Below are positions 1 through 64,000 of a DNA stretch of 64,000 nucleotides, one piece after another; the first letter of the stretch is position 1; every line of letters begins with the position of its first letter. Source of the DNA: an uncultured Spirochaetaceae bacterium. Its GTDB lineage: Bacteria > Spirochaetota > Spirochaetia > Sphaerochaetales > Sphaerochaetaceae. Location of the stretch: positions 1-64,000 of the forward strand of contig CALXOL010000002.1 in assembly GCA_944390015.1 (NCBI GenBank). The letters are read 5' to 3'. Below the pieces are notes generated by a model. It made no database searches. It was not told the origin of the DNA and worked only from the letters and a program-made list of their open reading frames with translations. The position numbers were made by a program, and so were the translations under genes.

Positions 1-110
1 GCGCTGGATTTATCATTTATTTGTAGGGGAATAAAATATCTTTGTTGCTATAAAATACAACTCTGAGCTACAGGATCACGACGTATGGTAGTGTAAAGAA
101 TTTTTAATTT
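1..110. other. Intergenic edge of window, no gene seen
   Basis: I find no open reading frame or clear RNA structure in these bases, which lie downstream of the NusG-like gene. The stretch is cut by the window edge, so a neighbouring gene may begin just outside it. Confidence 0.4.
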
Positions 111-665
111 TCATTCAAGCTGTTTTTCTTTATTTGCCTCATCAGGGGCTTCTTCCACATGGTCCACAGGCAGACTTATCTTCGTAGTCTTTCCCAGAAG
201 GGTTATTTCGACATCCACCCTCTCCCTCTTCATATCCAGTTTCAAGATTTTGCCTTTCAGTGATGTGAATGCACCCCTGGTAACGATTATGACCTCTCCC
301 GATTTTATGAACACGTTCTTCTTCCTGATAGTCTGTGGAAATTCAAAAAGCTGTGAGCAATAATACTCATCATCCCCTCTCATCTCGTAGGAATTATCGC
401 TATAGGTGAGGAAGTAGAACAAATCGCTTGCTTCTGTAAGTGTCGAGATTGTCAATGCTGGGATTCTTTTCTCGCTTTGAGCGAATATATATCCCGGTAT
501 CAGATTATATTTCTTCGTAATCCTCCCTTTTAGAGAGTGATTGACCATCTCTTTTTCCTGCAGACGGAATGAAATGTCGATTCCATTCTTTTTTGCAATG
601 CGCCTCAGGCTCTTCACCGTCTGCTTCTCTTTCGCACTTTTACAGAAGATTATGTAATATGGCAT
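111..665 (-). CDS. Specialised NusG-family antiterminator (LoaP/RfaH-like)
   Basis: This 184-residue protein has the NusG plan: an N-terminal NGN domain (roughly residues 1-110, starting MPYYIIFCKSA) and a C-terminal KOW domain (about 125-170, with GEVIIVTRGAFTSLKGKIL). NusG-family proteins bind RNA polymerase and modulate pausing and termination. A housekeeping nusG normally sits with secE and the rplKAJL genes; this copy does not, which suggests a specialised paralogue of the LoaP, UpxY or RfaH kind that acts on particular long operons, often polysaccharide ones. I chose the ATG at 665 because a -35 TTGAGA (701-696), a 17-nt spacer and a -10 TATCTT (678-673) end 7 nt before it; an in-frame start at 713 lies upstream of that promoter. 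There is no good Shine-Dalgarno, so the mRNA may be leaderless. Its target operon is unknown; the wza/wzc genes at 42-46 kb are one candidate by function only. Confidence 0.75.
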   Translation of the reverse strand: MPYYIIFCKSAKEKQTVKSLRRIAKKNGIDISFRLQEKEMVNHSLKGRITKKYNLIPGYIFAQSEKRIPALTISTLTEASDLFYFLTYSDNSYEMRGDDEYYCSQLFEFPQTIRKKNVFIKSGEVIIVTRGAFTSLKGKILKLDMKRERVDVEITLLGKTTKISLPVDHVEEAPDEANKEKQLE

Positions 666-672
666 TTGCCCT

Positions 673-701
673 AAGATAGCAATTTTTCCTCTTTGTCTCA
701 A
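673..701 (-). promoter_or_regulatory. Promoter of NusG-like gene, leaderless type
   Basis: TTGAGA at 701-696, a 17-nt spacer and TATCTT at 678-673 lie 7 nt before the ATG at 665. A start site at the usual distance would fall on or next to the A of the start codon. Confidence 0.5.
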
Positions 702-775
702 GAATAATTGCAAATGGAGGCGATTATAGCTATATTTTTCCTAATAGACAATGCATGGTCTATAGGGAGAGTTTT

Positions 776-1420
776 ATGATAATCGCAAGAAGAATGACTA
801 AGCATCCAGTTGTGGCTAATCAGCATATGAGTACTCTTGAGGCCCTTGATTTGATGAAAAGGAAAGGGGTGGCCAAGCTTCCAGTGCTCGATGATAATAT
901 GAATCTTGTCGGCATCCTTACGGAAAAGGACATTCTTCGAGCTTCGCTTCCCGAGGTGAAGGAGCTCTCCCTGCTAGAGATGGCTTATCAGGTTGGAATC
1001 ACCAGTATAGAGAGCATCATGACCCGTGATGTTATTTCAATTACCCCGGATACAGGGATTGAGGAGGCGGCACGTATCATGGTCATGCAGGATCTTTCCT
1101 TCCTACCCGTTGTTAAGGATGGGAAGCTCGAAGGTGTCGTATCAAAATCAGACATGTTCAAAATCCTGATGGATCTTTTCGGAGCAAGGGTATATGGTGC
1201 GAGAATCACTCTTGCCCTAGATGATAAGGTCGGTATGATAGCTAAGATTTCGAAGATTCTGGCGGATAATAACCTGTCCATTATCAGTTTCTGTAACTTC
1301 AGCGACGATGAGAGTGGTAAAGTAATCTGTACGCTCAAGGTCGAAGGAACGGATGAAAAGACACTGAGAAAACTTTTAAGCCCTCTCACGATTGCAATTG
1401 TCGATGAGGGAGAAGTGTGA
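776..1420 (+). CDS. CBS-pair protein with C-terminal ACT domain (AcuB-like)
   Basis: The 214-residue protein has two CBS motifs in tandem (about residues 1-55 and 75-130, with MTKHPVVANQHMSTLEAL and IMTRDVISITPDTGIEEAA) followed by an ACT-like domain (about 138-210, ARITLALDDKVGMIAKISKIL). CBS pairs bind adenosyl nucleotides and ACT domains bind amino acids or other small ligands, so this is a ligand-sensing regulatory protein without a visible catalytic domain; what it regulates cannot be read here. The ATG at 776 is preceded by GGGAGAG at good spacing, better than the in-frame ATG at 755. The stop overlaps the start of the Smr gene, so the two are probably cotranscribed and translationally coupled. 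Confidence 0.8.
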   Translation: MIIARRMTKHPVVANQHMSTLEALDLMKRKGVAKLPVLDDNMNLVGILTEKDILRASLPEVKELSLLEMAYQVGITSIESIMTRDVISITPDTGIEEAARIMVMQDLSFLPVVKDGKLEGVVSKSDMFKILMDLFGARVYGARITLALDDKVGMIAKISKILADNNLSIISFCNFSDDESGKVICTLKVEGTDEKTLRKLLSPLTIAIVDEGEV

Positions 1421-2784
1421 TGGGGAAAAAGGTCAGGAAATACGCAGCTGCCCAGGATTTTACCAAGCGTAAAAGGGAGAAGGAAGCAGAGAAGGAGAGT
1501 CCTTTCTCTTCAATTGTATTAAAAGAGAAAAAAGAGGCGAAGAAAAAAACAAAGGCTGCGAGAGTGGAAAAAAAGAGAGCAGGTGAAGTCATCCAGGGCT
1601 ATGATCCTAATGCCTCATTTGCCGATATCCTCGCCAATTATGAGCGCACCGGTAATCCTTATGCCATGCCCAAGAAGAAAAATGTTCAATCCGAGTCCCT
1701 CTCTTTTGGTGATATCCTCGATAAATGGGAAGGCAAAGACAAGAAGAAGAGGCCTCAGAATGAAGTGAAAAAAAGCACGTATAAGGCTACTAAGTCATTT
1801 GCCGAGATTCTCTCTCAGTACGAGGGAAATCCTGTTAGGGAGGATAAGACTTTCATCATCGATGAGGATGTTGAAGTATCGGTAGTGGAAAAAGAGGAGA
1901 AGGGGGAGGAAAGCCCGCTCTTTAAAAAGGAGAGTGAGTGCGAGACGCGCAGCCCCGATGCCTCCTGGTCGATATACGGTAATAACGAAAGCTTCGAGAG
2001 GAAGGTGGAGGCTCCTTCTTTTATAACAGAAGAGGTAGGAGCAAAAGAAAAGAAGCCGGAAAAGGAGCAGAAAAAGAGTACTTACAAGGCGACGAAAGAT
2101 TTTGGAGAGATTCTTAAGGGCTTTTATTCTGGTCATGCAGAGATGGAAGGCGAGCAGAAAACGGAACCCGATTCTGTGGATGAGCAAAAGGATTCTTCTG
2201 AAAGTCCGCTTTTTAAAAGAGTGCAAGGGGATGAGACTCGCAGTGCCGAGGCCTCCTGGTCGGTATACGGTAATAACGATAGCTTCATAAGAAAGCAAGA
2301 GGATAAGCATCTTTCTTCTGCACCGAATGAGGAAAGAGTTAAAACGACAGAGAGAAAGAGTGAATATAAGGGAAGAAATGAATTTTCCAAGCTTCTCGAT
2401 TCTTATGATACGAAAAAGAAGGAGAGGGGGGAGGTCAAGACCTTTGATGAGATCATCAAGGAAAAAGGTGATGTGCCTGAGAAGAGGGAATATACTGTAA
2501 GCCAGCTTAGAACCATGATGCCACAGGCGACTCTTGACCTTCATGGCAAGACACAGCAAGAGGCTGAGGATGATGTAAAGAGATTCCTTTCAGAGTGCAG
2601 GGCACATAAGATAAGGAAGATAAGCATCATAACAGGGAAAGGGCTTCACTCGGAAGGTGGGGTGAGCATTTTAAGGGATGCCATAGCCGATCTTCTCGAT
2701 AAGGACGGTGGAATAAGCGAGAGGGGTAACGCCCCTGTACAGTATGGTGGATCCGGGGCTTTCTGGGTGATACTCAAGAAATAG
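1420..2784 (+). CDS. Smr-domain protein with long repeat-bearing N-terminal region
   Basis: The last 90 or so residues form an Smr domain: a LDLHGKTQQEAEDDVKRFL motif, the GKGLHSEGG loop and the terminal GGSGAFWVILK. Smr domains bind or nick nucleic acid, for example in MutS2 and ribosome-rescue nucleases. The preceding 360 residues are charged and low in complexity and carry a recurring short motif of the type F-x-[DE]-[IL]-L-x-x-[YW] (near 1617, 1707, 1797, 2100, 2385 and 2442). They also hold a duplicated block of roughly 100 residues in which KSTYKATK, the motif, ESPLFKK and SWSxYGNN recur in the same order. I chose the ATG at 1420, which overlaps the previous stop (TGATG); a GTG at 1417 is also possible. 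GAGGGAG at 1406-1412 is the ribosome-binding site. The role of the N-terminal region is unknown. Confidence 0.8.
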   Translation: MGKKVRKYAAAQDFTKRKREKEAEKESPFSSIVLKEKKEAKKKTKAARVEKKRAGEVIQGYDPNASFADILANYERTGNPYAMPKKKNVQSESLSFGDILDKWEGKDKKKRPQNEVKKSTYKATKSFAEILSQYEGNPVREDKTFIIDEDVEVSVVEKEEKGEESPLFKKESECETRSPDASWSIYGNNESFERKVEAPSFITEEVGAKEKKPEKEQKKSTYKATKDFGEILKGFYSGHAEMEGEQKTEPDSVDEQKDSSESPLFKRVQGDETRSAEASWSVYGNNDSFIRKQEDKHLSSAPNEERVKTTERKSEYKGRNEFSKLLDSYDTKKKERGEVKTFDEIIKEKGDVPEKREYTVSQLRTMMPQATLDLHGKTQQEAEDDVKRFLSECRAHKIRKISIITGKGLHSEGGVSILRDAIADLLDKDGGISERGNAPVQYGGSGAFWVILKK

Positions 2785-2785
2785 G

Positions 2786-4120
2786 TTAGATGACATTCAT
2801 CTCTTTCCACTTACCGCTTTTATAGCGGATAAGGTAAAGCATACCCCTTACAGTCCAGTCGGCATACATCGAATACCATATTGCCTCAACTCCAAGGCCG
2901 AACACCTTTACCAGGAGGTATGAGAGAGCCACACGGAAGATCCACATGGAAATTAAGGATGTGAGCATTATGAATTTCACATCTCCGGTCGCTTTGAGCG
3001 TGTCGGGAAGTGTGAATGCGAATGGCCAGATTATAAGGCATGCAATCAGGCATCCTCGTGCAATCGGTAGGGCGAGAGTCGCAGTTGCATCCTCAAGGCC
3101 GTAAAGGTGTATCACCTCTGGTGAGAGTATGTATAGCGGTATTGTTATAATCAGCGTCGATATATATACGATCAGCATCAACAGTCTCGTATAGTAGCGG
3201 ATATCCTTGAAATTATCCTTTCCCCTGCATTGTCCGACAATCGTGATGAGAGCCAGGTTTATACCGTTTCCCGGGATGTTGGAGTATGAGTTGAAGTTCG
3301 CTACTACGGCGTTTATTGCTATACTTGCCGTTCCAAGCGTGGCGATAAGACTCTGCACGATTATCTTGCCAATGTGGAATACAGTGCTCTCTATACCGGC
3401 AGGAATAGCGATTCTCAATATTCTTTTTATCATGGAAGGGGAGACTGGCCCTTTCGTTATTCCGATTATGCTGAGCTCCTCGCATTTGCGGTGCATCAAT
3501 AGGAACATGAAAAGGCATCCTATCACCCTTGAGGTAAGAGATGCGATTCCGGCTCCCTGAGGCCCCATGCCAAAGACATATATTAGTAGTGCGTTTCCTA
3601 AGATGTTGATTGCGTTCATCAGTATTGCGGCAACCATAGTGCGTGAGGTCTTTCCCTCGCTTCTTGAAATCGCAGTAAGGGATTCAAAGAATGCCAGAGC
3701 AGGGTAGGAAATCAGGATAGGAACGAAATAATCATCAGTATAGCTTCTTACATCTTTCTCAATGCTTCCGAATACGATATTGATTACGGCGTCTTTGAAT
3801 ATGAGCATCACCACGCTTAATGCCAGTGCTATTGAAAGAGAGATGTAAATGAGGTTCCTAACGCTCAGTGTGGCATTTGCTTTGTCACTTTTTCCAAGAT
3901 ATTGTGATACTATTACCGCTCCTCCCGTGGAGAATGCCGTGAAAAGCTGTATAAGCAGTATTGAAATCGAATCGACCAGGGAAACGGCGGAGACTGCGGC
4001 TTCCCCGCAGTTTGCGACCATTATCGTATCGGCCATTCCTATCATCATATTCAACAGCGATTCGAATATGAGAGGAACAATCAGGGCAAACAGATATTTT
4101 GGTGTGAACTGATGACTCAT
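2786..4120 (-). CDS. MATE family efflux transporter
   Basis: This 444-residue integral membrane protein has about twelve hydrophobic segments and the typical MATE opening (FTPKYLFALIVPLIFESLLN, MIGMADTIMVANCGEAAVSAV). MATE proteins exchange cationic drugs or metabolites for Na+ or H+ across the inner membrane; the substrate cannot be inferred. The ATG at 4120 has GAGG upstream at good spacing, so the 16-residue upstream extension is unlikely. Its 3' end lies 1 bp from the convergent Smr gene, with no room for a terminator. It sits downstream of infA, separated by the infA terminator. Confidence 0.88.
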   Translation of the reverse strand: MSHQFTPKYLFALIVPLIFESLLNMMIGMADTIMVANCGEAAVSAVSLVDSISILLIQLFTAFSTGGAVIVSQYLGKSDKANATLSVRNLIYISLSIALALSVVMLIFKDAVINIVFGSIEKDVRSYTDDYFVPILISYPALAFFESLTAISRSEGKTSRTMVAAILMNAINILGNALLIYVFGMGPQGAGIASLTSRVIGCLFMFLLMHRKCEELSIIGITKGPVSPSMIKRILRIAIPAGIESTVFHIGKIIVQSLIATLGTASIAINAVVANFNSYSNIPGNGINLALITIVGQCRGKDNFKDIRYYTRLLMLIVYISTLIITIPLYILSPEVIHLYGLEDATATLALPIARGCLIACLIIWPFAFTLPDTLKATGDVKFIMLTSLISMWIFRVALSYLLVKVFGLGVEAIWYSMYADWTVRGMLYLIRYKSGKWKEMNVI

Positions 4121-4168
4121 TTTTACCTCGCCGAGGCAATATATAAGATTTTTTATAAAAAAATGCAA

Positions 4169-4197
4169 TAAAAACAGGGAGTTCTTATCGCTCCCTG
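4169..4197 (-). terminator. infA terminator
   Basis: CAGGGAG (4197-4191) pairs with CTCCCTG (4181-4175) around a 9-nt loop, and a GTTTTATT tail follows in the minus direction. The 5' arm lies inside the last codons of infA and the stop codon lies in the loop. Confidence 0.65.
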
Positions 4198-4403
4198 TAT
4201 ACTATTCTGCCCTTTGTAAGATCATATGGGGAAAGTTCTACTTTTACCGTATCTCCCGGGACAATCCTTATGTAGTGCTTTCTCATCTTTCCTGAAAGAT
4301 GGGCAAGAATTACGAGCTTGTTCTGAAGCTCGACACGGAACATTGTGTTAGGCAGTGCTTCCTTAACCACTCCCTCAACTTCGATTGCTTCTTCTTTTGC
4401 CAT
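4185..4403 (-). CDS. infA: Translation initiation factor IF-1
   Basis: This 72-residue single OB-fold protein has the family's usual length and ending ([14 protein letters not shown]) and the [22 protein letters not shown] core. IF-1 binds the ribosomal A site during initiation and assists IF-2 and IF-3. AGGAGA lies upstream of the ATG at proper spacing. Unlike many bacteria, where infA sits in the spc ribosomal-protein operon, here it is a single gene between glyA (divergent) and a MATE transporter. Confidence 0.97.
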
Positions 4404-4546
4404 TATGTCTCCTAACTAAAACGTTAGAAAGTATAGGAATATAGCAATGATTTGTCAATTCTCGGCTTTTGATGTAAAAAGAGATAAAATCAATTGTATA
4501 TTTCTTTCTAAAATCTCATACTTTGATAAATATAAGAGGAAAGCTT

Positions 4547-6055
4547 ATGGACGCAGTTGATAGATATCTTGAGAAAGGTAATGTAAATAAGAAGATGTTG
4601 GCGTATGTCTCCGCCCTCTCCTTGGTCAGGGATGAATCTCCTTTTGTCGCTGATAGGATTGTGCGTGAGTTAAGAGATCAGAGAAGTAACCTCAAGCTGA
4701 TAGCCAGTGAGAACTATTCATCACTTTCGGTGCAGGCGGCAATGGGGAACCTGTTGACAGATAAATACGCAGAGGGATATCCGATGCATCGTTTTTACGC
4801 GGGATGCGACAATGTCGATGCTATAGAGGATTATGCTGCCAGGAAGGCTGAGGAGCTTTTCGGTGCGGAGCATGCATACGTTCAGCCACATTCTGGTGCG
4901 GATGCAAATTTATGCGCATATTGGGCGATCCTGAATCACAAGGTCCAGGTTCCATCCCTGGAGGAAATCGGTATAACCAATGTAAGTGCTCTTAAGAGGG
5001 AGGACTGGCAGAAGATAAGAGAGGCGTGTCACTCTCAGCGCCTTCTCGGCCTTGATTATTACTCCGGTGGGCATCTTACGCATGGCTACAGGCAGAATGT
5101 CTCGGCACAGATGTTCGATGCATATTCATACTCTGTGGATGAGAATACAAAGCTTCTGGATTATGACGAGATAGAGCGTCTTGCGAAAGAGATAAGGCCT
5201 CTTATCCTGCTTGCCGGTTATTCGGCGTATCCGAGGAAGATAGATTTCAAGAGGATGAGTGAGATCGCACACTCCGTTGGATCTGTCTTCATGGTCGATA
5301 TGGCACATTTCGCAGGCTTGGTCGCTGGAGGGGTTTTCAAAGGGGATTATGATCCCGTTAAATGGGCTGATATCGTTACTACGACGACACATAAGACACT
5401 CAGAGGCCCAAGGGGTGGCATGATACTCTGCAAGAATGAGTTCGCAGAGAGCGTGGATAAAGGCTGCCCTCTGGTAATAGGAGGGCCGCTTCCACATGTG
5501 CTTGCCGCAAAGGCCGTGGCTTTCACGGAAGCTCTCAAGCCGGAATTCAGGAATTACGCCGAGCGCATCGTAGCTAATGCCAGGGCCTTAGCTGGATATC
5601 TGATGGAGGATGGGGTAAGCGTGCTCACAGGTGGAACGGATAACCACCTCATGCTTATCGATGTCACTCCGTTTAATCTTAACGGCAGGATGGCAGAAAG
5701 CCTTATGAGGGATGCAGGAATTACGCTTAACAGGAATGCTCTTCCTTTTGATCCCAACGGGCCATGGTACACATCTGGGCTTAGAATAGGAACCCCTGCC
5801 GTGACTACCCTCGGTATGAAAGATGAGGATATGAAGGAGATCTCAGATATAATTGCTCTTGTATTGAAGAATGCCCAGCCTCTCATCCTTACAAAAGGGG
5901 AGAATGCGGGAAAGCCTTCAAAGAACAAGGCGAAAGTGGATAAAGAGATCCTCTTTGATGCAAGAAAAAGGGTAAAGCATCTTCTTGAGAAGCATCTTTT
6001 ATACCCAGAACTCGATTTGCCTTTCCTCGGAAAGGAATTCCTAATCGAAGAATAA
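4547..6055 (+). CDS. glyA: Serine hydroxymethyltransferase, long spirochaete-type
   Basis: This PLP enzyme interconverts serine plus tetrahydrofolate with glycine plus 5,10-methylene-tetrahydrofolate. The PLP lysine lies in TTTTHKTLRGPRGG near residue 281, and YAEGYPMHRFYAGC and DMAHFAGLVAGG are family motifs. At 502 residues it is longer than the usual 415-435. The extra length is mainly an insertion around residues 135-185 (with NHKVQVPSLEEIG and LDYYSGGHLTHGY), as I recall for Treponema and chlamydial enzymes. The ATG at 4547 follows AAGAGGA; the in-frame TTG at 4523 would extend it by eight residues and lacks a ribosome-binding site. A terminator follows. Confidence 0.95.
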   Translation: MDAVDRYLEKGNVNKKMLAYVSALSLVRDESPFVADRIVRELRDQRSNLKLIASENYSSLSVQAAMGNLLTDKYAEGYPMHRFYAGCDNVDAIEDYAARKAEELFGAEHAYVQPHSGADANLCAYWAILNHKVQVPSLEEIGITNVSALKREDWQKIREACHSQRLLGLDYYSGGHLTHGYRQNVSAQMFDAYSYSVDENTKLLDYDEIERLAKEIRPLILLAGYSAYPRKIDFKRMSEIAHSVGSVFMVDMAHFAGLVAGGVFKGDYDPVKWADIVTTTTHKTLRGPRGGMILCKNEFAESVDKGCPLVIGGPLPHVLAAKAVAFTEALKPEFRNYAERIVANARALAGYLMEDGVSVLTGGTDNHLMLIDVTPFNLNGRMAESLMRDAGITLNRNALPFDPNGPWYTSGLRIGTPAVTTLGMKDEDMKEISDIIALVLKNAQPLILTKGENAGKPSKNKAKVDKEILFDARKRVKHLLEKHLLYPELDLPFLGKEFLIEE

Positions 6056-6064
6056 TCATCTCAA

Positions 6065-6094
6065 GGCTCTCTTCTGAGGGCCTTTCTTTTCTCT
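6065..6094 (+). terminator. glyA terminator
   Basis: GGCTCTC (6065-6071) pairs with GAGGGCC (6076-6082), with one G-U pair and a TTCT loop, followed by a T-rich tail. Confidence 0.7.
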
Positions 6095-6128
6095 TGAAAG
6101 CTCCTTTTTGAGGGATTATCATTTGAAT

Positions 6129-7496
6129 ATGGCTAAAATACTCATTAAAGACGGACTACTTGTAGATACTGAATGGCAGCGTCATCAGGATATCCTGATT
6201 GACGGCTCTAAGATAGTAAGAATTGCTCCTCACATAGATGAGAGTGATGTTTCGCCTGATGTGAACATAATAAGTGCGGATGGGCTTTGTGTCCTTCCAG
6301 GTCTTATAGATGCACATACACACTACCATCTTGTAAGTCGGGGAACCGTTACAGCCGATAGTTTCCCAGAGGGCTCAAGACTGGCGGCATTTGGCGGTGT
6401 CACGACCGTAGTGGACTTTGCCGACGATAATAAGAAGAGCCTCCTCTCAAGCTTTGAAGAGAGGAGAAGAGAGATGAGGAGCATGGGTATCGATTATGCT
6501 CTGCATCAAGGGGTATATGCTTACCGTAGCGATATAAAAAAAGAGCTTGAAGAGGTCAGGAAAAAGGGAATCGGTACTATAAAAATCTTCACGACGTATA
6601 AGAATGTCGGCTACCTTGTAGAAAAGAGGGATGAGCTTGAGGAGATATTCAAAGCTGCAAAAGAGCTGGGCATCATGGTCTCCATACACTGTGAGGATGA
6701 TAAGATAATTACGGATATTGATAAGAACTGGAATGGCACGTACCTTCCAAAAGACCATGCGGACATGCGCCCTTCTGAGGCTGAGGCCGAAGCGATAAGA
6801 TATGTCGGTTCCATTGCCGGAGAGCTCGATATGCCTATTTACATAGTGCACCTCTCATCAGCAGCTGGACTTGAAGAGGTGAGGCGCCTTAGGAATAAAG
6901 GAGTTCACCTGATTGTGGAGACTACCCCGCATTATCTGTTTTTAGACAGGAGCAAGCTTGAAGGTCCTGACGGTCCGCTTTATGTGATGACCCCTCCTCT
7001 TAGAACAAAAGAGGATAACGAGGCACTGCAGGAAGCGCTTTTGGAGGGGGAGATCCAGGTAGTCGCTACCGATCATTGCTCGTTTACGAAGGAGCAGAAG
7101 CTCTCAAGCAATGACTGCCGCACCATATACCCAGGAATTCCAGGGACTGAGGAGATGCTTCCTCTGCTTCATACCTTTGCAATCAGCAGTGGACGTCTCT
7201 CCCTTTCCCAGATAGTGAACCTCACTTCTACAGGGCCGGCGAAGGCGTTCGGGCTATATCCTACGAAAGGAACGCTTAGTGAGGGAAGTGACGCTGACAT
7301 AGTGCTCTTCAATCCTGATTACTCATGGACTATTAATAGTGATAGCATCCATAGCGCATCCGGTTATAGCGCATATGATGGAATGACCGTTACGGGAAAA
7401 GTCGTGATGAGTATTCTCAGGGGGAGAATCATCATGGGGGATGGAATCTATCTCGGACTTGAAGGGGATGGCCAGTATTTAAAGGCAAATAGATGA
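6129..7496 (+). CDS. Dihydropyrimidinase / D-hydantoinase
   Basis: This 455-residue amidohydrolase opens the ring of dihydrouracil, dihydrothymine or hydantoins. The binuclear metal site is complete: HTH in GLIDAHTHYH near residue 61, the lysine that becomes carboxylated in GTIKIFTTYK near 150, histidines in VSIHCED near 187 and YIVHLSSAAG near 240, and aspartate in VATDHCS near 314. The start is uncertain: GAGGGA at 6110-6115 is 13 nt from ATG 6129 but 7 nt from an in-frame TTG at 6123. It heads a five-gene operon and its stop overlaps the next start (ATGA). With the following cytidine deaminase domain it suggests pyrimidine salvage or degradation. Confidence 0.88.
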   Translation: MAKILIKDGLLVDTEWQRHQDILIDGSKIVRIAPHIDESDVSPDVNIISADGLCVLPGLIDAHTHYHLVSRGTVTADSFPEGSRLAAFGGVTTVVDFADDNKKSLLSSFEERRREMRSMGIDYALHQGVYAYRSDIKKELEEVRKKGIGTIKIFTTYKNVGYLVEKRDELEEIFKAAKELGIMVSIHCEDDKIITDIDKNWNGTYLPKDHADMRPSEAEAEAIRYVGSIAGELDMPIYIVHLSSAAGLEEVRRLRNKGVHLIVETTPHYLFLDRSKLEGPDGPLYVMTPPLRTKEDNEALQEALLEGEIQVVATDHCSFTKEQKLSSNDCRTIYPGIPGTEEMLPLLHTFAISSGRLSLSQIVNLTSTGPAKAFGLYPTKGTLSEGSDADIVLFNPDYSWTINSDSIHSASGYSAYDGMTVTGKVVMSILRGRIIMGDGIYLGLEGDGQYLKANR

Positions 7497-8641
7497 TAAA
7501 AGCTGTTTTATTTGATATGGATGGGGTTCTCGTCGATAGCGAGGACTTATCCATCGAAATAGGAATAAAGTATTTCAAAAGCAAGGGCTATGAGGCTAAA
7601 AAAGAGAATTTTCTTTCGCATCTGGGCACTGGAATGGCGGATTTCGTACTCGGAGCCGCTGCTGAGTTGAAAGCCGATGATGTTACTGTCTCAGATGCCG
7701 ACTCTTACTATCATGAAGTATATGAGAAGGAACTTGAGAGCCATCACATCGCGATGAGTGGAGCTGAAGAAGTACTTAGGAATTTCAAAGCCGCAGGAAT
7801 GAAAATCGCAATATGCTCTTCTGCTCAGAGATGGAAGGTGGAGGCGAATATAAGGGCACTGTCACTGAGCCCCGATTTCTTCGACATCGTCATAGCCGAG
7901 GATATGATTAGAAGGAACAAGAGCAACCCTGATATCTATCTGATGGCATCTGCGATGCTGGGTGTGGATCTCTCTGATGCTATTGTCATAGAGGACAGTC
8001 CCGGAGGTGTTCTCGCCGGTATTAATGCCAAAATAAGGACTGTAGCCCTCACTACTACGATGAGCAGGGAGGAGGCACTGTTATCGGGAGCAGACCGCGT
8101 CATATCTGATATCTCGGAGCTTGCAGAAATCAAAGATGCCATCTCTCTTGAGAAATACCTCTTCGGCATCGCCGATAAAGAGATCCTCTATGGTGCTTCG
8201 TATGTGAAATCAACGGGACTGCCAGTAAGGATGGAAGTTATAAACAAGTGCATAGCGAAGGCACTTGAGGCAAGGGATAATGCGTACTCTCCATACTCGG
8301 AATATAAGGTTGGTGCCGCAGTGCTGAGCGCATCAAGCGGAATGATATATTGTGGATCCAACATAGAGAACTCCTCTTATGGCGCGACCATATGTGCAGA
8401 GCGTAATGCGATTACGACTGCATTGACTAATGAGGGCAGCCTTGGAATTGATCTTCTTGTCGTTGCAAGTGATGATTATCCTCCAGCCCCTCCATGTGCC
8501 GTATGCCTTCAGGTAATCGCCGAATTCGCAAAAGCCGATACTCTTGTGATTTTAGTCGATACGAAAGGGAGAAAAGAGGAATATCTCCTCTCTTCCCTCT
8601 TGCCAAAGCCTTTCGTTTTTCCGACTATGAGAAAATCATGA
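7493..8641 (+). CDS. HAD-superfamily phosphatase fused to cytidine deaminase
   Basis: Residues 1 to about 220 form a HAD hydrolase of the beta-phosphoglucomutase/phosphatase type: nucleophile motif DMDGVLVDS at 8-16, CSSAQR as motif II, and the acidic motif IEDSPGGVLAG. Residues from about 245 to the end are a cytidine deaminase with the zinc ligands and catalytic Glu in TICAERNA (near 300) and PPCAVC (near 333). Cytidine deaminase converts cytidine or deoxycytidine to the uracil nucleoside; a linked HAD could dephosphorylate nucleotides first, but that coupling is inference. The reading frame runs through without interruption and I see no good internal ribosome-binding site. It overlaps both neighbours by 4 bp (ATGA). 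Confidence 0.85.
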   Translation: MIKAVLFDMDGVLVDSEDLSIEIGIKYFKSKGYEAKKENFLSHLGTGMADFVLGAAAELKADDVTVSDADSYYHEVYEKELESHHIAMSGAEEVLRNFKAAGMKIAICSSAQRWKVEANIRALSLSPDFFDIVIAEDMIRRNKSNPDIYLMASAMLGVDLSDAIVIEDSPGGVLAGINAKIRTVALTTTMSREEALLSGADRVISDISELAEIKDAISLEKYLFGIADKEILYGASYVKSTGLPVRMEVINKCIAKALEARDNAYSPYSEYKVGAAVLSASSGMIYCGSNIENSSYGATICAERNAITTALTNEGSLGIDLLVVASDDYPPAPPCAVCLQVIAEFAKADTLVILVDTKGRKEEYLLSSLLPKPFVFPTMRKS

Positions 8642-9891
8642 GAAAAATCTTGTTAGGTGCGCTCTTAGTTCTTTTGCTATCATCCTGTGTGAATACTCAG
8701 AGCTATGTAAGTGAGTTTACCTTAAGCCCGGATCTCTCACCTGAGGAGAAGCTCAATGCACTCGGAGCAAAGAAAATCCAGGTAGATGAGCCAGAGTGTT
8801 TCTTCTCTGGTTCTCTATGGCTTGAGCGTCTCATGGAGCTGACGAGGGAGTGTGAGGATTATATACTCATTACGACATTCCTTGGCTCTTCAAGTCCTCT
8901 TACCGAGGAGTTTTATTCCCTGCTTTGCGAAAAGGCTGAAAGCGGGGTTGATGTCTATATGATAATAGACGGCATTTCAAGCTATGATATGACCGAAAGC
9001 AGGGATTTCATGACTCCTCTGTATTTCCTTAGAGAGAGCGGGGTTCATCTTATAGAGTACTCACCCCTGACATTCATGCACATGATAGCTCCTCATGAGC
9101 TTATTATCAGGGAGCACAGGAAGATGTTCATTTTTGATGGCAGATACTCTGCAATCGGGGGGATGAACATCAACTACATCTCGATAGGATCGGCAGAGAA
9201 TAACCAGAGGGACAGCATGTATCTCTTCTCTTCCTCATCCTTGGCATCGGCGCTGACCGATGAGTTTGTAAACATTTGGAATGAGATGAGCATTGAGCCT
9301 TTGGATCGTGATCTCTTCCAGTCATATGAGAATGAAGGCAGCGAGAGCATTGATGCCTATCTTTTCAATCAGGGGCCGGGAGGAAATGCTTTTATCTCGG
9401 ATCTTTATGCCACCTTGATAAACAGTGCGGAGAAGGAAATCGATTTCATAGCCTTTCTTCCACTTCTGGATGAGAACATGAAGGCATCTCTTCGCTTGGC
9501 AAAGGATAGGGGTGTCCATATTAAGACCATCATCTCTACCGAGCCAAGATCCTATGGTGGTGTGGCATATAAGCTTCCAGAGCTTGTAGAACTGGTCGAT
9601 GAAGCATATCTTTCATATGATAACGATCTTCCGCTGCTTCATGAGAAGCTCATGGTGATCGATGATAAGTATACGGTAATCGGCTCTGTCAATTTCAATT
9701 ACCGTTCGATGGGACTGAGTAACGAGATAGCCCTCATGATAGACGATGAGGATTTTGCTGCAAAGGAGAAGGCCCATCTTAACGAGAGGGCTAGAGAGAA
9801 TGCTGTTAAGATAGACCTTTCCGATGCCGAGAGGATAAAAAAAGAGGACGGCTCTTTCTTTACATTCCTTTTCAATTATTTTGGAGGTTGA
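8638..9891 (+). CDS. Lipid-anchored phospholipase D-like / cardiolipin synthase-like protein
   Basis: The 417-residue protein starts with a lipoprotein signal (MRKILLGALLVLLLSSC, lipobox LSSC), so it should be processed and anchored outside the cytoplasm. It has both HKD motifs of the phospholipase D superfamily: HRKMFIFD near residue 159 followed by GGMN, and HEKLMVID near 334 followed by GSVNFN. These residues form one active site that transfers phosphatidyl groups or hydrolyses phosphodiesters. Cardiolipin synthases usually carry N-terminal membrane helices instead of a lipobox, so substrate and role are uncertain. The ATG overlaps the previous stop (ATGA). Confidence 0.85.
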   Translation: MRKILLGALLVLLLSSCVNTQSYVSEFTLSPDLSPEEKLNALGAKKIQVDEPECFFSGSLWLERLMELTRECEDYILITTFLGSSSPLTEEFYSLLCEKAESGVDVYMIIDGISSYDMTESRDFMTPLYFLRESGVHLIEYSPLTFMHMIAPHELIIREHRKMFIFDGRYSAIGGMNINYISIGSAENNQRDSMYLFSSSSLASALTDEFVNIWNEMSIEPLDRDLFQSYENEGSESIDAYLFNQGPGGNAFISDLYATLINSAEKEIDFIAFLPLLDENMKASLRLAKDRGVHIKTIISTEPRSYGGVAYKLPELVELVDEAYLSYDNDLPLLHEKLMVIDDKYTVIGSVNFNYRSMGLSNEIALMIDDEDFAAKEKAHLNERARENAVKIDLSDAERIKKEDGSFFTFLFNYFGG

Positions 9892-9893
9892 GC

Positions 9894-10379
9894 TTGAGAA
9901 AAAAGATAGTTTCCATCATTCTTTTGTTTTCCCTCATCATTCTTCCTCTTTACTCCTTTTCTTTCTACTATGGAGTAGGGGGCTCTGGGGAGCGTCTTAA
10001 TGAAAAATCCCATTATGCCGGCGTCAGCGTGGATGCTGGGATTTCTTTTTTCAGCGAAGACTATCTGGCATTGGAGTCTGAGATTGTCCTCTCTCCACTC
10101 TTTGAATCCATATCCATTAATCTCTCCTCCTCTCCTTTTTCCACACCAGTATCTTTTTACTCACTTTTTGCCAATCCCGTTCTATACTCTCCACTTTTTC
10201 GCATCGGAGCTGAGTATGTTTATCAGGATGGTTGGTATTACAGAGGCGAACTTGCACTGCTTGCTTTTCGCGACAGGGCATTTGCCTACGAGTTTCTGAC
10301 CCCGATGATTACCATCAGTGCCTCGGATTTCTCTCTCTCATATGGAATCAGGCTGATGAGATTCTCTTATTATATCTGA
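9894..10379 (+). CDS. Secreted beta-rich protein, probable small outer-membrane barrel
   Basis: I do not recognise a named family. The 161-residue product has a signal peptide (hydrophobic stretch followed by LYSFSFYYG) and then alternating aromatic and small residues in short strands, ending in a tyrosine-rich strand (IRLMRFSYYI), as in small outer-membrane barrels. The likely start is TTG at 9894: GGAGG at 9883-9887 is 6 nt upstream, whereas the in-frame TTG at 9888 directly abuts it. The gene begins right after the phospholipase D-like gene stop and is followed 8 nt later by a similar secreted protein. Confidence 0.6.
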   Translation: MRKKIVSIILLFSLIILPLYSFSFYYGVGGSGERLNEKSHYAGVSVDAGISFFSEDYLALESEIVLSPLFESISINLSSSPFSTPVSFYSLFANPVLYSPLFRIGAEYVYQDGWYYRGELALLAFRDRAFAYEFLTPMITISASDFSLSYGIRLMRFSYYI

Positions 10380-10387
10380 GGTGCTGG

Positions 10388-10936
10388 ATGAAAAAGATTG
10401 GCTTGATTATACTTTCGTTTATTTTATCTTCATCCCTTTTTGCAGGGGACTATCAGGATGTGGCGATAAGCTTATCCTCTTCAAGTACTTACGGCTATTA
10501 TGGAACTTACGGCATAGAGGACAGCCTCCGTTTAGATGCCGCATTGAGCCTTGGACTTACATCACATATGGAGCTTGCAGCAGGATCGGTGATGGAGCTT
10601 ACTCCGGCTTTTTGGGATGAGCAGACGTTCTATCTTGAGCTTAACTATGCGCTTTTAGGAAAAAGAAGTACGGCAAGCAAGGTAGCTGGAAGTGGGATAA
10701 ACATGCTCCTAGGCATCGGAGGATTCTATAGCAGAACATTCTCATCTTCCAGAGACGGAGCGGGAGCATACATCACGTTCACTCCTTTAACCCTCGGTAA
10801 CCCGATGACAGGGAGAAGGGAGAGGTTTCTCAAGACGAATCTCGGATATGACTTCATCAATGAGAGAGTAGTCGTATCGTTCTCAATTCTCGGGTTTGAC
10901 TTGTACCTGAGAGGAACATACAGGGATTACTCTTAA
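10388..10936 (+). CDS. Secreted beta-rich protein, probable outer-membrane or periplasmic
   Basis: The 182-residue product has a clear signal peptide (MKKIGLIILSFILSSSLFAG, cut after FAG) and a mature part of amphipathic strands. No family is recognised. GAGG precedes the ATG at 10388 with 6-nt spacing. It is the last gene of the operon that starts with the dihydropyrimidinase, and its stop overlaps the stop of convergent rpiB by 4 bp. Confidence 0.6.
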   Translation: MKKIGLIILSFILSSSLFAGDYQDVAISLSSSSTYGYYGTYGIEDSLRLDAALSLGLTSHMELAAGSVMELTPAFWDEQTFYLELNYALLGKRSTASKVAGSGINMLLGIGGFYSRTFSSSRDGAGAYITFTPLTLGNPMTGRRERFLKTNLGYDFINERVVVSFSILGFDLYLRGTYRDYS

Positions 10937-11373
10937 CCTTTCTCAAGAGCGCTTATCTTGTCTATCCTTCTCTGATGGCGTCCACCTTCGAACTCGGCAT
11001 CGATGTATGCGTCAAGGATTTTCTCAGGATCCTCCTTGTATTCTATTCTGCCACCGAAGGAGAGCATGTTCGCATTGTTATGCTTTTTTGCCATCTCAGC
11101 TGAGTACGAATCCTGCACCAAGGCACATCGTATTCCCTTGATCTTGTTTGCTGCGATCGAAATCCCGATTCCCGTTCCGCATAATACGATTGAGAAGTCG
11201 TAACCACCTTTGAGGAACTCCTTTGCGCATTTCTCAGCCTGGTCCGGATAGTCCACGCTCTCATTTTTGTCCGTTCCAAGGTATTTGACCTCGATTCCTC
11301 TCTCATTTAGGTGTTTTATGAGCTTTTGAGCCAGTTCCACCGCTCCATGGTCATTTGCAATCACACATCTCAT
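10933..11373 (-). CDS. rpiB: Ribose-5-phosphate isomerase B
   Basis: This 146-residue RpiB/LacAB-family enzyme interconverts ribose 5-phosphate and ribulose 5-phosphate in the pentose phosphate pathway. Visible motifs are the N-terminal NDHGAVELA, the active-site loop LCGTGIGISIAANKIKGIRCALV and HNNANMLSFGGR. The ATG has no Shine-Dalgarno. A -10 CATAAT (11385-11380) ends 6 nt upstream of it, with a -35 TTGCGG (11408-11403) 17 nt further up, so the transcript looks leaderless. It is divergent from the pyrophosphatase gene. Confidence 0.95.
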   Translation of the reverse strand: MRCVIANDHGAVELAQKLIKHLNERGIEVKYLGTDKNESVDYPDQAEKCAKEFLKGGYDFSIVLCGTGIGISIAANKIKGIRCALVQDSYSAEMAKKHNNANMLSFGGRIEYKEDPEKILDAYIDAEFEGGRHQRRIDKISALEKG

Positions 11374-11456
11374 AGTTGAATTATGTTTGAAAAAAAAACT
11401 TTCCGCAACGCTAATGAGAGTTTTTATTTTCCCTGTTTTACTGTAACATCCTACAT
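11374..11456. promoter_or_regulatory. Back-to-back leaderless-type promoters of rpiB and the pyrophosphatase gene
   Basis: Leftward: TTGCGG (11408-11403), 17 nt, CATAAT (11385-11380), 6 nt, ATG. Rightward: TTTTTA (11421-11426, weak), 17 nt, TAACAT (11444-11449), 7 nt, ATG at 11457. Neither start codon has a Shine-Dalgarno sequence. Confidence 0.45.
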
Positions 11457-13085
11457 ATGGCTAAGATATTCGTTACTGGACACCGAAACCCGGACATGGA
11501 TTCCATATGTTCGGCGTGGGCATATGCAAAGCTGAAAAACACAGTAGACGGGAGCAATGAATATGTTCCTGTTCGGCTTGGCAATGTCAGTGATAATGTG
11601 AAATACCTCTTTTCTCGTGCAGGAGCTGAGATTCCATCCCTTTTGAAGGATGTAAAGGCAAGGAGCCGGGACATCGTCAAGTCTCCTACCTTCACAGTCA
11701 CAGGAAAGGATCCCGTATATGAGCTTATCAGTTTATTGAATACATATCATCCATCTGTCGTTCCCGTAATAGACGATGGTGTTTATAAGGGGCTTGTCAG
11801 TGTCGATGACATAAACAGGTTCTTCCTGATGGAGAATCATAAGGGTAGGCCGTTCTATACGATCAATCAGAATAACATACCGCGTATAATCGAGGGGCAT
11901 TTCCTTCGCCGTTCTTCGGAGAACACCTTCGATGCGCAGATTGTCGTAGGTGCGATGGATTACGAAGTCTTCTGCCAGAGGGTGAACGCCTGTGAGAAAC
12001 CACCACTTTTAGTCGTTGGAAACAGAAAAAGACATATTGAGTACGCCATCAGGCATAATCTTGCAGGAATAATACTTACAGGAATTACCGATATAGAGAG
12101 CGTGGATGCGGATTTCTCTTCTTTCGAGGGGATGGTCTATCTCTCTGAGGAGGATACTGCTGAGACTCTCCGCCTGCTTAGGCTCTCTACCCCGATAAGC
12201 CAGCTCATGGCGGAGAAGGATGTTCCGTCTGTGGAGATGGACAGCCTCTACGATGAGGTGAAGGCGATACTTACCAATGGCGAGAACAGGGGTGTGAGTG
12301 TCTTTGAGGATGGGCAGTGGAAAGGTTTCATAACAAGAAGATGCTTTTTAAACAGGCCTAGGGCAAAGATAATCATGATGGATCATAATGAGGCAGAGCA
12401 GTCGGTAATAGGAATAGAGGAGGCCGATATCGTAGAGATAATAGACCATCATCGGCTTGCCGCTCCTAAGATGAAGAGTCCGATATTCATCTGCTCTGAG
12501 CCTGTGGGGAGTACCTGTACGATTGTATTCGAGCAGTATGCTAAATGGCAGGTTCCTATCGATAAAGTGACGGCGATGGTCCTCCTTGGCGGACTTGTCG
12601 CAGATACTGTGATGCTTAAGAGTCCGACGACCACCGAGTATGACAGGGTAGTGGCTGAGGCTCTTAAGAAGGCTGCGGAGATTGATGATTTCGATGAGTT
12701 CTGCCGCTCTTTATTCTCATCTTCCGCATCCCTTAAAGATAAGGATCCGGTGCAGGTGATACGTTCTGATTTCAAGAAATACACCGAGCATGGAGTTCAC
12801 TTTGGAATCGGACAGGTCGAAGTCGGTAGTCTTGAAGAGATTAAGGAGATGAGCACTACATATCTTGAAAGCCTGAAAAACGTCAGGGACAAGGAGGGGC
12901 TTTCAATAGCGATGCTCCTAGTAACGGATGTTTTCAAGGAGGAGTCAATTCTTCTTAATACCCAATTCGATAAGGAATATAAGATTCCATATGAGAGGCT
13001 GGATAACGGGATGTATTATCTTCCGGGAGTACTTTCCAGGAAGAAACAGCTTCTTCCTGAGACGCTCAAGGTACTTGAGGACTGA
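11457..13085 (+). CDS. ppaC: Manganese-dependent inorganic pyrophosphatase with CBS and DRTGG domains
   Basis: This 542-residue family II pyrophosphatase hydrolyses PPi to phosphate. The DHH domain is split: the N-terminal part has TGHRNPDMDSI (residues 7-17) and the DHH motif IIDHHRL is near 328, with DHHA2 at the C-terminus. Between them lies a regulatory insert of a CBS pair (VKSPTFTVTGKDPVYEL at about 73-90 and FITRRCF before the second DHH segment) flanking a DRTGG-type domain, the layout of nucleotide-regulated CBS-PPases, where adenine nucleotides tune activity. Plain family II enzymes are about 310 residues. No ribosome-binding site is visible. Confidence 0.93.
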   Translation: MAKIFVTGHRNPDMDSICSAWAYAKLKNTVDGSNEYVPVRLGNVSDNVKYLFSRAGAEIPSLLKDVKARSRDIVKSPTFTVTGKDPVYELISLLNTYHPSVVPVIDDGVYKGLVSVDDINRFFLMENHKGRPFYTINQNNIPRIIEGHFLRRSSENTFDAQIVVGAMDYEVFCQRVNACEKPPLLVVGNRKRHIEYAIRHNLAGIILTGITDIESVDADFSSFEGMVYLSEEDTAETLRLLRLSTPISQLMAEKDVPSVEMDSLYDEVKAILTNGENRGVSVFEDGQWKGFITRRCFLNRPRAKIIMMDHNEAEQSVIGIEEADIVEIIDHHRLAAPKMKSPIFICSEPVGSTCTIVFEQYAKWQVPIDKVTAMVLLGGLVADTVMLKSPTTTEYDRVVAEALKKAAEIDDFDEFCRSLFSSSASLKDKDPVQVIRSDFKKYTEHGVHFGIGQVEVGSLEEIKEMSTTYLESLKNVRDKEGLSIAMLLVTDVFKEESILLNTQFDKEYKIPYERLDNGMYYLPGVLSRKKQLLPETLKVLED

Positions 13086-13087
13086 AT

Positions 13088-15103
13088 TCAGACTCCTGTT
13101 ACCTTTTTGATGGAGGGGATGGCCCTGATCGCAGTGGTTGTCCTCTTTAGAGCCTCTTCATCATCACATGAGATTGTAAAGATTCCCTCAAGATCCTGTC
13201 CATCCGCCTTAAGTTCTCCGCTTATCAGATGGCCTCCATGCTTCCTTGTTGCGTTATCAATCTCTCCGAAGAGCTCCGCATTCATCTTGGCAAGCACTTT
13301 AAAGCGGCGAACAAGCTCCTTACCATCCCATTCAACAGGAACCAGACGAACGTCTTTTTCCGGCATGTTCTTTAAGTTAGGACAGTCCTTCTTATGTATT
13401 ACATACCCTCTTCCTCGGGATATGTAGGCGACTATCTCATCCCCATGGACGGGATTGCAGCATTTTGCGAAATCAAAAAGAACGTTCGAATTATTGCCTA
13501 TTATGACAGTTCCTTTCTTCTCTTTGCTTAGGAATTTTATGCCGCCGTTCTGAGGGATGATCGTACGTGGTTTTTCTACGCTAAGCGGGGCCTTCTCCTC
13601 TTTCTTGGCACTTGGTGCGATAGGGATGTTCGTGTTCTCGTTCTTATTGAGCCACGCCCTTATCTTCTTCTTCGCATTCGGGGTATACGCATAGTCTAGC
13701 CATGCCTGTGTCGGATGGGCATTAGGGCTTGTGAGAATTTCAACTATCTGCGTGTTCTGAAGCGGTTTATTGAGAGGAATTATGGAGTTGTCCGCTCTTG
13801 CGCCCGAGCAGTGAATGCCTACCTCCGAGTGTACCTTGAATGCGAAATCGAGAGGAGTCGATCCTACCGGCAGCTCTATTACATGTCCTTGTGGTGTGAA
13901 TACTATTATGGAGTCCTTGAGAAGCTCGTTCTTGATCTCATCCATGAAATCATCCTCGTTCTTCTCTATCTCCTGCTGCCAGGTCTTGAGTTTAGCTATG
14001 ATCTTATTGTAGTTTATGCTGTCAACTGTCTTCCATGCACCGCTCTCGCTACCGCTTGCAGCCTTGTATGACCAGTGTGCGGCTACTCCTTCCTCCGCCG
14101 TCTTATGCATCTCAAATGTGCGTATCTGGATTTCAAGGTGTTTCGCTCCCGGCCCCAGAACCGTAGTGTGGAGGCTCTGGTAATTGTTCGGCTTAGGCAT
14201 GGCGATGTAATCTTTGAATCTTCCCTCGATAGGTACCCAGATGGAGTGGATGAGTCCCAGAATCGTATAGCATTCGACCTGGGTCTCACAGATGACGCGC
14301 ACCCCCAGTATGTCATATATCTCGTCAATCTCCTTCTTCCTCTTCTTTATCTTCTGGTAGATGGAGTAGGCGTGCTTCACGCGTCCTGAGATCTGTACGT
14401 TCTTCAGCCCGGCTTTCTTACATGCCTCGGCCAGCGTACGTGACACCCCTTTTATATAAGCCGTATACTCTCCCTTCCTCTCAAGAAGGTATTCATTTAT
14501 GTAGTTATAGCTCTCCGGTTTCAGAGCCTTCAGTGATAAATCCTCAAGCTCACATTTGATCGTGGACATTCCCAGACTGTCCGCAATAGGTGCGAAGATG
14601 TCCAGACAGTCCTCTGAGAATGAGATTCTGCGCTCAGGACTTAAGAACTCGGCGGTCCTCATGTTGTGAAGTTTATCCGCAAGTTTTATCAGGATGACAC
14701 GGACGTCCTTGCTCATTGCAAAGAACATCTTTTTTATCGTCTCCGCTTCCTGTATGCTCTTATTGTCTGTGATGTGGCTGATCTTTGTTACGCCCTCGAC
14801 CATTATGGCAACCTCTTTTCCAAAGAGATTCTCAATCTCTTCTCTTGAGGTAGCGGTATCTTCAAGCGTATCGTGCAGAAGACCGGCACAGATCGTATCG
14901 GCATCCATTCCCAAACTCATCAGTATCTCAGCAACAGCCAGAGGATGTATTATGTAAGGCTCTCCGCTCTTACGCCTCTGATCCCCATGTTTCTTTGCCG
15001 CATAAATGGCAGCAGCAGAGATCTTATCCTTCTCTTCTGCATGAAATCTGATGATATTCGTTATGAACTTGTCTACAAGTTCCTTGTTTGGGATGTCGTC
15101 CAT
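13088..15103 (-). CDS. Bifunctional (p)ppGpp synthetase/hydrolase (Rel/SpoT)
   Basis: The 671-residue stringent-response enzyme has an N-terminal HD hydrolase domain (HGDQRRKSGEPYIIHPL and LLHDTLEDT, HD at 77-78), a synthetase domain (about 230-370, with VKHAYSIYQKIKKR and YDILGVRVI), a TGS domain (about 390-450, IIVFTPQGHVIELPVGSTP), a zinc-finger-like FAKCCNPVHGDEIVAYISRGRG stretch and a C-terminal ACT domain. Both catalytic domains look intact, so it should make and degrade (p)ppGpp. The ATG lies 7 nt after a consensus -10 TATAAT and lacks a Shine-Dalgarno, so the mRNA is probably leaderless. It is the only Rel-type gene seen in the window. Confidence 0.94.
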   Translation of the reverse strand: MDDIPNKELVDKFITNIIRFHAEEKDKISAAAIYAAKKHGDQRRKSGEPYIIHPLAVAEILMSLGMDADTICAGLLHDTLEDTATSREEIENLFGKEVAIMVEGVTKISHITDNKSIQEAETIKKMFFAMSKDVRVILIKLADKLHNMRTAEFLSPERRISFSEDCLDIFAPIADSLGMSTIKCELEDLSLKALKPESYNYINEYLLERKGEYTAYIKGVSRTLAEACKKAGLKNVQISGRVKHAYSIYQKIKKRKKEIDEIYDILGVRVICETQVECYTILGLIHSIWVPIEGRFKDYIAMPKPNNYQSLHTTVLGPGAKHLEIQIRTFEMHKTAEEGVAAHWSYKAASGSESGAWKTVDSINYNKIIAKLKTWQQEIEKNEDDFMDEIKNELLKDSIIVFTPQGHVIELPVGSTPLDFAFKVHSEVGIHCSGARADNSIIPLNKPLQNTQIVEILTSPNAHPTQAWLDYAYTPNAKKKIRAWLNKNENTNIPIAPSAKKEEKAPLSVEKPRTIIPQNGGIKFLSKEKKGTVIIGNNSNVLFDFAKCCNPVHGDEIVAYISRGRGYVIHKKDCPNLKNMPEKDVRLVPVEWDGKELVRRFKVLAKMNAELFGEIDNATRKHGGHLISGELKADGQDLEGIFTISCDDEEALKRTTTAIRAIPSIKKVTGV

Positions 15104-15110
15104 AAAATAG

Positions 15111-15138
15111 ATTATACCCAGAATGAGAAAATAGGCAA
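15111..15138 (-). promoter_or_regulatory. Promoter of rel/spoT, leaderless type
   Basis: TTGCCT (15138-15133), a 16-nt spacer and a perfect TATAAT (15116-15111) are followed by CTATTTT and the ATG at 15103. This is the clearest leaderless-type promoter in the window. Confidence 0.65.
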
Positions 15139-15173
15139 GAAAAGGGTTCTTGAGCCTGAGAATTTTTCTTATC

Positions 15174-16004
15174 TCATATGAGAATGCCGTAGCTTACGCG
15201 CTCAAGCTGTGCCAGATCTTTTTCCGTCCCGATGGAAGAGAATCCGTGTTCCTTTAAAAGTCTCCTGATTTTCCCGTGCTGTCTGTAATCGGCTTCAAGG
15301 ATTAATCTACCTTCTTTTTTCAGGAATAATGGTGCTTGCTCTATTATCCTTGTTATGATTCCAAGTCCGTCTTCCTCTTCATCAAGCAGGGCAAGAGGGG
15401 GTTCTTTTTTAACCTCGATGCTCACGCTCTCATACCATGCCTTTGTGACATATGGGGCATTGGCTGTAATCATATCGAATTTCATATGATGCCATGGCTC
15501 AAAGAGGTCCCCGGCTCTCGCATCCGATTTTTCCCCAGTGATACGTTCAAAATTCTTAATTGCGACGATAAGTGCTTTTTCGCTTATATCGGAAAAGTGC
15601 GCATCCACATCTGCTCTCTCTGCCTTGATAGCTGTTATTATGGCACCGCTTCCTGTGCAGATATCGAGGACGCTTGATCTCTCTTTAAGCATACTAAGCG
15701 CACTTTCAACGAGAATCTCCGTGTCTGGTTGCGGTATGAGCACATCCTCGTTCACTTCAAAGAGGTATCCGAAGAACTCCTTTTCCCCTGTTATGTATGC
15801 CATGGGAAGACCCGTAAGGCGTTTATTCAAGGCAGATAGTATCATCTCCTCCTTCTCAGGGGGTACATTCTCGCTATCCCGGGTTATAAGTTCTGAGGTA
15901 CTCAGTGAAAGAAAATGTGATAGAAGTACTCTTGCCTCCAATGCAGGGTTATCAAATAAAGCGAGCCTTTTTATAAGCTCGCTTTTCAATTCTCTTATTC
16001 TCAT
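15174..16004 (-). CDS. prmC: Release factor glutamine methyltransferase
   Basis: The 276-residue protein methylates the glutamine of the GGQ motif in release factors using SAM. The SAM motif is LDICTGSG (114-120) and the PrmC/HemK N-terminal domain is present ([26 protein letters not shown]). The signature NPPY reads NAPY (182-185) here; proline to alanine at the second position is unusual but leaves the asparagine and tyrosine. Its ATG overlaps the prfA stop by 4 bp, the usual prfA-prmC coupling. A strong hairpin lies inside its first 20 codons. Confidence 0.92.
15958..15985 (-). other. Intragenic hairpin with U-rich tail at the start of prmC
   Basis: A 9-bp perfect inverted repeat (15985-15977 with 15966-15958, core GCGAGC/GCTCGC) has a 10-nt loop. 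In the direction of transcription it is followed by ATTTG, so the run reads TTTATTTG. It could attenuate transcription or cover ribosome transit early in prmC; this is inference from structure alone. Confidence 0.4.
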
Positions 16005-17062
16005 GCTTCTTTCAGAGCTTCCTCTCCCGCTGCGATCTTAAGCGGTTCTATCAGATCGTCAAGTTCTCCGTTCATTATCGCATCGAGCTTGTATAGGGTG
16101 AGATTGATCCTGTGATCCGTTACTCTTCCCTGTGGGAAGTTGTAGGTCCTGATTCTCTCTGAGCGGTCTCCCGTTCCTACCTGGCTCTTTCTCTGCTCAC
16201 TGCGCTCTTTTCTCTTCTTCTCCTCTTCCATCTCGTAAAGACGGCTTCTAAGAACTCTCAGCGCCTTTGCCTTATTCTTTATCTGGCTCTTCTCATCCTG
16301 GCAGATTACGACAAGTCCGGTAGGAAGGTGGGTAAGCCTTACCGCGCTGTCTGTGGTGTTGACGCACTGTCCTCCCGGTCCCCCGGCTCTCATGACATCT
16401 ACCTTAAGATCTTCAGGCTTTATCTCTATGTCGGTCTCCTCCGCCTCGGGAAGGACTGCCACGGTGATTGCGGATGTATGTATTCTTCCACCGGATTCGG
16501 TCTCTGGAACCCTCTGTACGCGGTGTACACCGGACTCGTATCTCAGGGATGCGTACACGTCTTTGCCTGTGATGGAGAATACGATTTCCTTCAGCCCCCC
16601 GATACCAGTCTCGTTACTGTTCATTACCTCTATCTTCCACCTCTTTGATTCCGCATAGTGTGAGTACATGCGGTATATGTCGGCTGCGAACAGTGCGGCC
16701 TCATCTCCGCCGGTTCCCGCACGGATCTCCATGATGATGTTCTTACCATCCAGCGGATCTGGTGGGATAAGCAGCATCTTCACCTCTTTTTCAGCCTTCT
16801 CAAGCTTCTTTTCAGTCTCGCTGATCTCCTCTTTTGCCATCTCAACTAGATCGCTGTCGCTCTCCTTCAGCATCTCCTCCGCCTGTCTCTTGTTCTCTTC
16901 AAGGGCGGCCATCTGCTCGAGCTTTTCGACGATAGGTGCGATGTGGGAGCGTTCCACCATCAGCTCCTTATATTTCTTCATGTCAGACATTACCTCGGGA
17001 CTCGATATCCTCCTATCGAGATCCTCCAGCTGTGCCTTGTATCCTGGAAGTTTTTCCAACAT
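16001..17062 (-). CDS. prfA: Peptide chain release factor 1
   Basis: This 353-residue class I release factor recognises UAA and UAG. The catalytic GGQ lies in [18 protein letters not shown] near residue 230, and the codon-recognition region appears as [22 protein letters not shown], which contains the RF1-type context. The N-terminal coiled helical domain is charged, as expected. AGGAGA lies upstream of the ATG. It forms an operon with prmC, which modifies its GGQ glutamine. Confidence 0.95.
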
Positions 17063-17187
17063 TGTTTGTTTTCTCCTGAAAAAGCATTATAGCTTATATC
17101 TTTTCTTTTTGGATAGAGCAAGGGGGAAAAGATAAGAGCGCAATAATGGGCTTAATTATTTTCTTCTTTTGGGCTATCATTGTGCCG

Positions 17188-18297
17188 ATGAACACGTTTA
17201 AAAGGAATGTAATATTCACCGCTTTAGTCATTTTCATACTCTTTCTGGCGTTCAGGTACTACGGGTACATTGAGACGTTTCTTCATTCCTTTTTCGACAG
17301 TCTTGCATCGATAGTGATTGGAGCTGTGATGGCATATGTGCTGAATCTTCCGATGTCATTTCTCGAATCAAGGCTTTTTTATCGTGTTAAAAAGGGCAGG
17401 CGGGTTCTTTCAATACTGCTTTCAATAGTCATTGTCGTGATAATAGTCGCTCTTATATTCTCGTATATCATCCCACGTTTCATAGAATCCCTTACCCTCC
17501 TTATAAACAGCCTCCCAGTCTTTTTATCCGATCTGGCGGAGCTTGCCTCGGATTCTTTAGATTCCTATATCGAGAGCCTGAGCGAATATCTAAGGCCGCT
17601 TGAGAACCTGAGGGCGTTCCTGACAGAGAGGCGTGATGTGATTGTCGATGAGATTTTCTCCCTCGTGGGATCTCTTGTCGGCCTGATTGTATCACTTGTC
17701 CTTTCCCTTGCTTTCGCAATTTACATGCTTGCTGGAAAGGAGAAGATCCAAGGTGGCATAAAGAGGCTCATGAACGCATATCTGGGACGTAAGAGGAGCG
17801 ATAACGCACTTTCCGTCCTGGCAAAAGCAAATTCAATTTTCAAGCGTTTCTTCATCGGCCAGGTAACGGAGGCCGCAATACTCGGCTCCCTTGCCGCAGT
17901 CGGTATGATGATTCTTCGTCTTCCCTATGCTACGGCAATTGGAGCGCTGATAGGTGTAACTGCGCTCATTCCTATCGCTGGAGCGTGGATAGGGGCTATA
18001 GTAGGGGCTATCATGATATTCCCGATAAGCCCTGTGAAGGCGATAGTTTTCCTGGTTTTCATCCTTATTCTTCAGCAGACGGAAAACAATGTAATCTATC
18101 CGAGAGTGGTCGGCTCTTCAATAGGACTACCTGGCATATGGGTGCTTGCTGCTATTACCGTGGGAGGAGGACTTGGTGGGGTCGCGGGAATGCTTGTGGC
18201 CGTTCCTACTGTCGCACTCATTGTCGCCCTTATCGATGAGGATGCGGAAAAGAGGCTCAATAAGAGGGAGTCGAGCTTTACAGATACCATTGTCTAG
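17188..18297 (+). CDS. AI-2E family (PerM-like) membrane transporter
   Basis: The 369-residue protein has paired N-terminal membrane helices (FTALVIFILFLAF, VLSILLSIVIVVIIVALIFSY), a central soluble stretch and a C-terminal membrane block rich in glycine (IPIAGAWIGAIVGAIM, PGIWVLAAITVGGGLGG), the pattern of the AI-2E/PerM/YdiK family. Members export small molecules or exchange Na+ and H+; the substrate is not predictable. I prefer the ATG at 17188, which begins MNTFKRN as in relatives and lies 7 nt after a -10 TATCAT. The upstream in-frame ATG at 17146 would translate the promoter. Its stop overlaps the convergent exonuclease gene by 4 bp. Confidence 0.82.
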   Translation: MNTFKRNVIFTALVIFILFLAFRYYGYIETFLHSFFDSLASIVIGAVMAYVLNLPMSFLESRLFYRVKKGRRVLSILLSIVIVVIIVALIFSYIIPRFIESLTLLINSLPVFLSDLAELASDSLDSYIESLSEYLRPLENLRAFLTERRDVIVDEIFSLVGSLVGLIVSLVLSLAFAIYMLAGKEKIQGGIKRLMNAYLGRKRSDNALSVLAKANSIFKRFFIGQVTEAAILGSLAAVGMMILRLPYATAIGALIGVTALIPIAGAWIGAIVGAIMIFPISPVKAIVFLVFILILQQTENNVIYPRVVGSSIGLPGIWVLAAITVGGGLGGVAGMLVAVPTVALIVALIDEDAEKRLNKRESSFTDTIV

Positions 18298-19706
18298 GAG
18301 AGCACTCTCTTCTTAAGAGCCTTGCCGTAATCATAGAGGGCCTTGTAAATCAGCTTGTCATGTGCATTCGTCTCGATGCTGTCCATGTGCTCCGTGCATT
18401 CTCTTAAATAGAGCTCAATTGGCTTTGCATATTTGCTTGGTGGGTTGATGAGCCTGGATGCACAGAAGTTTTTCCACTGGAGCCTCTCTTTCTCACTTAG
18501 GCTCTCAGGCCAGTTGCGTGCGACCATGCGCCAGAGCAGCTTGTGATACTTCTCGTCTTCGAAGTTATACTCTCCTGCCTTCAGTTTTTCTGCTGGGCTC
18601 AGCTTCTCTATGTCTTTAAGCTTCTCCTTGTCCGCTTCACTTAGAAACCTGTCATAGATCGTATAGTCCGCATCGCTTTCACTCTCATAATCCTTTTTCG
18701 CACTCAATGCCTCCGTTAGATTAAACAGATAGCGATGCTCTCTTCTTATTTTCTCGGCTTTCTCCTCGACTTGCTTTCTCGTAAAGCCTAGACGGCGCTC
18801 GCAGTCGCTGTTCATTACGCTCATCGGAGCGATGAACGGACATTTATTCGCCATGACCTTTACTATTCCAACCTCCCGGAGATCCTCAACTCCTTCAAGG
18901 CTCTCAGGAATCTCATACGTCAGGTCAAAACAGTATATCTCGTTTCCTCTCTCCTTATTCGCCATCAGCGGTAGGATCGGGTGTGTGTTCCCCCTTTCTG
19001 AGACGTAATAGGCACTTGTATGCAGTACAGGACGGTGCCTGATAGGATCCAGGAGCGCCCAGATCTCATTCTTAAACCTGTGCGAGAACGAAAATGAGAA
19101 TAGTTTAGGCTGTTTTTCCATTATGAGTCTCGCTACGTCGATTGTGGCCCTTACATCCACAAGGGCATCATGCGCTCCTTCCTGGTCTATGTGGTTCACC
19201 CTTGTGATATCTGTGAGTTTGAAGCTGGTGAAACCGGTCTCTGGGTTTATTGCCGAGAAATCTATTCCATCTGGACGGAGATCCTTCGTTGCCCTCACGA
19301 GATTCATGATATCCCAGCGGCTCCTGCCTTCCTTATATTCCCTCTCAAACGGATCAAAAAGATTCCTGTAAAGGGTTGCACGTATGCATTCATCATCAAA
19401 ATTGACGTTATTGAATCCCGCAGCAACCGTTCCTGGAACCAGGAACATTTCATTTATCTTCTTTATGAAATCATGCTCCCTGATACCCTTCTCGTTCACC
19501 TCCTGGGGTGTCAGTCCTGTGACGATGCAGCTCTCGGGATTCGGTAGATAGTCATCACTGAGCTTAGAGTAAAGGAGTACCGGTTCTTCTATGATGTTGA
19601 GTTGTAAGTCCGTTCTGATAAGGGCTGCCTGTGCAATCCTGTCTACCCTTGGATTAAGTCCGAAGGTCTCGAGATCGTACCAAAGTATCGATTTTGCATA
19701 ATTCAT
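18294..19706 (-). CDS. sbcB: Exodeoxyribonuclease I
   Basis: The 470-residue protein is a DEDD-type 3'-5' single-strand DNA exonuclease: motif ILWYDLETFGLNPRVDRIAQ (Exo I), AGFNNVNFDDECIRATLYRNL (Exo II) and HDALVDVRATIDVARLI (Exo III). The downstream SH3-like and C-terminal regions also resemble ExoI. It acts in recombination and mismatch repair. There is no Shine-Dalgarno; an extended -10 (TGCTATTAT, hexamer 19719-19714) ends 7 nt before the ATG, so a leaderless mRNA is likely. An SbcB homologue is mostly known from proteobacteria, so transfer is possible. Confidence 0.9.
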   Translation of the reverse strand: MNYAKSILWYDLETFGLNPRVDRIAQAALIRTDLQLNIIEEPVLLYSKLSDDYLPNPESCIVTGLTPQEVNEKGIREHDFIKKINEMFLVPGTVAAGFNNVNFDDECIRATLYRNLFDPFEREYKEGRSRWDIMNLVRATKDLRPDGIDFSAINPETGFTSFKLTDITRVNHIDQEGAHDALVDVRATIDVARLIMEKQPKLFSFSFSHRFKNEIWALLDPIRHRPVLHTSAYYVSERGNTHPILPLMANKERGNEIYCFDLTYEIPESLEGVEDLREVGIVKVMANKCPFIAPMSVMNSDCERRLGFTRKQVEEKAEKIRREHRYLFNLTEALSAKKDYESESDADYTIYDRFLSEADKEKLKDIEKLSPAEKLKAGEYNFEDEKYHKLLWRMVARNWPESLSEKERLQWKNFCASRLINPPSKYAKPIELYLRECTEHMDSIETNAHDKLIYKALYDYGKALKKRVLS

Positions 19707-19713
19707 AGCTCTG

Positions 19714-19742
19714 ATAATAGCATAAAAGAAGAGTTTTTTCAG
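19714..19742 (-). promoter_or_regulatory. Promoter of sbcB, extended -10 and leaderless type
   Basis: A -35 CTGAAA lies 17 nt before TATTAT (19719-19714), preceded by TGC, and 7 nt separate the hexamer from the ATG at 19706. Confidence 0.5.
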
Positions 19743-19804
19743 AAAATTGAGACTTTGGTAATGAAGTTTTCACATCTATTCTATATTCTAAAGTGGGAGA
19801 GTTT

Positions 19805-21079
19805 ATGAAGGATTCCAAAAAAGAGATAATATCATGGGCATTGTATGACTGGGCGAACTCCGCTTTTGCAACTACCGTTATGGCGGCGTTCTTTCCGATT
19901 TTCTTCTCACAGTACTGGGCTTATGGGGCAGATAGTGCGACTAGTACGTTCTATCTGGGATTGGCCAATAGTTTCGCAAGCATCCTGGTTGCTGCGATGG
20001 CACCGATTATTGGCGCTATAGCCGACAGAGGAAGTTACAGGAAGAAGCTGCTGATCTTCTTTGCCTTTCTTGGTGCGGTAATGACGGGGGGGCTTTGGTT
20101 CGTCTCGATGGGCGCATGGCCTGTTGCCGTCATCCTCTATGTTTTCGCTAATATCGGTTTTGCAAGTGCCAACTCATTCTATGACAGCATGCTTACTACG
20201 GTGGCAAGTGAAAAGAAGGTTGATTTCGTATCCTCACTCGGATACGGACTTGGATATATAGGGGGAGGACTTCTGTTCCTTTTGAATGTCCTCATGTATC
20301 TGATGCCGGGTGTGTTTGGCATACCAGACGGTCCGACTGCCATAAGAATAAGCTTTGTAATGGTTGCCATCTGGTGGATCGTCTTTACTCTTCCTTTTGC
20401 ATTCTTCGTAAAAGAGGAAAAAGGGGAGAGCGTCAGGCTTAAAGATGCGATGAGGGATGGTTTTTCCCAGATAGCTCTTACCCTCAGGAGTCTTAAGAAT
20501 CTTAAGAACACGGCCATATTCCTCTTGGCATACTGGTGTTATATAGACGGTGTTGATACCATAATCCGTATGGCGACGGATTACGGAACTGCGTTGGGCT
20601 TTCCTTCTGAGAGCCTGATTGTGGCATTGCTCATCACACAGTTCGTTGCATTCCCATCGGCTATTCTATATAACATTCTTGGAAAGAAAATCGGGGTAAG
20701 ACGGGCGATATTAATCGCAATCGGCGCTTATGCACTGATTGCCGTCATCGGGTTCTTCATGAACGATGTAAGCCAGTTTTATATCCTGGCATGCTGCATA
20801 GGGCTTTTCCAGGGTGGTATCCAGGCTCTGTCTAGAAGTTATTATACACGCCTTATTCCTAAGGAGCATACCTCTGAGTTCTATGGATTTTTCAACATGC
20901 TCGGTAAGTTTGCCGCTATAATAGGACCTTTCCTGGTTGGCCTCGTGACGCTTATTACGGGGGAGCAGAGATACGGAATCGTATCCCTTGTGATTCTGTT
21001 CTTAGTCGGATTCATCCTCTTAAGGAAGGTTGATGAGGCAGAAGCTGAGAAGGAGATCAAGGCTTTCTCATCAAAATGA
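19805..21079 (+). CDS. MFS transporter, UMF1 (Atg22-like) family
   Basis: The 424-residue protein has about twelve membrane helices and the UMF1 opening WALYDWANSAFATTVMAAFFP, plus the inter-domain motif FFVKEEKGE and the GALSRSYYTRLIP-type motif (here IQALSRSYYTRLIP). Substrates of bacterial UMF1 members are poorly known. I chose ATG 19805, preceded by GGGAG; the GTG at 19793 overlaps that site. A run of seven Gs lies in the coding region near 20086 and is in frame. A GH3 glucosidase follows after a terminator, so sugar uptake is a reasonable guess, but only a guess. Confidence 0.85.
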   Translation: MKDSKKEIISWALYDWANSAFATTVMAAFFPIFFSQYWAYGADSATSTFYLGLANSFASILVAAMAPIIGAIADRGSYRKKLLIFFAFLGAVMTGGLWFVSMGAWPVAVILYVFANIGFASANSFYDSMLTTVASEKKVDFVSSLGYGLGYIGGGLLFLLNVLMYLMPGVFGIPDGPTAIRISFVMVAIWWIVFTLPFAFFVKEEKGESVRLKDAMRDGFSQIALTLRSLKNLKNTAIFLLAYWCYIDGVDTIIRMATDYGTALGFPSESLIVALLITQFVAFPSAILYNILGKKIGVRRAILIAIGAYALIAVIGFFMNDVSQFYILACCIGLFQGGIQALSRSYYTRLIPKEHTSEFYGFFNMLGKFAAIIGPFLVGLVTLITGEQRYGIVSLVILFLVGFILLRKVDEAEAEKEIKAFSSK

Positions 21080-21083
21080 TTCA

Positions 21084-21111
21084 AAGGTCGGTATTCCCGG
21101 CCTTATTTTTT
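21084..21111 (+). terminator. Terminator after UMF1 transporter
   Basis: AAGGTCGG (21084-21091) pairs with CCGGCCTT (21097-21104) around TATTC, followed by ATTTTTT. Confidence 0.75.
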
Positions 21112-21161
21112 ACCATATCGGCGCTCTCTCATGCTATCATTCATTCTTGTAGGAGTTACAC

Positions 21162-23465
21162 ATGGACGCAGAGAAGATGGTAAAAGAGATGACGCTTGAG
21201 GAGAAGGCGGCATTAACAGTCGGTGCCGATTTCTGGCATTTTGAAGATAACGAGAGGCTTTCTCTTCCTAAAATCCTGGTTACCGACGGCCCTCATGGTA
21301 TTAGGAAGCAGAAGATAATAGATTCCCCCATGGGCTCAGGTGAGAGCGTCGAGGCGACCTGCTTTACTCCCGCATGTCTTTCAGCTTCCAGCTGGGATCC
21401 ATCACTTCTTGAAGTGGAGGGTGATGCGATAGCAAAGGAAGCGATAAGCGAGGGTGTATCCATAGTTCTTGGCCCCGGTACGAACATCAAGCGCAGCCCG
21501 CTTTGCGGAAGGAATTTCGAATATTTCAGCGAAGACCCGTATCTTGCCGGATGCATGGCCTCTTCCTGGATAAAGGGGGTTCAAAAAAACGGAGTGGGAA
21601 CATCGCTGAAACACTTTGCGGCTAACAGTCAGGAGAAGAAAAGGCTGATTAGCAACTCCGTGGTAGATGAGAGGGCGCTCAGGGAGATTTATCTTGCTGC
21701 GTTTGAAAAGGCGGTGAGGGAGAGTCGGCCATGGACCATCATGTGCTCTTATAACATGATAAATGGAACATACGCCTCTGATAACAAATGGCTACTTACA
21801 GAGGTGCTCAGAAAAGAATGGGGCTTCGATGGTCTTGTCGTTACTGACTGGGGTGCCATGAATGACCGCATAGAGGGGATTAAAGCTGGACTGGATATCG
21901 AAATGCCCGGTCCGAACAGGTCCAATGTCGATGCCGTTATAAAAGCCGTGAAGGAGAAGAGACTCAGCATTGAAGATCTCGATAGGGTTGTTTTGAGAAT
22001 AGTCAAGACGATATTGAAGGCTCTAAATTGTAAGAAGGGTGAACCATATGATAAGAATGCGCATCATGAGATAGTAAGAATGATAGCCTCATCTTCATTC
22101 ATCCTTTTAAAGAACGAGCTGTTGCTTCCTCTCTCTAAGGATAAGAGCTATGCGGTTCTTGGTGAGTTTGCAAAGAAGCCGAGGATACAGGGCAATGGAA
22201 GCAGCCAGATAAACAGCAATTATGTCTCCTCTCCGCTTGAGGAACTTGAAAACGCAGGTTATGACGTTGAGTATGCAGCCGGTTATTGTCTCGATGGGGC
22301 TCATAATGAAGAAGAGCTTTGCTCTGATGCTGTCGCACTGGCAGGGAAAAAAGATGCTGTGATCATATTTGCCGGTCTTACCTTGGAGAGTGAGAGCGAG
22401 GGGTTCGACCGTGCTTCTCTCGATATGCCGCTTGGGCATAACAGGCTCATCGAGGAAGTGGCAAAAGTGAACGATAATGTGGTAGTAGTGCTTTATGGTG
22501 GCTCTCCCTTCCTGATGCCATGGCTCGATAAGGTGAAAAGCGTATTGCTTGCATATCTGCCAGGGGATGCCGCAGGGGAAGCTACCGTTGATGTCTTAAG
22601 CGGCAGGGTCAACCCCTCTGGAAAGCTTGCTGAGACATTCCCTCTCTCAGTTGAAGATACGCCATGTTACGGGAATTTTGCTACAGAGGAGAGGAACGTG
22701 CTTTATAAAGAGTCCATTCTTGTCGGCTACAGGTATTATGATTATATGCAAAAACCGGTGCTCTTCCCGTTTGGCTATGGTTTAAGCTACACGACTTTCT
22801 CCTATGATGAGATCAAGGTGAGTTTCAATCAGGAGAAAAAGAGTGGAGAGATCTCCGTCCTTGTGCGTAACACTGGAGGCTATGATGGAGCTGAGGTTGT
22901 TGAACTCTATGTGGAGAAAGTGGATAGCCGCATATTCCGCCCGTTGAGAGAACTTAAGGGCTTTAAGAAGGTATTTCTTAAAAGAGGTGAAGCGAAATGG
23001 GTCTCCATTCCTATTGATGAGAGGACGTTCTCTTATTACTCAGTACCCCTTGGAAAATTCGACATCGAGGATGGAGAGTACCGTCTTTATGCCGCTTCGT
23101 CATCGAGGGATCTCCGACTCTCCGTAACTCTCTGTGTGGATGGCAATAAGAATCCTGAGGCCATGCCGTGGAGACCAGGGGATGACTTTGCACTCCTTTT
23201 CAAGCATTCAAAGCTTCCTCTTTCTCCCGAAAGTGGTAAAATAACATTGAACTCCTCTCTCTCCGAGGTTCTTGCTGATGAGAAGGCGTCAAAGTATTTC
23301 AAACCAATCTTTGATGCATTCATAACACCGTTTATCGGGAAGACGGATGGTCTGAGCCGTATGCAGCTGGCAATGGCTGCAGATATGCCTCTCAGGGCGG
23401 CTGCGGTCATGACGGGAATCCTCACTCAGGATGAGTTGAGAAAGAAACTTGAGCAGTTGGACTGA
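21162..23465 (+). CDS. Beta-glucosidase-type glycoside hydrolase, family GH3
   Basis: The 767-residue enzyme removes terminal beta-linked glucose or a related sugar. Residues 1-300 form the GH3 TIM-barrel domain with the nucleophile Asp in VVTDWGA near 228 and the substrate-binding KHFAANSQEKKR. A GH3 C-terminal domain and a fibronectin III-like domain follow (AEVVELYVEKVDSRIFRPLRELKGF). About 100 extra residues at the end (from roughly 665) contain a helical segment LSEVLADEKASKYFKPIFDA, which I have seen as an appended domain in some clostridial GH3 enzymes. No signal peptide is present, so it is cytoplasmic. AGGAG precedes the ATG. Confidence 0.92.
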   Translation: MDAEKMVKEMTLEEKAALTVGADFWHFEDNERLSLPKILVTDGPHGIRKQKIIDSPMGSGESVEATCFTPACLSASSWDPSLLEVEGDAIAKEAISEGVSIVLGPGTNIKRSPLCGRNFEYFSEDPYLAGCMASSWIKGVQKNGVGTSLKHFAANSQEKKRLISNSVVDERALREIYLAAFEKAVRESRPWTIMCSYNMINGTYASDNKWLLTEVLRKEWGFDGLVVTDWGAMNDRIEGIKAGLDIEMPGPNRSNVDAVIKAVKEKRLSIEDLDRVVLRIVKTILKALNCKKGEPYDKNAHHEIVRMIASSSFILLKNELLLPLSKDKSYAVLGEFAKKPRIQGNGSSQINSNYVSSPLEELENAGYDVEYAAGYCLDGAHNEEELCSDAVALAGKKDAVIIFAGLTLESESEGFDRASLDMPLGHNRLIEEVAKVNDNVVVVLYGGSPFLMPWLDKVKSVLLAYLPGDAAGEATVDVLSGRVNPSGKLAETFPLSVEDTPCYGNFATEERNVLYKESILVGYRYYDYMQKPVLFPFGYGLSYTTFSYDEIKVSFNQEKKSGEISVLVRNTGGYDGAEVVELYVEKVDSRIFRPLRELKGFKKVFLKRGEAKWVSIPIDERTFSYYSVPLGKFDIEDGEYRLYAASSSRDLRLSVTLCVDGNKNPEAMPWRPGDDFALLFKHSKLPLSPESGKITLNSSLSEVLADEKASKYFKPIFDAFITPFIGKTDGLSRMQLAMAADMPLRAAAVMTGILTQDELRKKLEQLD

Positions 23466-23472
23466 AAGAATT

Positions 23473-23500
23473 TTGCTCTATGCTGAAAACATGCTATCAT
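23473..23500 (+). promoter_or_regulatory. Promoter, extended -10
   Basis: TTGCTC (23473-23478), a 16-nt spacer and TATCAT (23495-23500) preceded by TGC lie upstream of the secreted-protein and hexokinase genes. Confidence 0.5.
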
Positions 23501-23532
23501 CAGTGTAAGATTCTTATGGAGGACAAATATTG

Positions 23533-24168
23533 ATGAGGAAGATTTTTTTTCCTGCCGTTCTTTTTGTCTTCTGCTGCTCTGTGTCAGGCGCTGTGAGTTT
23601 GAGGGAGACGAACATAGCGCTTTCTTCGGCATTGGACTGCACGCTCTCTGCGGCTGCAGCCGTTACATCTTATCCTGCGATTTCATTACAAGGTGTGTCG
23701 TTTGAGTATGATGAGGATGGTATTCCTTGGAAGGTCGTATTCACCCGTTCCGATATCTCCTCGTATTCTGGAGCCTTGTCCTTTTCAGGAGAAGGTAAGA
23801 GAAGCTGGTATGATGCGCTTCTTGGGCAGAACGGCACGTATTTTTCCCCACTGAGGAAGAAGGCGATCGATTATCTTTCTTCATCCACGTATTGCTCTGG
23901 ATCATTAGTGCTTGATGGCACGATCACACTTGATGTAGAAGAGGCAAAGAATCTTGAGCTGCTTTATTATGATTCATCATGGGCGGATCTTGTACTTCCT
24001 CTTTCAATCAGTCTCATGATAAGTGGCAGTGAGGTGGATTCCTCGTTGATTCTTGAAGGGGATATTGAAATTATCGGTGGTGATGATTCGAAGATTACGG
24101 TATACTCAGATAATCTAAGCATAAACGGTGAGAGAATCAGTTTCTCACCGTTTGAGATTGCATACTGA
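23533..24168 (+). CDS. Secreted protein of unknown function
   Basis: The 211-residue product begins with a signal peptide (MRKIFFPAVLFVFCCSVSGA, cut after SGA) and is then rich in Ser, Asp and beta-strand-like residues. I do not recognise a family. GGAGGA lies upstream of the ATG at 23533. A run of eight Ts in the signal-peptide codons is a possible slippage site but is short. The gene precedes hexokinase by 13 nt and is probably cotranscribed. Its last codons contain a strong hairpin. Confidence 0.55.
   Translation: MRKIFFPAVLFVFCCSVSGAVSLRETNIALSSALDCTLSAAAAVTSYPAISLQGVSFEYDEDGIPWKVVFTRSDISSYSGALSFSGEGKRSWYDALLGQNGTYFSPLRKKAIDYLSSSTYCSGSLVLDGTITLDVEEAKNLELLYYDSSWADLVLPLSISLMISGSEVDSSLILEGDIEIIGGDDSKITVYSDNLSINGERISFSPFEIAY
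24124..24152 (+). other. Strong hairpin in the 3' end of the secreted-protein gene
   Basis: AACGGTGAGA (24124-24133) pairs perfectly with TCTCACCGTT (24143-24152) around a 9-nt loop. It lies inside coding sequence 30 nt upstream of the hexokinase start. No T-run follows, so it is more likely an mRNA stability or expression-balancing element than a terminator. Confidence 0.45.
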
Positions 24169-24181
24169 AAAAGGAGACGCT

Positions 24182-25474
24182 ATGGACAAGGTTGATGATT
24201 TCCTGAAAAGACATATGTTGAAGGCCGATATGATAGATGAGGATGAAGTCCTATCCCTCTTTTTAAGTGAGATGGAGAAAGGGCTGAAAGGTGAGAAAAG
24301 CAGTCTTCAGATGATACCTACTTACTGCACTCTTGACAGTGATATCAAGGCAGGAGATAAGGTGATAGTCCTTGATGCTGGTGGAACGAATTTCAGGACA
24401 TGCCTTGTTACTTTCGATGAGAATCTGGAGCCTCAGATCAGTGATTTCAGGAAAGTCGGGATGCCTGGCGTAATGAGCGAGGTCAGTGCGAAGGCTTTCT
24501 TCTCAACCCTTGCCGACAATGTGGAGCGCCTGATTGATAAATCAGATAAAATAGGCTTCTGTTTCTCTTATGCTGCCGCCATTACCGAGGACCATGATGG
24601 TATTCCAATCATGTTCTCCAAAGAGATAAAAGCGCCTGAGGTAATCGGTATGCCGATAGGAAAGTCACTATTGGCTGAACTCTCATCCCGCGGTCATGAC
24701 GTATCTAAAAAGAAGGTGTCAGTTGTAAATGATACGGTTGCCACCCTTCTTGCGACAAAAGCCAAATGCCTGGATGCATGCTCAGGTTACATCGGATTCA
24801 TCCTCGGAACCGGGACAAACACCGCCTATGCCGAATTGAACAGCAACATAAGCAAGATAAACATGGCTGATAAGAATGAGAGGCAGATAATCAACGTTGA
24901 ATCCGGGGATATGCGCATCACGCTCGGTGATATCGATCAGAAGTTCATCGCGGGAACCAAGGATCCTGAGAGTTATTTCTTCGAAAAAGCCATAAGCGGT
25001 GCATATCTGGGGCCGTTCAGCCACATGGTGATAAGCCAGGCAATAGCAGAAGGTGTGTTATCTTCTTCTTTCGCTAAGAAGTTTGAAACACTTCCTACTT
25101 TATCTACAACATACATGTCGAACTATCTGGAGATGCCGCACAACACGGATTACGTGCTTGTTTCCATGTTGGATAGCGAAGAGGATGCGACCGCTCTTTA
25201 TAAGATAATTGACAGCATAATTGAAAGAGCCGCAAAGCTTACCGCTATAAACCTTAGTGCTGCCGTCATAAAGAGCGATCTGGGAAATGTTCCAAGGCTT
25301 CCCGTTATAATCAATGCCGATGGAACGACATTCTATAAGACGGAGAATCTTGAGTTCTATACGAGGAAATACCTTTTCGACATACTCCAGAAGAAACATG
25401 GAAGGTATGTGAAGATCGTAAATGTTCCCGACAGCCCCGTATATGGAGCCGCCATAGCAGGATGTTCCATCTAA
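24182..25474 (+). CDS. Hexokinase, eukaryotic-type
   Basis: The 430-residue enzyme phosphorylates hexoses with ATP. It matches the eukaryotic hexokinase family rather than bacterial ROK glucokinases: phosphate-1 motif VIVLDAGGTNFRTCLV, the substrate region GFCFSYAAAI and ILGTGTNTAYAE, and the late glycine motif PVIINADGTTFYKT. Spirochaetes such as Treponema are known to carry this type. AGGAGA precedes the ATG at 24182; upstream in-frame starts run into the previous gene. A PLP kinase and a nucleosidase follow at 1 bp and in overlap, so these form an operon. Confidence 0.88.
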   Translation: MDKVDDFLKRHMLKADMIDEDEVLSLFLSEMEKGLKGEKSSLQMIPTYCTLDSDIKAGDKVIVLDAGGTNFRTCLVTFDENLEPQISDFRKVGMPGVMSEVSAKAFFSTLADNVERLIDKSDKIGFCFSYAAAITEDHDGIPIMFSKEIKAPEVIGMPIGKSLLAELSSRGHDVSKKKVSVVNDTVATLLATKAKCLDACSGYIGFILGTGTNTAYAELNSNISKINMADKNERQIINVESGDMRITLGDIDQKFIAGTKDPESYFFEKAISGAYLGPFSHMVISQAIAEGVLSSSFAKKFETLPTLSTTYMSNYLEMPHNTDYVLVSMLDSEEDATALYKIIDSIIERAAKLTAINLSAAVIKSDLGNVPRLPVIINADGTTFYKTENLEFYTRKYLFDILQKKHGRYVKIVNVPDSPVYGAAIAGCSI

Positions 25475-25475
25475 G

Positions 25476-26291
25476 ATGAGCAAGGTTATTGCAATCCATG
25501 ATCTGAGTCTCTGGTCCAAGTCCAGCCTATCCTTGGTACACCCCGTACTGGAGGCTATGGGTCATGAGACCTTCTTGCTTCCTACCATGATTTTGAGCAC
25601 CCAGAGTGACGGATATCCTCATCTTGAAAAGATCGATCTCTCCTCTTCCGTTTATTCCTATTACAAGTGCATTAAGGATTATGGCTATTCATTTGATGCC
25701 GTCTATTCCGGCTATCTTGGAAACGTGGATACGGCTAAGGCCGTTGGAATGATCGCAGAAGAAGAGAACACATTCATTCTTGTCGATCCTGTGCTTGGAG
25801 ATAACGGGGAGCTCTATCAGGATCTAAAAGCTGAGAATGTCGATTCAATCCGTTCTCTCACTTCTCATGCGAATGTGATAACCCCAAACATCACGGAGGC
25901 TTCCATACTGACAGAGTCCTCAATGCTTGAGCGTTATACTAACGCAGAGATATCATCGCTTATCGGTAAGCTCAAAAGAATCGGGCCGGGCCGTGGGGTT
26001 ATTACGTCGGTTCCCCTATCCATAGGGCAGCTGGCAAACGTGACATATGATGAGGATGAGATCAGGTTGTTTTCATTTGAAGACATAGGAGTATCGTATC
26101 CGGGTAGTGGCGATCTTTTTGCATCTCTTTTCCTCTCGATGTACCTTGCAGGATATTCATTCTTTACGGCAGTGAAACTTAGTGGTGAGATAACAAGCCG
26201 GGCCGTGCGTTATGCCAAGGAGAGTAAGAGGGAGAGGAGGATGGGCATCTCCCTTGTCCCAGTGATGGAGGATGTCAGAAAGATATTATGA
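25476..26291 (+). CDS. Pyridoxal kinase-like protein (PdxY/PdxK family)
   Basis: The 271-residue ribokinase-fold protein phosphorylates pyridoxal or a related vitamer to make PLP. It has the family's VDPVLGDNGELY substrate motif, ITPNITEASIL, and the anion-hole/catalytic GSGDLFASLFL, where family members usually have GTGDLF. The start codon follows the hexokinase stop after 1 nt and the stop overlaps the next gene. Hydroxymethylpyrimidine kinase activity cannot be excluded from sequence alone. Confidence 0.82.
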   Translation: MSKVIAIHDLSLWSKSSLSLVHPVLEAMGHETFLLPTMILSTQSDGYPHLEKIDLSSSVYSYYKCIKDYGYSFDAVYSGYLGNVDTAKAVGMIAEEENTFILVDPVLGDNGELYQDLKAENVDSIRSLTSHANVITPNITEASILTESSMLERYTNAEISSLIGKLKRIGPGRGVITSVPLSIGQLANVTYDEDEIRLFSFEDIGVSYPGSGDLFASLFLSMYLAGYSFFTAVKLSGEITSRAVRYAKESKRERRMGISLVPVMEDVRKIL

Positions 26292-26848
26292 AAGCTCTGA
26301 TAGTCTCAAGCAGCAGGGAGGAGTTAACTGCATTTAAAGATGGGATGTATATAAGGCTCTCTACTGGGGTTGGCCTTTCCCTTGCGGCTGTGGAGACTGC
26401 AAGGGCAATAATTGAGTATTCGCCGGACATTGTAATCAGTGTCGGTAGTGCCGGTAGCATGAAAGCGGATCTTGAGATTGGCAGCATTCTTTCTTTTGAC
26501 AGCGTATATAACAAGGATCAGGATCTTACAGCCTATCATCTACCACCTTTTTCAACACTGAAAAAGGATGGATCGACGCTCTCTGGCATAAGACTAATAG
26601 GAGATCATCATACGCTCCTTTCCTCATCTTCTTTTGCCACGGAGTGTGTTGATGGTTTTGATGCCCAGGATATGGAGTGCTATTCCGTTGCACTTGCATC
26701 ATCGCTGTTCTCAATCAAATGTGCTTCTTTTAAGCTGATTACGGACATGATAGGACAAAAGCCCTTTATCTCTGACTATAGACATATCCTCAGGGATGGA
26801 AGGGCAAGGTTGGAAGTGGAAGTCCGTAGTTTCTTGAAAAATATATAA
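26288..26848 (+). CDS. MTA/SAH nucleosidase-like phosphorylase-superfamily protein
   Basis: The 186-residue protein belongs to the PNP/MTAN superfamily. Visible elements are ISVGSAGSM (the GxAG loop), DAQDMECYSVA, which matches the MTAN segment with the ribose-binding Met-Glu, and KLITDMI near the catalytic Asp. MTA/SAH nucleosidases cleave adenine from methylthioadenosine and S-adenosylhomocysteine. It is shorter than the usual 230 residues, with a reduced middle, so specificity is uncertain. The ATG overlaps the stop of the PLP kinase gene. Confidence 0.75.
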   Translation: MKALIVSSSREELTAFKDGMYIRLSTGVGLSLAAVETARAIIEYSPDIVISVGSAGSMKADLEIGSILSFDSVYNKDQDLTAYHLPPFSTLKKDGSTLSGIRLIGDHHTLLSSSSFATECVDGFDAQDMECYSVALASSLFSIKCASFKLITDMIGQKPFISDYRHILRDGRARLEVEVRSFLKNI

Positions 26849-26889
26849 TGTTCTATTCCTATTTCGGAATATAAAAATTAATTTTAAAT

Positions 26890-26933
26890 TGTTTTAAGAA
26901 AAATAAAAATAAGGCAGGAAAATCTGCCTTATT
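26890..26933 (-). terminator. pyk terminator
   Basis: AATAAGGCAG and CTGCCTTATT (26933-26908) form a 10-bp stem. In the minus direction the tail reads TTTTATTTTTC, so it terminates pyk; it may also stop transcripts arriving from the left. Confidence 0.75.
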
Positions 26934-26937
26934 CTTA

Positions 26938-28353
26938 TCATAGGTAAGTAATTTGCATCGTATCTGCATACTGATAGCCAGTCATGCTTCCAGATATTAT
27001 GATTGCAAGTTCTCCCTTTTCTATGATGTTCGTGCTCAGTGCAAGTTTTATGGAGTTCTTCTTCATCTCCGCCGTATCCTCCGTATATGGTGCGTGGATA
27101 GGGTAGACTCCGAAGTAGAGTCTCAGCTGCCTGCATGCCTTTTCATCAGTAACACATGCGATGATTGGTGCTTCCGGTCGGTAGAACGATGTTAAAAGGG
27201 CGGTTCTTCCTGTGGCGGACATGCATATGATCGCTTTTGCATCCAGGAAGTATGAGGCATCAACGCTTGAGCTGGCAATAGTGTTTGGAATGTCCTCATT
27301 GAGCTTGAGCTGGTTTGAGAAGAACCTCTCCTTGTTGTCTATCTGGTCCTCTGTATACTCTGCAATGGAGGCCATTGCCTTAACTGCCTCAACAGGATAT
27401 TTTCCTGCGGCTGTCTCTCCGCTGAGCATTAGGCAGGTCGTACCGTCGTAGATTGCGTTTGCAACATCGGAGACCTCGGCACGTGTCGGCCTTGGATGCT
27501 CGGTCATGCTCTCAAGCATCTGGGTTGCAGTAACAACAAGCTTTCCTCTCTTATAGCATTTCTCTATGATGCTCTTCTGAATGCTTGGAAGCTCCCTGAA
27601 AGGTATCTCAACACCCATGTCTCCGCGGGCTACCATCACGCCGTCTGCAATCTCGATTATCTTATCCAGATTCTCAACACCGCTCTGGTTCTCGATCTTC
27701 GCGATTATCTTTATCCTCTCTCCACCGTTCACGTTCAAAAGTTTTCTTAGCTTTTTAACATCCTCGGCGCTTCTGACGAAACTTGCGGCGATGTAATCGA
27801 CGTCCATCTCAATTCCAAAGAGAATGTCCTTTCTGTCCTTTTCTGAGATATAGCTCTGGTCAATCTCAACACCTGGAACGTTTATGCTCTTATGGTTGCT
27901 GATCTTTCCACCGTTTTTTACACGGCAGATGATGTCGTTGCCGCTGATGCTCTCAACGGTCATTGAGAGAAGGCCATCGTCGATGAGGATCTCATCCCCC
28001 TTCTTGACATCTTCAGAAAGGTATGGGAACGTCACGCTTACACCGTTTTCATTTCCGATGACATCCTCTGAGGCATACAGTGTGAAGCTCTGTCCTTCCT
28101 GAAGGATTACAAAGCCGTTCTCGAAATTCCTTACCCTGATTTCAGGGCCTTTTGTGTCGAGAATGAGTGGAATCTCCATCTTGAGTTCTCTTGCAATCCG
28201 TTTTACCCTGTCCATTCTCACCTTGTGTTCTTCGTATGAACCGTGCGAGAAATTAAATCTTGCAGCATCCATTCCCGATAGCATCAGATCCTTTACAGTC
28301 TCATCACTGTCACAGCTTGGTCCCATTGTGCATATTATCTTAGTCTGTCTCAT
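26938..28353 (-). CDS. pyk: Pyruvate kinase
   Basis: The 471-residue glycolytic enzyme transfers phosphate from phosphoenolpyruvate to ADP. Signature segments are TKIICTMGPSCDSDETV, RFNFSHGSYEEH, LDTKGPEIRV, the active-site IIAKIENQSGVENLDKII and VMVARGDMGVEIP, and ATQMLESM. The C-terminal domain ends shortly after the ISGSMTGYQYADTMQI stretch. GAGGGA precedes the ATG. Together with hexokinase it supports a fermentative glycolytic metabolism. Confidence 0.97.
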   Translation of the reverse strand: MRQTKIICTMGPSCDSDETVKDLMLSGMDAARFNFSHGSYEEHKVRMDRVKRIARELKMEIPLILDTKGPEIRVRNFENGFVILQEGQSFTLYASEDVIGNENGVSVTFPYLSEDVKKGDEILIDDGLLSMTVESISGNDIICRVKNGGKISNHKSINVPGVEIDQSYISEKDRKDILFGIEMDVDYIAASFVRSAEDVKKLRKLLNVNGGERIKIIAKIENQSGVENLDKIIEIADGVMVARGDMGVEIPFRELPSIQKSIIEKCYKRGKLVVTATQMLESMTEHPRPTRAEVSDVANAIYDGTTCLMLSGETAAGKYPVEAVKAMASIAEYTEDQIDNKERFFSNQLKLNEDIPNTIASSSVDASYFLDAKAIICMSATGRTALLTSFYRPEAPIIACVTDEKACRQLRLYFGVYPIHAPYTEDTAEMKKNSIKLALSTNIIEKGELAIIISGSMTGYQYADTMQITYL

Positions 28354-28441
28354 ATATCCCTCAGCACAATGCTAACATAAAATGGCAAACAAGTTAATTG
28401 ATGAAAAGCCAATATTGTATGGCTGAGAATGTTTTTTTTAG

Positions 28442-29569
28442 TCAACTTTCCTTGCCAAATAGTCTCACGGAATCCCTTGTGCAGCTTAGTTTCAACTCTT
28501 CGATCAAATGAGCGATTTTTTCCTTGTTTTCCTTATACACTTTTTCAGCTCCTCTTATAAGGGCATCGAGGCTCTCTTTACTCGTGTCATCAAGAGGTAT
28601 TCTCTTATCGAGTATGTTCGCCTCAAGGCGAATGTATTTCACGTCGGGAAGCCTTTCCAGCTCTGCATCTACGAGCTTTTCCTGTGCTGTCGAGTATATC
28701 CTTGTGATACTTGTAGCCCAGCTTGGGGCTCCTCCTGAGCTACGGCTTGGATCAAATGTGAAAGCTTTTCTGCATGTGGAGAGGGAGAGGATTCTGAATT
28801 CATCTGCCCTAGGGTAAAGCTCTCTGGCCTCAGCGTATGCAATGAGGCTTGGATTATTCGCACAAAGCCCTCCGTCTGAGAGAATCAGGCGCTCTCCTGT
28901 TTTCTCCTCTGTTAAGATGGCTGGGGGAAAATAAAGCGGGGCTGCGGTAGAGGCACGTGCGACATCTCTAGAGAAAAATCCGCTCTTATCATAGCTTCTG
29001 AAGACATATGGTCTTGCATTCGGACAGTCATATGCGACTGCGATCGTAGGTGCAAGTGAGTCAGCTAGCCTTGCATCGGCGAACTCTTTTAAAAGAAAGT
29101 CCTCATAGGGTTTTATATCATATTTCTCTCCAAAGAGCTGGCTGAATGTATTCTTGATATGCCTTGGAAATATCCTGCTGCCGTTTTTTAGGTAGATATC
29201 GCTAAGAGAAGAGGGGGATGTGGAGCCATGTATGTATCCTTTTAGTATGTTCTTCTCTTTTTTAAAGAATCCTGCTCTATGCTTTTCATAGACTGCAAAT
29301 GGTTTTAAATCATCTTTTTCAAGGCTGTCAGATACGCCTTGGGCCGTTGTGAGCCCCAGTGAGAGGAGTGCTCCTGTGGACGTTCCCGCAATAAGATCGA
29401 AATGTGAGTAGAAAGGGCGCTCATCCCCTGCATTTCTTAAATCCTCTGCCAGTCTGGATATAAGGTATGCGGGGATTATCCCTCGCATGCCACCTCCATC
29501 AATGGAGAGTATGTATCTTATGTCTTTTTCCTTCTCCCTTTTTTGAAGGAGATTGCTGAGTTTACCCAT
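28442..29569 (-). CDS. Patatin-like phospholipase
   Basis: The 375-residue protein has the patatin catalytic pieces: oxyanion-hole ILSIDGGGMRGIIPAYLI (near residue 20), nucleophile elbow AGTSTGA (near 61) and the Asp of the dyad in LSDGGLCANNPSL. Such proteins hydrolyse lipid acyl chains; no signal peptide is seen, so it is likely cytoplasmic. The ATG at 29569 has no Shine-Dalgarno, and a promoter (TTGACC, 17 nt, TATCAA) ends 10 nt before it. It is divergent from the radical SAM gene, whose promoter overlaps. Confidence 0.88.
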   Translation of the reverse strand: MGKLSNLLQKREKEKDIRYILSIDGGGMRGIIPAYLISRLAEDLRNAGDERPFYSHFDLIAGTSTGALLSLGLTTAQGVSDSLEKDDLKPFAVYEKHRAGFFKKEKNILKGYIHGSTSPSSLSDIYLKNGSRIFPRHIKNTFSQLFGEKYDIKPYEDFLLKEFADARLADSLAPTIAVAYDCPNARPYVFRSYDKSGFFSRDVARASTAAPLYFPPAILTEEKTGERLILSDGGLCANNPSLIAYAEARELYPRADEFRILSLSTCRKAFTFDPSRSSGGAPSWATSITRIYSTAQEKLVDAELERLPDVKYIRLEANILDKRIPLDDTSKESLDALIRGAEKVYKENKEKIAHLIEELKLSCTRDSVRLFGKES

Positions 29570-29579
29570 TTTATTTTTA

Positions 29580-29608
29580 TTGATAGTATTATTTACTGCG
29601 AGGGTCAA
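29580..29608 (-). promoter_or_regulatory. Patatin promoter overlapping divergent radical SAM promoter
   Basis: Leftward: TTGACC (29608-29603), 17 nt, TATCAA (29585-29580), then 10 nt to the ATG. On the plus strand a TATTAT (29587-29592) inside this spacer is a candidate -10 for the gene at 29613, so the two promoters should compete. Confidence 0.45.
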
Positions 29609-29612
29609 GAAG

Positions 29613-30545
29613 ATGGATTACACTGGATGCGAGCTATGTCCGAACATGTGCCGTATAGATAGGACGAGAGGTGAGAAGGGAGTCTGCTTAATGAGCGACA
29701 AGGTAAAGGTCGCATGGTCGGGTCTTCATAAGGGAGAAGAGCCTCCACTGGTAGGAAAATACGGCTCAGGCATGATTTTTTTCACGGGATGCCCTCTTCA
29801 TTGCGCCTATTGCCAGAATCGCCAGATCAGCGGATCAGATGGCATGAACATCGGATACGAAGTAAGCTCTGATGAGCTTTCTGAGATGATGCTCTCTTTA
29901 GAGGAGATGAAGGCATCATCCATCAACCTTGTTACGGGAACGCACTTCATCCCTTCGATTAAGGATGCCATTATTAAGGCGAAAGAGAAGGGGCTTGGCC
30001 TTCCCATAGTCTGGAATTCATCTGGTTATGAGCGTGTTGAGGCTCTCAATGAAATCGATGATTTAATCGATGTTTATCTTCTGGACTGTAAAAGTCTTTC
30101 AAGAAACGTATGCTCTCTTTTCTGTGGAAGTAAGAAATATGCCGATGTGATAATCCCCGTGATGGATTACATAAAAGAGCGCCATCCGGTAACTGACCTG
30201 GATAAGATGTCAGGGACGATCTTAAGACATCTGGTATTCCCTGGAACCATCGAGGCAACGAAGAACTTTTTAAGGTATTTCGCATCGCACTACAAGAATA
30301 ATTTCTATCTCTCACTCATGGTACAGTTCGTTCCACCGCTTAAAAATGTAGATTTTCCCAAGATGACGGACGATGAGTATGATGAGCTAGTCGAACTGCT
30401 TGAGGAACTTGAGATAGATGACGGGTTCATGCAGGATAGGGGGGATGAGATCCTCTGGATTCCAGATTTCACAAAGGACGTTCCTTTCCCCCCATCTTTT
30501 GCAAGCGTAAATCCTTATTTCCTCTCTCTTAAAGAGAGATCGTAG
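29613..30545 (+). CDS. PflX-like radical SAM protein
   Basis: The 310-residue protein resembles the uncharacterised PflA-related radical SAM group often called PflX. It has an N-terminal Cys motif CELCPNMCRIDR, GLHKGEEPPLVGKYGSGMIFFTGCP, and the radical SAM cluster motif CPLHCAYCQN (about residues 60-67). Radical SAM enzymes use a 4Fe-4S cluster and SAM to make a 5'-deoxyadenosyl radical; the substrate of this group is unknown. The ATG at 29613 starts just before the conserved region; upstream ATGs overlap the divergent gene. Its 3' end overlaps convergent pyrH by 17 bp. Confidence 0.82.
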   Translation: MDYTGCELCPNMCRIDRTRGEKGVCLMSDKVKVAWSGLHKGEEPPLVGKYGSGMIFFTGCPLHCAYCQNRQISGSDGMNIGYEVSSDELSEMMLSLEEMKASSINLVTGTHFIPSIKDAIIKAKEKGLGLPIVWNSSGYERVEALNEIDDLIDVYLLDCKSLSRNVCSLFCGSKKYADVIIPVMDYIKERHPVTDLDKMSGTILRHLVFPGTIEATKNFLRYFASHYKNNFYLSLMVQFVPPLKNVDFPKMTDDEYDELVELLEELEIDDGFMQDRGDEILWIPDFTKDVPFPPSFASVNPYFLSLKERS

Positions 30546-31218
30546 TACCTTCGAAAGGCCTTGCCTCAAGGGCGGCAATCAGGTTATCTATGTTCCTGCC
30601 GTCCATGCAGATTACGCTCATCTTCTCTTCTTTCGCGATCTTGGATGCGATTGGATCGAACGGTGTGTTCTTACCTGGCGTCCATGTGTCCCCGACCATC
30701 TTTATGAAATCATCCCAGCTTATATGATCCAGTGGTTTTGCATCTGGATTTTTTTTGGGATCATCGGTGTATACTTTCTTTATGTTGCTGAGGTTTATGA
30801 CGGTCTTTGCACCGAATTTCCTCGCAAGGTATACCGCATCCGTATCGGTAGAAAAGCCGGGTTTCCATCCAGCAGCAACCAATATCCTGCCTTTGAACTC
30901 GAAGTCCCCTGTGGGATCGGTAATAAGTTCATTCTCCACATATTCCCCGAATACGGCTCTTATGAGAGCGCCATTAAGGTGCGTGGCCCTGATTCCAAGC
31001 CAGTCAAGCTCCCCTGAGTCCAGAGAGGGGCTAATCTCTCTTGCCGCCTCCTGATAGATTCTTGCTGGAGCACCGCCTCCGACAGTGAGGATGAGGCGTG
31101 CATCACGGTTTCTTTCCAGATAATCCTTGACCGCTTTCTTGAAGCTTGCAAGGAAAGACACATCTACTTTGTCAGGGGCTACGATTGATCCCCCGAGCGA
31201 TAAAACTGTTGTTTTCAT
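30529..31218 (-). CDS. pyrH: UMP kinase, archaeal-type
   Basis: The 229-residue amino-acid-kinase-fold protein phosphorylates UMP to UDP. It has SLGGSIVAPD at the N-terminus, the GGGAPARIYQEAAR stretch, STDTDAVYLARKFGA and VINLSNIKKVYTDDPKKNPDAK. The length and lack of bacterial PyrH features place it with the archaeal-type UMP kinases, which also occur in spirochaetes. It links functionally to the de novo pyr operon at 46-52 kb. No clear Shine-Dalgarno is seen; a weak -10 TAAAAA lies 7 nt before the ATG. Confidence 0.85.
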   Translation of the reverse strand: MKTTVLSLGGSIVAPDKVDVSFLASFKKAVKDYLERNRDARLILTVGGGAPARIYQEAAREISPSLDSGELDWLGIRATHLNGALIRAVFGEYVENELITDPTGDFEFKGRILVAAGWKPGFSTDTDAVYLARKFGAKTVINLSNIKKVYTDDPKKNPDAKPLDHISWDDFIKMVGDTWTPGKNTPFDPIASKIAKEEKMSVICMDGRNIDNLIAALEARPFEGTTISL

Positions 31219-31275
31219 GACTTAATTTTTACACATTTCGCACTTTTTTGCACTAATAGATAGGAGGAATGATTT

Positions 31276-31713
31276 ATGAATCATCTCAACAGTATATTAC
31301 TTGAGGGGAATCTGCTTGCGGATTCCAAGCTTATCGTAACTGCTCCCGAGGGCGAAAGCTGGGGGAGCATGGTGAAATTCGACCTTGCGAGTCATCGTAT
31401 CTATAAGACGAATGACGGTGTGACGAAGGATGATGTGCTGATAATCCCTTGCATTGCATTCGGAGATCTCGCAAGCCGCATATTGCCGGTTTTCAAAAGC
31501 GGGATGCAGGTTCGTGTTCTTGGACGCTTAAGGTGCTCCAAATGGGTTACGAAGGAAGGAGAAGAGAGGAAAAGCTTCGAGATTGTAGCGCAGCATGTGG
31601 AGTTTAAACGCAGGCGTAAAGGTAAAGCGGAGCAGGAGGAGGTGGCATTCAGTGATGAGCAGAAGGTCAATGAGAGTGTCTCCGAGCGCTTCTTCCGTTA
31701 TGAGTTCTATTAA
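31276..31713 (+). CDS. ssb: Single-stranded DNA-binding protein
   Basis: The 145-residue protein has an OB fold typical of SSB (LNSILLEGNLLADS, WGSMVKFDLAS, IPCIAFGDLASRI, GMQVRVLGRLR, FEIVAQHVEF). The C-terminus ends in RFFRYEFY, not the usual acidic DDDIPF-type tail that recruits partner proteins, so it may be a specialised or second SSB. AGGAGG precedes the ATG. A terminator follows. Confidence 0.85.
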   Translation: MNHLNSILLEGNLLADSKLIVTAPEGESWGSMVKFDLASHRIYKTNDGVTKDDVLIIPCIAFGDLASRILPVFKSGMQVRVLGRLRCSKWVTKEGEERKSFEIVAQHVEFKRRRKGKAEQEEVAFSDEQKVNESVSERFFRYEFY

Positions 31714-31720
31714 TTGCTTT

Positions 31721-31749
31721 CGGTCTCAGCGATGGGGCCGGTTTTTTTT
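31721..31749 (+). terminator. ssb terminator
   Basis: CGGTCTC (31721-31727) pairs with GGGGCCG (31734-31740), with two G-U pairs, followed by GTTTTTTTT. Confidence 0.7.
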
Positions 31750-31828
31750 CATCAAAAACATACGACTTTCAAGGAAAAACCATTTTTCCAGACAAGTTTT
31801 CATATTATAATCTAATCAGGAGGCAAAC

Positions 31829-32143
31829 ATGGAGACGATAAGAGATGAAGATATAAAAGAAAAGGTCCTGGAGAGTAAGAGGCCCGTGCTGCTATATTTT
31901 TTCTCCCCACTTCAGGTTCCCTGCCTCTTGATAGAGAGCCCGCTTGAGAATCTGGAGAAGGAGTATGAGGGCAAGGTGGATTTCTACAAGATGGATATCA
32001 ACCAGGGGGTTAACACCTGTTTAAGCTATGGGGTTCTTTCCGTTCCGAAGATTCTCATATTCAAGGATGGGCATGTAGAGGCAAAGAGAGTCGGTTGTGC
32101 CTCTGCGAGCGTCCTTAATGCATTTATCAAGGCTCATATATGA
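31829..32143 (+). CDS. Thioredoxin-fold protein lacking the CXXC motif
   Basis: The 104-residue protein has a thioredoxin fold: RPVLLYFFSP, then VDFYKMDINQ, the cis-Pro region YGVLSVPKILIFKDGHV and the C-terminal helix. The usual WCGPC site reads SPLQVPC, so only the second cysteine remains and the tryptophan is gone. It cannot act as an ordinary disulfide reductase; monothiol or chaperone-like roles are possible. AGGAGG precedes the ATG. Its 3' end overlaps the convergent lipoprotein gene by 17 bp. Confidence 0.82.
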   Translation: METIRDEDIKEKVLESKRPVLLYFFSPLQVPCLLIESPLENLEKEYEGKVDFYKMDINQGVNTCLSYGVLSVPKILIFKDGHVEAKRVGCASASVLNAFIKAHI

Positions 32144-33083
32144 TATTCGTGTTTGGATAGCCGAACGTGCTGTTCCTTGCTGCCGTGATGTAAAAATCAG
32201 AATCGCAGTTGTTATCCTCATACGGGTAGTATCTAGCGGCTACCCTGCTTGATGTGATCTGGTCGCTTTTAAACGTCTCTCCTGACCATTGACCGATTTC
32301 AATTAGGTATTTCGCACTCATCTCACTTGCCAGGTTGCCGTATCCGTCATTGTTTTCCGCATCCCTCGTGTTATATAGGAGCGCATCCTCTATCTTTCCA
32401 TTGCCGTTCGTATGGTTGTATAAGACTATCGCACCGTTTGTACCGATAAGGGTCTCTGGACTATTTGCATAAAGATAATAGGTCTTCTCCCCGTCTCGAT
32501 AGAGAGTAGATGGAAGGCTTTCGCATCTATCCCAATAGATTACTATTATGTCGTTTTTCCTTAATTCTATGTCAGGAAGATGATATGCGTATTTCTCGTA
32601 TCCTATGACGCCATCCTGAATCACATAGCCTAGGCTGGAGCCCGGTTCTGTCGCTGTCAGTTCTATCCTGTCGGGATTCTCTTTCGTCCCTTTTACGGAT
32701 ACTTCCGTTATAAGCATTTCAGCCTGGTTTAGATTTATCCCCGTAAGTTTCAGGGCGAACCTGCTTGAGTTTTCGCTACTATCCATTACTGAGAAGAAAA
32801 GAGTGATGCCTTCTCCCGCTTTTAATGGTTCTGACAGCGTTAAATTCACCATCCTGGCTTTTGAGGAGGAGTAATAAACTTTCTTTCCATCGCAGCTGGC
32901 ATCCGTTATCTCGACCCTCTCATCGAAGGTAAGAACGCAAAGCTCGTTATCTAAAAAATCATATTCCACCAGCTTCGGTGCTACCCTGTCCTTGTTAAGG
33001 AAAAGATTTATGAAATCGGTGCTTTCCGCAGGGCATGATGTCAAAAGAGCCGCCATTAGGATTAAAACTAATTGTTTTCTCAT
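32127..33083 (-). CDS. Lipoprotein with lamin-tail-like domain
   Basis: The 318-residue product starts with a lipoprotein signal (MRKQLVLILMAALLTSC). After an N-terminal beta-sandwich-like part, residues from about 128 (EMLITEVSVKGTKENPDRIEL) resemble an extracellular lamin-tail-like beta domain, though the match is judged by eye and weak. No catalytic residues are evident. The likely location is the outer envelope. It is divergent from argH with about 75 bp between. Confidence 0.6.
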   Translation of the reverse strand: MRKQLVLILMAALLTSCPAESTDFINLFLNKDRVAPKLVEYDFLDNELCVLTFDERVEITDASCDGKKVYYSSSKARMVNLTLSEPLKAGEGITLFFSVMDSSENSSRFALKLTGINLNQAEMLITEVSVKGTKENPDRIELTATEPGSSLGYVIQDGVIGYEKYAYHLPDIELRKNDIIVIYWDRCESLPSTLYRDGEKTYYLYANSPETLIGTNGAIVLYNHTNGNGKIEDALLYNTRDAENNDGYGNLASEMSAKYLIEIGQWSGETFKSDQITSSRVAARYYPYEDNNCDSDFYITAARNSTFGYPNTNIIYEP

Positions 33084-33123
33084 ACTTTATAATGATTAAA
33101 ACCTTCATTGATGGTGAAAAAAC

Positions 33124-33152
33124 TTTAAAAAAGACTCAATCTCTGATATTTT
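33124..33152 (+). promoter_or_regulatory. Promoter of argH, leaderless type
   Basis: TTTAAA (33124-33129), a 17-nt spacer and TATTTT (33147-33152) preceded by TGA lie 6 nt before the ATG at 33159. Confidence 0.45.
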
Positions 33153-33158
33153 CTTGGT

Positions 33159-34529
33159 ATGGCAAAGAAATTATGGCAGAAGAATTACCAGGTGGATTCG
33201 ATGCTCGAATCCTTCACCGTCAGAAATGATTACATATTGGATCAGGATCTGGTCCTCTCCGATGCTTTTGCATCCATTGCGCACGCCATGGGGCTGAATA
33301 AGATAGGTATAATTTCTGATGAAGAGCTTTTTAAGCTTAGCAAAGGGCTTAAAGAGATAATTGAGCTGAGAAGACAAGGTAATTTCAAAATCACGCTTTC
33401 CGATGAGGACTGCCATACCGCTATCGAGGGATATCTTACAGAGCGCTATGGTGATGTGGGAAAGAAAATCCATACGGGCCGAAGCCGGAATGACCAGGTA
33501 CAGACCGCACTGAGACTCTTTATGAGGGAGGCCCTGGTAAAGACTGTGGATTCAGCCCTTGATGTCGCAGATCGCCTTATTGCTTTTGCCGAGAGGAATG
33601 CAGATGTTCCGATGCCCGGCAGGACGCACATGCAGATTGCCATGCCTTCAAGTGTCGCACTATGGGCACTGAGCTTTGCCGAGGAGATGCTTGATACCCT
33701 CTCCATGTCCTCCGCCCTTTATGATATTCTCGACCAGAGTCCGCTTGGTTCTGCCGCGTCCTATGGTGTGCCACTTCCTCTTGATAGGGAGTATACGGCA
33801 TGCCTCATGGGTTTTAGAAAGATTCAGAACAATGTTTTATATGCTAATAACAGCAGGGGGCGTTTTGAAGCGATGCTCCTGGATTTCTTCTCATACATAG
33901 CACTTACTATAAGCAAGATAAGCCAGGATCTTATGATTTTCACCCTTCCGGAGCTAGGTTATTTCTCTCTGCCGAAGGAGCTTACCACAGGCTCTTCGAT
34001 AATGCCGCAGAAGAAGAATCCTGATGGGCTGGAGCTCGCAAGAAGCCGTACTGCGCTGATCCTTTCCCTTTCTGAGAGGATAAAGAGCATCATAAAGTGC
34101 CTTCCATCCGGTTATAACAGGGATTTTCAGGATACCAAGGAGCCTCTGATTGAGGGCTATAAGGCTATCATGGAACTTATTGGCATAACTTCTCATATGA
34201 TTGAAGGTCTTGTCGTGCATCCTGATGCTCTTGAAAAAGGATGTGTTAAGGAGTTATATGCTACCGACCGCGTCATGGAGAGGGTGCTTAGCGGGGGGAA
34301 TTTCAGGGATAGCTATCTCTCTGTTGGTCTTAATCTTGATGATGTGAAAGAGGATGAGGATCCGCATCTTGCCTTAAAAAAGAGAACAAGTACTGGTACT
34401 ACGGGCAATCTCAATGTGGATTTCAGTAAGGAGAGTGCCAGCATGCTAAGAAAAGATAATGATGGAAGGATGGCTTCTCTCTCTTCCTATTATCATAACC
34501 TGGCAGAAATCGATGAGCTGATTATCTGA
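33159..34529 (+). CDS. argH: Argininosuccinate lyase
   Basis: The 456-residue fumarase/aspartase-superfamily enzyme cleaves argininosuccinate to arginine and fumarate. GRSRNDQVQTALRLF, GRTHMQIAMPSS and the signature GSSIMPQKKNPDGLELARSR (near residue 280) are present. The N-terminal LWGGRF of most members reads KKLWQKNYQVDSML. No argG or other arginine gene is near, so it stands alone here. The ATG has no Shine-Dalgarno; an extended -10 (TGATATTTT) ends 6 nt before it. Confidence 0.9.
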   Translation: MAKKLWQKNYQVDSMLESFTVRNDYILDQDLVLSDAFASIAHAMGLNKIGIISDEELFKLSKGLKEIIELRRQGNFKITLSDEDCHTAIEGYLTERYGDVGKKIHTGRSRNDQVQTALRLFMREALVKTVDSALDVADRLIAFAERNADVPMPGRTHMQIAMPSSVALWALSFAEEMLDTLSMSSALYDILDQSPLGSAASYGVPLPLDREYTACLMGFRKIQNNVLYANNSRGRFEAMLLDFFSYIALTISKISQDLMIFTLPELGYFSLPKELTTGSSIMPQKKNPDGLELARSRTALILSLSERIKSIIKCLPSGYNRDFQDTKEPLIEGYKAIMELIGITSHMIEGLVVHPDALEKGCVKELYATDRVMERVLSGGNFRDSYLSVGLNLDDVKEDEDPHLALKKRTSTGTTGNLNVDFSKESASMLRKDNDGRMASLSSYYHNLAEIDELII

Positions 34530-34609
34530 GATTTTAGACCACTTCTTACTGCTTTTTTCCTAAGGTATGTATGACAGTTCTTTTGCCATGTAAAGAATAT
34601 TGCACAATC

Positions 34610-34638
34610 TCTTATTTTTGGTATAACCTAAAGATACT
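34610..34638 (+). promoter_or_regulatory. Promoter of prs, near-leaderless
   Basis: TTGCAC, a 16-nt spacer and TATAAC (34622-34627) are followed by 11 nt to the ATG. The predicted 5' UTR is about 4-5 nt with no Shine-Dalgarno. Confidence 0.5.
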
Positions 34639-35925
34639 ATGAGCATCATCAAACCACATAAGCTAGGTATCATCGCGGGACCAGGTTCCGAGTATTTCAC
34701 AGGTAGGGTAGTAAAACACCTTAGAAGACTTTACATCGATCGTTACAATAAGCTCAGTGAGGCACTGACCAAGAGACATGGAATGAGTGAGGAGGATCTG
34801 CTTAAGACGGTTACGCTTCTTGACGATCTGGATTCAAGAAAGATTCCAACTGGAAAGTTGCCGACCCAGTTCCATTGCCCTGATGTTGCAATCAACGTGA
34901 AATACACACGTTTTGCCAATGGAGAGGTGAAAGCGGAGATTATTGATCCCGTCAGGGGACTTAACGTATACATCGTATACGATGTCTCTAACATGTTCCC
35001 AATCAAGGTTGCAGGTCTTGAGGACGCAAGGCCGTTCTCTGTAAATGACCACCTCATGTTCCTCTTTACGACGATTGATGCTGTTCGCCTTGCAGGTGCA
35101 GAGTCCATTACCCTGGTTCTTCCGACCTATCCGTATGCGCGTCAGCATAAGAAGGCAGGCCGAGAGGCATTGACCGCCAGTCTTTTCGCCCGTTTCTGCG
35201 AGGAGCTCGGAGTTGCGAGAATCATCACATTGGATATCCACTCAAGAGAGATAGAGAATGCGTTCTCCACTTGCCATCTTGAGAACCTTCACGGATCCTA
35301 TCAGACGCTGATAGCACTACGCAAGCTTATAGATTTCTCCGATCCCGATCTTGTTGTCGTCTCCCCTGATACAGGTGCTGTGAACAGGAACAAGTTCTAT
35401 GCCCAGGGGCTTCATAGACCACTTGCCATCCTTTATAAGGAGAGGGATTATTCGGTAGTAAGCAAGGATGCTAAGAATACGAACATCAAGAGTATCAACC
35501 TCTTGGGTGATGTAAGCGGTAAGACCGTTCTGATGGCGGATGACATGATCGCCACCGGTGGCACGCTCATCATTGCAATGAAGGAGCTTATGAAGAGGGG
35601 GGCGAAGAGAATCATATGTATAGTTTCCCTCCCGTTCTTCAATGGTAATGCGATAGAGAACTTTGATGCGGCATATAAGGAAGGCACGTTCTGGCGTGTC
35701 ATAGGAACGAATGCTGTATTCCAGGGCAAGGAGCTTTTGGAGAAGGAGTGGTTCGTCCAGGCGGATGTTACCGAGCTTTTTGCAAGGACGATCAGCCGCC
35801 TGCATCATGGACGTCCTATCAGTCCTCTGCTCGATAACAGGAAGTTCATCCAGCGTCTTATCGATTCTTCTCAGGCCAATCCGAACGCGGCACTGCCTGC
35901 CGATCACGATTCTTTCATGGACTGA
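34639..35925 (+). CDS. prs: Ribose-phosphate pyrophosphokinase (PRPP synthetase)
   Basis: The 428-residue enzyme makes PRPP from ribose 5-phosphate and ATP, feeding purine, pyrimidine (PyrE), NAD and histidine synthesis. The PRPP-binding loop is LMADDMIATGGTL near residue 300, and PTYPYARQHKKAGREALTASLFA and ITLDIHSREIENAFS are catalytic-flexible-loop and divalent-ion regions. It is about 110 residues longer than the classic enzyme; the extra length lies at the N-terminus and in inserts, a feature I associate with spirochaete homologues. A terminator follows. Confidence 0.88.
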   Translation: MSIIKPHKLGIIAGPGSEYFTGRVVKHLRRLYIDRYNKLSEALTKRHGMSEEDLLKTVTLLDDLDSRKIPTGKLPTQFHCPDVAINVKYTRFANGEVKAEIIDPVRGLNVYIVYDVSNMFPIKVAGLEDARPFSVNDHLMFLFTTIDAVRLAGAESITLVLPTYPYARQHKKAGREALTASLFARFCEELGVARIITLDIHSREIENAFSTCHLENLHGSYQTLIALRKLIDFSDPDLVVVSPDTGAVNRNKFYAQGLHRPLAILYKERDYSVVSKDAKNTNIKSINLLGDVSGKTVLMADDMIATGGTLIIAMKELMKRGAKRIICIVSLPFFNGNAIENFDAAYKEGTFWRVIGTNAVFQGKELLEKEWFVQADVTELFARTISRLHHGRPISPLLDNRKFIQRLIDSSQANPNAALPADHDSFMD

Positions 35926-35948
35926 GGATGAATGTGAAAACGTATGTG

Positions 35949-35974
35949 CCCCTCAGATGAGGGGTTGTTTTTTC
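35949..35974 (+). terminator. prs terminator abutting the aminotransferase ribosome-binding site
   Basis: CCCCTC (35949-35954) and GAGGGG (35959-35964) form a perfect stem around AGAT, followed by TTGTTTTTT. The AGGAGA of the next gene begins at 35975. Confidence 0.8.
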
Positions 35975-35988
35975 AGGAGAAGAGAATT

Positions 35989-37194
35989 ATGAAAATGTCT
36001 AACAGGATCTCATCATTCCAGGCATCTCCTATAAGGAGGCTCGTTCCTTATGCCAGGGAGGCGAAGAGTAAAGGTATCCACGTCATACATCTGAATATCG
36101 GGCAGCCGGACATACTCACCCCGGATGAGGCGCTGGATGCAATCCATAAATATGATGAGAAAATCATCGAGTACGGACTATCGGAAGGTGAGCTGGAACT
36201 GAGGAAGGGACTGTTGTCCTATTACAGGAATTTCGGGATTGAAGGGCTTGATGAGGACAACATACTGATTACGACCGGTGGCAGTGAGGCAATACAGTTC
36301 TCGCTGATGACGCTCTGTGATCCTTATGATGAATTCATCATCCCAGAGCCTTACTATACTAACGTTGCAACGTTTGCGAACATCGCGATGGTCACTCTCG
36401 TTCCCGTAACCAGCAGGATGGAGGATGGCTTTAGGCTGCCGGATATCTCCGAGTTCGAGAGTAAGATTAACAAGAAGACCATGGGAATACTCCTATGTTC
36501 TCCAAATAATCCCACGGGGCATGTCTATTCAGAAGTTGAGCTAAGGGAGCTTTTAGAGCTTTGCAGGAAGCATGACATCTTCCTCGTAGTCGATGAGGTG
36601 TATAGGGAGTTCTGCTATGATGGAAAGAGTTTTACCAGCGTTCTCTCTTTTCCTGAATATGCGGATCGCGTCATCTGTATAGATTCATTTTCAAAACGTT
36701 TCAGCATGTGCGGAGCGAGGGTAGGTGCTATTGTGACCAGGAACAAGGAAGTGCTTGAGAATGCGCTCAAACTCGCACAGGCAAGGCTCTGCCCTCCCAT
36801 GGTTGAGCAGAAGGCGGCAGCTCAAGCCCTCACAGCGCCTGCAAAATACGTGGAGGATGTCAGGACTTGCTATGAGAAGAGGAGAAACACTCTTATAAAA
36901 GCGATGCAGAGAATTCCCGGGGTAAGGTGCTCCATGCCGAAGGGTGCATTTTATTTCGTCGCAGATCTTCCCGTTGATGATGCTGAGAAGTTCGCGCTTT
37001 TCATGCTCCGTGATTTCAACTGGGAAGGCAACACTGTCATGTTCGCTCCTGCAGAGGATTTCTATGTGACAAAAGGCATGGGACATACACAGGCTCGTTT
37101 TGCGTATGTCATTAATGAGGATGAGCTTGCTTTGGCTGCGAAATGTCTTGAAGAGGGACTTAAGGCCTATAGGAAGATCGTTATGCATTCTTAG
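35989..37194 (+). CDS. PLP-dependent aminotransferase (class I/II, AspC-like)
   Basis: The 401-residue fold-type I enzyme has NIGQPDILTP near the N-terminus, GGSEAIQFSLMTLCDP, CSPNNPTGHVYSE, DEVYREFCYDG and the PLP lysine in IDSFSKRFSMCGARVG (near residue 235). These match the aspartate/aromatic aminotransferase subgroup; the amino acid substrate is not certain. AGGAGA lies 8 nt before the ATG. Transcription must either read through the prs terminator or start within it. Confidence 0.88.
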   Translation: MKMSNRISSFQASPIRRLVPYAREAKSKGIHVIHLNIGQPDILTPDEALDAIHKYDEKIIEYGLSEGELELRKGLLSYYRNFGIEGLDEDNILITTGGSEAIQFSLMTLCDPYDEFIIPEPYYTNVATFANIAMVTLVPVTSRMEDGFRLPDISEFESKINKKTMGILLCSPNNPTGHVYSEVELRELLELCRKHDIFLVVDEVYREFCYDGKSFTSVLSFPEYADRVICIDSFSKRFSMCGARVGAIVTRNKEVLENALKLAQARLCPPMVEQKAAAQALTAPAKYVEDVRTCYEKRRNTLIKAMQRIPGVRCSMPKGAFYFVADLPVDDAEKFALFMLRDFNWEGNTVMFAPAEDFYVTKGMGHTQARFAYVINEDELALAAKCLEEGLKAYRKIVMHS

Positions 37195-37200
37195 CAGAGA

Positions 37201-37228
37201 GAAGGCGCCGTCAAACAAGGGCGCCTTC
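37201..37228 (+). terminator. Terminator after aminotransferase gene
   Basis: GAAGGCGCC (37201-37209) pairs perfectly with GGCGCCTTC (37220-37228) around a 10-nt loop; the following T-run is interrupted by C. Confidence 0.6.
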
Positions 37229-37237
37229 CATCCTTTC

Positions 37238-37266
37238 TTCACTTATAGTCAGTTTTAGAATATAAT
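37238..37266 (+). promoter_or_regulatory. Promoter of the acidic repeat protein gene
   Basis: TTCACT (37238-37243), a 17-nt spacer and a perfect TATAAT (37261-37266) lie upstream of AAGGAG (37275-37280) and the GTG start at 37287. Confidence 0.55.
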
Positions 37267-37286
37267 CATCATCAAGGAGTCTCATA

Positions 37287-40200
37287 GTGGATAACAGCAA
37301 TTCCGATTTCCTACCGATGCTTTCCATTTCAAAGGAAAAGGCACTTAAAAATCTTGAAGAAGCTAAAAACTATATAATCATCGATTTAAAGAACATCGCT
37401 TCTATTCTCTCTTCTTATCATCCTCTTGAGATAGCAAGGATGAGCATATGGGAGTCGAGGAAGGTTGAGCGTAAGAGCAAGGACTCCTTTACTAGAAGCA
37501 CATATCGATTACTGCCTATTCTGATTCAGTCGGTTCTTGTTTCCGACCTTTTTTTTGCATCCAGCAACAACAGGGATGTTAAGAACAAGGACTGGCAGAG
37601 GGTGCTCTCATTGGCAGAAGATGTAGCCAGAAAACTCAGCAGGTACATAGATAACCTTACCATCGTACATCTTAATGACGGACTGGTATCGAGGGAAGAC
37701 ATAATAGATTACAGGGCGGGACTTTATGAGCAGTATTTCCCATCTGAGAAGACACATGACATCATTAGAAGGGAGAGGGCCCTTGCCCTGGCAAGTTTTG
37801 AATGGGATGAGAGTGCGGTTGAAGAGACGTTCTCGGTTTCTCCCGAGCGTCTTGTCAAAGATTTATATGATATCTCCGATAAGGCTCTTGATGTGATAGA
37901 CAACCTCGTCAGCGATGTCTCCGCTTTCAAGGATACTGTCGAGGCGAAGATGGCTAAAATCAAGGAGAACGACCCATCCCTATCTGAAGATGGTGTGCGC
38001 CATATGGCATATATGGATGCCTCAATCAGGGCTGAGAATCAGCGTCTTTCGGGGCTGAGGGATGACTTTGACCTCTTCCGGCCGGAGTTCTTATCATCGA
38101 TAACCAATGAGACCATGGATGCGCTTTCAAGTGAACTTGGAAAGGTTGACATGATAACTCTGCTCTTTAGCCAGGGGCTATGGAGTGCGACCTGCTATCC
38201 TTTCATAAGGCTGAGCGGGATGTATTTTACTTTCGTCGCCAGGTATCTGCTTGCAATCTATCAGAGATTCTCCAGTGCTGTAATGCATATCGGTTATATG
38301 GTCAGTGCTTGTGCCGATAATGCGCTCTCCTCACTCTTTACCGCAACGGATGTCGTAGACGTATATTCGTTCAACGGGAAGAAGGTTGATGTTGTCGTTC
38401 TCTCCTGTCTTGGGGAGATAAATCTCGTAAGTAGTCCTGAACTATGGCAGCAGAGGATGAAAAGACGGAGCATGGAGATGGAGGCTAAGCCTCAGCTCGG
38501 ACATAAGATGCTCATCGTCAACCCAGACGGATCTGAAGAGATGGAGGAGCTGGGAAAGGATGTTCTTCTGACCTCTTCACTTTATCTGTTGAAAGTGAGG
38601 GAGGATGCTTCGCTTCGTCGTCCGTTCTATGAGACGATTTTCGGCTCTTATACGGTAGAAGACGGGGAGAGCGTACTTGAAGAGGATGATATCTTCGATG
38701 AAGATGACCATGCGTTCACCGTTGAGGAGGATGAAGAGGATGAGCGCCTTGAGCTTGAGGATCTCGATGAAGAGGATGAGTACACCTTTGACCCCGACAG
38801 TGAGGAAGATGAGGATGATGATTATCCCGATCCCATGGAGGTCGAGAGAAGTGAAATGAGCCTTGAAGAGAGGCTTGAGAACGAGAGGATGTACGAGGCG
38901 AACCACGAGAGGGTGGTATCAGAGCTTGAGGCCGATGTTGATAACAGCCAGTATGAGGGCGTGGATGACGATGAGCTTGATGATAGCCAAGAGAGCCAAA
39001 CGGAGGACTTTGATGATCCAGATCAGCTTGATTTCCTCGATCTCTTAGATGAATTCGATAGTGATGATGAAGAGGATGATGCCGATTTAGATGAAGAGGA
39101 GAGTGCTGACTCTGTTATTCTCGAAGAAGAAATAGACGATGAGGACTACTCTTCTGATTATCAAGAAACTTCCGCTGTCTCAGGTGATATGGAGGACAAA
39201 AGTCCTGTTGAAGAGGAGCCAAAAGAGTCTTCTTCCGATATTGCTGACGCTGAATCAGAAGATGCTGAGCCTCAGTTCGTGAGGCTGGAAGAGGAGAGTG
39301 CTGACTCTGATATTCTCGAAGAAGAAATAGACGATGAGGACTACTCTTCTGATTATCAAGAAACTTCCGCTGTCTCAGATGATGTGGAGGACAGAAGTCC
39401 TATTGGAGAGGAGCCAAAAGAATCTTCTTCCTGCATTGCTGACGCTGAATTAGAAGATGCTGAGCCTCAGTTTGAGAGACAGGACGAGGAGAGTGATGTG
39501 CCTGATGCCGTCATGGAGGATGGTGAGAGGATATATGATGAGGCCCTCGATGAGGTGGATGCAGAGATGGAGGAGATCGATGAGGCTAGGGAAGAGAACG
39601 ATCCTCCAACGGATGCGGAGCTTGAGAGGCAAGAGGATAAGGATGCTGTTATAAATGAGATTGAAGCCTCAAGAGATCAGGAGGAAGATTCCGTTGCTTC
39701 CATTTCTCAAACATCAAATGAGGACGAATACCTCGATCTATGCGATCAGGATGATGAATCTCAGGATGAAACGGAGCTTCTTGAGTTGGAAGATCTTAAT
39801 GGCGATGAAAATAAGAGAGCTCTTAATGCGGGATTCGATGATGATGAGGACGGAAAGATCGTGCTTGAGTATGACGATGATGAGGAGGATTTCCTCGATA
39901 GCCCGAAGTATTCCGACATCATCCGCTCTATTGCAAGAAAACTTGAAGGGGAAGGGGACTGCTTTTACTCTTTCCTTGAGAGGGAGGATGAGAGCGTAAT
40001 CAGCTATTTCGATCGCGTGATCCATGACAGCTGGGAGAGGCAGCAGGCGGATGGCAAGGATAAGATGTTCTCCGTGTTCGAGTATGACATGTCCCTATTG
40101 CTTTCAAAAGGTCGGATTTATGACGATCTCAGGCTGCAGGAGCTTATGAACAACGCAGGAGCCGTCATGTGCTCTCAGTCAAAGAACAGCTGGAATGCGC

Positions 40201-40340
40201 TTCTTCTTTATATCAATCAGGACTATGTAGTTGAATCAGCTAAGATGATAAAGCTCAGCCGTTCATCGTTCAGCTCTTCCGATTGGAAGATAGTAACGAA
40301 TATCGCAGATGCGCTTAATGCCAGGAAGAACAGGGTATGA
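37287..40340 (+). CDS. Large acidic repeat protein of unknown function
   Basis: I do not recognise this 1017-residue protein. Residues 1 to about 450 are helical and mixed in charge (ISKEKALKNLEEAKNYIIIDL; DRAL-like heptads around 170-260) and include a hydrophobic stretch near 300 (YPFIRLSGMYFTFVARYLLAIY). Residues about 455-870 are dominated by Asp, Glu and Ser and contain two tandem 65-residue copies (39093-39287 and 39288-39482). A folded C-terminal domain of about 140 residues (from KYSDIIRSIARKLEGEG) follows. GTG start with AAGGAG at 6 nt. It overlaps an IMPase gene by 4 bp. A scaffold or ion-binding role is possible, without direct evidence. Confidence 0.75.
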   Translation: MDNSNSDFLPMLSISKEKALKNLEEAKNYIIIDLKNIASILSSYHPLEIARMSIWESRKVERKSKDSFTRSTYRLLPILIQSVLVSDLFFASSNNRDVKNKDWQRVLSLAEDVARKLSRYIDNLTIVHLNDGLVSREDIIDYRAGLYEQYFPSEKTHDIIRRERALALASFEWDESAVEETFSVSPERLVKDLYDISDKALDVIDNLVSDVSAFKDTVEAKMAKIKENDPSLSEDGVRHMAYMDASIRAENQRLSGLRDDFDLFRPEFLSSITNETMDALSSELGKVDMITLLFSQGLWSATCYPFIRLSGMYFTFVARYLLAIYQRFSSAVMHIGYMVSACADNALSSLFTATDVVDVYSFNGKKVDVVVLSCLGEINLVSSPELWQQRMKRRSMEMEAKPQLGHKMLIVNPDGSEEMEELGKDVLLTSSLYLLKVREDASLRRPFYETIFGSYTVEDGESVLEEDDIFDEDDHAFTVEEDEEDERLELEDLDEEDEYTFDPDSEEDEDDDYPDPMEVERSEMSLEERLENERMYEANHERVVSELEADVDNSQYEGVDDDELDDSQESQTEDFDDPDQLDFLDLLDEFDSDDEEDDADLDEEESADSVILEEEIDDEDYSSDYQETSAVSGDMEDKSPVEEEPKESSSDIADAESEDAEPQFVRLEEESADSDILEEEIDDEDYSSDYQETSAVSDDVEDRSPIGEEPKESSSCIADAELEDAEPQFERQDEESDVPDAVMEDGERIYDEALDEVDAEMEEIDEAREENDPPTDAELERQEDKDAVINEIEASRDQEEDSVASISQTSNEDEYLDLCDQDDESQDETELLELEDLNGDENKRALNAGFDDDEDGKIVLEYDDDEEDFLDSPKYSDIIRSIARKLEGEGDCFYSFLEREDESVISYFDRVIHDSWERQQADGKDKMFSVFEYDMSLLLSKGRIYDDLRLQELMNNAGAVMCSQSKNSWNALLLYINQDYVVESAKMIKLSRSSFSSSDWKIVTNIADALNARKNRV
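39093..39482 (+). repeat. Two tandem 195-bp coding repeats
   Basis: Copies at 39093-39287 and 39288-39482 are nearly identical at both DNA and protein level (EEEIDDEDYSSDYQETSAVS recurs). The high DNA identity suggests recent duplication and a length that can vary by recombination. Confidence 0.85.
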
Positions 40341-41089
40341 ATAAAAGGTTTTCTTTCGCTCTTTCCCTTGCAAAAGAAGTCTCATCTTTCCTTGTAGAGA
40401 AAAGAAAGGACGGTTTTTCCATCGAGGAGAAAGCCGTTAATGATTATGTTACCGATGAGGATAAGGCGGCAGAGCAGATGATCCGCTCCAGAATAGAGGA
40501 GTATTTCCCTTCTGATGAGATTTTAGGCGAGGAGTATGGCGCATCGGGCTCTTCTGACTCATTATGGATCATAGATCCGATAGACGGGACTGTGAATTAC
40601 ATGAATGCATTTCCTTGTTATACCGTCTCAATAGCTTACGCAGAGAAGGGTGAGACCGTATTCGCTCTTGTAAGCGTGCCGGAGCAGAATGAGATTTTCC
40701 ATGCAATAAAGGGGGAAGGGGCTTATCTTAACGACAAGAGGATAAATGTCAGCTCCATAGAGATGAAAAAAGCTCTTGCGATACTCGTTCCACCTCATAG
40801 GCGCCATGAGGCACTCGATAGTTACATGGAGAGTATGAGACGGCTTTACGAACTCTATTCAGATGTGCGTTCAATCGGCTCTGCGGCCCTGAGCCTATCT
40901 TATCTGGCATCGGGCAGGGTCTCCTGCTATTATGAGCGTTTCCTGCATGTCTATGATATTGCCGCAGGATTGCTGATAGCAAAGGAAGCTGGTGCTCAGA
41001 TTGAGACTAAGAGCTATGACGGATATGTGGACGTGCTTGCGACAGCGAAAGGTCTTCTCTCTTCAACCAGGGAGGCTATCGATGGTTAA
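40337..41089 (+). CDS. Inositol monophosphatase family protein
   Basis: The 250-residue Mg2+-dependent phosphatase has the family motifs EILGEEYG (metal ligand Glu), WIIDPIDGTVNYMNAFPCY and YDIAAGLLIAKEAGA (third metal ligand, usually WD-AAG; here YDIAAG). Members dephosphorylate myo-inositol phosphates or other sugar phosphates and PAP; the substrate is not certain. The ATG overlaps the stop of the acidic repeat protein, and the HAD-RidA start overlaps its own end. Confidence 0.85.
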   Translation: MNKRFSFALSLAKEVSSFLVEKRKDGFSIEEKAVNDYVTDEDKAAEQMIRSRIEEYFPSDEILGEEYGASGSSDSLWIIDPIDGTVNYMNAFPCYTVSIAYAEKGETVFALVSVPEQNEIFHAIKGEGAYLNDKRINVSSIEMKKALAILVPPHRRHEALDSYMESMRRLYELYSDVRSIGSAALSLSYLASGRVSCYYERFLHVYDIAAGLLIAKEAGAQIETKSYDGYVDVLATAKGLLSSTREAIDG

Positions 41090-42104
41090 GGCGCTTCTAT
41101 TCGACCTTGATGGCACCCTTCTTGATACATCAAGGGGAATATTCCGTACCGCCGATAAAACCGCTTGTGCATTGGGTCTTTCTCCCTGCAGGGATTATGA
41201 GAAATATGCTCAGTTCGTAGGACCACCCCTTCATATCGGTTTCAACAAGGTATACGGTTTAGAAGGAGAGGAGGCTTATAAGGCCGCTGTAATATATAAG
41301 AGTTTCTATCCTGAGACCGGGCTGAGAGAGTATGATTATTATGACGGGCTGCTTGATGTGATAGCAGAGCTGAGAAGAAGAGGCTATAAGATCGGAATTT
41401 CGACGCTTAAAAATGAGGATGCTGCAAAGAAGATGATAGCCTCATCATATTTCTCAGACTTGATTGACGTAATACACGGCTCGGATGAGGCTGAGAGGCT
41501 TGAAAAGAAGGACATCGTTCTTCTCACACTGAAGGATTTGAATGTCTTGAGAGAGGAGGCTGTTCTCATAGGAGATAGTGAGAGTGATGAGAAAGGTGCT
41601 GCTGCATCCGGTGTTTCATTTCTTGCAGTCTCATGGGGCTTTGGTTTTCCCTCAGGATTAGCTAATATTAGACATGTGGATAGGCCCGAAGAGCTTCTGT
41701 CCATATATGAAGGAGTTGATATGATAGAGAAAATTGAGACAAAGAAGGCGCCAGCTGCGATTGGGCCTTATTCACAGGCTGTAAAGGTGAACGGAATGCT
41801 TTTCTGTTCCGGTCAGATTCCTGTAGATCCGGAAAGCGGTGCCATAGTCGATGGTGATGTGAAGGCTCAGGCAAGGCAGGTATTTAAGAACATCAAGGCA
41901 GTGCTCAGCGAAGCTGGAACTGATGAGACTAAGGTAATCAAGGCAACCGTATTCTTAAAGAGCATGGATGATTTTGCCGCAGTAAATGAGGTATATGCCT
42001 CATTCTTTGAGAAGTGCCAGATTCTCCCTGCGCGTAGTGCAGTGGCCGTACAGAAGCTTCCTAAGGATGTAATGGTTGAAATCGAAGTGATTGCTCTTGT
42101 TTAG
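41082..42104 (+). CDS. HAD phosphatase fused to RidA-type deaminase
   Basis: Residues 1 to about 205 form a HAD phosphatase of the phosphoglycolate-phosphatase kind (LFDLDGTLLDTSRGI, GISTLKNEDAAKK, LIGDSESDEKGAAASG). Residues 214-340 are a complete RidA/YjgF domain (KKAPAAIGPYSQAVKVNGMLFCSGQIPVDP through ILPARSAVAVQKLPKDVMVEIEVIAL), which hydrolyses reactive enamine/imine intermediates to ketoacids and ammonia; the catalytic Arg is in PARSAV. An in-frame ATG at 41721 with AAGGAG at 41710-41715 lies exactly at the domain boundary, so free RidA could also be made. GGAGGC precedes the ATG at 41082. Confidence 0.85.
   Translation: MVKALLFDLDGTLLDTSRGIFRTADKTACALGLSPCRDYEKYAQFVGPPLHIGFNKVYGLEGEEAYKAAVIYKSFYPETGLREYDYYDGLLDVIAELRRRGYKIGISTLKNEDAAKKMIASSYFSDLIDVIHGSDEAERLEKKDIVLLTLKDLNVLREEAVLIGDSESDEKGAAASGVSFLAVSWGFGFPSGLANIRHVDRPEELLSIYEGVDMIEKIETKKAPAAIGPYSQAVKVNGMLFCSGQIPVDPESGAIVDGDVKAQARQVFKNIKAVLSEAGTDETKVIKATVFLKSMDDFAAVNEVYASFFEKCQILPARSAVAVQKLPKDVMVEIEVIALV
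41710..41723 (+). promoter_or_regulatory. Internal ribosome-binding site and start for a separate RidA
   Basis: AAGGAG (41710-41715) is followed after 5 nt by ATG 41721, in frame with the fusion and at residue 214, where the RidA domain begins. It could give a 127-residue stand-alone RidA. Confidence 0.5.
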
Positions 42105-42122
42105 TTTCTACCTCCTCTGAGA

Positions 42123-42151
42123 TTGAAATAATCGTAGAATGCCTCTAAGAT
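42123..42151 (+). promoter_or_regulatory. Promoter of the polysaccharide export operon
   Basis: TTGAAA (42123-42128), a 17-nt spacer and TAAGAT (42146-42151) lie upstream of the wza-like gene. Confidence 0.45.
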
Positions 42152-42188
42152 TATAAAACCTGTTGTTTTGAGGATAATTGGAAAAGAT

Positions 42189-43766
42189 ATGAGAGTAAAA
42201 TATAAAATTTTGACCTTATTGCTGATGCTCACCATGTTCTCATTGAGTGCTGCTGAGGTGATAGTAAGTCCTAAGGTGAATGACCTTTCCTACGAGATGC
42301 TGAGTGTTCCGGAGTCTCTCTCTAAGCAGCTCGGCCTTGATCCCCAGTCTCTGATACTGTCAACCGATACCGATACTGTTGCGGCTCAGCTTCAGCTCGA
42401 TCGTCTGGTTGCACTTTCAGATCCCGGTTACGAGCTCGTTCCCGGAGATACGATAAGCGTGACATACATGGAGAGAACGGGAGCAAATCCAGTTACCCTT
42501 CATTTGACGATTCCGTATGGGGGAACGATACGCCTTTCAAGTATCGCTACCATAGAGACGGACGGGCGCACGTTCCAGAGTGTTCGTGATGAGATAGAAT
42601 CTGTTCTTACTCAGTACAACAGATATTCCAACCCAATCGTCTCCATACAGAGTCTTGGACTTTTCTATGTGAACATCGCAGGGGAGGTAACCTCTTCCAG
42701 AAGCCTTAGAGTTAATGGAAATACATTCCTCTCCGACGTCCTTTACTACGGCTCATCCACAGCATCCAGCCGTAAGGTGACAATAAAAGGTGCCGATGGT
42801 AGTGAGAACACATATGACCCGTATCTTGGAATGAGGAAGGGGGATGAGGAAAATAATCCCCGCCTTCACCCTGGGGATACCATCACACTTCATAAGAAGG
42901 ATAGGGCGGTAACGGTTTCAGGTGCAGTTAATGAGGCGGGAACCTATCAGCTATTGGAGGGGGAGAACCTTCTTAGCCTTATAAACAACTATGCGTCCGG
43001 CCTCGATCCATATGCCTCTTCTAGTGTGACGATTCAGCGCTCACGTAAGAACGGCTACTATGAGACCATAAGTGTAGCATCCTCCCAGGACTATGTTCTG
43101 ATGGATGGGGATGTGGTTTTCGTTGAGCCGGTTACAAGCAGCCTCGGTTCAGTCTCTATTGAGGGGGCTCTGCTCTCGTCTTCTTCAAACAGCATGATCA
43201 TGGGGGATAAGAGCGAGACGTATTATTACCGCTTCGTTGAGGGGGAGACCGTCTATGATATGCTCTCCGCCATCTCTGGGTATTTCACACCTTCTTCCAA
43301 TCTTGAGGGTGCATATTTAGTCAGGGATGGAGAGACTGTCATGCTTGATTTCAATGACATTCTTTATAACGGGGCAGAGAACGGAGATCTTATCCTTAAG
43401 AGTTCGGACAAATTCTATATACCGTTCAATCAGATGCTTGTATCTGTTGTAGGGGGTGTTGTGAACCCTGGCGTATACGGTTATGTTCCAGGGCGCAGTG
43501 CCGATTACTATATCAATCTAGCCGGGGGATACAGTGCTAACAGCAAGGGTGAGAAGTCTGTTACCATCACGACAAAGGATGGCAGTGAGGTCGATTTCTC
43601 ATCCCCTCTTAGTCCTGAGACGACAATCAGTGTTGAACGTGACGATCTTTCAAGCCAGCTTGCAAGCACGGTCACAGTCCTTGGTATTGTGACTAGTATC
43701 GTCGGCATAATCGCATCGGTTGTCACCATCAGTGCCAATGTGGCGTCAATGAGTGCGGCCAATTAA
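42189..43766 (+). CDS. Polysaccharide export protein, Wza-like
   Basis: The 525-residue protein has a signal peptide (ILTLLLMLTMFSLSAAE), a poly-export domain (from about LVPGDTISVTYMERTG), and several SLBB ligand-binding repeats (VNIAGEVTSSRSLRVNG, VTVSGAVNEAGTYQLLEG, VSVVGGVVNPGVYGYVPG). A hydrophobic C-terminal segment (TVLGIVTSIVGIIASVVTISAN) may cross a membrane. Wza-type proteins form the outer-membrane channel for capsule or exopolysaccharide. No lipobox cysteine is seen at the signal cleavage site, unlike E. coli Wza. The ATG at 42189 follows GGAAAAG. Confidence 0.85.
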   Translation: MRVKYKILTLLLMLTMFSLSAAEVIVSPKVNDLSYEMLSVPESLSKQLGLDPQSLILSTDTDTVAAQLQLDRLVALSDPGYELVPGDTISVTYMERTGANPVTLHLTIPYGGTIRLSSIATIETDGRTFQSVRDEIESVLTQYNRYSNPIVSIQSLGLFYVNIAGEVTSSRSLRVNGNTFLSDVLYYGSSTASSRKVTIKGADGSENTYDPYLGMRKGDEENNPRLHPGDTITLHKKDRAVTVSGAVNEAGTYQLLEGENLLSLINNYASGLDPYASSSVTIQRSRKNGYYETISVASSQDYVLMDGDVVFVEPVTSSLGSVSIEGALLSSSSNSMIMGDKSETYYYRFVEGETVYDMLSAISGYFTPSSNLEGAYLVRDGETVMLDFNDILYNGAENGDLILKSSDKFYIPFNQMLVSVVGGVVNPGVYGYVPGRSADYYINLAGGYSANSKGEKSVTITTKDGSEVDFSSPLSPETTISVERDDLSSQLASTVTVLGIVTSIVGIIASVVTISANVASMSAAN

Positions 43767-43781
43767 AAGCGGGGTAGTGTA

Positions 43782-46229
43782 ATGGATGAAAAAGATAGAA
43801 ATGATGAGATGGAGATAGATTTAATCGCCTTGATGAAAGGTGTTTTATCACGGGCCTGGATTGTAATTCTCTCGTTCATCATATTTGTTGCAGCTACGGT
43901 TTTCTACCTTGTGAATACCGTACCGATTTATGAGGCCTCCGCATCCATGATGGTCGAGCCTCTAAGTGATACCAGTATTTCTTCCCTCTTTGATGCGGGA
44001 TTCTCAAGTACGAGCAATATCTCTACGGAACTTGAGATACTAAACAGCAGAAGCACTTATGACAATGCGATAGCCAAGCTCGATTTAACGAAATACGTAA
44101 GCTCTGATGGGATACGGTATTCGGATTTCGAGATTCCACTCGGTTATGAGGCGCTAAGCAAGATGGTCACTGTCGAGGCTGTTTCTGATACTTCATATAT
44201 CAGGATTACGGTACAGAACCAGAGCCCGGAGTTCGCCCGGGATTTCTGTAACGCCCTTGCCGACAGCTATTCGGACGTGCTTACTGGGATAACCCGTAAC
44301 AGTGCCCAGAGTCAGCTTGAGTTCATAACTGCGGAAATTCCTTCCGTTGAAGCTGCATTAAGGCAGGCTGCACAGGATCTCAGTGATTTCCAGAGAGATA
44401 ACAATCTTCTCCAGATGGGTGCGGAGAACCAGATTCTGCTTCATCAGATGAGCTATCTGACACTCGTCAGGGAGCCTCTTAAGAGGGAGATCGCAGAGGC
44501 GGAGAGGTATCTTGGCTCGTTTGAATCCTCATATGCTGAACTCTCTGAAAAACGTGAGTCGTTCTCTAAGGATGTGAATGTTCTCTCTGCAAGTGAGGAT
44601 ATCATCACATGGTATGGGGAGTCGATTCTCTATGATGTGCTTGCCAGCACTTCGCAAAGTCAGGCATCATCGCTCAGCTCAACTCAGATGTCGAGGTATT
44701 ATGCGCTTTCCCAGATGATGGAGGCAGCGGAGACGGATCTAGAGAACTATCTTTGCTCCGGCCTAACTGATGTGCTCTCTTCCGTGGATGCCCTGAGTTA
44801 TGCGCAGTACTATCTACAGCTTTCTCTTGGTGAGAGGAAGATGGTCGTAATCGATGAGATGCTGGGAGAGATAGATCTTGAGCTGGAAAAAGTCCCTGAT
44901 ATTGAGAGGGAGCGTCTTGAAAAGGAGAGTAATGTCGAAGTATATCAGCAGCTTGTGCTGTTTTTACGCCAGGCACAGAGTGAGACTTCCCTCCTTGAGG
45001 CGAGCATTACAGACAATGTTACCAGGATTGATGGTGCGATTCTTCCTCTTGAACCGGTGAGCCCAGCTAAGGCGAAGACACTCTTAATAGGTGGATTCCT
45101 CGGCATATTCATCGGTATCGCCATCGCAGCGGTTCTTACTCTGATGGATAAGAGGATAATGAGCAGAGATGATTTGGAGAAGTGTCTCGATTCCGATATT
45201 CCAGTGCTCGGCTGGATTCCTCTCGTAAAGCCTAAGAATGATAAAAAGAAGAGGAGGGGAATTGCTCTAAATCTCAATCCGATGTCATTCATAAGTGAGC
45301 GCTATAAGCAGATAGCATCCGCAATGATTTACGGCAGGAAGCTGGGCAGTCACTTCATAACCGTCTGCTCTCCTGGAAAGAATGATGGAAAGTCTACGAC
45401 GATTGCGAATATAGCATATGCACTTGCCTTAAACGGAAAGAGAATCCTGATTGTTGACATGGACTTAAGAATGCCGGCAGTGGAGAATGTATTTGAAGTA
45501 AAGCATGCAGATAAGGGTATTGTGGATGTTCTTAGCGGGGATGCTAGAGCTGATGAGGTCATAAGGACTCCTTTCAGCGAGCTTCCGAATCTTAACATAG
45601 TCGGAGTCGGAAAGCCCGTTGTAGTTCCTTCGATTGTTATTCAAACGTTCAGCATTGAGGATTTCATCAATTCTGTAAAATCTCATTATGACTACATCTT
45701 CTTCGATGCGCCTCCTCTTTCCTATGCCTCTGAGCTTTTGACCATTGCACGTGTCGCACCTGAAGTGCTGATTATAGCAAGGGCTGGAATAAGCACAAGT
45801 GACGAGGTATCGATGCTCGTCCATGACCTCAAGGAGGCATCGGCGAATATCATCGGTGTATGTCTCAATGGCTTAGCGCTCTCTGACACAAGCGTGGTTA
45901 ATAAAGGTGCATACGGCTATGGTTACGGCTATGGGTATGGATTATCAAAAGACACCAGGAAAGAAAGGAATGAGATCAGGAAAACCTATGTGAAGAAAAA
46001 GAGCAGCTATCTTAAGATATACCGTAAGCAGCTTAAGAGTAGGGCGCATAGGGAGGCTTCCTCCTCGTTCGAGCTTGCTCCTCTGAGTTTCCCGAATGGT
46101 TTTGCCTCCTTCTCAGATCACAGCGAGAAGAGGGAGAATCATTTCAATGCAAAGGATATGCTTAAGACATTCGAGGATTACCTCAGTGATGTTGAGAATG
46201 ATGAGAATGCAAAGGGCAAAAAGGAGTAG
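43782..46229 (+). CDS. Wzz/Wzc-type chain-length regulator and BY-kinase
   Basis: The 815-residue inner-membrane protein has a Wzz domain with two membrane helices (near residues 20-45 and 430-450), a long periplasmic coiled region between them and a cytoplasmic tyrosine autokinase: Walker A PGKNDGKSTTIANIAYA near 530, Walker A' ILIVDMDLRMP near 560 and Walker B IFFDAPPLSYAS. The tyrosine cluster GYGYGYGYG (about 709-718) is internal and is followed by a basic tail of some 95 residues, whereas in E. coli Wzc it is at the extreme C-terminus. It controls polysaccharide polymerisation and export with the Wza-like protein. No glycosyltransferases are adjacent. Confidence 0.88.
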   Translation: MDEKDRNDEMEIDLIALMKGVLSRAWIVILSFIIFVAATVFYLVNTVPIYEASASMMVEPLSDTSISSLFDAGFSSTSNISTELEILNSRSTYDNAIAKLDLTKYVSSDGIRYSDFEIPLGYEALSKMVTVEAVSDTSYIRITVQNQSPEFARDFCNALADSYSDVLTGITRNSAQSQLEFITAEIPSVEAALRQAAQDLSDFQRDNNLLQMGAENQILLHQMSYLTLVREPLKREIAEAERYLGSFESSYAELSEKRESFSKDVNVLSASEDIITWYGESILYDVLASTSQSQASSLSSTQMSRYYALSQMMEAAETDLENYLCSGLTDVLSSVDALSYAQYYLQLSLGERKMVVIDEMLGEIDLELEKVPDIERERLEKESNVEVYQQLVLFLRQAQSETSLLEASITDNVTRIDGAILPLEPVSPAKAKTLLIGGFLGIFIGIAIAAVLTLMDKRIMSRDDLEKCLDSDIPVLGWIPLVKPKNDKKKRRGIALNLNPMSFISERYKQIASAMIYGRKLGSHFITVCSPGKNDGKSTTIANIAYALALNGKRILIVDMDLRMPAVENVFEVKHADKGIVDVLSGDARADEVIRTPFSELPNLNIVGVGKPVVVPSIVIQTFSIEDFINSVKSHYDYIFFDAPPLSYASELLTIARVAPEVLIIARAGISTSDEVSMLVHDLKEASANIIGVCLNGLALSDTSVVNKGAYGYGYGYGYGLSKDTRKERNEIRKTYVKKKSSYLKIYRKQLKSRAHREASSSFELAPLSFPNGFASFSDHSEKRENHFNAKDMLKTFEDYLSDVENDENAKGKKE

Positions 46230-46246
46230 ACGAGACTCTGCTTTTG

Positions 46247-46252
46247 TATTAT
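46247..46252 (+). promoter_or_regulatory. Candidate -10 of the pyr operon
   Basis: TATTAT, preceded by TTTTG, ends 13 nt before the leader-peptide ATG. I see no good -35, so this is tentative. Confidence 0.3.
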
Positions 46253-46265
46253 CCTCTCAAAAGAT

Positions 46266-46346
46266 ATGGAGAAAACGGTGCTTTTAATCGAAGGAAGATG
46301 TTTTGTTGCTACTTTCCTAGGCACCTTTATTTCCTTAATTTCTTGA
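46266..46346 (+). CDS. Leader peptide of the pyr operon (26 codons)
   Basis: A short ORF, ATG 46266 to TGA 46344-46346, encodes a 26-residue peptide beginning MEKTVLLIEG and rich in Phe, Leu, Ile and Ser, so its codons are uridine-rich. The stop lies 8 nt before the terminator hairpin that precedes pyrBI. No strong Shine-Dalgarno is seen (AAAAG at 4-5 nt). In enterobacterial pyrBI and pyrE, coupling of a translated leader to UTP-dependent RNA polymerase pausing decides whether the terminator forms; this ORF is placed to do that. Function is inferred from position. Confidence 0.55.
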   Translation: MEKTVLLIEGRCFVATFLGTFISLIS

Positions 46347-46353
46347 AGTTTCG

Positions 46354-46382
46354 CGGCTCTGTTTATTGAGCCGTTTTTTTTT
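46354..46382 (+). terminator. Attenuator hairpin upstream of pyrBI
   Basis: CGGCTC (46354-46359) pairs with GAGCCG (46368-46373) around an 8-nt loop and is followed by nine Ts. The GGAGG of pyrBI begins right after the T-run, so readthrough is required to express the operon from an upstream promoter. Confidence 0.8.
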
Positions 46383-46391
46383 GGAGGCAAG

Positions 46392-47981
46392 ATGAATAAC
46401 GTTTTCAAAGGTAGAAGTCTCTGTGTAATCGAGGATTTCTCAATTGATGAGAGAAGGTATTTCTTCAAAAAGACCCAAGAGCTGAAGAGGGCGATTTTGG
46501 AGAACAATGAGGCCGTTATGGATTCTTTCAGGATAAATGATCCTGATTTCGGAATTTACGAGGTCTTTCTGGAAGACAGCACAAGAACGAAGGAGAGCTT
46601 CAGGAATGCCGCTAAGTTCCACCATGCGAAAGTCTCGGAGCTTTTATGTGATTCATCAAGCATAAATAAAGGCGAAAGCTATGCAGATACGTTCAATATG
46701 CTCTCAGGGTATTCAAACAGGATTTTCATCGTAAGAAGCAAGGTTGAAGGCCTTACGAAATGGCTCAGCGAGGAGACAAGCGAGTATGCAGAGCGCAATC
46801 ATCTGCCCTATAAGCCTGCGTTCATAAACGCAGGGGACGGCAAGCATGAGCATCCTACCCAGGAACTGCTTGATGAGTTCTCTTTCCTTGAGAGACTGAA
46901 CATGGATTTCTCTGAGATACATCTGGCTCTGGTCGGGGATCTTTATCATGGACGTACGGTTCACTCGAAGGCGAACGGCCTTAAGATTTTCGATAAGGTT
47001 ACTGTTGACCTCATCGCTCCAGATGAGCTGATGATGCCTGAGAACTATATAGAAATCATGAAGGAAAACGGATTCAAGGTGAACATCTATCCTTCAATCG
47101 AGAACTATCTCGATTGTGGCGATATCGCAAAAATATGGTATTTCACGCGTCCGCAGCTGGAGAGGATGGGTGAGCGTATTTTGAAGAAGGAGGCTGAGCT
47201 CAGGGAGGCCATTACCTTCAAGAGGGAATTTATTGACCGTCTTAAGGAGGGAACGAAGTTCTATCATCCGCTTCCTCGCCATAAGGAGCATCCAACTATC
47301 CCTACGTTCCTCGACAAGACGGAGCTCAACGGATGGGAGGAGCAGGCTATCAACGGCATGTACTGCCGCATGATTCTTCTTTCTCTCATCGCAGGCAAGA
47401 TCGGAGAGGATTTTAGCGGACAGAGCGCTATTGAAAAGGACTATAAGAGCGAGGAGTACATCGTAGAGGTTCAGCCTGAAAACAAGGATAACAAGGAGAA
47501 GAACATCTCTGAAGGTGTACGCCCAATCAGGAACGGAATTGTAATCGACCACATCTGCAAGGGTGACAGCCCTGAGGATATAAGGAAGCACATTCGCCTG
47601 ATATCCTCAGTAATCGGACTTGATAACGCACGCGGTGGTGAGTGGATAAGTCATGGAAGCGATGGTAAGTTCAAGGGGATAATATTCCGTCCTGATGTAA
47701 TGGATCTTTCAAGAAAGGAATTGAAAAGGCTTGCCGCCATCGCACCGCACTGTACGCTCAACATCATAAAAGATGGAAAGGTTGCTAAGAAATTCAGGAC
47801 GCACATGCCCCCAAGAATCTACAATTTCGAGGATATGTCCTGCAAGAATGAGGCATGTATCTCCAATCCTGTGAACAAGGAGGGAGTGGCTTCCAAGTTC
47901 TATAGGACTAATGATGGTGGCTACCGCTGTGCGTACTGCGGAAAAGTGCACTCCTTCAAGGAAATTTGGAACAAAAGATAA
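46392..47981 (+). CDS. pyrBI: Aspartate carbamoyltransferase, fused catalytic and regulatory chains
   Basis: The 529-residue protein joins PyrB (about 1-330, carbamoyl-phosphate loop LEDSTRTKESFRNAAKFH, HPTQELLDEF, PLPRHKEHPTIP) to PyrI (from about 375, GVRPIRNGIVIDHICKGDS, then the zinc site with CKNEAC and CAYC in the last 50 residues). It makes carbamoyl aspartate, the first committed step of pyrimidine synthesis; the PyrI part normally mediates CTP/ATP allostery. Such fusions are known in Thermotoga and spirochaetes. GGAGG precedes the ATG. It heads the pyr operon behind an attenuator. Confidence 0.94.
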   Translation: MNNVFKGRSLCVIEDFSIDERRYFFKKTQELKRAILENNEAVMDSFRINDPDFGIYEVFLEDSTRTKESFRNAAKFHHAKVSELLCDSSSINKGESYADTFNMLSGYSNRIFIVRSKVEGLTKWLSEETSEYAERNHLPYKPAFINAGDGKHEHPTQELLDEFSFLERLNMDFSEIHLALVGDLYHGRTVHSKANGLKIFDKVTVDLIAPDELMMPENYIEIMKENGFKVNIYPSIENYLDCGDIAKIWYFTRPQLERMGERILKKEAELREAITFKREFIDRLKEGTKFYHPLPRHKEHPTIPTFLDKTELNGWEEQAINGMYCRMILLSLIAGKIGEDFSGQSAIEKDYKSEEYIVEVQPENKDNKEKNISEGVRPIRNGIVIDHICKGDSPEDIRKHIRLISSVIGLDNARGGEWISHGSDGKFKGIIFRPDVMDLSRKELKRLAAIAPHCTLNIIKDGKVAKKFRTHMPPRIYNFEDMSCKNEACISNPVNKEGVASKFYRTNDGGYRCAYCGKVHSFKEIWNKR

Positions 47982-47994
47982 ACTATGGTATAAT
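47966..47994 (+). promoter_or_regulatory. Internal promoter before pyrE
   Basis: TTGGAA (47966-47971), a 17-nt spacer and a perfect TATAAT (47989-47994) preceded by TGG overlap the end of pyrBI; the -10 ends 9 nt before the pyrE ATG. Transcripts from here would bypass the attenuator. Confidence 0.6.
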
Positions 47995-48003
47995 GGAAAA
48001 GAT

Positions 48004-48696
48004 ATGAAAACTCTCAATGATATACAGAATTACTATGGAAGTCAGCTTGCAAAAGCTGCTCTTGAATTAGGAGCTATAAGGCTCAGCGTAAACGACCCAT
48101 TCAGATGGGCAAGCGGATATAGGATGCCTATCTACAATGACAACAGGCAGTTCCTCTCATCCAGCAGATACAGGGCTTTAATCTGTGATGCGTTCTCGGA
48201 TATGGTGGAGTCCCTTTCTTTGAAAGTCGATAACATCGCAGGAACTGCAACAGCAGGAATTCCTCATGCAACAAGCCTTGCCGATCGTCTTAACAAGAGC
48301 TTGAGCTATGTAAGAAGCTCTAACAAGGACCATGGACTGGGGCATCAGATCGAAGGGCTTGGAAAAGATGGCAGCTATAATGGTGCCGCTGTCCTGCTCA
48401 TTGAGGATCTTATCAGCACGGGCTCCTCCTCAATAAAGGCTGTTGAGGCAATAAGGGGAGCTGATGGTATCTGCGATACATGCCTTGGAATTTTCACATA
48501 TGGTCTTCAGGCAAGCTACGATGCTTTTGATGTTCTCAAGCCATCCTGTTGCTACCACACGATTCTCTCTTATGATCTCATGGTCAGAATCGCAGAGGAT
48601 ACGGGGTATATTAACAGCACAGAGGCGGATGCTCTCAGGGAGTGGAGAAAAGATCCGTTCGGATGGGGCGAGAAGAGGGGATTTCCCAAGGAGTGA
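48004..48696 (+). CDS. pyrE: Orotate phosphoribosyltransferase
   Basis: The 230-residue enzyme joins orotate to PRPP to give OMP. The PRPP loop is VLLIEDLISTGSSSIKAVEAI, and DNRQFLSSSRYR and GTATAGIPHATSLADRL match the family. The ATG at 48004 lies 9 nt after a TATAAT; GGAAAAG in between could serve as a weak ribosome-binding site on longer transcripts. pyrF follows directly. Confidence 0.93.
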   Translation: MKTLNDIQNYYGSQLAKAALELGAIRLSVNDPFRWASGYRMPIYNDNRQFLSSSRYRALICDAFSDMVESLSLKVDNIAGTATAGIPHATSLADRLNKSLSYVRSSNKDHGLGHQIEGLGKDGSYNGAAVLLIEDLISTGSSSIKAVEAIRGADGICDTCLGIFTYGLQASYDAFDVLKPSCCYHTILSYDLMVRIAEDTGYINSTEADALREWRKDPFGWGEKRGFPKE

Positions 48697-48698
48697 TG

Positions 48699-49580
48699 AT
48701 GAGCTATAACGAAACACTTATCTTAAGCGCTGAAAAAAGCGGTAACATAGTCTGCATGGGCTTAGATCCGATAGTAGGAGTTCTTCCGTACCCTGAACTT
48801 GAAACGACTGAGCGCATAACCAAGTATTTTGACACTCTCTTTTCAAAGATGTCTGAAGAGAATCTCGTTCCCTCTGCGTTTAAACCGAATCTCGGTTATT
48901 ACTCTGCTCTCGACAGACCCAGAGAAGGGGATTACTCGGGATCCAAGGCGCTTTCAAATGTCTTAGATCTGATCGAGAAGTATTTTCCAGGCATCCCTGT
49001 AATCCTCGATAGCAAGAGAGGGGATATCGCAAGAAGCAGCGGAAACTATGCGAAAGAGGCGTTTGAGTCATGGCAGGCCGATGCGGTAACGGTCTCCTCG
49101 TACATGGGAAGTGATAGCGTTCTTCCGTTTGCATATGAGAACAAGGGCGTTTATGTCCTTAATCGTACGAGCAATCCCGGAGGAGCTGAGCTTCAGAACA
49201 GGACTGTTATCGATTCTGTAGATGAACATGATGTATATCCTCTTTACATCGCAGTCAGTCATATGATCGCCCTCTGGGCTGAACAGCATAAGGGAATAGG
49301 TGCGGTGGTCGGAGCTACGAATATGAGGGAGTTCGCAGATATCGCGAAATATTTTGCAGGAAAGATGATTCCTATGCTGATTCCAGGAGTCGGCAGCCAG
49401 GGGGGAAGCGCAAGTGATGTCATTTCCGTCATGAAAGAGGTCGGCTACGATATGAGGTATGCGAGAATCAACTCATCAAGCGGACTGACCCATCCATGGA
49501 AGAAAGGGGATGCTCCTTCTACTTGGCTTGATATGTGCATTGAAAGCATCAGGGCACTAATCAAGGAGGCTTCTTTATAA
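48699..49580 (+). CDS. pyrF: Orotidine 5'-phosphate decarboxylase, type 2
   Basis: The 293-residue enzyme decarboxylates OMP to UMP. Motifs of the longer type 2 group are visible: MGLDPIVGVLP, FKPNLGYYSAL and the catalytic VILDSKRGDIARSSGNYAKEAF. AAGGAG lies 5 nt before ATG 48699, better than the adjacent ATG 48696 which overlaps the pyrE stop. Its TAA overlaps the pyrD start by one base. Confidence 0.94.
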   Translation: MSYNETLILSAEKSGNIVCMGLDPIVGVLPYPELETTERITKYFDTLFSKMSEENLVPSAFKPNLGYYSALDRPREGDYSGSKALSNVLDLIEKYFPGIPVILDSKRGDIARSSGNYAKEAFESWQADAVTVSSYMGSDSVLPFAYENKGVYVLNRTSNPGGAELQNRTVIDSVDEHDVYPLYIAVSHMIALWAEQHKGIGAVVGATNMREFADIAKYFAGKMIPMLIPGVGSQGGSASDVISVMKEVGYDMRYARINSSSGLTHPWKKGDAPSTWLDMCIESIRALIKEASL

Positions 49581-51253
49581 TGAACAAGGCATACGATCTC
49601 CTCCATTTGAATCATAAGAGGGGAAGGATTCTCCTTTCTACGGTCAGTGGCGTTGCAACCACTAAGAAGGAACTTATAAGGTTTTTTGACCGGAAAGTGC
49701 CGTCTATGGATATCATAACGACAAAGAGTTTCCAGGTTACTCCCAATGAAGGGAACAAGATGCCTGTCATCACTAGTCCCCGTCTTGGCGATTTCGGTAA
49801 CTCCGTAGGGCTTAGAAACCCCGGTATGGAGAAGGCGTATCCCGAGCTTGAAGAACTTAAGAGGGAGGGGCTCAGAGCCCTTCTCAATGTATCTGTCTCT
49901 GCTAACAGCGTTGAGGATTTCGTAACATTGGTTAAGAAGTTCGATCCTGTTGCCGATATGATAGAGCTCAATCTCTCATGCCCCCATGCTGCGAAAGGAT
50001 ATGGAGCGTCAATCGGAAGCGATCCAGAGCTTGTAAAGGCGTATATCAATGGGATAAATGAGGCATACCCTGAGAGAAAGAGCCTCCTGATTGCAAAGCT
50101 CACTCCTAATGTTGATGACATTGGAGCGATTGCCAGAATCGCTATTGAGAACGGTGCCGATGGCATTGCCGCAATTAATACTGTAGGCCCTAAGGAGTAC
50201 TATCTTGATGGCAAGCCGATTCTCTTCAATAAGCTTGGAGGAAAAGGCGGTGCCAGCGGTGAATGGGTAAAGAGCCGTGCCATCGAATGCATAAGAGCTA
50301 TAAGAAGTGCAATTGGAGATGAGCCGATAATTCTCGGTATGGGCGGTGTAAGCACGGCAGAAGATGCTAGGAACATGATGGAGGCAGGAGCCGACAGTGT
50401 CGGAATCGGTTCTGCAATCGCACGGGTCGAGATGTCCGATTACGAGTCGTATTTCAATGCCATAAAGAGTGGACGTGACGTCTCTGACTATCTGTCAGAG
50501 AGACATGAGATGCTTGAATATGAAAAGCATCTCATCATAGATAAGACGATGTACTCTGATGATACGATTATCCTGACTCTCGATGGTAAAAGTCATTGCC
50601 AGGCAGGCGAGTTCTGCTTCCTATTCTTCTCAGAGGCGGGAGAGCGTCCGTTCTCGGTTGCAAAAAATGACCCCCTTACCTTCATAATCAAAATACGTGG
50701 CCCGTTCACGGAGGCAGTAAGCCGTCTTAAGAAGGGTGATGTGATTTATACGAGGGGACTCTCTGGTAAGCCCATAGAGAATCCAAAGACCGAGAAGGCG
50801 CTGCTTATCGGGGGTGGAACGGGAACGGTTGTCCTCAATCTCCTTGCAGAGAAACTTAGAAAAGAGAACACGAAGATGGATATCCGTATCGGTGTTCCAA
50901 CTCTTGAGAAAGGGCAGAAAGGCCTGATGCAGGATGAGCTTGAACAGTATGGAACGTATACGGTGATAGCAGATGATGGAAAGCCTGGCCGTGTGCTTGA
51001 CAGTCTGAAGAAAGAGGATGTCTTGGGTGATACGGCGGCATATATCGTGGGACCATCCGTTATGATGAAAATCGCCTCGGAGCGTCTGCTTTCATATGGT
51101 CTTGATCCTGATAGGATTCTTATCAGTTTAGAGAAGAATACAATGTGTGGCGTAGGCCTTTGCGGAGAATGTGTCTGTGGAGAGAAGCTCACATGTAAGG
51201 AAGGAACATTCCTAGCCTACAGCTACATACTTAAGAATAATCTGGAGGTCTAG
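49580..51253 (+). CDS. Dihydroorotate dehydrogenase catalytic subunit fused to PyrK-type electron-transfer subunit
   Basis: The 557-residue protein is a PyrDB-PyrK fusion. Residues 1 to about 310 are the FMN barrel (DMIELNLSCPHAAKGYGA, with the class 1B active-site Cys; LIAKLTPNVDDI; IILGMGGVSTAEDA). The rest is PyrK-like: an FAD-binding segment (RPFSVAKND), an NAD-binding segment (ALLIGGGTGTVVLNLLAEKL) and a 2Fe-2S cysteine set in TMCGVGLCGECVCGEKLTC. PyrD1B normally pairs with a separate PyrK to pass electrons to NAD+. The fusion fixes the stoichiometry at 1:1. It starts at TAATG. Confidence 0.9.
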   Translation: MNKAYDLLHLNHKRGRILLSTVSGVATTKKELIRFFDRKVPSMDIITTKSFQVTPNEGNKMPVITSPRLGDFGNSVGLRNPGMEKAYPELEELKREGLRALLNVSVSANSVEDFVTLVKKFDPVADMIELNLSCPHAAKGYGASIGSDPELVKAYINGINEAYPERKSLLIAKLTPNVDDIGAIARIAIENGADGIAAINTVGPKEYYLDGKPILFNKLGGKGGASGEWVKSRAIECIRAIRSAIGDEPIILGMGGVSTAEDARNMMEAGADSVGIGSAIARVEMSDYESYFNAIKSGRDVSDYLSERHEMLEYEKHLIIDKTMYSDDTIILTLDGKSHCQAGEFCFLFFSEAGERPFSVAKNDPLTFIIKIRGPFTEAVSRLKKGDVIYTRGLSGKPIENPKTEKALLIGGGTGTVVLNLLAEKLRKENTKMDIRIGVPTLEKGQKGLMQDELEQYGTYTVIADDGKPGRVLDSLKKEDVLGDTAAYIVGPSVMMKIASERLLSYGLDPDRILISLEKNTMCGVGLCGECVCGEKLTCKEGTFLAYSYILKNNLEV

Positions 51254-51255
51254 TT

Positions 51256-52293
51256 ATGATAGACCCACATGTACATTTAAGGGACTGGGAGCAGAAGGAT
51301 AAGGAGAGTGTGGCCCATGGACTTAAGGTCGCCAAGGCAGCAGGTATCGATCGTGTATTTGACATGCCCAATACCAATCCTCCTCTCATTGACAGGGAAA
51401 GAGTCCTTGACCGCCTTTCCCTTGGCACAACTGAGGCCAGAAAACTAAAAGTTTCTTACTCTGTATATGCAGGTCTTACAAAGGATCCAGATCAGATAAA
51501 GAGCATGGTTCTTTTACACTCAGAGCTCTTTCCTCTAGTAATAGGTCTGAAGATGTTCCTCTCTCACAGTACTGGTAACATGGGTATTGTGGATTATGAT
51601 GATCAGAGAAAGGTCATAAGAGCACTTACTGATGCGGATTATAAGGGTGTTCTTGCCGTACATGCTGAGAAAGAGAGCCTTAACAACATGAAGACAGAAG
51701 ACCCTGATGATTACTCATCTCACTCACTTGCCCGTCCAAGAGAGAGTGAGATAGAGGCTGTAAAGGATATAATCAGGCTTGTAAAAGAAGAAGGTTTTTC
51801 CGGGCATCTTCATATCTGCCACATCTCAACATCTGATGCGGTAAAAGAAGTAATTAAAGCAAAAGAAGAGGGAATCTCCATAAGCATGGGGGCTACTCCT
51901 CATCATGCGCTTTTAAACATTGAGGATGCTAAAGATAAGGAGAGAGGGCTTAAGATGAATCCACCGCTTAGATGTGAAGAGGACAGGGCATTCATCTATG
52001 AATCTCTTAAGAATGGAATAATAGATAATGTTGAGAGCGATCATGCGCCGCACACCCTTGAGGATAAAGAGAAGGGCGCAAGTGGTATTCCTTGTTTTCC
52101 AGGTATGCTCCTGCTTTATCATAAGCTGAGAGAGGATGGAGTAGAAAAAGAGAGGCTCTTAGATCTTTTTGGGCGTAATGTGATAAAAATATACGGCCTC
52201 AAGGATGATGAGGTAAGACTTCCAGATGATAGCGAGAAGCTTTTCACCCGTCTTAGCGAGAGCTATCCTATAAGGCCGTTTAAGTGGATTTAG
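51256..52293 (+). CDS. pyrC: Dihydroorotase
   Basis: The 345-residue amidohydrolase closes carbamoyl aspartate to dihydroorotate. Metal-site residues are HVHLRD at the very start, the carboxylated Lys in GLKMFLSHSTGN, HAEKE, HICHIST and ESDHAPH. The usual N-terminal beta-sandwich strands before HxH are missing: the protein starts only four residues before it (MIDPHVH). It completes the operon (pyrBI-E-F-DK-C); carbamoyl-phosphate synthase genes are not here. Its stop overlaps the convergent gene by 4 bp. Confidence 0.92.
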   Translation: MIDPHVHLRDWEQKDKESVAHGLKVAKAAGIDRVFDMPNTNPPLIDRERVLDRLSLGTTEARKLKVSYSVYAGLTKDPDQIKSMVLLHSELFPLVIGLKMFLSHSTGNMGIVDYDDQRKVIRALTDADYKGVLAVHAEKESLNNMKTEDPDDYSSHSLARPRESEIEAVKDIIRLVKEEGFSGHLHICHISTSDAVKEVIKAKEEGISISMGATPHHALLNIEDAKDKERGLKMNPPLRCEEDRAFIYESLKNGIIDNVESDHAPHTLEDKEKGASGIPCFPGMLLLYHKLREDGVEKERLLDLFGRNVIKIYGLKDDEVRLPDDSEKLFTRLSESYPIRPFKWI

Positions 52294-52799
52294 AACTTAT
52301 ATCCGATTGCGATTTCAGGTATGAGTAAGCTCATGTTGAAGTATCCTCTTGCCTGATTACCTCCAAATGTTACGAAATCCATATTTACCTTTGCTCCGAA
52401 GCTTGCAAACATCCCATCAACTCCAGAGAAATAAGCCATGAACATCGTTTTTAAATCTACGCCGAATGTAGTACTCTGTCCCTGAATATTGAAGTGAGGA
52501 CCTACTGTAAGCATCATGTCGAAATTGCCTACAGGAGTCGTATATGCATAACCTCCGCCGATCCAGATATTGCTCTGCTCAACACCGAGATTCACATAGA
52601 AACCATTTCCTCTGTCAAGGATGACATCAGCTTCCGCATTAACAGCAATAGTTGCACTGAATGGATTGTTCTTTTCCGTATCAAGTGTAAGCTCAAACTG
52701 ATTTGCAGACGCTCCGAATGCAAGGGAAACATCTGTTGCTGCTGAGACCGTGAAGGTTACGGATAACAGGATAAGTAATGCTGCGATAATCTTTTTCAT
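52290..52799 (-). CDS. Small outer-membrane beta-barrel protein
   Basis: The 169-residue product has a signal peptide (MKKIIAALLILLSVTFTVSAA) and then alternating strands with Gly and aromatic residues, ending in LIPEIAIGYKF with a terminal Phe as in many outer-membrane barrels. No named family is recognised. GGAGGG precedes the ATG at 52799; an upstream in-frame start at 52874 lacks one. Confidence 0.65.
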   Translation of the reverse strand: MKKIIAALLILLSVTFTVSAATDVSLAFGASANQFELTLDTEKNNPFSATIAVNAEADVILDRGNGFYVNLGVEQSNIWIGGGYAYTTPVGNFDMMLTVGPHFNIQGQSTTFGVDLKTMFMAYFSGVDGMFASFGAKVNMDFVTFGGNQARGYFNMSLLIPEIAIGYKF

Positions 52800-53104
52800 T
52801 TTTACCCTCCCAAGTAATTTACATTGCCGAATACTTATACTATTGATAATAAGAGCATTTATCTTTTTGGGCAATCTGGAAATGTAAAAGAAAATAAAAT
52901 TTCCTTTGATAAATACAGATTGTACAGATACGGTTACTTAACTTTATATTTAATTACAAAATAATTAATTACCTTAGTCTTAAATGTTTCTTGCTTATAC
53001 AATCTTACTGCTTTAACTACCATATTCGCTTAAAACATTGGATAGCTGAACTTAAAACTTTAATAATCGTAATTTCTGTTTTATCATGGGAAGGGAGGAG
53101 TAAT

Positions 53105-54893
53105 ATGAGAAAAAAACTAAAAAAGGCATTTGTTTTGATTTTCTGTCTTATTTCCTTCTCTTTTTCCGTTTTTGCTGCGGTAACGGATGGTAACAGACAG
53201 GAAATCGTGGCAGTGGATAGCCCAATATATGGTGCAATGAAAAACCTATATATCTCCACAGGGCTTGCTCTGCCTTCTACTACCGGTCCTTGGTCAATGG
53301 CTGAGATGGATATGATGCTTGAGCGCATTAATCCCGAACAGCTTTCAGAGAGCGAGATGACTATTTATGAGTATCTTCTGTCCGAGATAAGGCATACGCC
53401 AAGATTTGAGCCAGAGAAGGCCAATGGCGTTTTTGGCTTCACAATCTCTGCGGATGTTGCTGCTGAAATGTATACTCGTAGCAACCCTGAGGCATTTTCA
53501 AGTCCTGATGATTATGGCTTTGCAAAACACATGGGAGATTATAATGTTCCGACTCCATTGTTGGACATACCACTTGAAACATGGTTCGGCGACAACATAT
53601 ATGGTTTCTCTTCTTTCCAGTTTGGCCTTAACAGAACGCTTATTGAAAGTGATGCACAGAAAAGTGCGCATGTTCTTACAAACATCCTAATGGTTCCTCC
53701 TGTCGTTCTCAACGATTTAAATCTTAACTTCCCTTACCGTGCTTTTGGATCAATCGGGGGGGGGGTGGTGGAACATCTCTATTGGTCGTGATAGGTTAAG
53801 ATGGGGGCCGGGAGAGTCTGGCAATCTTACAATCGGCGATCAGGTTAAATACCACAATAATCTTAGATTCACAGCTTTTTCTAATGTTTTCAAATACACA
53901 TTCAGCATCAGTTCATTCGTCCATCCGAAAAGCTATTTAAATTGGGAGGGGACAGAACTGGATACGGCATATTCTCAAGAGGATGAGCGGGATGGCATAA
54001 ATATGTTTATCGCACATCGACTTGAGTGGAGAATTCTGGACAAGGTTAACATGGCTCTTACCGAGTCGATCATGTACCAGTCGGAGAAGAACCAGTTTGA
54101 TCTTCTCACTCTCAGTCCTACCGCGATCTTCCATAACTACTACATCAGGAGTAATTCAAATTCACTTTTAAGTTTTGAGGTTGATTACACCTTTATAGAC
54201 CATTGGAACCTATATGGTGAGATGGTTATCGATGAATTTAAACTTCCAGGTGAGTTCACAAATGATGGACCACCTTCCGCATCTGGATACATCCTTGGAT
54301 TAAAGACTGCATATCCGATTGGACAAGGTATGCTCTACGGCTCTCTGGAAGGGGCGTATACAGATCCATTCCTATATTTGAGGGATAACGGATCAGAGAG
54401 GGATAATCCAGTACATTATGGAATTAATTTTGTTGTTGGACAGCCTGATTTTACAAATTCAGGATCTTCCAATTATGTGCTGGACTTCCTTGGTTACCGC
54501 TATGGTAATGACAGTGTCGTTGCTAATTTAAATGTTGGTTATGAGGTATATGGAAAATGGAATGTTGATTTCACTTTCACATATTGGGCTGATGGAATAA
54601 TGGATATGAACTCTAAATGGCATTATACTACGCCGGGGGTAGATGATCCGAGTTCACCTACATCAAAGCCGGTAAATGATAAGGATGGTTCTTGGGATCC
54701 ATCCTCAAATTGGGAAAGTAGAAATGCTGTTGCCCATTGGCTTCTGTTCAATATCGCAGGGCATTATACGTTTATCGAGTCGCTTGACTTATACGCCCAG
54801 TTCAGATTCATCAATGTCATCAACTATGAGAATGTAAAAGGACAGAGCGAGAGAGATGTTCAATTCAGCATTGGTTTAAGTTATAGCTTCTGA
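53105..54893 (+). CDS. Phase-variable Wzi-like capsule assembly protein, frame interrupted at G10
   Basis: The gene begins at ATG 53105 after GGGAGGAG and encodes a signal peptide (FVLIFCLISFSFSVFAAV) and a Wzi-like N-terminal region (VDSPIYGAMKNLYISTGLALPS). At a run of ten Gs (53756-53765) the frame ends 26 nt later (TGA 53789-53791). The next frame continues WWNISIGRDRLRWGPG to 54893, aligning with GRDRVNWG of the intact paralogue downstream. Nine Gs would give a continuous protein of 595 residues. Wzi-type barrels hold capsule at the outer membrane. In this copy the protein is cut at 228 residues, so it reads as switched off; a single-base sequencing error would look the same. Confidence 0.8.
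53756..53765 (+). repeat. Poly-G tract (G10), slipped-strand switch
   Basis: Ten consecutive Gs lie inside the Wzi-like coding region. Loss of one G or gain of two restores the frame. Tracts of this length are classic sites of replication slippage. Confidence 0.85.
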
Positions 54894-54899
54894 GTCTTA

Positions 54900-54923
54900 G
54901 CTGAGGGGCTCTGGCTCCTCAGC
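54900..54923 (+). other. Strong intercistronic hairpin between the two Wzi-like genes
   Basis: Ten base pairs (54900-54909 with 54914-54923, one G-U) close a TCTG loop. No T-run follows, so it may stabilise or process the mRNA, or act as a weak terminator. Confidence 0.55.
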
Positions 54924-54943
54924 ATTCCACATCGGAGAATCTA

Positions 54944-56647
54944 ATGAGAAAAATACTTCTTCTAATCCTGTTGTCGCTAACCCCTTTCCTTCTTTTTTCC
55001 ACAGATGCTTATTTTATAGATATTGAATCACCGTTTTATGATATTGTGGATGATCTTTATCTGCTTGAAGGAATGGCAAAGCCCTCACAGGCAAGACCAT
55101 ATAGTATGGCTCAGGCGAGATTGATTCTCTCCAGAGTTGATAAAGATAATCTTGACGGGTATTCTGCCACCCTCTTTCAGATTGCAAAAGAATATCTTAA
55201 GGATGTCAGATGGCAGATGCCGGGCGGATTTGGTTTTGGCGCATATTTATCGATAGCTCCAGAGATGTATGTACACTCAAATGGGAAAGAGTTCAGAAGT
55301 GAGTATGATTGGGCATACGGTTATGATGATAGAAACAGATTCCTTAAAGTAGGGCTTGAATTCAGCGTAGGAGAGTATTTCTATACATATGCCGACCTGA
55401 TGTATACAATGGGGCGTTATGCCGCAGATGGAGCTGTAACAAGTGGTAATTCTGATTATCCTGATGGAATTGGAGCTATTTTACCTGTTAAAGACAATCA
55501 ATTCATTCTTGTTGACGAGAATAAGCATTATTATGACTTGGTATCGAGTAACATACCACCGGTATCAGGGGAATTTGAATTTGAGTGGCCTAAGAGAGCG
55601 TTTGTTTCTTTTGGCGATAAATCCTGGTCTTTTCTTTTTGGCCGAGACAGGGTGAACTGGGGCAACTCACATGTTGCTAATTTCATAATCGATGATCATG
55701 TGGGCTATCATGATATGGCCCGGCTCACATTCTTTTTAGATAAGTTCTCTTATGAGACGACAACTCTCTTCTTCGAAACCAGAGGATTGGGTAGGGAAGA
55801 GGTGGAGGAAGAAGTGAAGATGCTTCTTACGCATCGCTTGGAGTTCAGGCCTTTTAAATGGCTGGATTTCGCAATTAGTGAGAACGTTATGTACAAGGCT
55901 CCGGTTTTGAGCCTTCAATATCTTAATCCTGGATTCATCTTCCATAACCTCAATAACCGTTCGATGTTCAATGCCATAGCTTCTGCTGAAGTTAACGTAA
56001 CTCCCATTAGAGGTCTTGATCTTTATGCACAGTTCGTTCTCGATCAGGCAGTAGCTCCTAATGAGAGTGCTTCCCAAGGTAATGCCTGGGGCTTTCTCGC
56101 AGGTGCTGAGTATAAGTTCTCGCCATCGGATCAGGGTGTCCTATCCTTTAATGTAGAGTTTGATTATACAACACCACTATTGTATAGAAGGGATAAGGTT
56201 GATTTCCTGATGTATCAGAGATCCTTTACACTCGACATGAACTATCCTCTTAAACTCTATTATATCGGCTATAGATATGGCGGGGATGTGATGCTTCTCC
56301 ATGCGGGTATAAAGTATGACCATCACGACATCTTCTCGATATCATTAACAGGGGAAGGAATGCTAAAGGGGGAGATGGACATGGCAAAGAGCCATAATAC
56401 TGATGGGAATAATAATGAATATCCAAATTATCAAGGCACAACACCATCTGGAGAAAAGATACAACAGATTATCTTCGTGACATTAGCTGGGGAATATAAT
56501 ATCCCTAGGTTGCCTGATTGGATGGAGATGAGCGTTGAATCATCATTGTCTTTTATCGGAAGTCAATATCTTGAGAAAAGTAGTGGAATGATAAGTGGGC
56601 AAAAAGGAGATGTGCAGTTTTCTTTGGCTTTGAAGCTATCTATTTAA
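54944..56647 (+). CDS. Wzi-like capsule assembly outer-membrane protein
   Basis: The 567-residue protein has a signal peptide (ILLLILLSLTPFLLFSTDA) and the Wzi-type opening IESPFYDIVDDLYLLEGMAKPSQARPYS with paired helices (LILSRVDKDNL), then a long barrel with the conserved FGRDRVNWGNSHVANFII. Wzi is an 18-strand barrel lectin that attaches capsule or exopolysaccharide at the cell surface. It is intact and follows the phase-variable paralogue by 50 nt. It fits functionally with the Wza/Wzc pair at 42-46 kb. Confidence 0.82.
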   Translation: MRKILLLILLSLTPFLLFSTDAYFIDIESPFYDIVDDLYLLEGMAKPSQARPYSMAQARLILSRVDKDNLDGYSATLFQIAKEYLKDVRWQMPGGFGFGAYLSIAPEMYVHSNGKEFRSEYDWAYGYDDRNRFLKVGLEFSVGEYFYTYADLMYTMGRYAADGAVTSGNSDYPDGIGAILPVKDNQFILVDENKHYYDLVSSNIPPVSGEFEFEWPKRAFVSFGDKSWSFLFGRDRVNWGNSHVANFIIDDHVGYHDMARLTFFLDKFSYETTTLFFETRGLGREEVEEEVKMLLTHRLEFRPFKWLDFAISENVMYKAPVLSLQYLNPGFIFHNLNNRSMFNAIASAEVNVTPIRGLDLYAQFVLDQAVAPNESASQGNAWGFLAGAEYKFSPSDQGVLSFNVEFDYTTPLLYRRDKVDFLMYQRSFTLDMNYPLKLYYIGYRYGGDVMLLHAGIKYDHHDIFSISLTGEGMLKGEMDMAKSHNTDGNNNEYPNYQGTTPSGEKIQQIIFVTLAGEYNIPRLPDWMEMSVESSLSFIGSQYLEKSSGMISGQKGDVQFSLALKLSI

Positions 56648-56692
56648 GCTAATTCTGTACATGCAGCAGCCTCTTACCCGTTAAATCAGGAA

Positions 56693-56709
56693 TGCCATAT
56701 AGCATGGCA
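56693..56709. repeat. Small inverted repeat downstream of the Wzi-like gene
   Basis: TGCCAT and ATGGCA flank a 5-nt loop. There is no T-run, so a terminator role is uncertain. Confidence 0.35.
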
Positions 56710-56799
56710 GGTAGGTTATTCCGTTTTCCTCCTTATAGTTCTTGTGGTATATCAGGTAGGCACCCTCAATTCTTCTGTATTTCTCAATGAATTAAGATA

Positions 56800-56843
56800 A
56801 TACGCAAGTATAAGAAATCCTAAAATAGGGAAAATACGCAAGT
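56800..56843. repeat. 10-bp direct repeat ATACGCAAGT, 34 bp apart
   Basis: Identical copies at 56800-56809 and 56834-56843 lie upstream of the Rpn-like gene. The spacing is close to three helical turns, as for a regulator binding on one face, or they may be remnants of an insertion. Confidence 0.4.
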
Positions 56844-56915
56844 TTCACTTAGAAATAATCAAAATCAGGTAAACAATCTTGAGACTTTTTGCCTTATATA
56901 GGTAAGGAGGTCTAT

Positions 56916-57766
56916 ATGACGGAAGAGAAATGGTATTATCAGGATTCATTTATCATGAAGGAAAATGTAGTACCGTATTTTACAGAGGGAATAACCATTA
57001 GTGGTCAAGAGTGGATAGAACGTGCCACGATGACAGATGATTTCTTCTTCAGCGAAGTGATGAACGATAACAAAGTTCTGGCATCTCTCATTTTGAACAC
57101 TTTTCTTCCTTTCCCCGTCTTTGATGTACGTTCGGTAGTGACTCAGAGTACTCACGGCTGGAAGGAGTACAAAGGTGTGAGATACGACTGTCTCGTGAGG
57201 GAGGGAAAGGAAATCTCTACGATATAGAGATGCAGAAGAAGGGTGACTCGTATTTGAATGAACGCATGTGGTACTACATGAGCCGTATGACTGGAAGCAT
57301 AGTCAAGAAGGGGGATGGATATTCTAAACTTAGAGGAAGGAAAGTTTCATCAATTTTCCTCTTAGAAAGTGATGTTTTCAAGAGAGGAGAAGCGGTCTAT
57401 ACTTATAGTGTGAGAGATGATGATACGCACATGCCTCTGGGCGTTGGAGGTCTTTATGTGTATGTGAATCTTGGCTACAGAGGCAATGATAGAAAGGGTA
57501 GTGTGATACATGATATTCACTGTTCGGACTATAGGGATGCTTTGAATGAGGAGTTTAGAAGGTGCATCAGGGATGCAAAGAATGAAGGAGGAAAGATAAG
57601 GATGTGTGAAACCCTTGAGATGTTCAAAAGACAGGGGAGAGAAGAGGCAAATGTTCAGGCTATAAGTAATCTTTTGAGAGATAGTCTTGTTACACCTGAG
57701 CAGATATCCAAGAGCTTCAATATTCCTATTTCTGTGGTTCTCGAGATAGAAAAGAATATAAAATAA
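56916..57766 (+). pseudogene. PD-(D/E)XK nuclease family transposase (Rpn-like), frame broken or -1 frameshifted
   Basis: The N-terminal half (TDDFFFSEVMNDNKVLASLIL, KGVRYDC with the catalytic Asp) stops at TAG 57225-57227. The remainder, YDIEMQKKGDSYLNERMWYY with the catalytic Glu and Gln, continues in the -1 frame to 57766 and ends in a helix-turn-helix-like tail (LVTPEQISKSFNIPISVVLEIEKNI). The break coincides with a slippery heptamer G-GGA-AAG at 57203-57209 in the correct frame, followed by a 7-bp hairpin. A -1 slip gives REGKGNLYDIEMQ, the family sequence, and a product of about 283 residues. Either it is a decayed gene (one lost G) or it uses programmed frameshifting. AAGGAGG precedes the ATG. 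The family includes mobile-DNA and anti-phage nucleases. Confidence 0.75.
57203..57231 (+). promoter_or_regulatory. Candidate -1 frameshift signal
   Basis: The heptamer G-GGA-AAG (57203-57209) is followed after 3 nt by ATCTCTA (57213-57219), a 5-nt loop and TAGAGAT (57225-57231), a perfect 7-bp stem that contains the zero-frame stop. Confidence 0.4.
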
Positions 57767-57812
57767 AGGCTAAACGTTTTTGCCCCTCCTTGTGCTCAAA
57801 GAAGCGTTAATT

Positions 57813-58937
57813 CTAGATTTCGTTTTTCTTGAAGATGAAAGATGCAAATATGCATGTGAGAGGTGTAACGAGTATAAGCGATATTGCTCCGATTACCGTC
57901 TGAAGTATTTCAGATGCGATGCTTTTACTGGTGAGGATGTTCAGAATCGGAGTGCTTTGAGCCATATATACCATCATCACCGTGAGGAATGAACCCATGT
58001 ATGCAAGTAGCAGTGTGGTGCACTGAGTGCCTACGCCAGCTCTTCCGACTTCCATTCCAGATTTGAAAAGCTCTCTTCTTGTTATGGTCTTCGCATGTTC
58101 ATTTACTTCCCACATCGCAGCGGATACATCTATGGAGAGATCCATTATCGCACCACCTGCAGAGAGTATTACCACACCAGAAAAAAGTGAAGTCAGGTCA
58201 AGATCCATGAAGCCGGAGTATAAAAGGCTCTCACTCTGCTCAAGAACCGATCCATGTATACCCAGATATTCTGTTGCCGCACTTGAAAGGAATACTGTTA
58301 TGATGATCGCACTTACGGATCCGAGTATCGCGGAGAATGCCCTCTTGTTCACTCCCGAGATCAATAGGAGAGTGAAGAATGTCATTACAATTAGAACTAA
58401 GGAACTGACGATGAGTGGATTATATCCTTTCAATGTGAAGGGAATTAGAATCTTCCAGATAAGGAGGAATGCAAATACGAAGGAGAGAATTGTTCTTACC
58501 CCTCTCAGCTTTGAGAAAGCAATCAGGGCGGCAATCAGGATGATTGCAAGAGCGATCTCCTTACTTAATCTGTAGTGGTCGATCATGTTTATGAAAATCA
58601 CATTATCATCCCTGTCTCGTTCGACGAGGGTCCATGCCTTCTCCCCGGGAATGAACATCTTATCGTCTTTCAGACTTCCTGAAAGAAGGTTCACAGCATC
58701 CCCTTCGTATCCCTTGTGTTCTCCTGAGAGTATTCTGATCCTGCATCTCTGTTCTCCCTGTCTGAAGAGTCCTGTCTGTATCACTGTGCTCTCATCGGTT
58801 TCAAGTACAAGTGCCTTAGCCCCTACTGCGTTATAGTAGATGTCACGTTCAAAGCCGGTTGGGATGAAAACAAGAACTATGCTTAAAAAAAGGAAAATGA
58901 GTGTGAATATGAGGTCTTTTCTGTTTGGTTTTATCAA
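57813..58937 (-). CDS. YibE/F family membrane protein
   Basis: The 374-residue protein has an N-terminal helix, an extracytoplasmic beta domain (RIRILSGEHKGYEGDAVNLL) and about seven further membrane segments, with the YibE/F motifs DLSIDVSAAMWEVNEH and GMEVGRAGVGTQCTTLLLAYMGS. The family is uncharacterised. The best start is TTG 58937, 8 nt after AGGAG; the GTG at 58946 directly abuts that site. It lies downstream of phoA after a hairpin, so partial cotranscription with a phosphate-response gene is possible. Confidence 0.82.
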   Translation of the reverse strand: MIKPNRKDLIFTLIFLFLSIVLVFIPTGFERDIYYNAVGAKALVLETDESTVIQTGLFRQGEQRCRIRILSGEHKGYEGDAVNLLSGSLKDDKMFIPGEKAWTLVERDRDDNVIFINMIDHYRLSKEIALAIILIAALIAFSKLRGVRTILSFVFAFLLIWKILIPFTLKGYNPLIVSSLVLIVMTFFTLLLISGVNKRAFSAILGSVSAIIITVFLSSAATEYLGIHGSVLEQSESLLYSGFMDLDLTSLFSGVVILSAGGAIMDLSIDVSAAMWEVNEHAKTITRRELFKSGMEVGRAGVGTQCTTLLLAYMGSFLTVMMVYMAQSTPILNILTSKSIASEILQTVIGAISLILVTPLTCIFASFIFKKNEI

Positions 58938-58961
58938 GATGTGCACTCCTTGAATCAGAAA

Positions 58962-58981
58962 AGCGGGGATTCCTCCCCGCT
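58962..58981 (-). terminator. Hairpin after phoA, probable terminator
   Basis: AGCGGGGA and TCCCCGCT form an 8-bp stem with a 4-nt loop; a short TTTC follows in the minus direction, so termination may be partial. Confidence 0.5.
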
Positions 58982-59000
58982 CTTTGAGTATATGTTCAGC

Positions 59001-60470
59001 TTACTGAACGTCGGTGAGAGCCATGAGACGCTTTGCGACTTCCGTGTTGTCGTATGCTCCATAGAAGAGCTCTGCTCCCTCTCCGAATGCATATACAGGA
59101 ACTGGAAGGCCAGTATGTGCGTAGCTTGTCCAGCCGATTCCTGCCTTGTTGTTGATGATGTGGGTAAGGGTTACAGAGATTGGATTATATCCACCATAGA
59201 GGAGGCTCTCTTCATAGCCGTCTGTGTTTCCTGTAAGAGCGTCGTTGTAAGCCTTCTCAAGGCGTGCATACTCATACTCATCAAGTACGAGAGCGGCAAC
59301 CGGACTATCCTCGCCAGGAGCAACAAGACCGAAGTTCTCTTCAACCATTGCCATAAGGCCAGCGAATGTGAAGTCTCCTTCTGCGATTTCAGCATTCACC
59401 ATCTCATCGAATGCCACATATGAGCACTTCTGGTTCTCAAGGATATCGAATGCGGTGTTGTAACCTGTAGCGGCATATCCGATGGTCATACCACCTGTCT
59501 CGTGGTCACCTGTTACTACAATGAGTGTCTCATCCGGGTGATTCATCGCAAACTCAAGAGCAACTTCGATTGCTTCGTCGAATGCGAGGGTGTCGTTGAT
59601 GTTTGCAACAGCATCGTTTGCGTGTCCTGCCCAGTCGATCTTACCAGACTCGACCATCATGAAGAAACCTGTCTCATTGTAGAGGACGTCGATACCTTTT
59701 CTTACGAAGTCCTTGAGCTGGATCTCATCATCTGTTGCATCAATTGCATATTTCATAGCTCCATCATCCTGAAGAACCGGGCTTACTGCGTATACTTTTC
59801 CTGAATCCGCATTAAGGCTGAGGATCGTGTCTTTATCGTTTGTAACCGTATATCCATTGTCCTGGAGTACTTCATAAAGGCTCTTGTCTCCTTCATCCGC
59901 ACTTAAGAGAGAACCGCCTGCAAAGTAGTCGAAATCACTCTCTGCCATCTGAAGTCCGATGTCATAGTAGTCGTTCCTGGATGCGATATGTGCATAGTAT
60001 GCGGCAGGGGTTGCGTGGTTAAGTGTTACCGTTGATACGATACCGATCTTAAAGTCCTTCTGGTCTCTAAGCTTCTCTGCGATTGTCACACCTTTTGTCA
60101 CGCGGTCAACTCCCATTCCGATTACTCCGCTATGTGTTTTGAAGCCTGAGGAGAGGCTTGTCGCAGTACTTGCTGAGTCAGGGCAGAAAGAGGTCGAATC
60201 CTGTGTGTACTGGATTCCTACTACTGGGAACTGTGTGAACGTGAGTTTATCAAGCTCAATTCTTCCAGGTTCGTTGACTCCTCCAAACACCTGGGCCGCA
60301 TTTGTCTGAGGTGATGACATTCCGTCACCTATGAACATGAAGATGTACTTTGGGCTTGCAGTGCTCGTGTACTCGATTACGGCTTCCTTGGTCTCCGTAG
60401 TCCCCTGTGCGAAGAGGCTGAGAGAAAGAAGGAGAACAGAAAGGAATGCTAATGCTCTTTTAGTTTTCAT
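59001..60470 (-). CDS. phoA: Alkaline phosphatase
   Basis: The 489-residue periplasmic or surface enzyme has a signal peptide (ALAFLSVLLLSLSLFAQG) and the full active site: metal ligand IFMFIGDGMSSPQ, nucleophile Ser in FCPDSASTATSL (near residue 97), SGKIDWAGHANDA and VVTGDHETGGMTI, and the late zinc-ligand His in YAHTGLPVPVYA. It releases phosphate from organic esters using Zn2+ and Mg2+. GGAGG precedes the ATG. A direct repeat resembling a phosphate-regulon box lies 109-126 nt upstream. Confidence 0.93.
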   Translation of the reverse strand: MKTKRALAFLSVLLLSLSLFAQGTTETKEAVIEYTSTASPKYIFMFIGDGMSSPQTNAAQVFGGVNEPGRIELDKLTFTQFPVVGIQYTQDSTSFCPDSASTATSLSSGFKTHSGVIGMGVDRVTKGVTIAEKLRDQKDFKIGIVSTVTLNHATPAAYYAHIASRNDYYDIGLQMAESDFDYFAGGSLLSADEGDKSLYEVLQDNGYTVTNDKDTILSLNADSGKVYAVSPVLQDDGAMKYAIDATDDEIQLKDFVRKGIDVLYNETGFFMMVESGKIDWAGHANDAVANINDTLAFDEAIEVALEFAMNHPDETLIVVTGDHETGGMTIGYAATGYNTAFDILENQKCSYVAFDEMVNAEIAEGDFTFAGLMAMVEENFGLVAPGEDSPVAALVLDEYEYARLEKAYNDALTGNTDGYEESLLYGGYNPISVTLTHIINNKAGIGWTSYAHTGLPVPVYAFGEGAELFYGAYDNTEVAKRLMALTDVQ

Positions 60471-60838
60471 ATATCCTCCGATATTTTAGTTCTGGCATCA
60501 GCATATTAAGCCTTGTACCTTCATGTCCTTTCCATTTTTTGTCAGAAAAATTAATTTTTTCTTTTGCATGCAGAGATTGTTTAAATACCTGTTAATCGGT
60601 TTATATTAGAGGAGATAAGGTATTTTCTTTTTTGTGAAATAAATATAGCCGGTTAATTGGGAAAAGATCCTATTCTGTTGTTTATTTTCTGTTAATTGTA
60701 AATTACTGAAATGTTCTTTTAGGACAAAGCCATTTTAAGCTTATGGTAATTGTTTTCTTCTAATCTTTCCATTTTCCTTTTTACGTGATAGTATGCTAAT
60801 GGCTGATGTAAGCTTTATCATTTTTTTAGGAGAGTTTT
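60471..60838. other. AT-rich intergenic region between phoA and the corA leader
   Basis: This 368-bp stretch has no gene that I can support. It holds the divergent promoters of phoA and corA, several GTTAAT words (60591, near 60655, near 60692) and the phosphate-box-like repeat noted separately. It is much richer in A and T than the flanking genes. Confidence 0.5.
60579..60596 (-). promoter_or_regulatory. Phosphate-box-like direct repeat upstream of phoA
   Basis: Read toward phoA the sequence is TTAACA, 5 nt, TTAAAC, an 11-bp period. PhoP boxes in Bacillus are TTAACA-type repeats with the same spacing. Only two units are seen. Confidence 0.3.
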
Positions 60839-60886
60839 ATGGACGACGGTAGTTATCCTTTACCTAGCAGGAACTATTTCTTTTAA
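60839..60886 (+). CDS. Leader peptide upstream of corA (15 codons)
   Basis: The ORF encodes MDDGSYPLPSRNYFF and has an excellent ribosome-binding site (AGGAGAG at 60828-60834, 4-6 nt from the ATG), better than that of corA itself. It stops 47 nt before corA. The acidic start and Pro-Leu-Pro recall the proline-rich mgtL leader that controls the Mg2+ transporter MgtA in enterobacteria; corA there also has a short leader ORF. The stop codon overlaps the 5' arm of one of two competing hairpins. Function is inferred from layout and composition. Confidence 0.6.
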   Translation: MDDGSYPLPSRNYFF

Positions 60887-60928
60887 TCCGTCGGATGCTC
60901 TTGAACGTCCCTCGGATTTGTGGGGCGT
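60885..60928 (+). promoter_or_regulatory. Mutually exclusive hairpins in the corA leader
   Basis: Hairpin A pairs AATCCG (60885-60890) with CGGATT (60913-60918). Hairpin B pairs ACGTCCC (60905-60911) with GGGGCGT (60922-60928), one G-U pair, and covers the G-rich region just before the corA ATG at 60934. The arms interleave, so both cannot form as simple nested helices. A ribosome stopping on the leader ORF would mask the 5' arm of hairpin A and favour B. Confidence 0.5.
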
Positions 60929-60933
60929 GAGAA

Positions 60934-61947
60934 ATGATTGTAAAAAGAACAGATTTAACACCAAAGCAGAATTATACTTGGATTGACGCAAGGAATATTG
61001 ACCGTGATGACATCGCGGTTCTTACGGATGAGTATATGATTCCTTCCGAGGTTCTTGCGGATATCATGGACCAGGATGAGCAGGCAAGAATAGAGAAGGA
61101 GGATGATTATACCGTAATCATCTGCCGTCTTCCCAGCGATGAGGAGGATGAGGATAATCCCCTTGTAAGGACGTGTAGCCCTTTAGGTATCGTTCTTTTC
61201 TCCGATAAGGTCGTGACAATTACGAAAGAGGACAGTGTAGTAATCGATGATCTGGCAAGGCGACGTGTGCGCTCCTGTCCGGTAGATACGAAGGAAGGTC
61301 TTGTAATCTCGATTCTTGGGCGCTCCGCACTGGTTTACATCAGGCTTCTGAAATATATAAACAGACAGAAGGATCTTGTTGAGGAGCAGCTTCAGAAGTC
61401 AATCATGAACTATGAGCTGATACAGCTGTTGCAGATTCAGAAATCCCTTGTATATTTCACGACAAGTCTTGCCGGTAATGAGATTCTGCTGGAGAAGCTG
61501 CAGAAGACCCCGTTCTTCAAGCTTAACAGTGAGGACGAGGAGGAGTTTCTGGAAGATGCCATCACCGATAACAAGCAGGCTATTCAGATGGCGAACATAT
61601 ATTCGGACATTCTCACGGGAACCATGGATGCGTTTGCATCCGTAATCGGAAACAACATGAACATAATCATGAAGCGTCTTACCGTAATATCGCTTTCACT
61701 CATGTTCCCTACGTTCATTACCGGATTCTTCGGTATGAACATCCACATCCCGGGCATTGACGGTAAATGGGCATGGCTGGTGCTGACCATAGTCTGTATC
61801 TTGGTCTCGGTTCTTGGATCTTACCTTATCAGTGATAAGCGGAATAAGCTTTTGCTGAAGGCGAACAGCATCAAGAAGAAGAGCCCGTCAGAGAGGAAAT
61901 ACCTGGCAAGAAAGCGCCAAGTGCTAAAAGGAGAAGACAAGGACTGA
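60934..61947 (+). CDS. corA: CorA-family magnesium/cobalt transporter
   Basis: The 337-residue protein has a large cytoplasmic N-terminal domain with long helices (SALVYIRLLKYINRQKDLVEEQLQ) and two C-terminal membrane helices separated by the signature GMN (FFGMNIHIPG, near residue 267). It forms pentameric channels for Mg2+ or Co2+/Ni2+. The start has only a G-rich, GTGAG-type ribosome-binding region, which lies in a hairpin, so expression is likely controlled through the leader ORF at 60839. The 3' end lies 3 bp from a convergent gene. Confidence 0.93.
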   Translation: MIVKRTDLTPKQNYTWIDARNIDRDDIAVLTDEYMIPSEVLADIMDQDEQARIEKEDDYTVIICRLPSDEEDEDNPLVRTCSPLGIVLFSDKVVTITKEDSVVIDDLARRRVRSCPVDTKEGLVISILGRSALVYIRLLKYINRQKDLVEEQLQKSIMNYELIQLLQIQKSLVYFTTSLAGNEILLEKLQKTPFFKLNSEDEEEFLEDAITDNKQAIQMANIYSDILTGTMDAFASVIGNNMNIIMKRLTVISLSLMFPTFITGFFGMNIHIPGIDGKWAWLVLTIVCILVSVLGSYLISDKRNKLLLKANSIKKKSPSERKYLARKRQVLKGEDKD

Positions 61948-61950
61948 GCT

Positions 61951-63012
61951 TTACTGCATCTGCAGGAGGAATGAGTACTGCTTATCATCCCGGCTGGTGT
62001 AATAGGAGATATCCCCATGTTCGTTCGCATAGTTTTGTGCGGCATCGGGAAATGAATCGAGAAATAGTGAGTATGCCTTCCTGTCTTTAAAGCGCACCTC
62101 AATCTCATCTCCAGTTCCCCTGGCATAGTCGAACATCGACCATGTGACATTCTCCATGTTTGCAGATTCATCGAACATGATTCCGTTTATCTCATGGTAG
62201 TTGTATCTCAGGCTCTCTGATGCGGGAAGAAGAGAGAATATGTCATCTGCTTCATGGTCTCTCTTCATCATCTCGTCAGTTATGTTGAAATAGAGATGAG
62301 ATACGATATCCGTCATGTCATCCCATGTCACATCCACAAGGGTGAACACACCATCAAGCTCGACAATGTTCCATGCATGGCTCTCACTTTTATCATCTGT
62401 ATATCCCTCTCCTGAGATTTTTGAGCATGGAATGCCTGCCATTCTCAGCATGAGAGTGAAGGCTTCGGCATAACCTTCGCATGCGGCCCTGCCATAGAGT
62501 AGAGCCCCATAAGGGGTATAACTGATATCTCCCTGCTGAGTGTATGTGACAAGCTGGGCAAGCACGTCATGCAATAAAAGCTCTTTTGAATAAGGGGAGA
62601 GGGAAGGTGGTATCTCTTCTATTAAGCCCTCAATTAGAGAAAACATGTCTTTTTCTATATTCTTCGCTTCTTTTTCTGTCATCGTGGCAGAGAACTCTAC
62701 TTTGCTGATCCATCCCTTATCCTCATAATAGAAATACTGGTAATGATTGCTGACGTAAAACAGCTCTGGATAATCAGAGAGTATGTGACTGATTGCCACA
62801 TCAAGATCATTTGAGGGTACTTCCTCTTCAAACGTGATGCTGAACTCATATTCACTTAGCTTCTCATATATAAAATCCACAAGTTTCTTTTGATCCTTAC
62901 TCAGGATATAATCGTATGCTATGCATGTTCTGGCATCATACGGGGTATCGGGTTTTGCCCATATGGATAAAAGAGACATTGCCATCAGAATCAGAGATAA
63001 AACACGTCGCAT
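61951..63012 (-). CDS. Secreted transglutaminase-like protein
   Basis: The 353-residue product has a signal peptide (VLSLILMAMSLLSIWA) and a transglutaminase-like cysteine protease fold with the triad Cys in RAACEGYAEAFTLM (near 174), His in ESHAWNIVEL (near 211) and Asp in LVDVTWDDM (near 226). Bacterial members are proteases or peptide-processing enzymes, often near the cell wall. The ATG at 63012 has no Shine-Dalgarno, and a -10 TACCAT ends 6 nt before it with TTGCAA 17 nt upstream, so the in-frame ATGs at 63057 and 63036 would lie in the promoter. Confidence 0.82.
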   Translation of the reverse strand: MRRVLSLILMAMSLLSIWAKPDTPYDARTCIAYDYILSKDQKKLVDFIYEKLSEYEFSITFEEEVPSNDLDVAISHILSDYPELFYVSNHYQYFYYEDKGWISKVEFSATMTEKEAKNIEKDMFSLIEGLIEEIPPSLSPYSKELLLHDVLAQLVTYTQQGDISYTPYGALLYGRAACEGYAEAFTLMLRMAGIPCSKISGEGYTDDKSESHAWNIVELDGVFTLVDVTWDDMTDIVSHLYFNITDEMMKRDHEADDIFSLLPASESLRYNYHEINGIMFDESANMENVTWSMFDYARGTGDEIEVRFKDRKAYSLFLDSFPDAAQNYANEHGDISYYTSRDDKQYSFLLQMQ

Positions 63013-63018
63013 GGATAA

Positions 63019-63047
63019 ATGGTAGGGCAACATAGGAGTCTTTGCAA
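63019..63047 (-). promoter_or_regulatory. Promoter of the transglutaminase-like gene, leaderless type
   Basis: TTGCAA (63047-63042), a 17-nt spacer and TACCAT (63024-63019) lie 6 nt before the ATG at 63012. Confidence 0.5.
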
Positions 63048-63115
63048 CAATAAGCATCTTTCAATTTCTTTCTTTTTTTGCGACAGTAATGCATATAATC
63101 TATATGGAGGTTTAA

Positions 63116-63907
63116 ATGAAGAGTTTTGCAATTGCCGGCTGCGGACATCTTGGTAAGATTGTCAAAGAGGCATATGTGAAGGGTTATCTGAAGGATTATA
63201 GACTTATTGCGGCATATTCAAGAAAAAGAGAAGATGCTCAGAGCCTCGTCTTGGATACAAAAGCCGTGGCGCTCTCATCGATGGATGAGGTTATTTCCCT
63301 AAAGCCCGATTATATTGTAGAGACGGCCTCGATCGCTCTTTTCAAGGAATTTGCCATTAAGGCATTAAGAGCAGGAATAAGTGTAATACCTCTCTCAATC
63401 GGAGCATTCGCAGATAGTGTATTCAAGGATGAGGCACTTAAGGCTGCAGAAGGAAGCGGCGCAAGAATATACATACCATCCGGTGCTGTCGGTGGCTTTG
63501 ATGCTCTTACTACCATCTCTCTTATGGCAGAGGCCAAAGGGCTTGAGGTGAAGGCGGGGCTGTATAATCATAAAGGACCTAAGGGGCTTAAAAACACACC
63601 TCTTTACTCTGATGAGCTTAACGAGAGAGAAAAATGCGTGTTCTCCGGTACCACAAAGGATGCGATTGCGATTCTTCCGACCAAGGTGAATGTGGCCGTC
63701 GCATCTTCCCTGGCAACAATAGGTGCGGATGATGCGATTACGGAAATCACAAGCACCCCTGGTTTTGTAGGCGATTCTCAGTGTGCTTTCATTGAGACTG
63801 ATGGATATAGGGCAACAGCGGATATCTACTCGGCAGATAGTGATATCGCGGCATGGTCCGTCGTTGCGCTTTTAAGGAACATCTCATCCCCGATGATATT
63901 CTTTTAA
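63116..63907 (+). CDS. nadX: Aspartate dehydrogenase family protein
   Basis: The 263-residue protein has an N-terminal Rossmann motif (AIAGCGHLGKIVKEA), VETASIALFKEFAIKALRAGISVIPLSIGAF and IYIPSGAVGGFDALTT, which match the L-aspartate dehydrogenase (NadX) family. Such enzymes oxidise aspartate to iminoaspartate for NAD synthesis with NadA, or act in amino acid catabolism. nadA and nadC are not visible here, so the role is open. GGAGG precedes the ATG and a TATAAT lies about 15 nt before it. Confidence 0.8.
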   Translation: MKSFAIAGCGHLGKIVKEAYVKGYLKDYRLIAAYSRKREDAQSLVLDTKAVALSSMDEVISLKPDYIVETASIALFKEFAIKALRAGISVIPLSIGAFADSVFKDEALKAAEGSGARIYIPSGAVGGFDALTTISLMAEAKGLEVKAGLYNHKGPKGLKNTPLYSDELNEREKCVFSGTTKDAIAILPTKVNVAVASSLATIGADDAITEITSTPGFVGDSQCAFIETDGYRATADIYSADSDIAAWSVVALLRNISSPMIFF

Positions 63908-63918
63908 TGGAGGTAAAA

Positions 63919-64000
63919 ATGGAGAAATTCAGGAAACTTGTTGAAGCCGGTCCTATCGGATTGGAGCCATGGGCGGAGGATAAGCTGAGAGATTATGCCC
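63919..64000 (+). CDS. Start of a gene cut by the window edge, unidentified
   Basis: ATG 63919 follows GGAGG and opens a reading frame (MEKFRKLVEAGPIGLEPWAE) that runs to the end of the window. It follows nadX by 11 nt and is probably cotranscribed. Too little is present to name it. Confidence 0.6.
   Translation, partial: MEKFRKLVEAGPIGLEPWAEDKLRDYA

Follow-up and report, generated by a model that had tools for sequence, protein, structure and literature searches.

How should a gene be read whose two halves lie in different frames on either side of a run of ten Gs: as mis-sequenced, as broken, or as switched off? The question is raised by wziA, a gene in the window, that is, the whole 64,000-nucleotide stretch of DNA from an uncultured Spirochaetaceae bacterium that was analysed. 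We hold with fairly high confidence that wziA is a translational contingency locus, assembled in its OFF state, within a genus-wide poly-G phase-variation system. The gene and its parts are as follows.

53105..54893, + strand: wziA, Wzi-like outer-membrane barrel gene, frameshifted at the poly-G tract (ORF reading, weak Pfam match, fold of an orthologue model)
53093..53100, + strand: ribosome-binding site of wziA, GGGAGGAG (sequence)
53105..53791, + strand: 228-residue stub of the ten-G reading, with signal peptide, N-terminal helices and first barrel strands (ORF reading, orthologue model)
53756..53765, + strand: G10 tract of wziA, in coding sequence, in frame with 9 (or 6, 12) Gs (sequence)
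53766..54893, + strand: downstream half of wziA, out of frame as assembled; open, conserved and under purifying selection (ORF reading, orthologue comparison)

The tract has exactly 10 Gs; all other G runs in the window are shorter, the next being one run of 7 and six of 6. In the ten-G frame, the ATG at 53105 opens 228 codons that end in a stop at 53789-53791, and the ~1.1 kb past the tract, up to 54893, is open in the nine-G frame. With nine Gs the gene has 595 codons and matches its relatives without a gap. Nine is taken as the in-frame count because the orthologue motif shows no length difference at the tract. The sequence-only reading had claimed that ten Gs put the two halves in different frames, that nine Gs restore a 595-residue reading where ten give a 228-residue stub, and that the assembled allele is OFF; ORF reading confirms the first, relatives that align without a gap bear out the second, and frame arithmetic supports the third. 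A run of at least 7–8 Gs that sets the frame within coding sequence is one mark of a poly-G translational contingency locus, and wziA has such a run. The tp0126 or porA type, with poly-G between the -35 and -10 boxes, does not apply to wziA, as its tract is coding.

E. coli Wzi is an outer-membrane protein of group 1 capsule assembly. The downstream half of wziA scores 21.4 bits against Pfam Caps_assemb_Wzi (PF14052), below the curated cut-off of 30.1, and NCBIfam gave no match. Since a solved-structure sequence search using the family alignment returned chance matches alone, Wzi membership rests on the fold. The intact orthologue in locus L083 was modelled (pTM 0.81), and the model matches E. 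coli Wzi (2YNK) with Z 27.2 and rmsd 3.2 over 395 residues, the next match having Z 17.8. The wziA family is thus predicted to have the Wzi fold, in agreement with the earlier description of a Wzi-like outer-membrane protein; with E. coli Wzi it shares, by this prediction, N-terminal helices and a large beta-barrel, at about 14% identity, whereas here the family is expanded to at least 10 paralogues. The G10 position corresponds to residues 218-220 of the model, a barrel hairpin turn between strands 205-218 and 222-229. As the tract lies at a turn between two barrel strands, the stub would retain no more than the signal peptide, N-terminal helices and initial strands.

These observations suggest a simple mechanism. 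DNA polymerase slippage at the G tract would add or drop one G at a time; a count of nine (six or twelve would serve as well) would give the full 595-residue Wzi-type outer-membrane barrel, and ten Gs would give the 228-residue stub. Because the stub should be unable to form a barrel, wziA would then be OFF. That wziA actually switches, at what rate, and with what effect on capsule attachment, is something we infer from the sequence of one assembly.

A second Wzi-like gene follows, and a capsule-related gene lies upstream.

54944..56647, + strand: wziB, intact Wzi-like paralogue, 567 aa (ORF; Pfam Caps_assemb_Wzi 30.3 bits, cut-off 30.1)
54934..54937, + strand: ribosome-binding site of wziB, GGAG (sequence)
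54900..54923, + strand: wziA-wziB intergenic hairpin GCTGAGGGGC-TCTG-GCTCCTCAGC, 10-bp stem, 4-nt loop, no T run (sequence, RNA fold)
43782..46229, + strand: Wzc-like polysaccharide co-polymerase / tyrosine kinase (Wzz + GNVR + AAA_31), 7 kb upstream of wziA (domain matches)

The Wzc-like gene is evidence for capsule or exopolysaccharide export in the neighbourhood. The gap from the wziA stop to the wziB start is 50 nt, and the partnership of the two genes is kept in L083, L088 and L089, with changing orientation. The claim of an intact paralogue 50 nt downstream therefore stands; that wziB stays on is suggested by its own ribosome-binding site, but an OFF wziA leaves ~1.1 kb of untranslated message ahead of wziB. 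The hairpin (-24 kcal/mol, z -1.9) is a possible attenuator or processing site. Switching had also been proposed to change the mix of capsule-binding proteins at the surface. The genome has 10-12 Wzi matches and not two, and the fold is what suggests that the wziA product may bind capsule polysaccharide.

Whether wziA is a solitary accident or one of a class can be judged from the rest of its genome (2.19 Mb), where G/C runs were counted by pattern searches and in the stretches that were fetched. Those of 7, 8, 9, 10 and 11+ letters number 6, 2, 9, 6 and 0, with a dip at 7-8; runs of at least 9 total 15, against 2-6 expected by Markov extrapolation from the window. As is characteristic of contingency tracts, they are over-represented and placed mostly in surface and glycan genes. 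The genome thus has ~15 poly-G loci, most of them surface genes, and tract placement is non-random. The host genes include three Acyl_transf_3, a Bac_transf, an MGDG/GT28-type glycosyltransferase, a BspA-LRR lipoprotein, LpoB and a Flg_new lipoprotein. By contig and position, the tracts outside wziA are the following.

C5:49019 and C9:372: in-frame coding tracts in acyltransferase-3 genes
C8:21044: in-frame coding tract in a glycosyltransferase, G10
C7:85734: in-frame coding tract in a PlsC-type acyltransferase
C1:88136: in-frame coding tract in a secreted protein, G10
C8:41298: in-frame coding G9 tract in a membrane protein
C5:52427: tract in an acyltransferase-3, out of frame as assembled
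C3:42390 and C10:76832: tracts in two lipoproteins, out of frame as assembled
C5:72307: tract at the end of a sugar transferase
C12:10036: tract in a phage-like gene
C5:73022: tract upstream of a sugar transferase
C13:72009: tract upstream of a BspA-LRR lipoprotein
C17:34515: tract upstream of LpoB

In the proposed mechanism wziA would be one of these ~15 loci, together with lipoproteins, glycan O-acyltransferases and sugar and glycosyl transferases. Loss of mismatch repair leading to hypermutation was considered and found unsupported, MutS1 being present in the genome.

The repertoire also bears on the possibility of an assembly or sequencing error, by which the true count would be nine and wziA intact. 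Homopolymers are the commonest consensus error, and all tracts here are 9 or 10 long. However, besides wziA at least three loci read OFF (C3:42390, C5:52427 and C10:76832), and the in-frame and out-of-frame states are not explained by any single length bias: two genes with G10 are in frame (C1:88136 and C8:21044) and three are out of frame, and several genes with G9 are in frame and one is not. Even if an error were present, the wziA tract would still be slip-prone. An error is accordingly judged unlikely.

Related genomes give a different kind of evidence. A search of their contigs with an alignment of the wziA family yielded 79 loci, where a single-protein query yielded none. Orthologues of wziA in related uncultured spirochaetes have 74%, 71%, 66%, 61% identity and lower, and their motif at the tract is mostly PYRAFGSIGG-x-WWN(I/F), gapless. 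The glycines are encoded without a G run, as GGA GGT TCA TGG TGG in L083, GGA GGC TCT TGG TGG in L084 and GGA GGA GCG TGG TGG in L023 and L085. The poly-G tract is absent at this position from all close orthologues inspected, and their frame is fixed. The sequence-only reading had named relatives of just this sort as evidence against a switch. The pattern is literally the one found, and we do not consider it decisive, given the poly-G repertoire of the genome and the frequent restriction of contingency tracts to single species; core phasomes and phase-variable repertoires vary, for example, among Campylobacter species (PMC6321876).

Relatives without the tract would also suit a recent ordinary frameshift, which would make wziA a fresh pseudogene covered by the 10-12 Wzi paralogues, and so many paralogues could indeed make it dispensable. 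Against this, the frameshift is the single lesion in 595 codons, with no second one found, and it falls within the window's longest G run. The downstream half also shows no relaxed constraint. Compared with L083, synonymous change there is saturated (pS 0.81) and pN is 0.14; measured against the outgroup L087, dN is 0.30 for the window copy and 0.34 for the intact L083 copy, so that the former has not diverged further. Two out-of-frame comparisons were left out of account: the hits of a wziA query (wziA_C) and the comparison for the gene at 57813. Purifying selection acts on the half past the tract, and the window branch shows no surplus of changes. G9 or G10 tracts interrupt further genes of this genome in the same manner, and a pseudogene is therefore considered very unlikely. 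Weaker still is the proposal that transcriptional or ribosomal slippage at G10 gives some full-length protein in each cell, so that wziA is leaky and not switched; homopolymers of such length can cause RNA polymerase slippage and neither frame is interrupted before the tract, but the tract is not conserved in orthologues, unlike what is expected of a programmed signal, and this account has the least credence.

The reading of wziA as a contingency locus draws further strength from other Wzi genes. Independent runs of G9, G10 or C9 occur in four more of them among the fetched loci; each is in frame and each sits at a different site, immediately past the signal peptide in L089, within the N-terminal third in L128 and L133, and past the signal peptide in L131 (Candidatus Aphodenecus pullistercoris). 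Contig positions assign L089 and L128 to genome G104 and L133 to G099, two genomes of the window's genus. In L134, a G8 falls on the motif that holds the wziA tract. Less favourably, tracts are only modestly enriched in the Wzi family: 4/6 fall within 25% of the DNA (p about 0.04).

Poly-G tracts are a general feature of the genus, G9 tracts being found in 40/40 genomes searched. In a sample of 95 tracts from other species, 52 have a lipobox no more than 250 nt downstream, versus 3.6% of control positions taken from those loci, and the distances cluster at 93-103 nt. TTGAC precedes the tract in 35/37 cases inspected and TAnnnT directly follows in nearly all. The typical layout is TTGACA, 7 to 10 nt, G9-12, TAgnnT, about 30 nt with GGAGG, ATG and a lipoprotein signal. 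Judged by these motifs, most lipoprotein-gene tracts of the genus appear to sit between the -35 and -10 boxes. The spacer is most often 19 nt; with one or two Gs fewer it would have the usual optimal length. In 48 genus genomes TTGAC-N7-13-G8 gave 423 hits versus 14 for the reversed pattern, overlapping hits counted, and was present in 38/48. Elsewhere in the class it is rarer, except in family f24, possibly Treponemataceae, with up to 17 per genome (e.g. G164, G214, G220, G269 and G324).

The wziA locus would thus belong to a genus-wide system in which most tracts of other species lie in the -35/-10 spacers of lipoprotein promoters. The genus probably runs a combinatorial surface switching, with slip-prone G tracts in the promoters of many lipoprotein genes per genome and frame-switching in capsule acetyltransferases and Wzi barrels, so that each cell would display its own random set of proteins and glycans. 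The poly-G contingency mechanism put forward earlier is most likely right, given the many tracts in surface genes of both genome and genus.

The kind of switch is already known, from Campylobacter and from tp0126 and tpr in Treponema pallidum, and the earlier statement that poly-G switching of surface proteins is established, including in Treponema, holds (PMC7864442). In a literature search of partial coverage, no paper clearly addressing homopolymer phase variation of Wzi was found, none on phase variation in Sphaerochaeta, and no report of poly-G phase variation in the present lineage, among spirochaetes only reports for Treponema. Campylobacter jejuni and relatives likewise have species-specific repertoires of frame-shifting coding tracts dominated by G9 and G10 (52% G9, 30% G10; 77% in ORFs by PhasomeIt; PMC6321876). 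Those are Campylobacterota, whereas the bacterium here is an uncultured spirochaete, and more than half of the tracts sampled from its genus lie upstream of lipoprotein genes. Closer in phylum is Treponema pallidum, also a spirochaete, in which promoter poly-G tracts of about 7-11 alter expression of the outer-membrane proteins tpr and tp0126 and vary in length within an isolate; the tp0126 tract spaces the -35 and -10 boxes, with an optimum of 17 nt (PMC7864442). The wziA switch would act on the reading frame and the tp0126/tpr switch acts on the promoter, but in the present genus numerous lipoprotein genes have the tp0126-like promoter form.

More broadly, the wziA locus looks to be one among many poly-G loci in the surface-coat genes of this spirochaete and related species. 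Most large phase-variable repertoires built on poly-G have been described in pathogens, such as Campylobacter, Neisseria, Helicobacter and Treponema pallidum. The genus studied here, represented largely by metagenome assemblies, follows the same logic, which makes coat diversification by such cells testable; many genes called broken or truncated in these genomes may be switched-off alleles.

Some tracts recur at the same place across species. Those before a PapD-type chaperone gene are found in four genomes, with a G8 in the window's own genome (G8-G10; L174:2370, own-genome contig C14, L202, L222, L213 and L064); the C14 chaperone gene adjoins a Wzi paralogue. Two species share a tract at the N-terminal edge of a homologous protein. 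In L219, L073 and L074 a G9-G11 tract lies at the start of a response-regulator gene whose products are 82-91% identical; this regulator could be phase-variable.

A near-identical promoter, G tract and signal peptide recur among lipoprotein genes within one genome: L241, L246 and L060 (G018), L226 and L227 (G006), and L211 and L212 (G043). The mature lipoprotein parts differ in L241/L246 and in L226/L227, as if leader cassettes had been copied or recombined. By hand count, 10/75 tracts are no more than 200 nt from a contig end, versus about 1.4 expected, a ~7x excess (G006, G018, G041 and G043). Such breaks could come from repeats or from a mixture of tract lengths; as duplicated lipoprotein leaders might account for the excess, it was not used as a sign of tract-length mixture. 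In the window's own genome, the membrane protein with the in-frame G9 at C8:41298 (L168:524-1744) runs into a TnpB-like fragment with OrfB_IS605 and Cas12f1-like TNB domains.

Follow-up and report, generated by a model that had tools for sequence, protein, structure and literature searches.

Results

Organization of the corA locus

The window, by which we mean the whole 64,000-nucleotide stretch of DNA that was analysed, comes from a member of Candidatus Ornithospirochaeta, and the nearest named corA locus (96% identical) is that of Ca. O. stercorigallinarum. It carries corA (60934–61947, + strand; ATG at 60934), which encodes a Mg2+ transporter of 337 amino acids with the GMN motif (PF01544, E 6e-53), the only CorA of the genome. 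An alkaline-phosphatase-like gene (59001–60470, − strand) is divergent from corA, and the two have a common intergenic region with the leader promoter inside it. An extended −10-like promoter element, TGATAGTAT (60786–60794, + strand), is recognizable from its sequence upstream of the leader ORF described below, and of the 43 MD-type leaders in the genus, 39 have a TGNTANNAT-type element no more than 75 nt ahead of their ATG. In the window, a small inverted repeat, GGCT..AGCT (60800–60815), lies between the −10-like element and the Shine-Dalgarno (SD) sequence of the leader, with counterparts elsewhere in the window's clade (GGCTTTTGGAAGC in L031 and GGCTTTTAAAAGCT in L002). No Rfam riboswitch or leader RNA reached the gathering score in the window, the M-box model was not matched, and no intrinsic terminator was found in the corA leader region.

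A conserved leader ORF precedes corA

A 15-codon ORF, MDDGSYPLPSRNYFF (60839–60886, + strand; ATG at 60839, stop codon TAA at 60884–60886), stands before corA and is preceded by the SD sequence AGGAGAG (60828–60834, + strand); both this ORF and its good ribosome-binding site, to which an earlier note on this DNA had drawn attention, can be read directly. Conservation within the leader is highest at the acidic pair Asp2-Asp3 (60842–60847, + strand), which is followed by Pro-Leu-Pro at codons 7–9 (60857–60865, + strand), and a strong SD sequence is found in nearly all relatives. Such a leader precedes all 30 of the first corA loci of the genus, with the pattern M-D-[DE]-G/S..PLP, a free tail and a length of 14–28 codons. 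Including other genera (Bullifex, Sphaerochaeta, Pleomorphochaeta and further ones), it was found in 90 distinct corA upstream regions, examples being MSVSDDGGSITPLPSN.., MSTKDDGNPLPSY.., MSDDSGSPLPR.., VKTTNDDSNPLSR.., VKRQSEEANPHPDS.. and, in Sphaerochaeta, MSVSDDGGSITPLP.., and it is present at essentially all Sphaerochaetaceae corA orthologues examined. The conservation in related spirochaetes that the earlier note had called for is thus seen in these 90 upstream regions and extends to other families. A strict finder (SD, acidic pair and PxP) recovered 76 of the 90 upstream regions versus 0.06% of dinucleotide shuffles, and the acidic pair alone recovered 88 of 90 versus 1.3%; across the 59 upstream regions of long ORFs in the window, corA was the sole match of the leader finder. 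Conservation is limited to approximately the first ten residues, while the C-terminus and the length drift. In Sphaerochaeta, the leader tails (e.g. L054–L066) contain a near-invariant TCCTC(C), read as Ala-Ser-Ser codons, that is complementary to the corA SD sequence and to the 3′ arm of hairpin A.

The leader N-terminus is constrained as protein

The first core residue is Asp or Glu in 90 of 90 leaders (GAC 68, GAT 17, GAA 5), and the second is acidic in 88 of 90 (GAA 34, GAC 30, GAT 21, GAG 3). The proline codons of the leaders vary among CCT, CCC, CCG and CCA and the leucine codons among TTA, TTG, CTG and CTA, with synonymous changes at glycine as well. Over the five core codons, single-base differences comprised 1157 synonymous and 994 non-synonymous changes, as compared to 525 and 1626 expected, an omega-like ratio of 0.28 for sequence pairs that are not independent of one another. 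Because synonymous change is in excess in these codons, it is the amino-acid chemistry that has been kept and not the DNA alone, and comparison of the sequences shows the leader N-terminus, i.e. the acidic pair, usually followed by PxP, as a segment under protein-level selection. The earlier note had taken the acidic and Pro-Leu-Pro content to suggest a parallel with the enterobacterial leaders. Pro-Leu-Pro by itself is not decisive, as PxP (or PLS) is present in 79 of 90 leaders and has been lost in several genera, which keep the acidic pair without it (MSTSDDGGSIRYRP.., MSNTDDGGSREHIL..). This pattern does not conform to a proline-codon attenuator of the mgtP kind, in which the proline codons are indispensable. 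No NCBIfam or Pfam family matched the leader peptides.

Leaders beyond the family

More diverged leaders (types MPDPDS.., MDPDGS.. and MNDSDGGS..) lie before corA orthologues (29–53% identical) of seven other Spirochaetia families: f36 (MPDPDSCSRQDIPPFLR.., MPDSDGHSSQSPIPLIR.., MDPDGSCPSPISF.. and MPDPDS..), f45 (MPDDSSSCSDLSIPPIRR..), f2 (MNDPDGSSHPHIR..), f33 (MNDSDGGSRSRL..), f18 (MSDSDGSLCLHD..), f23 (MSDPDGGSPRL..) and f20 (MDETPGSRRRLNFF..). Since each of these families is represented by few sequences, chosen by eye among the listed ORFs, they constitute weaker evidence than the leaders within the family. They were located solely via corA; when 395 genomes of the class were searched with a pattern matching the DNA of DD/DEGGS leaders, only chance matches were obtained outside the family. 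Across the class the core shifts to DPD, DSD, EEA, TED or NDDS and is acidic throughout. Some corA orthologues, those of family f39 and of L069, have no leader, and none was found upstream of distant CorA paralogues (19–26% identity).

Lachnospiraceae have a conserved leader ORF of their own, M[DE][SG]GPSPR.. (MESGPSPR..), which is located 20–91 nt upstream of corA in 17 of 30 loci (L271–L284, L292, L298, L299), as compared to 1.9% of shuffles. It resembles the spirochaete leader in its acidic residue 2, in GPSP at the start and in its position before corA, and differs in its core and in being restricted to 17 of the 30 loci. Conservation extends to the DNA of its core, GGGCCTAGTCC, which makes a role at the RNA level possible. 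The occurrence of an acidic, proline-containing leader before corA in this family suggests that the principle recurs.

Two mutually exclusive hairpins connect the leader to the corA start

Hairpin A pairs 60885–60890 with 60913–60918, as the earlier note had it, and is longer than was described there, extending inward past a 2x2 internal loop through 60893–60897 and 60906–60910 (5′ arm 60885–60897, 3′ arm 60906–60918, + strand), for a total of 11 bp and −13.9 kcal/mol versus −4.0 kcal/mol for the outer part alone. Hairpin B, also present as noted earlier, is formed by 60905–60911 and 60922–60928 (+ strand; 7 bp, −11.4 kcal/mol), and its 3′ arm, GGGGCGT, covers the GGGG within the ribosome-binding region of corA. 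Because both hairpins need bases 60906–60910, the competition that had been proposed between them is direct and not just topological. The inner stem of A is equally clear in close relatives (GGACGC/GCGUCC in L031 and L032, GGAUGUGA/UCACGUCC in L033), and stem A is stronger than its shuffled arms (mean z −2.0 over the 90 sequences and −2.9 in the window's clade). The 3′ arms of hairpin B in relatives (GGGGCGUGA, GGCAUG, GGGGCGUGG, AGGGGCC, AAGGACACA and GGAAGGACGUG) each complement their own 5′ arm.

The overlap between the leader stop codon (60884–60886) and the 5′ arm of A (from 60885), another element of the earlier description, is part of a geometry kept in the 90 sequences: this arm spans or abuts the stop codon, with its start at a median of −25 and its end at a median of −2 from the end of the stop codon, and in 90% of sequences it begins at least 13 nt past PxP. 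The 3′ arm of A mostly ends 9–23 nt before the corA ATG. Given the geometry of the 5′ arm, a ribosome positioned at Pro-Leu-Pro would leave A free, whereas one finishing the leader would cover its arm.

Covariation and folding of the stems

Compensatory changes in both stems, which the earlier note had singled out as a check, were found in a partner-swap test, in which the arms of each sequence were compared with arms swapped between species, using a single representative from each cluster below 80% identity. The permutation, which ignores deeper relatedness, gave p values of 0.00065 (window's clade) and 0.00005 (Sphaerochaeta and kin) for stem A, and of 0.00005 in both groups for stem B. Three control pairings were negative (A 5′ arm with B 3′ arm, 0.51; 5′ part of the leader with A 3′ arm, 0.98; corA with A 3′ arm, 0.41), and a fourth, the 60 nt upstream of the leader with the A 3′ arm, gave p 0.013. 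In the MDEG clade, the other clade of the genus, the stem A core GC[CT]TT[CT] and its complement are near-invariant and kept in 26 of 26 sequences, and the outer pair covaries (G-C 12, A-U 10, U-A 1); stem B of this clade (group E), which has a few short pairs and arms that hardly vary, did not covary (p 0.87). When stem B was compared with shuffles using coarse segments, the result was significant in 37% of Sphaerochaeta-type sequences and hardly elsewhere. MAFFT/RNAalifold performed poorly on mixed clades owing to positional drift of the arms.

When a ribosome was placed at Pro-Leu-Pro or at the stop codon, equilibrium folding revealed no consistent shift in the accessibility of the corA SD sequence (43 of 90 sequences; mean 0.41 versus 0.41). 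In the window, A (−13.9 kcal/mol) and an extended form of B (−14.1) are nearly equal in energy, and kinetics would therefore decide between them.

Discussion

The leader and hairpins of corA can be understood as a cis-acting translational attenuator that responds to low Mg2+, a reading that we consider fairly probable as a whole and whose sensing step, ribosome destabilization, is modelled on mgtL and mgtQ. The anatomy of the switch, comprising the leader ORF, the constraint on it, the exclusive stems and their geometry, is well supported by the comparative data, and these data likewise support describing the locus as corA preceded by a leader peptide and switchable hairpins; sensing of Mg2+ by ribosome destabilization we infer more weakly, by analogy. 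When the leader is translated through to its stop codon, the ribosome would cover the A arm, B would form, and the corA start would be hidden and the gene off. If ribosomes abort or stall on the acidic and proline codons, or never start, the A arm, at least ~13 nt downstream, would be left free, and formation of A would break B and allow corA to be translated. The signal may be low free Mg2+, acting through the intrinsic destabilization of ribosomes by the acidic nascent N-terminus, as in mgtL and mgtQ; conversely, high Mg2+ would permit full leader translation and keep corA off through B. The loop would be closed by its output, a Mg2+ importer. Counting against this reading are the shortness of the acidic run (two residues as compared to EPDP), the loss of PxP in several genera, the corA orthologues that have no leader, the failure of equilibrium folding to show a consistent shift, the lack of stem B covariation in one clade and the low p value of one control pairing.

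The same leader and hairpins might instead work through an arrest peptide of specific sequence whose signal is a ligand, a translation factor (EttA-like or EF-P) or low charged tRNA-Pro, which we think unlikely, if deserving of attention. Within the family the DDGGS core is rather literal, beyond what a mere charge rule needs, PxP is frequent (79/90), and in E. coli MgtL is acted upon by EttA (PMC11282234). Class-wide, however, the core shifts (DPD, DSD, EEA, TED, NDDS) yet stays acidic, as fits a rule of charge and proline; the loss of PxP in several genera argues against a counter of proline codons, and the gene downstream is always a Mg2+ importer. A switch of opposite polarity, in which leader translation turns corA on by opening a structure where a C-rich ORF arm masks the corA SD sequence, appears quite improbable. 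It would account for the complementarity between TCCTCC of the Sphaerochaeta ORF and GGAGGA of the corA SD sequence, a pairing that RNAalifold prefers, but this pairing never varies and so yields no covariation, while the ORF arm covaries with the A 3′ arm, upstream of the SD sequence, and not with the B 3′ arm (p 0.51); moreover, the corA start in the window is masked by B and not by the ORF arm.

That the leader is a small functional protein standing before corA by coincidence would explain the conservation of its N-terminus and SD sequence, but conservation is confined to some ten N-terminal residues, the C-terminus and the length vary freely, the C-terminal codons also carry stem A, and no protein family was matched, all of which renders this very unlikely. 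Although 5′ UTRs often contain short ORFs and hairpins, a chance ORF with ordinary hairpins is scarcely credible here, given a leader conserved across families, its rarity in shuffles (0.06–1.3%), the constraint on the core codons and the covariation of the stems.

Returning to the translational attenuator, its closest published counterpart is mgtQ of Salmonella, in which translation of mgtQ is reduced by its acidic codons and the mgtB ribosome-binding site is hidden or freed by two exclusive sets of stems (PMC8092293). Both systems involve a short ORF with a strong SD sequence and acidic residues near the start, control at the level of translation, and alternative stem-loops that include one occluding the SD sequence of a Mg2+ transporter gene. 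We count as a further likeness that replacement of the acidic codons of mgtQ moves leader and transporter expression in opposite directions (PMC8092293). In contrast, mgtQ has 8 codons and is part of an operon, where it precedes a gene for a P-type ATPase; there is a further stem, 1:2, with which its ORF overlaps, and mutation of the start codon lowers mgtB. The spirochaete leader is near the mRNA 5′ end, before corA, contains PxP and belongs to another phylum.

The mgtL peptide begins MEPDPTPLPRRR... Like the spirochaete leader, mgtL of Escherichia and Salmonella has its acidic residues and prolines close behind the start and has alternative mRNA folds, and its efficient translation lowers the Mg2+ importer, as the switch proposed here would (PMC11282234; PMC11552253). 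With its EPDP motif, mgtL loses ribosomes at low Mg2+, and it works on Rho-dependent transcription termination (PMC11282234), whereas the spirochaete leaders carry DDG(G)S or DPDxS and the hairpin reaches the SD sequence of the gene. The corL leader of Escherichia and Salmonella also is a short ORF before corA with two exclusive folds (PMC11552253), and in E. coli its translation is inversely related to corA (PMC11552253), but it has a UUG start in E. coli, few acidic or proline residues and a Rho-dependent mechanism, and no DD..PLP core has been described for it. The spirochaete locus thus has the marks of the mgtQ/mgtL kind, namely a conserved short ORF with a good SD sequence directly before a Mg2+ transporter gene, N-terminal acidic residues under selection, often with PxP, and exclusive, covarying stems with a predicted link to expression. 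Homology to mgtL or corL was detected neither as a leader RNA (Rfam, window) nor as a peptide family (NCBIfam/Pfam); we suggest that the leader works like mgtQ and mgtL and do not claim common descent.

No paper on a spirochaete leader of this kind was found in a literature search that lacked most subscription journals, and in the papers found ribosome destabilization as an ion sensor is described solely for enterobacterial leaders. In many spirochaetes, the ribosome itself probably reports low magnesium and switches the uptake gene on, judging by the enterobacterial precedents. If this is true, the presence of a chemically similar leader throughout a class outside the enterobacterial phylum, where it controls translation of a different Mg2+ transporter, would point to a general sensor principle, and approximately 100 natural variants would be at hand for learning which residues destabilize ribosomes. 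A broader proposal, which we advance tentatively and hold to be slightly on the doubtful side, is that Mg2+ sensing by aborted translation of an acidic, proline-containing leader is a widespread and recurrent form of CorA control at translation initiation, old in Spirochaetia (eight families) and with a different core in Lachnospiraceae (MESGPSPR..), in which only the switch topology and the charge and proline chemistry of the nascent peptide are conserved.

For the spirochaetes, the leader represents a defined candidate Mg2+-response element. In the window's own genome no MgtE was found, and P-type ATPases are present but none reaches the MgtA cut-off; because this genome is ~95% complete, the absences of MgtE and of a second CorA are not final. 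With a single CorA and no MgtE found, CorA may be the main route of Mg2+ entry, and the switch may govern that entry. The genome also encodes bL31, a protein that counters ribosome destabilization in E. coli.
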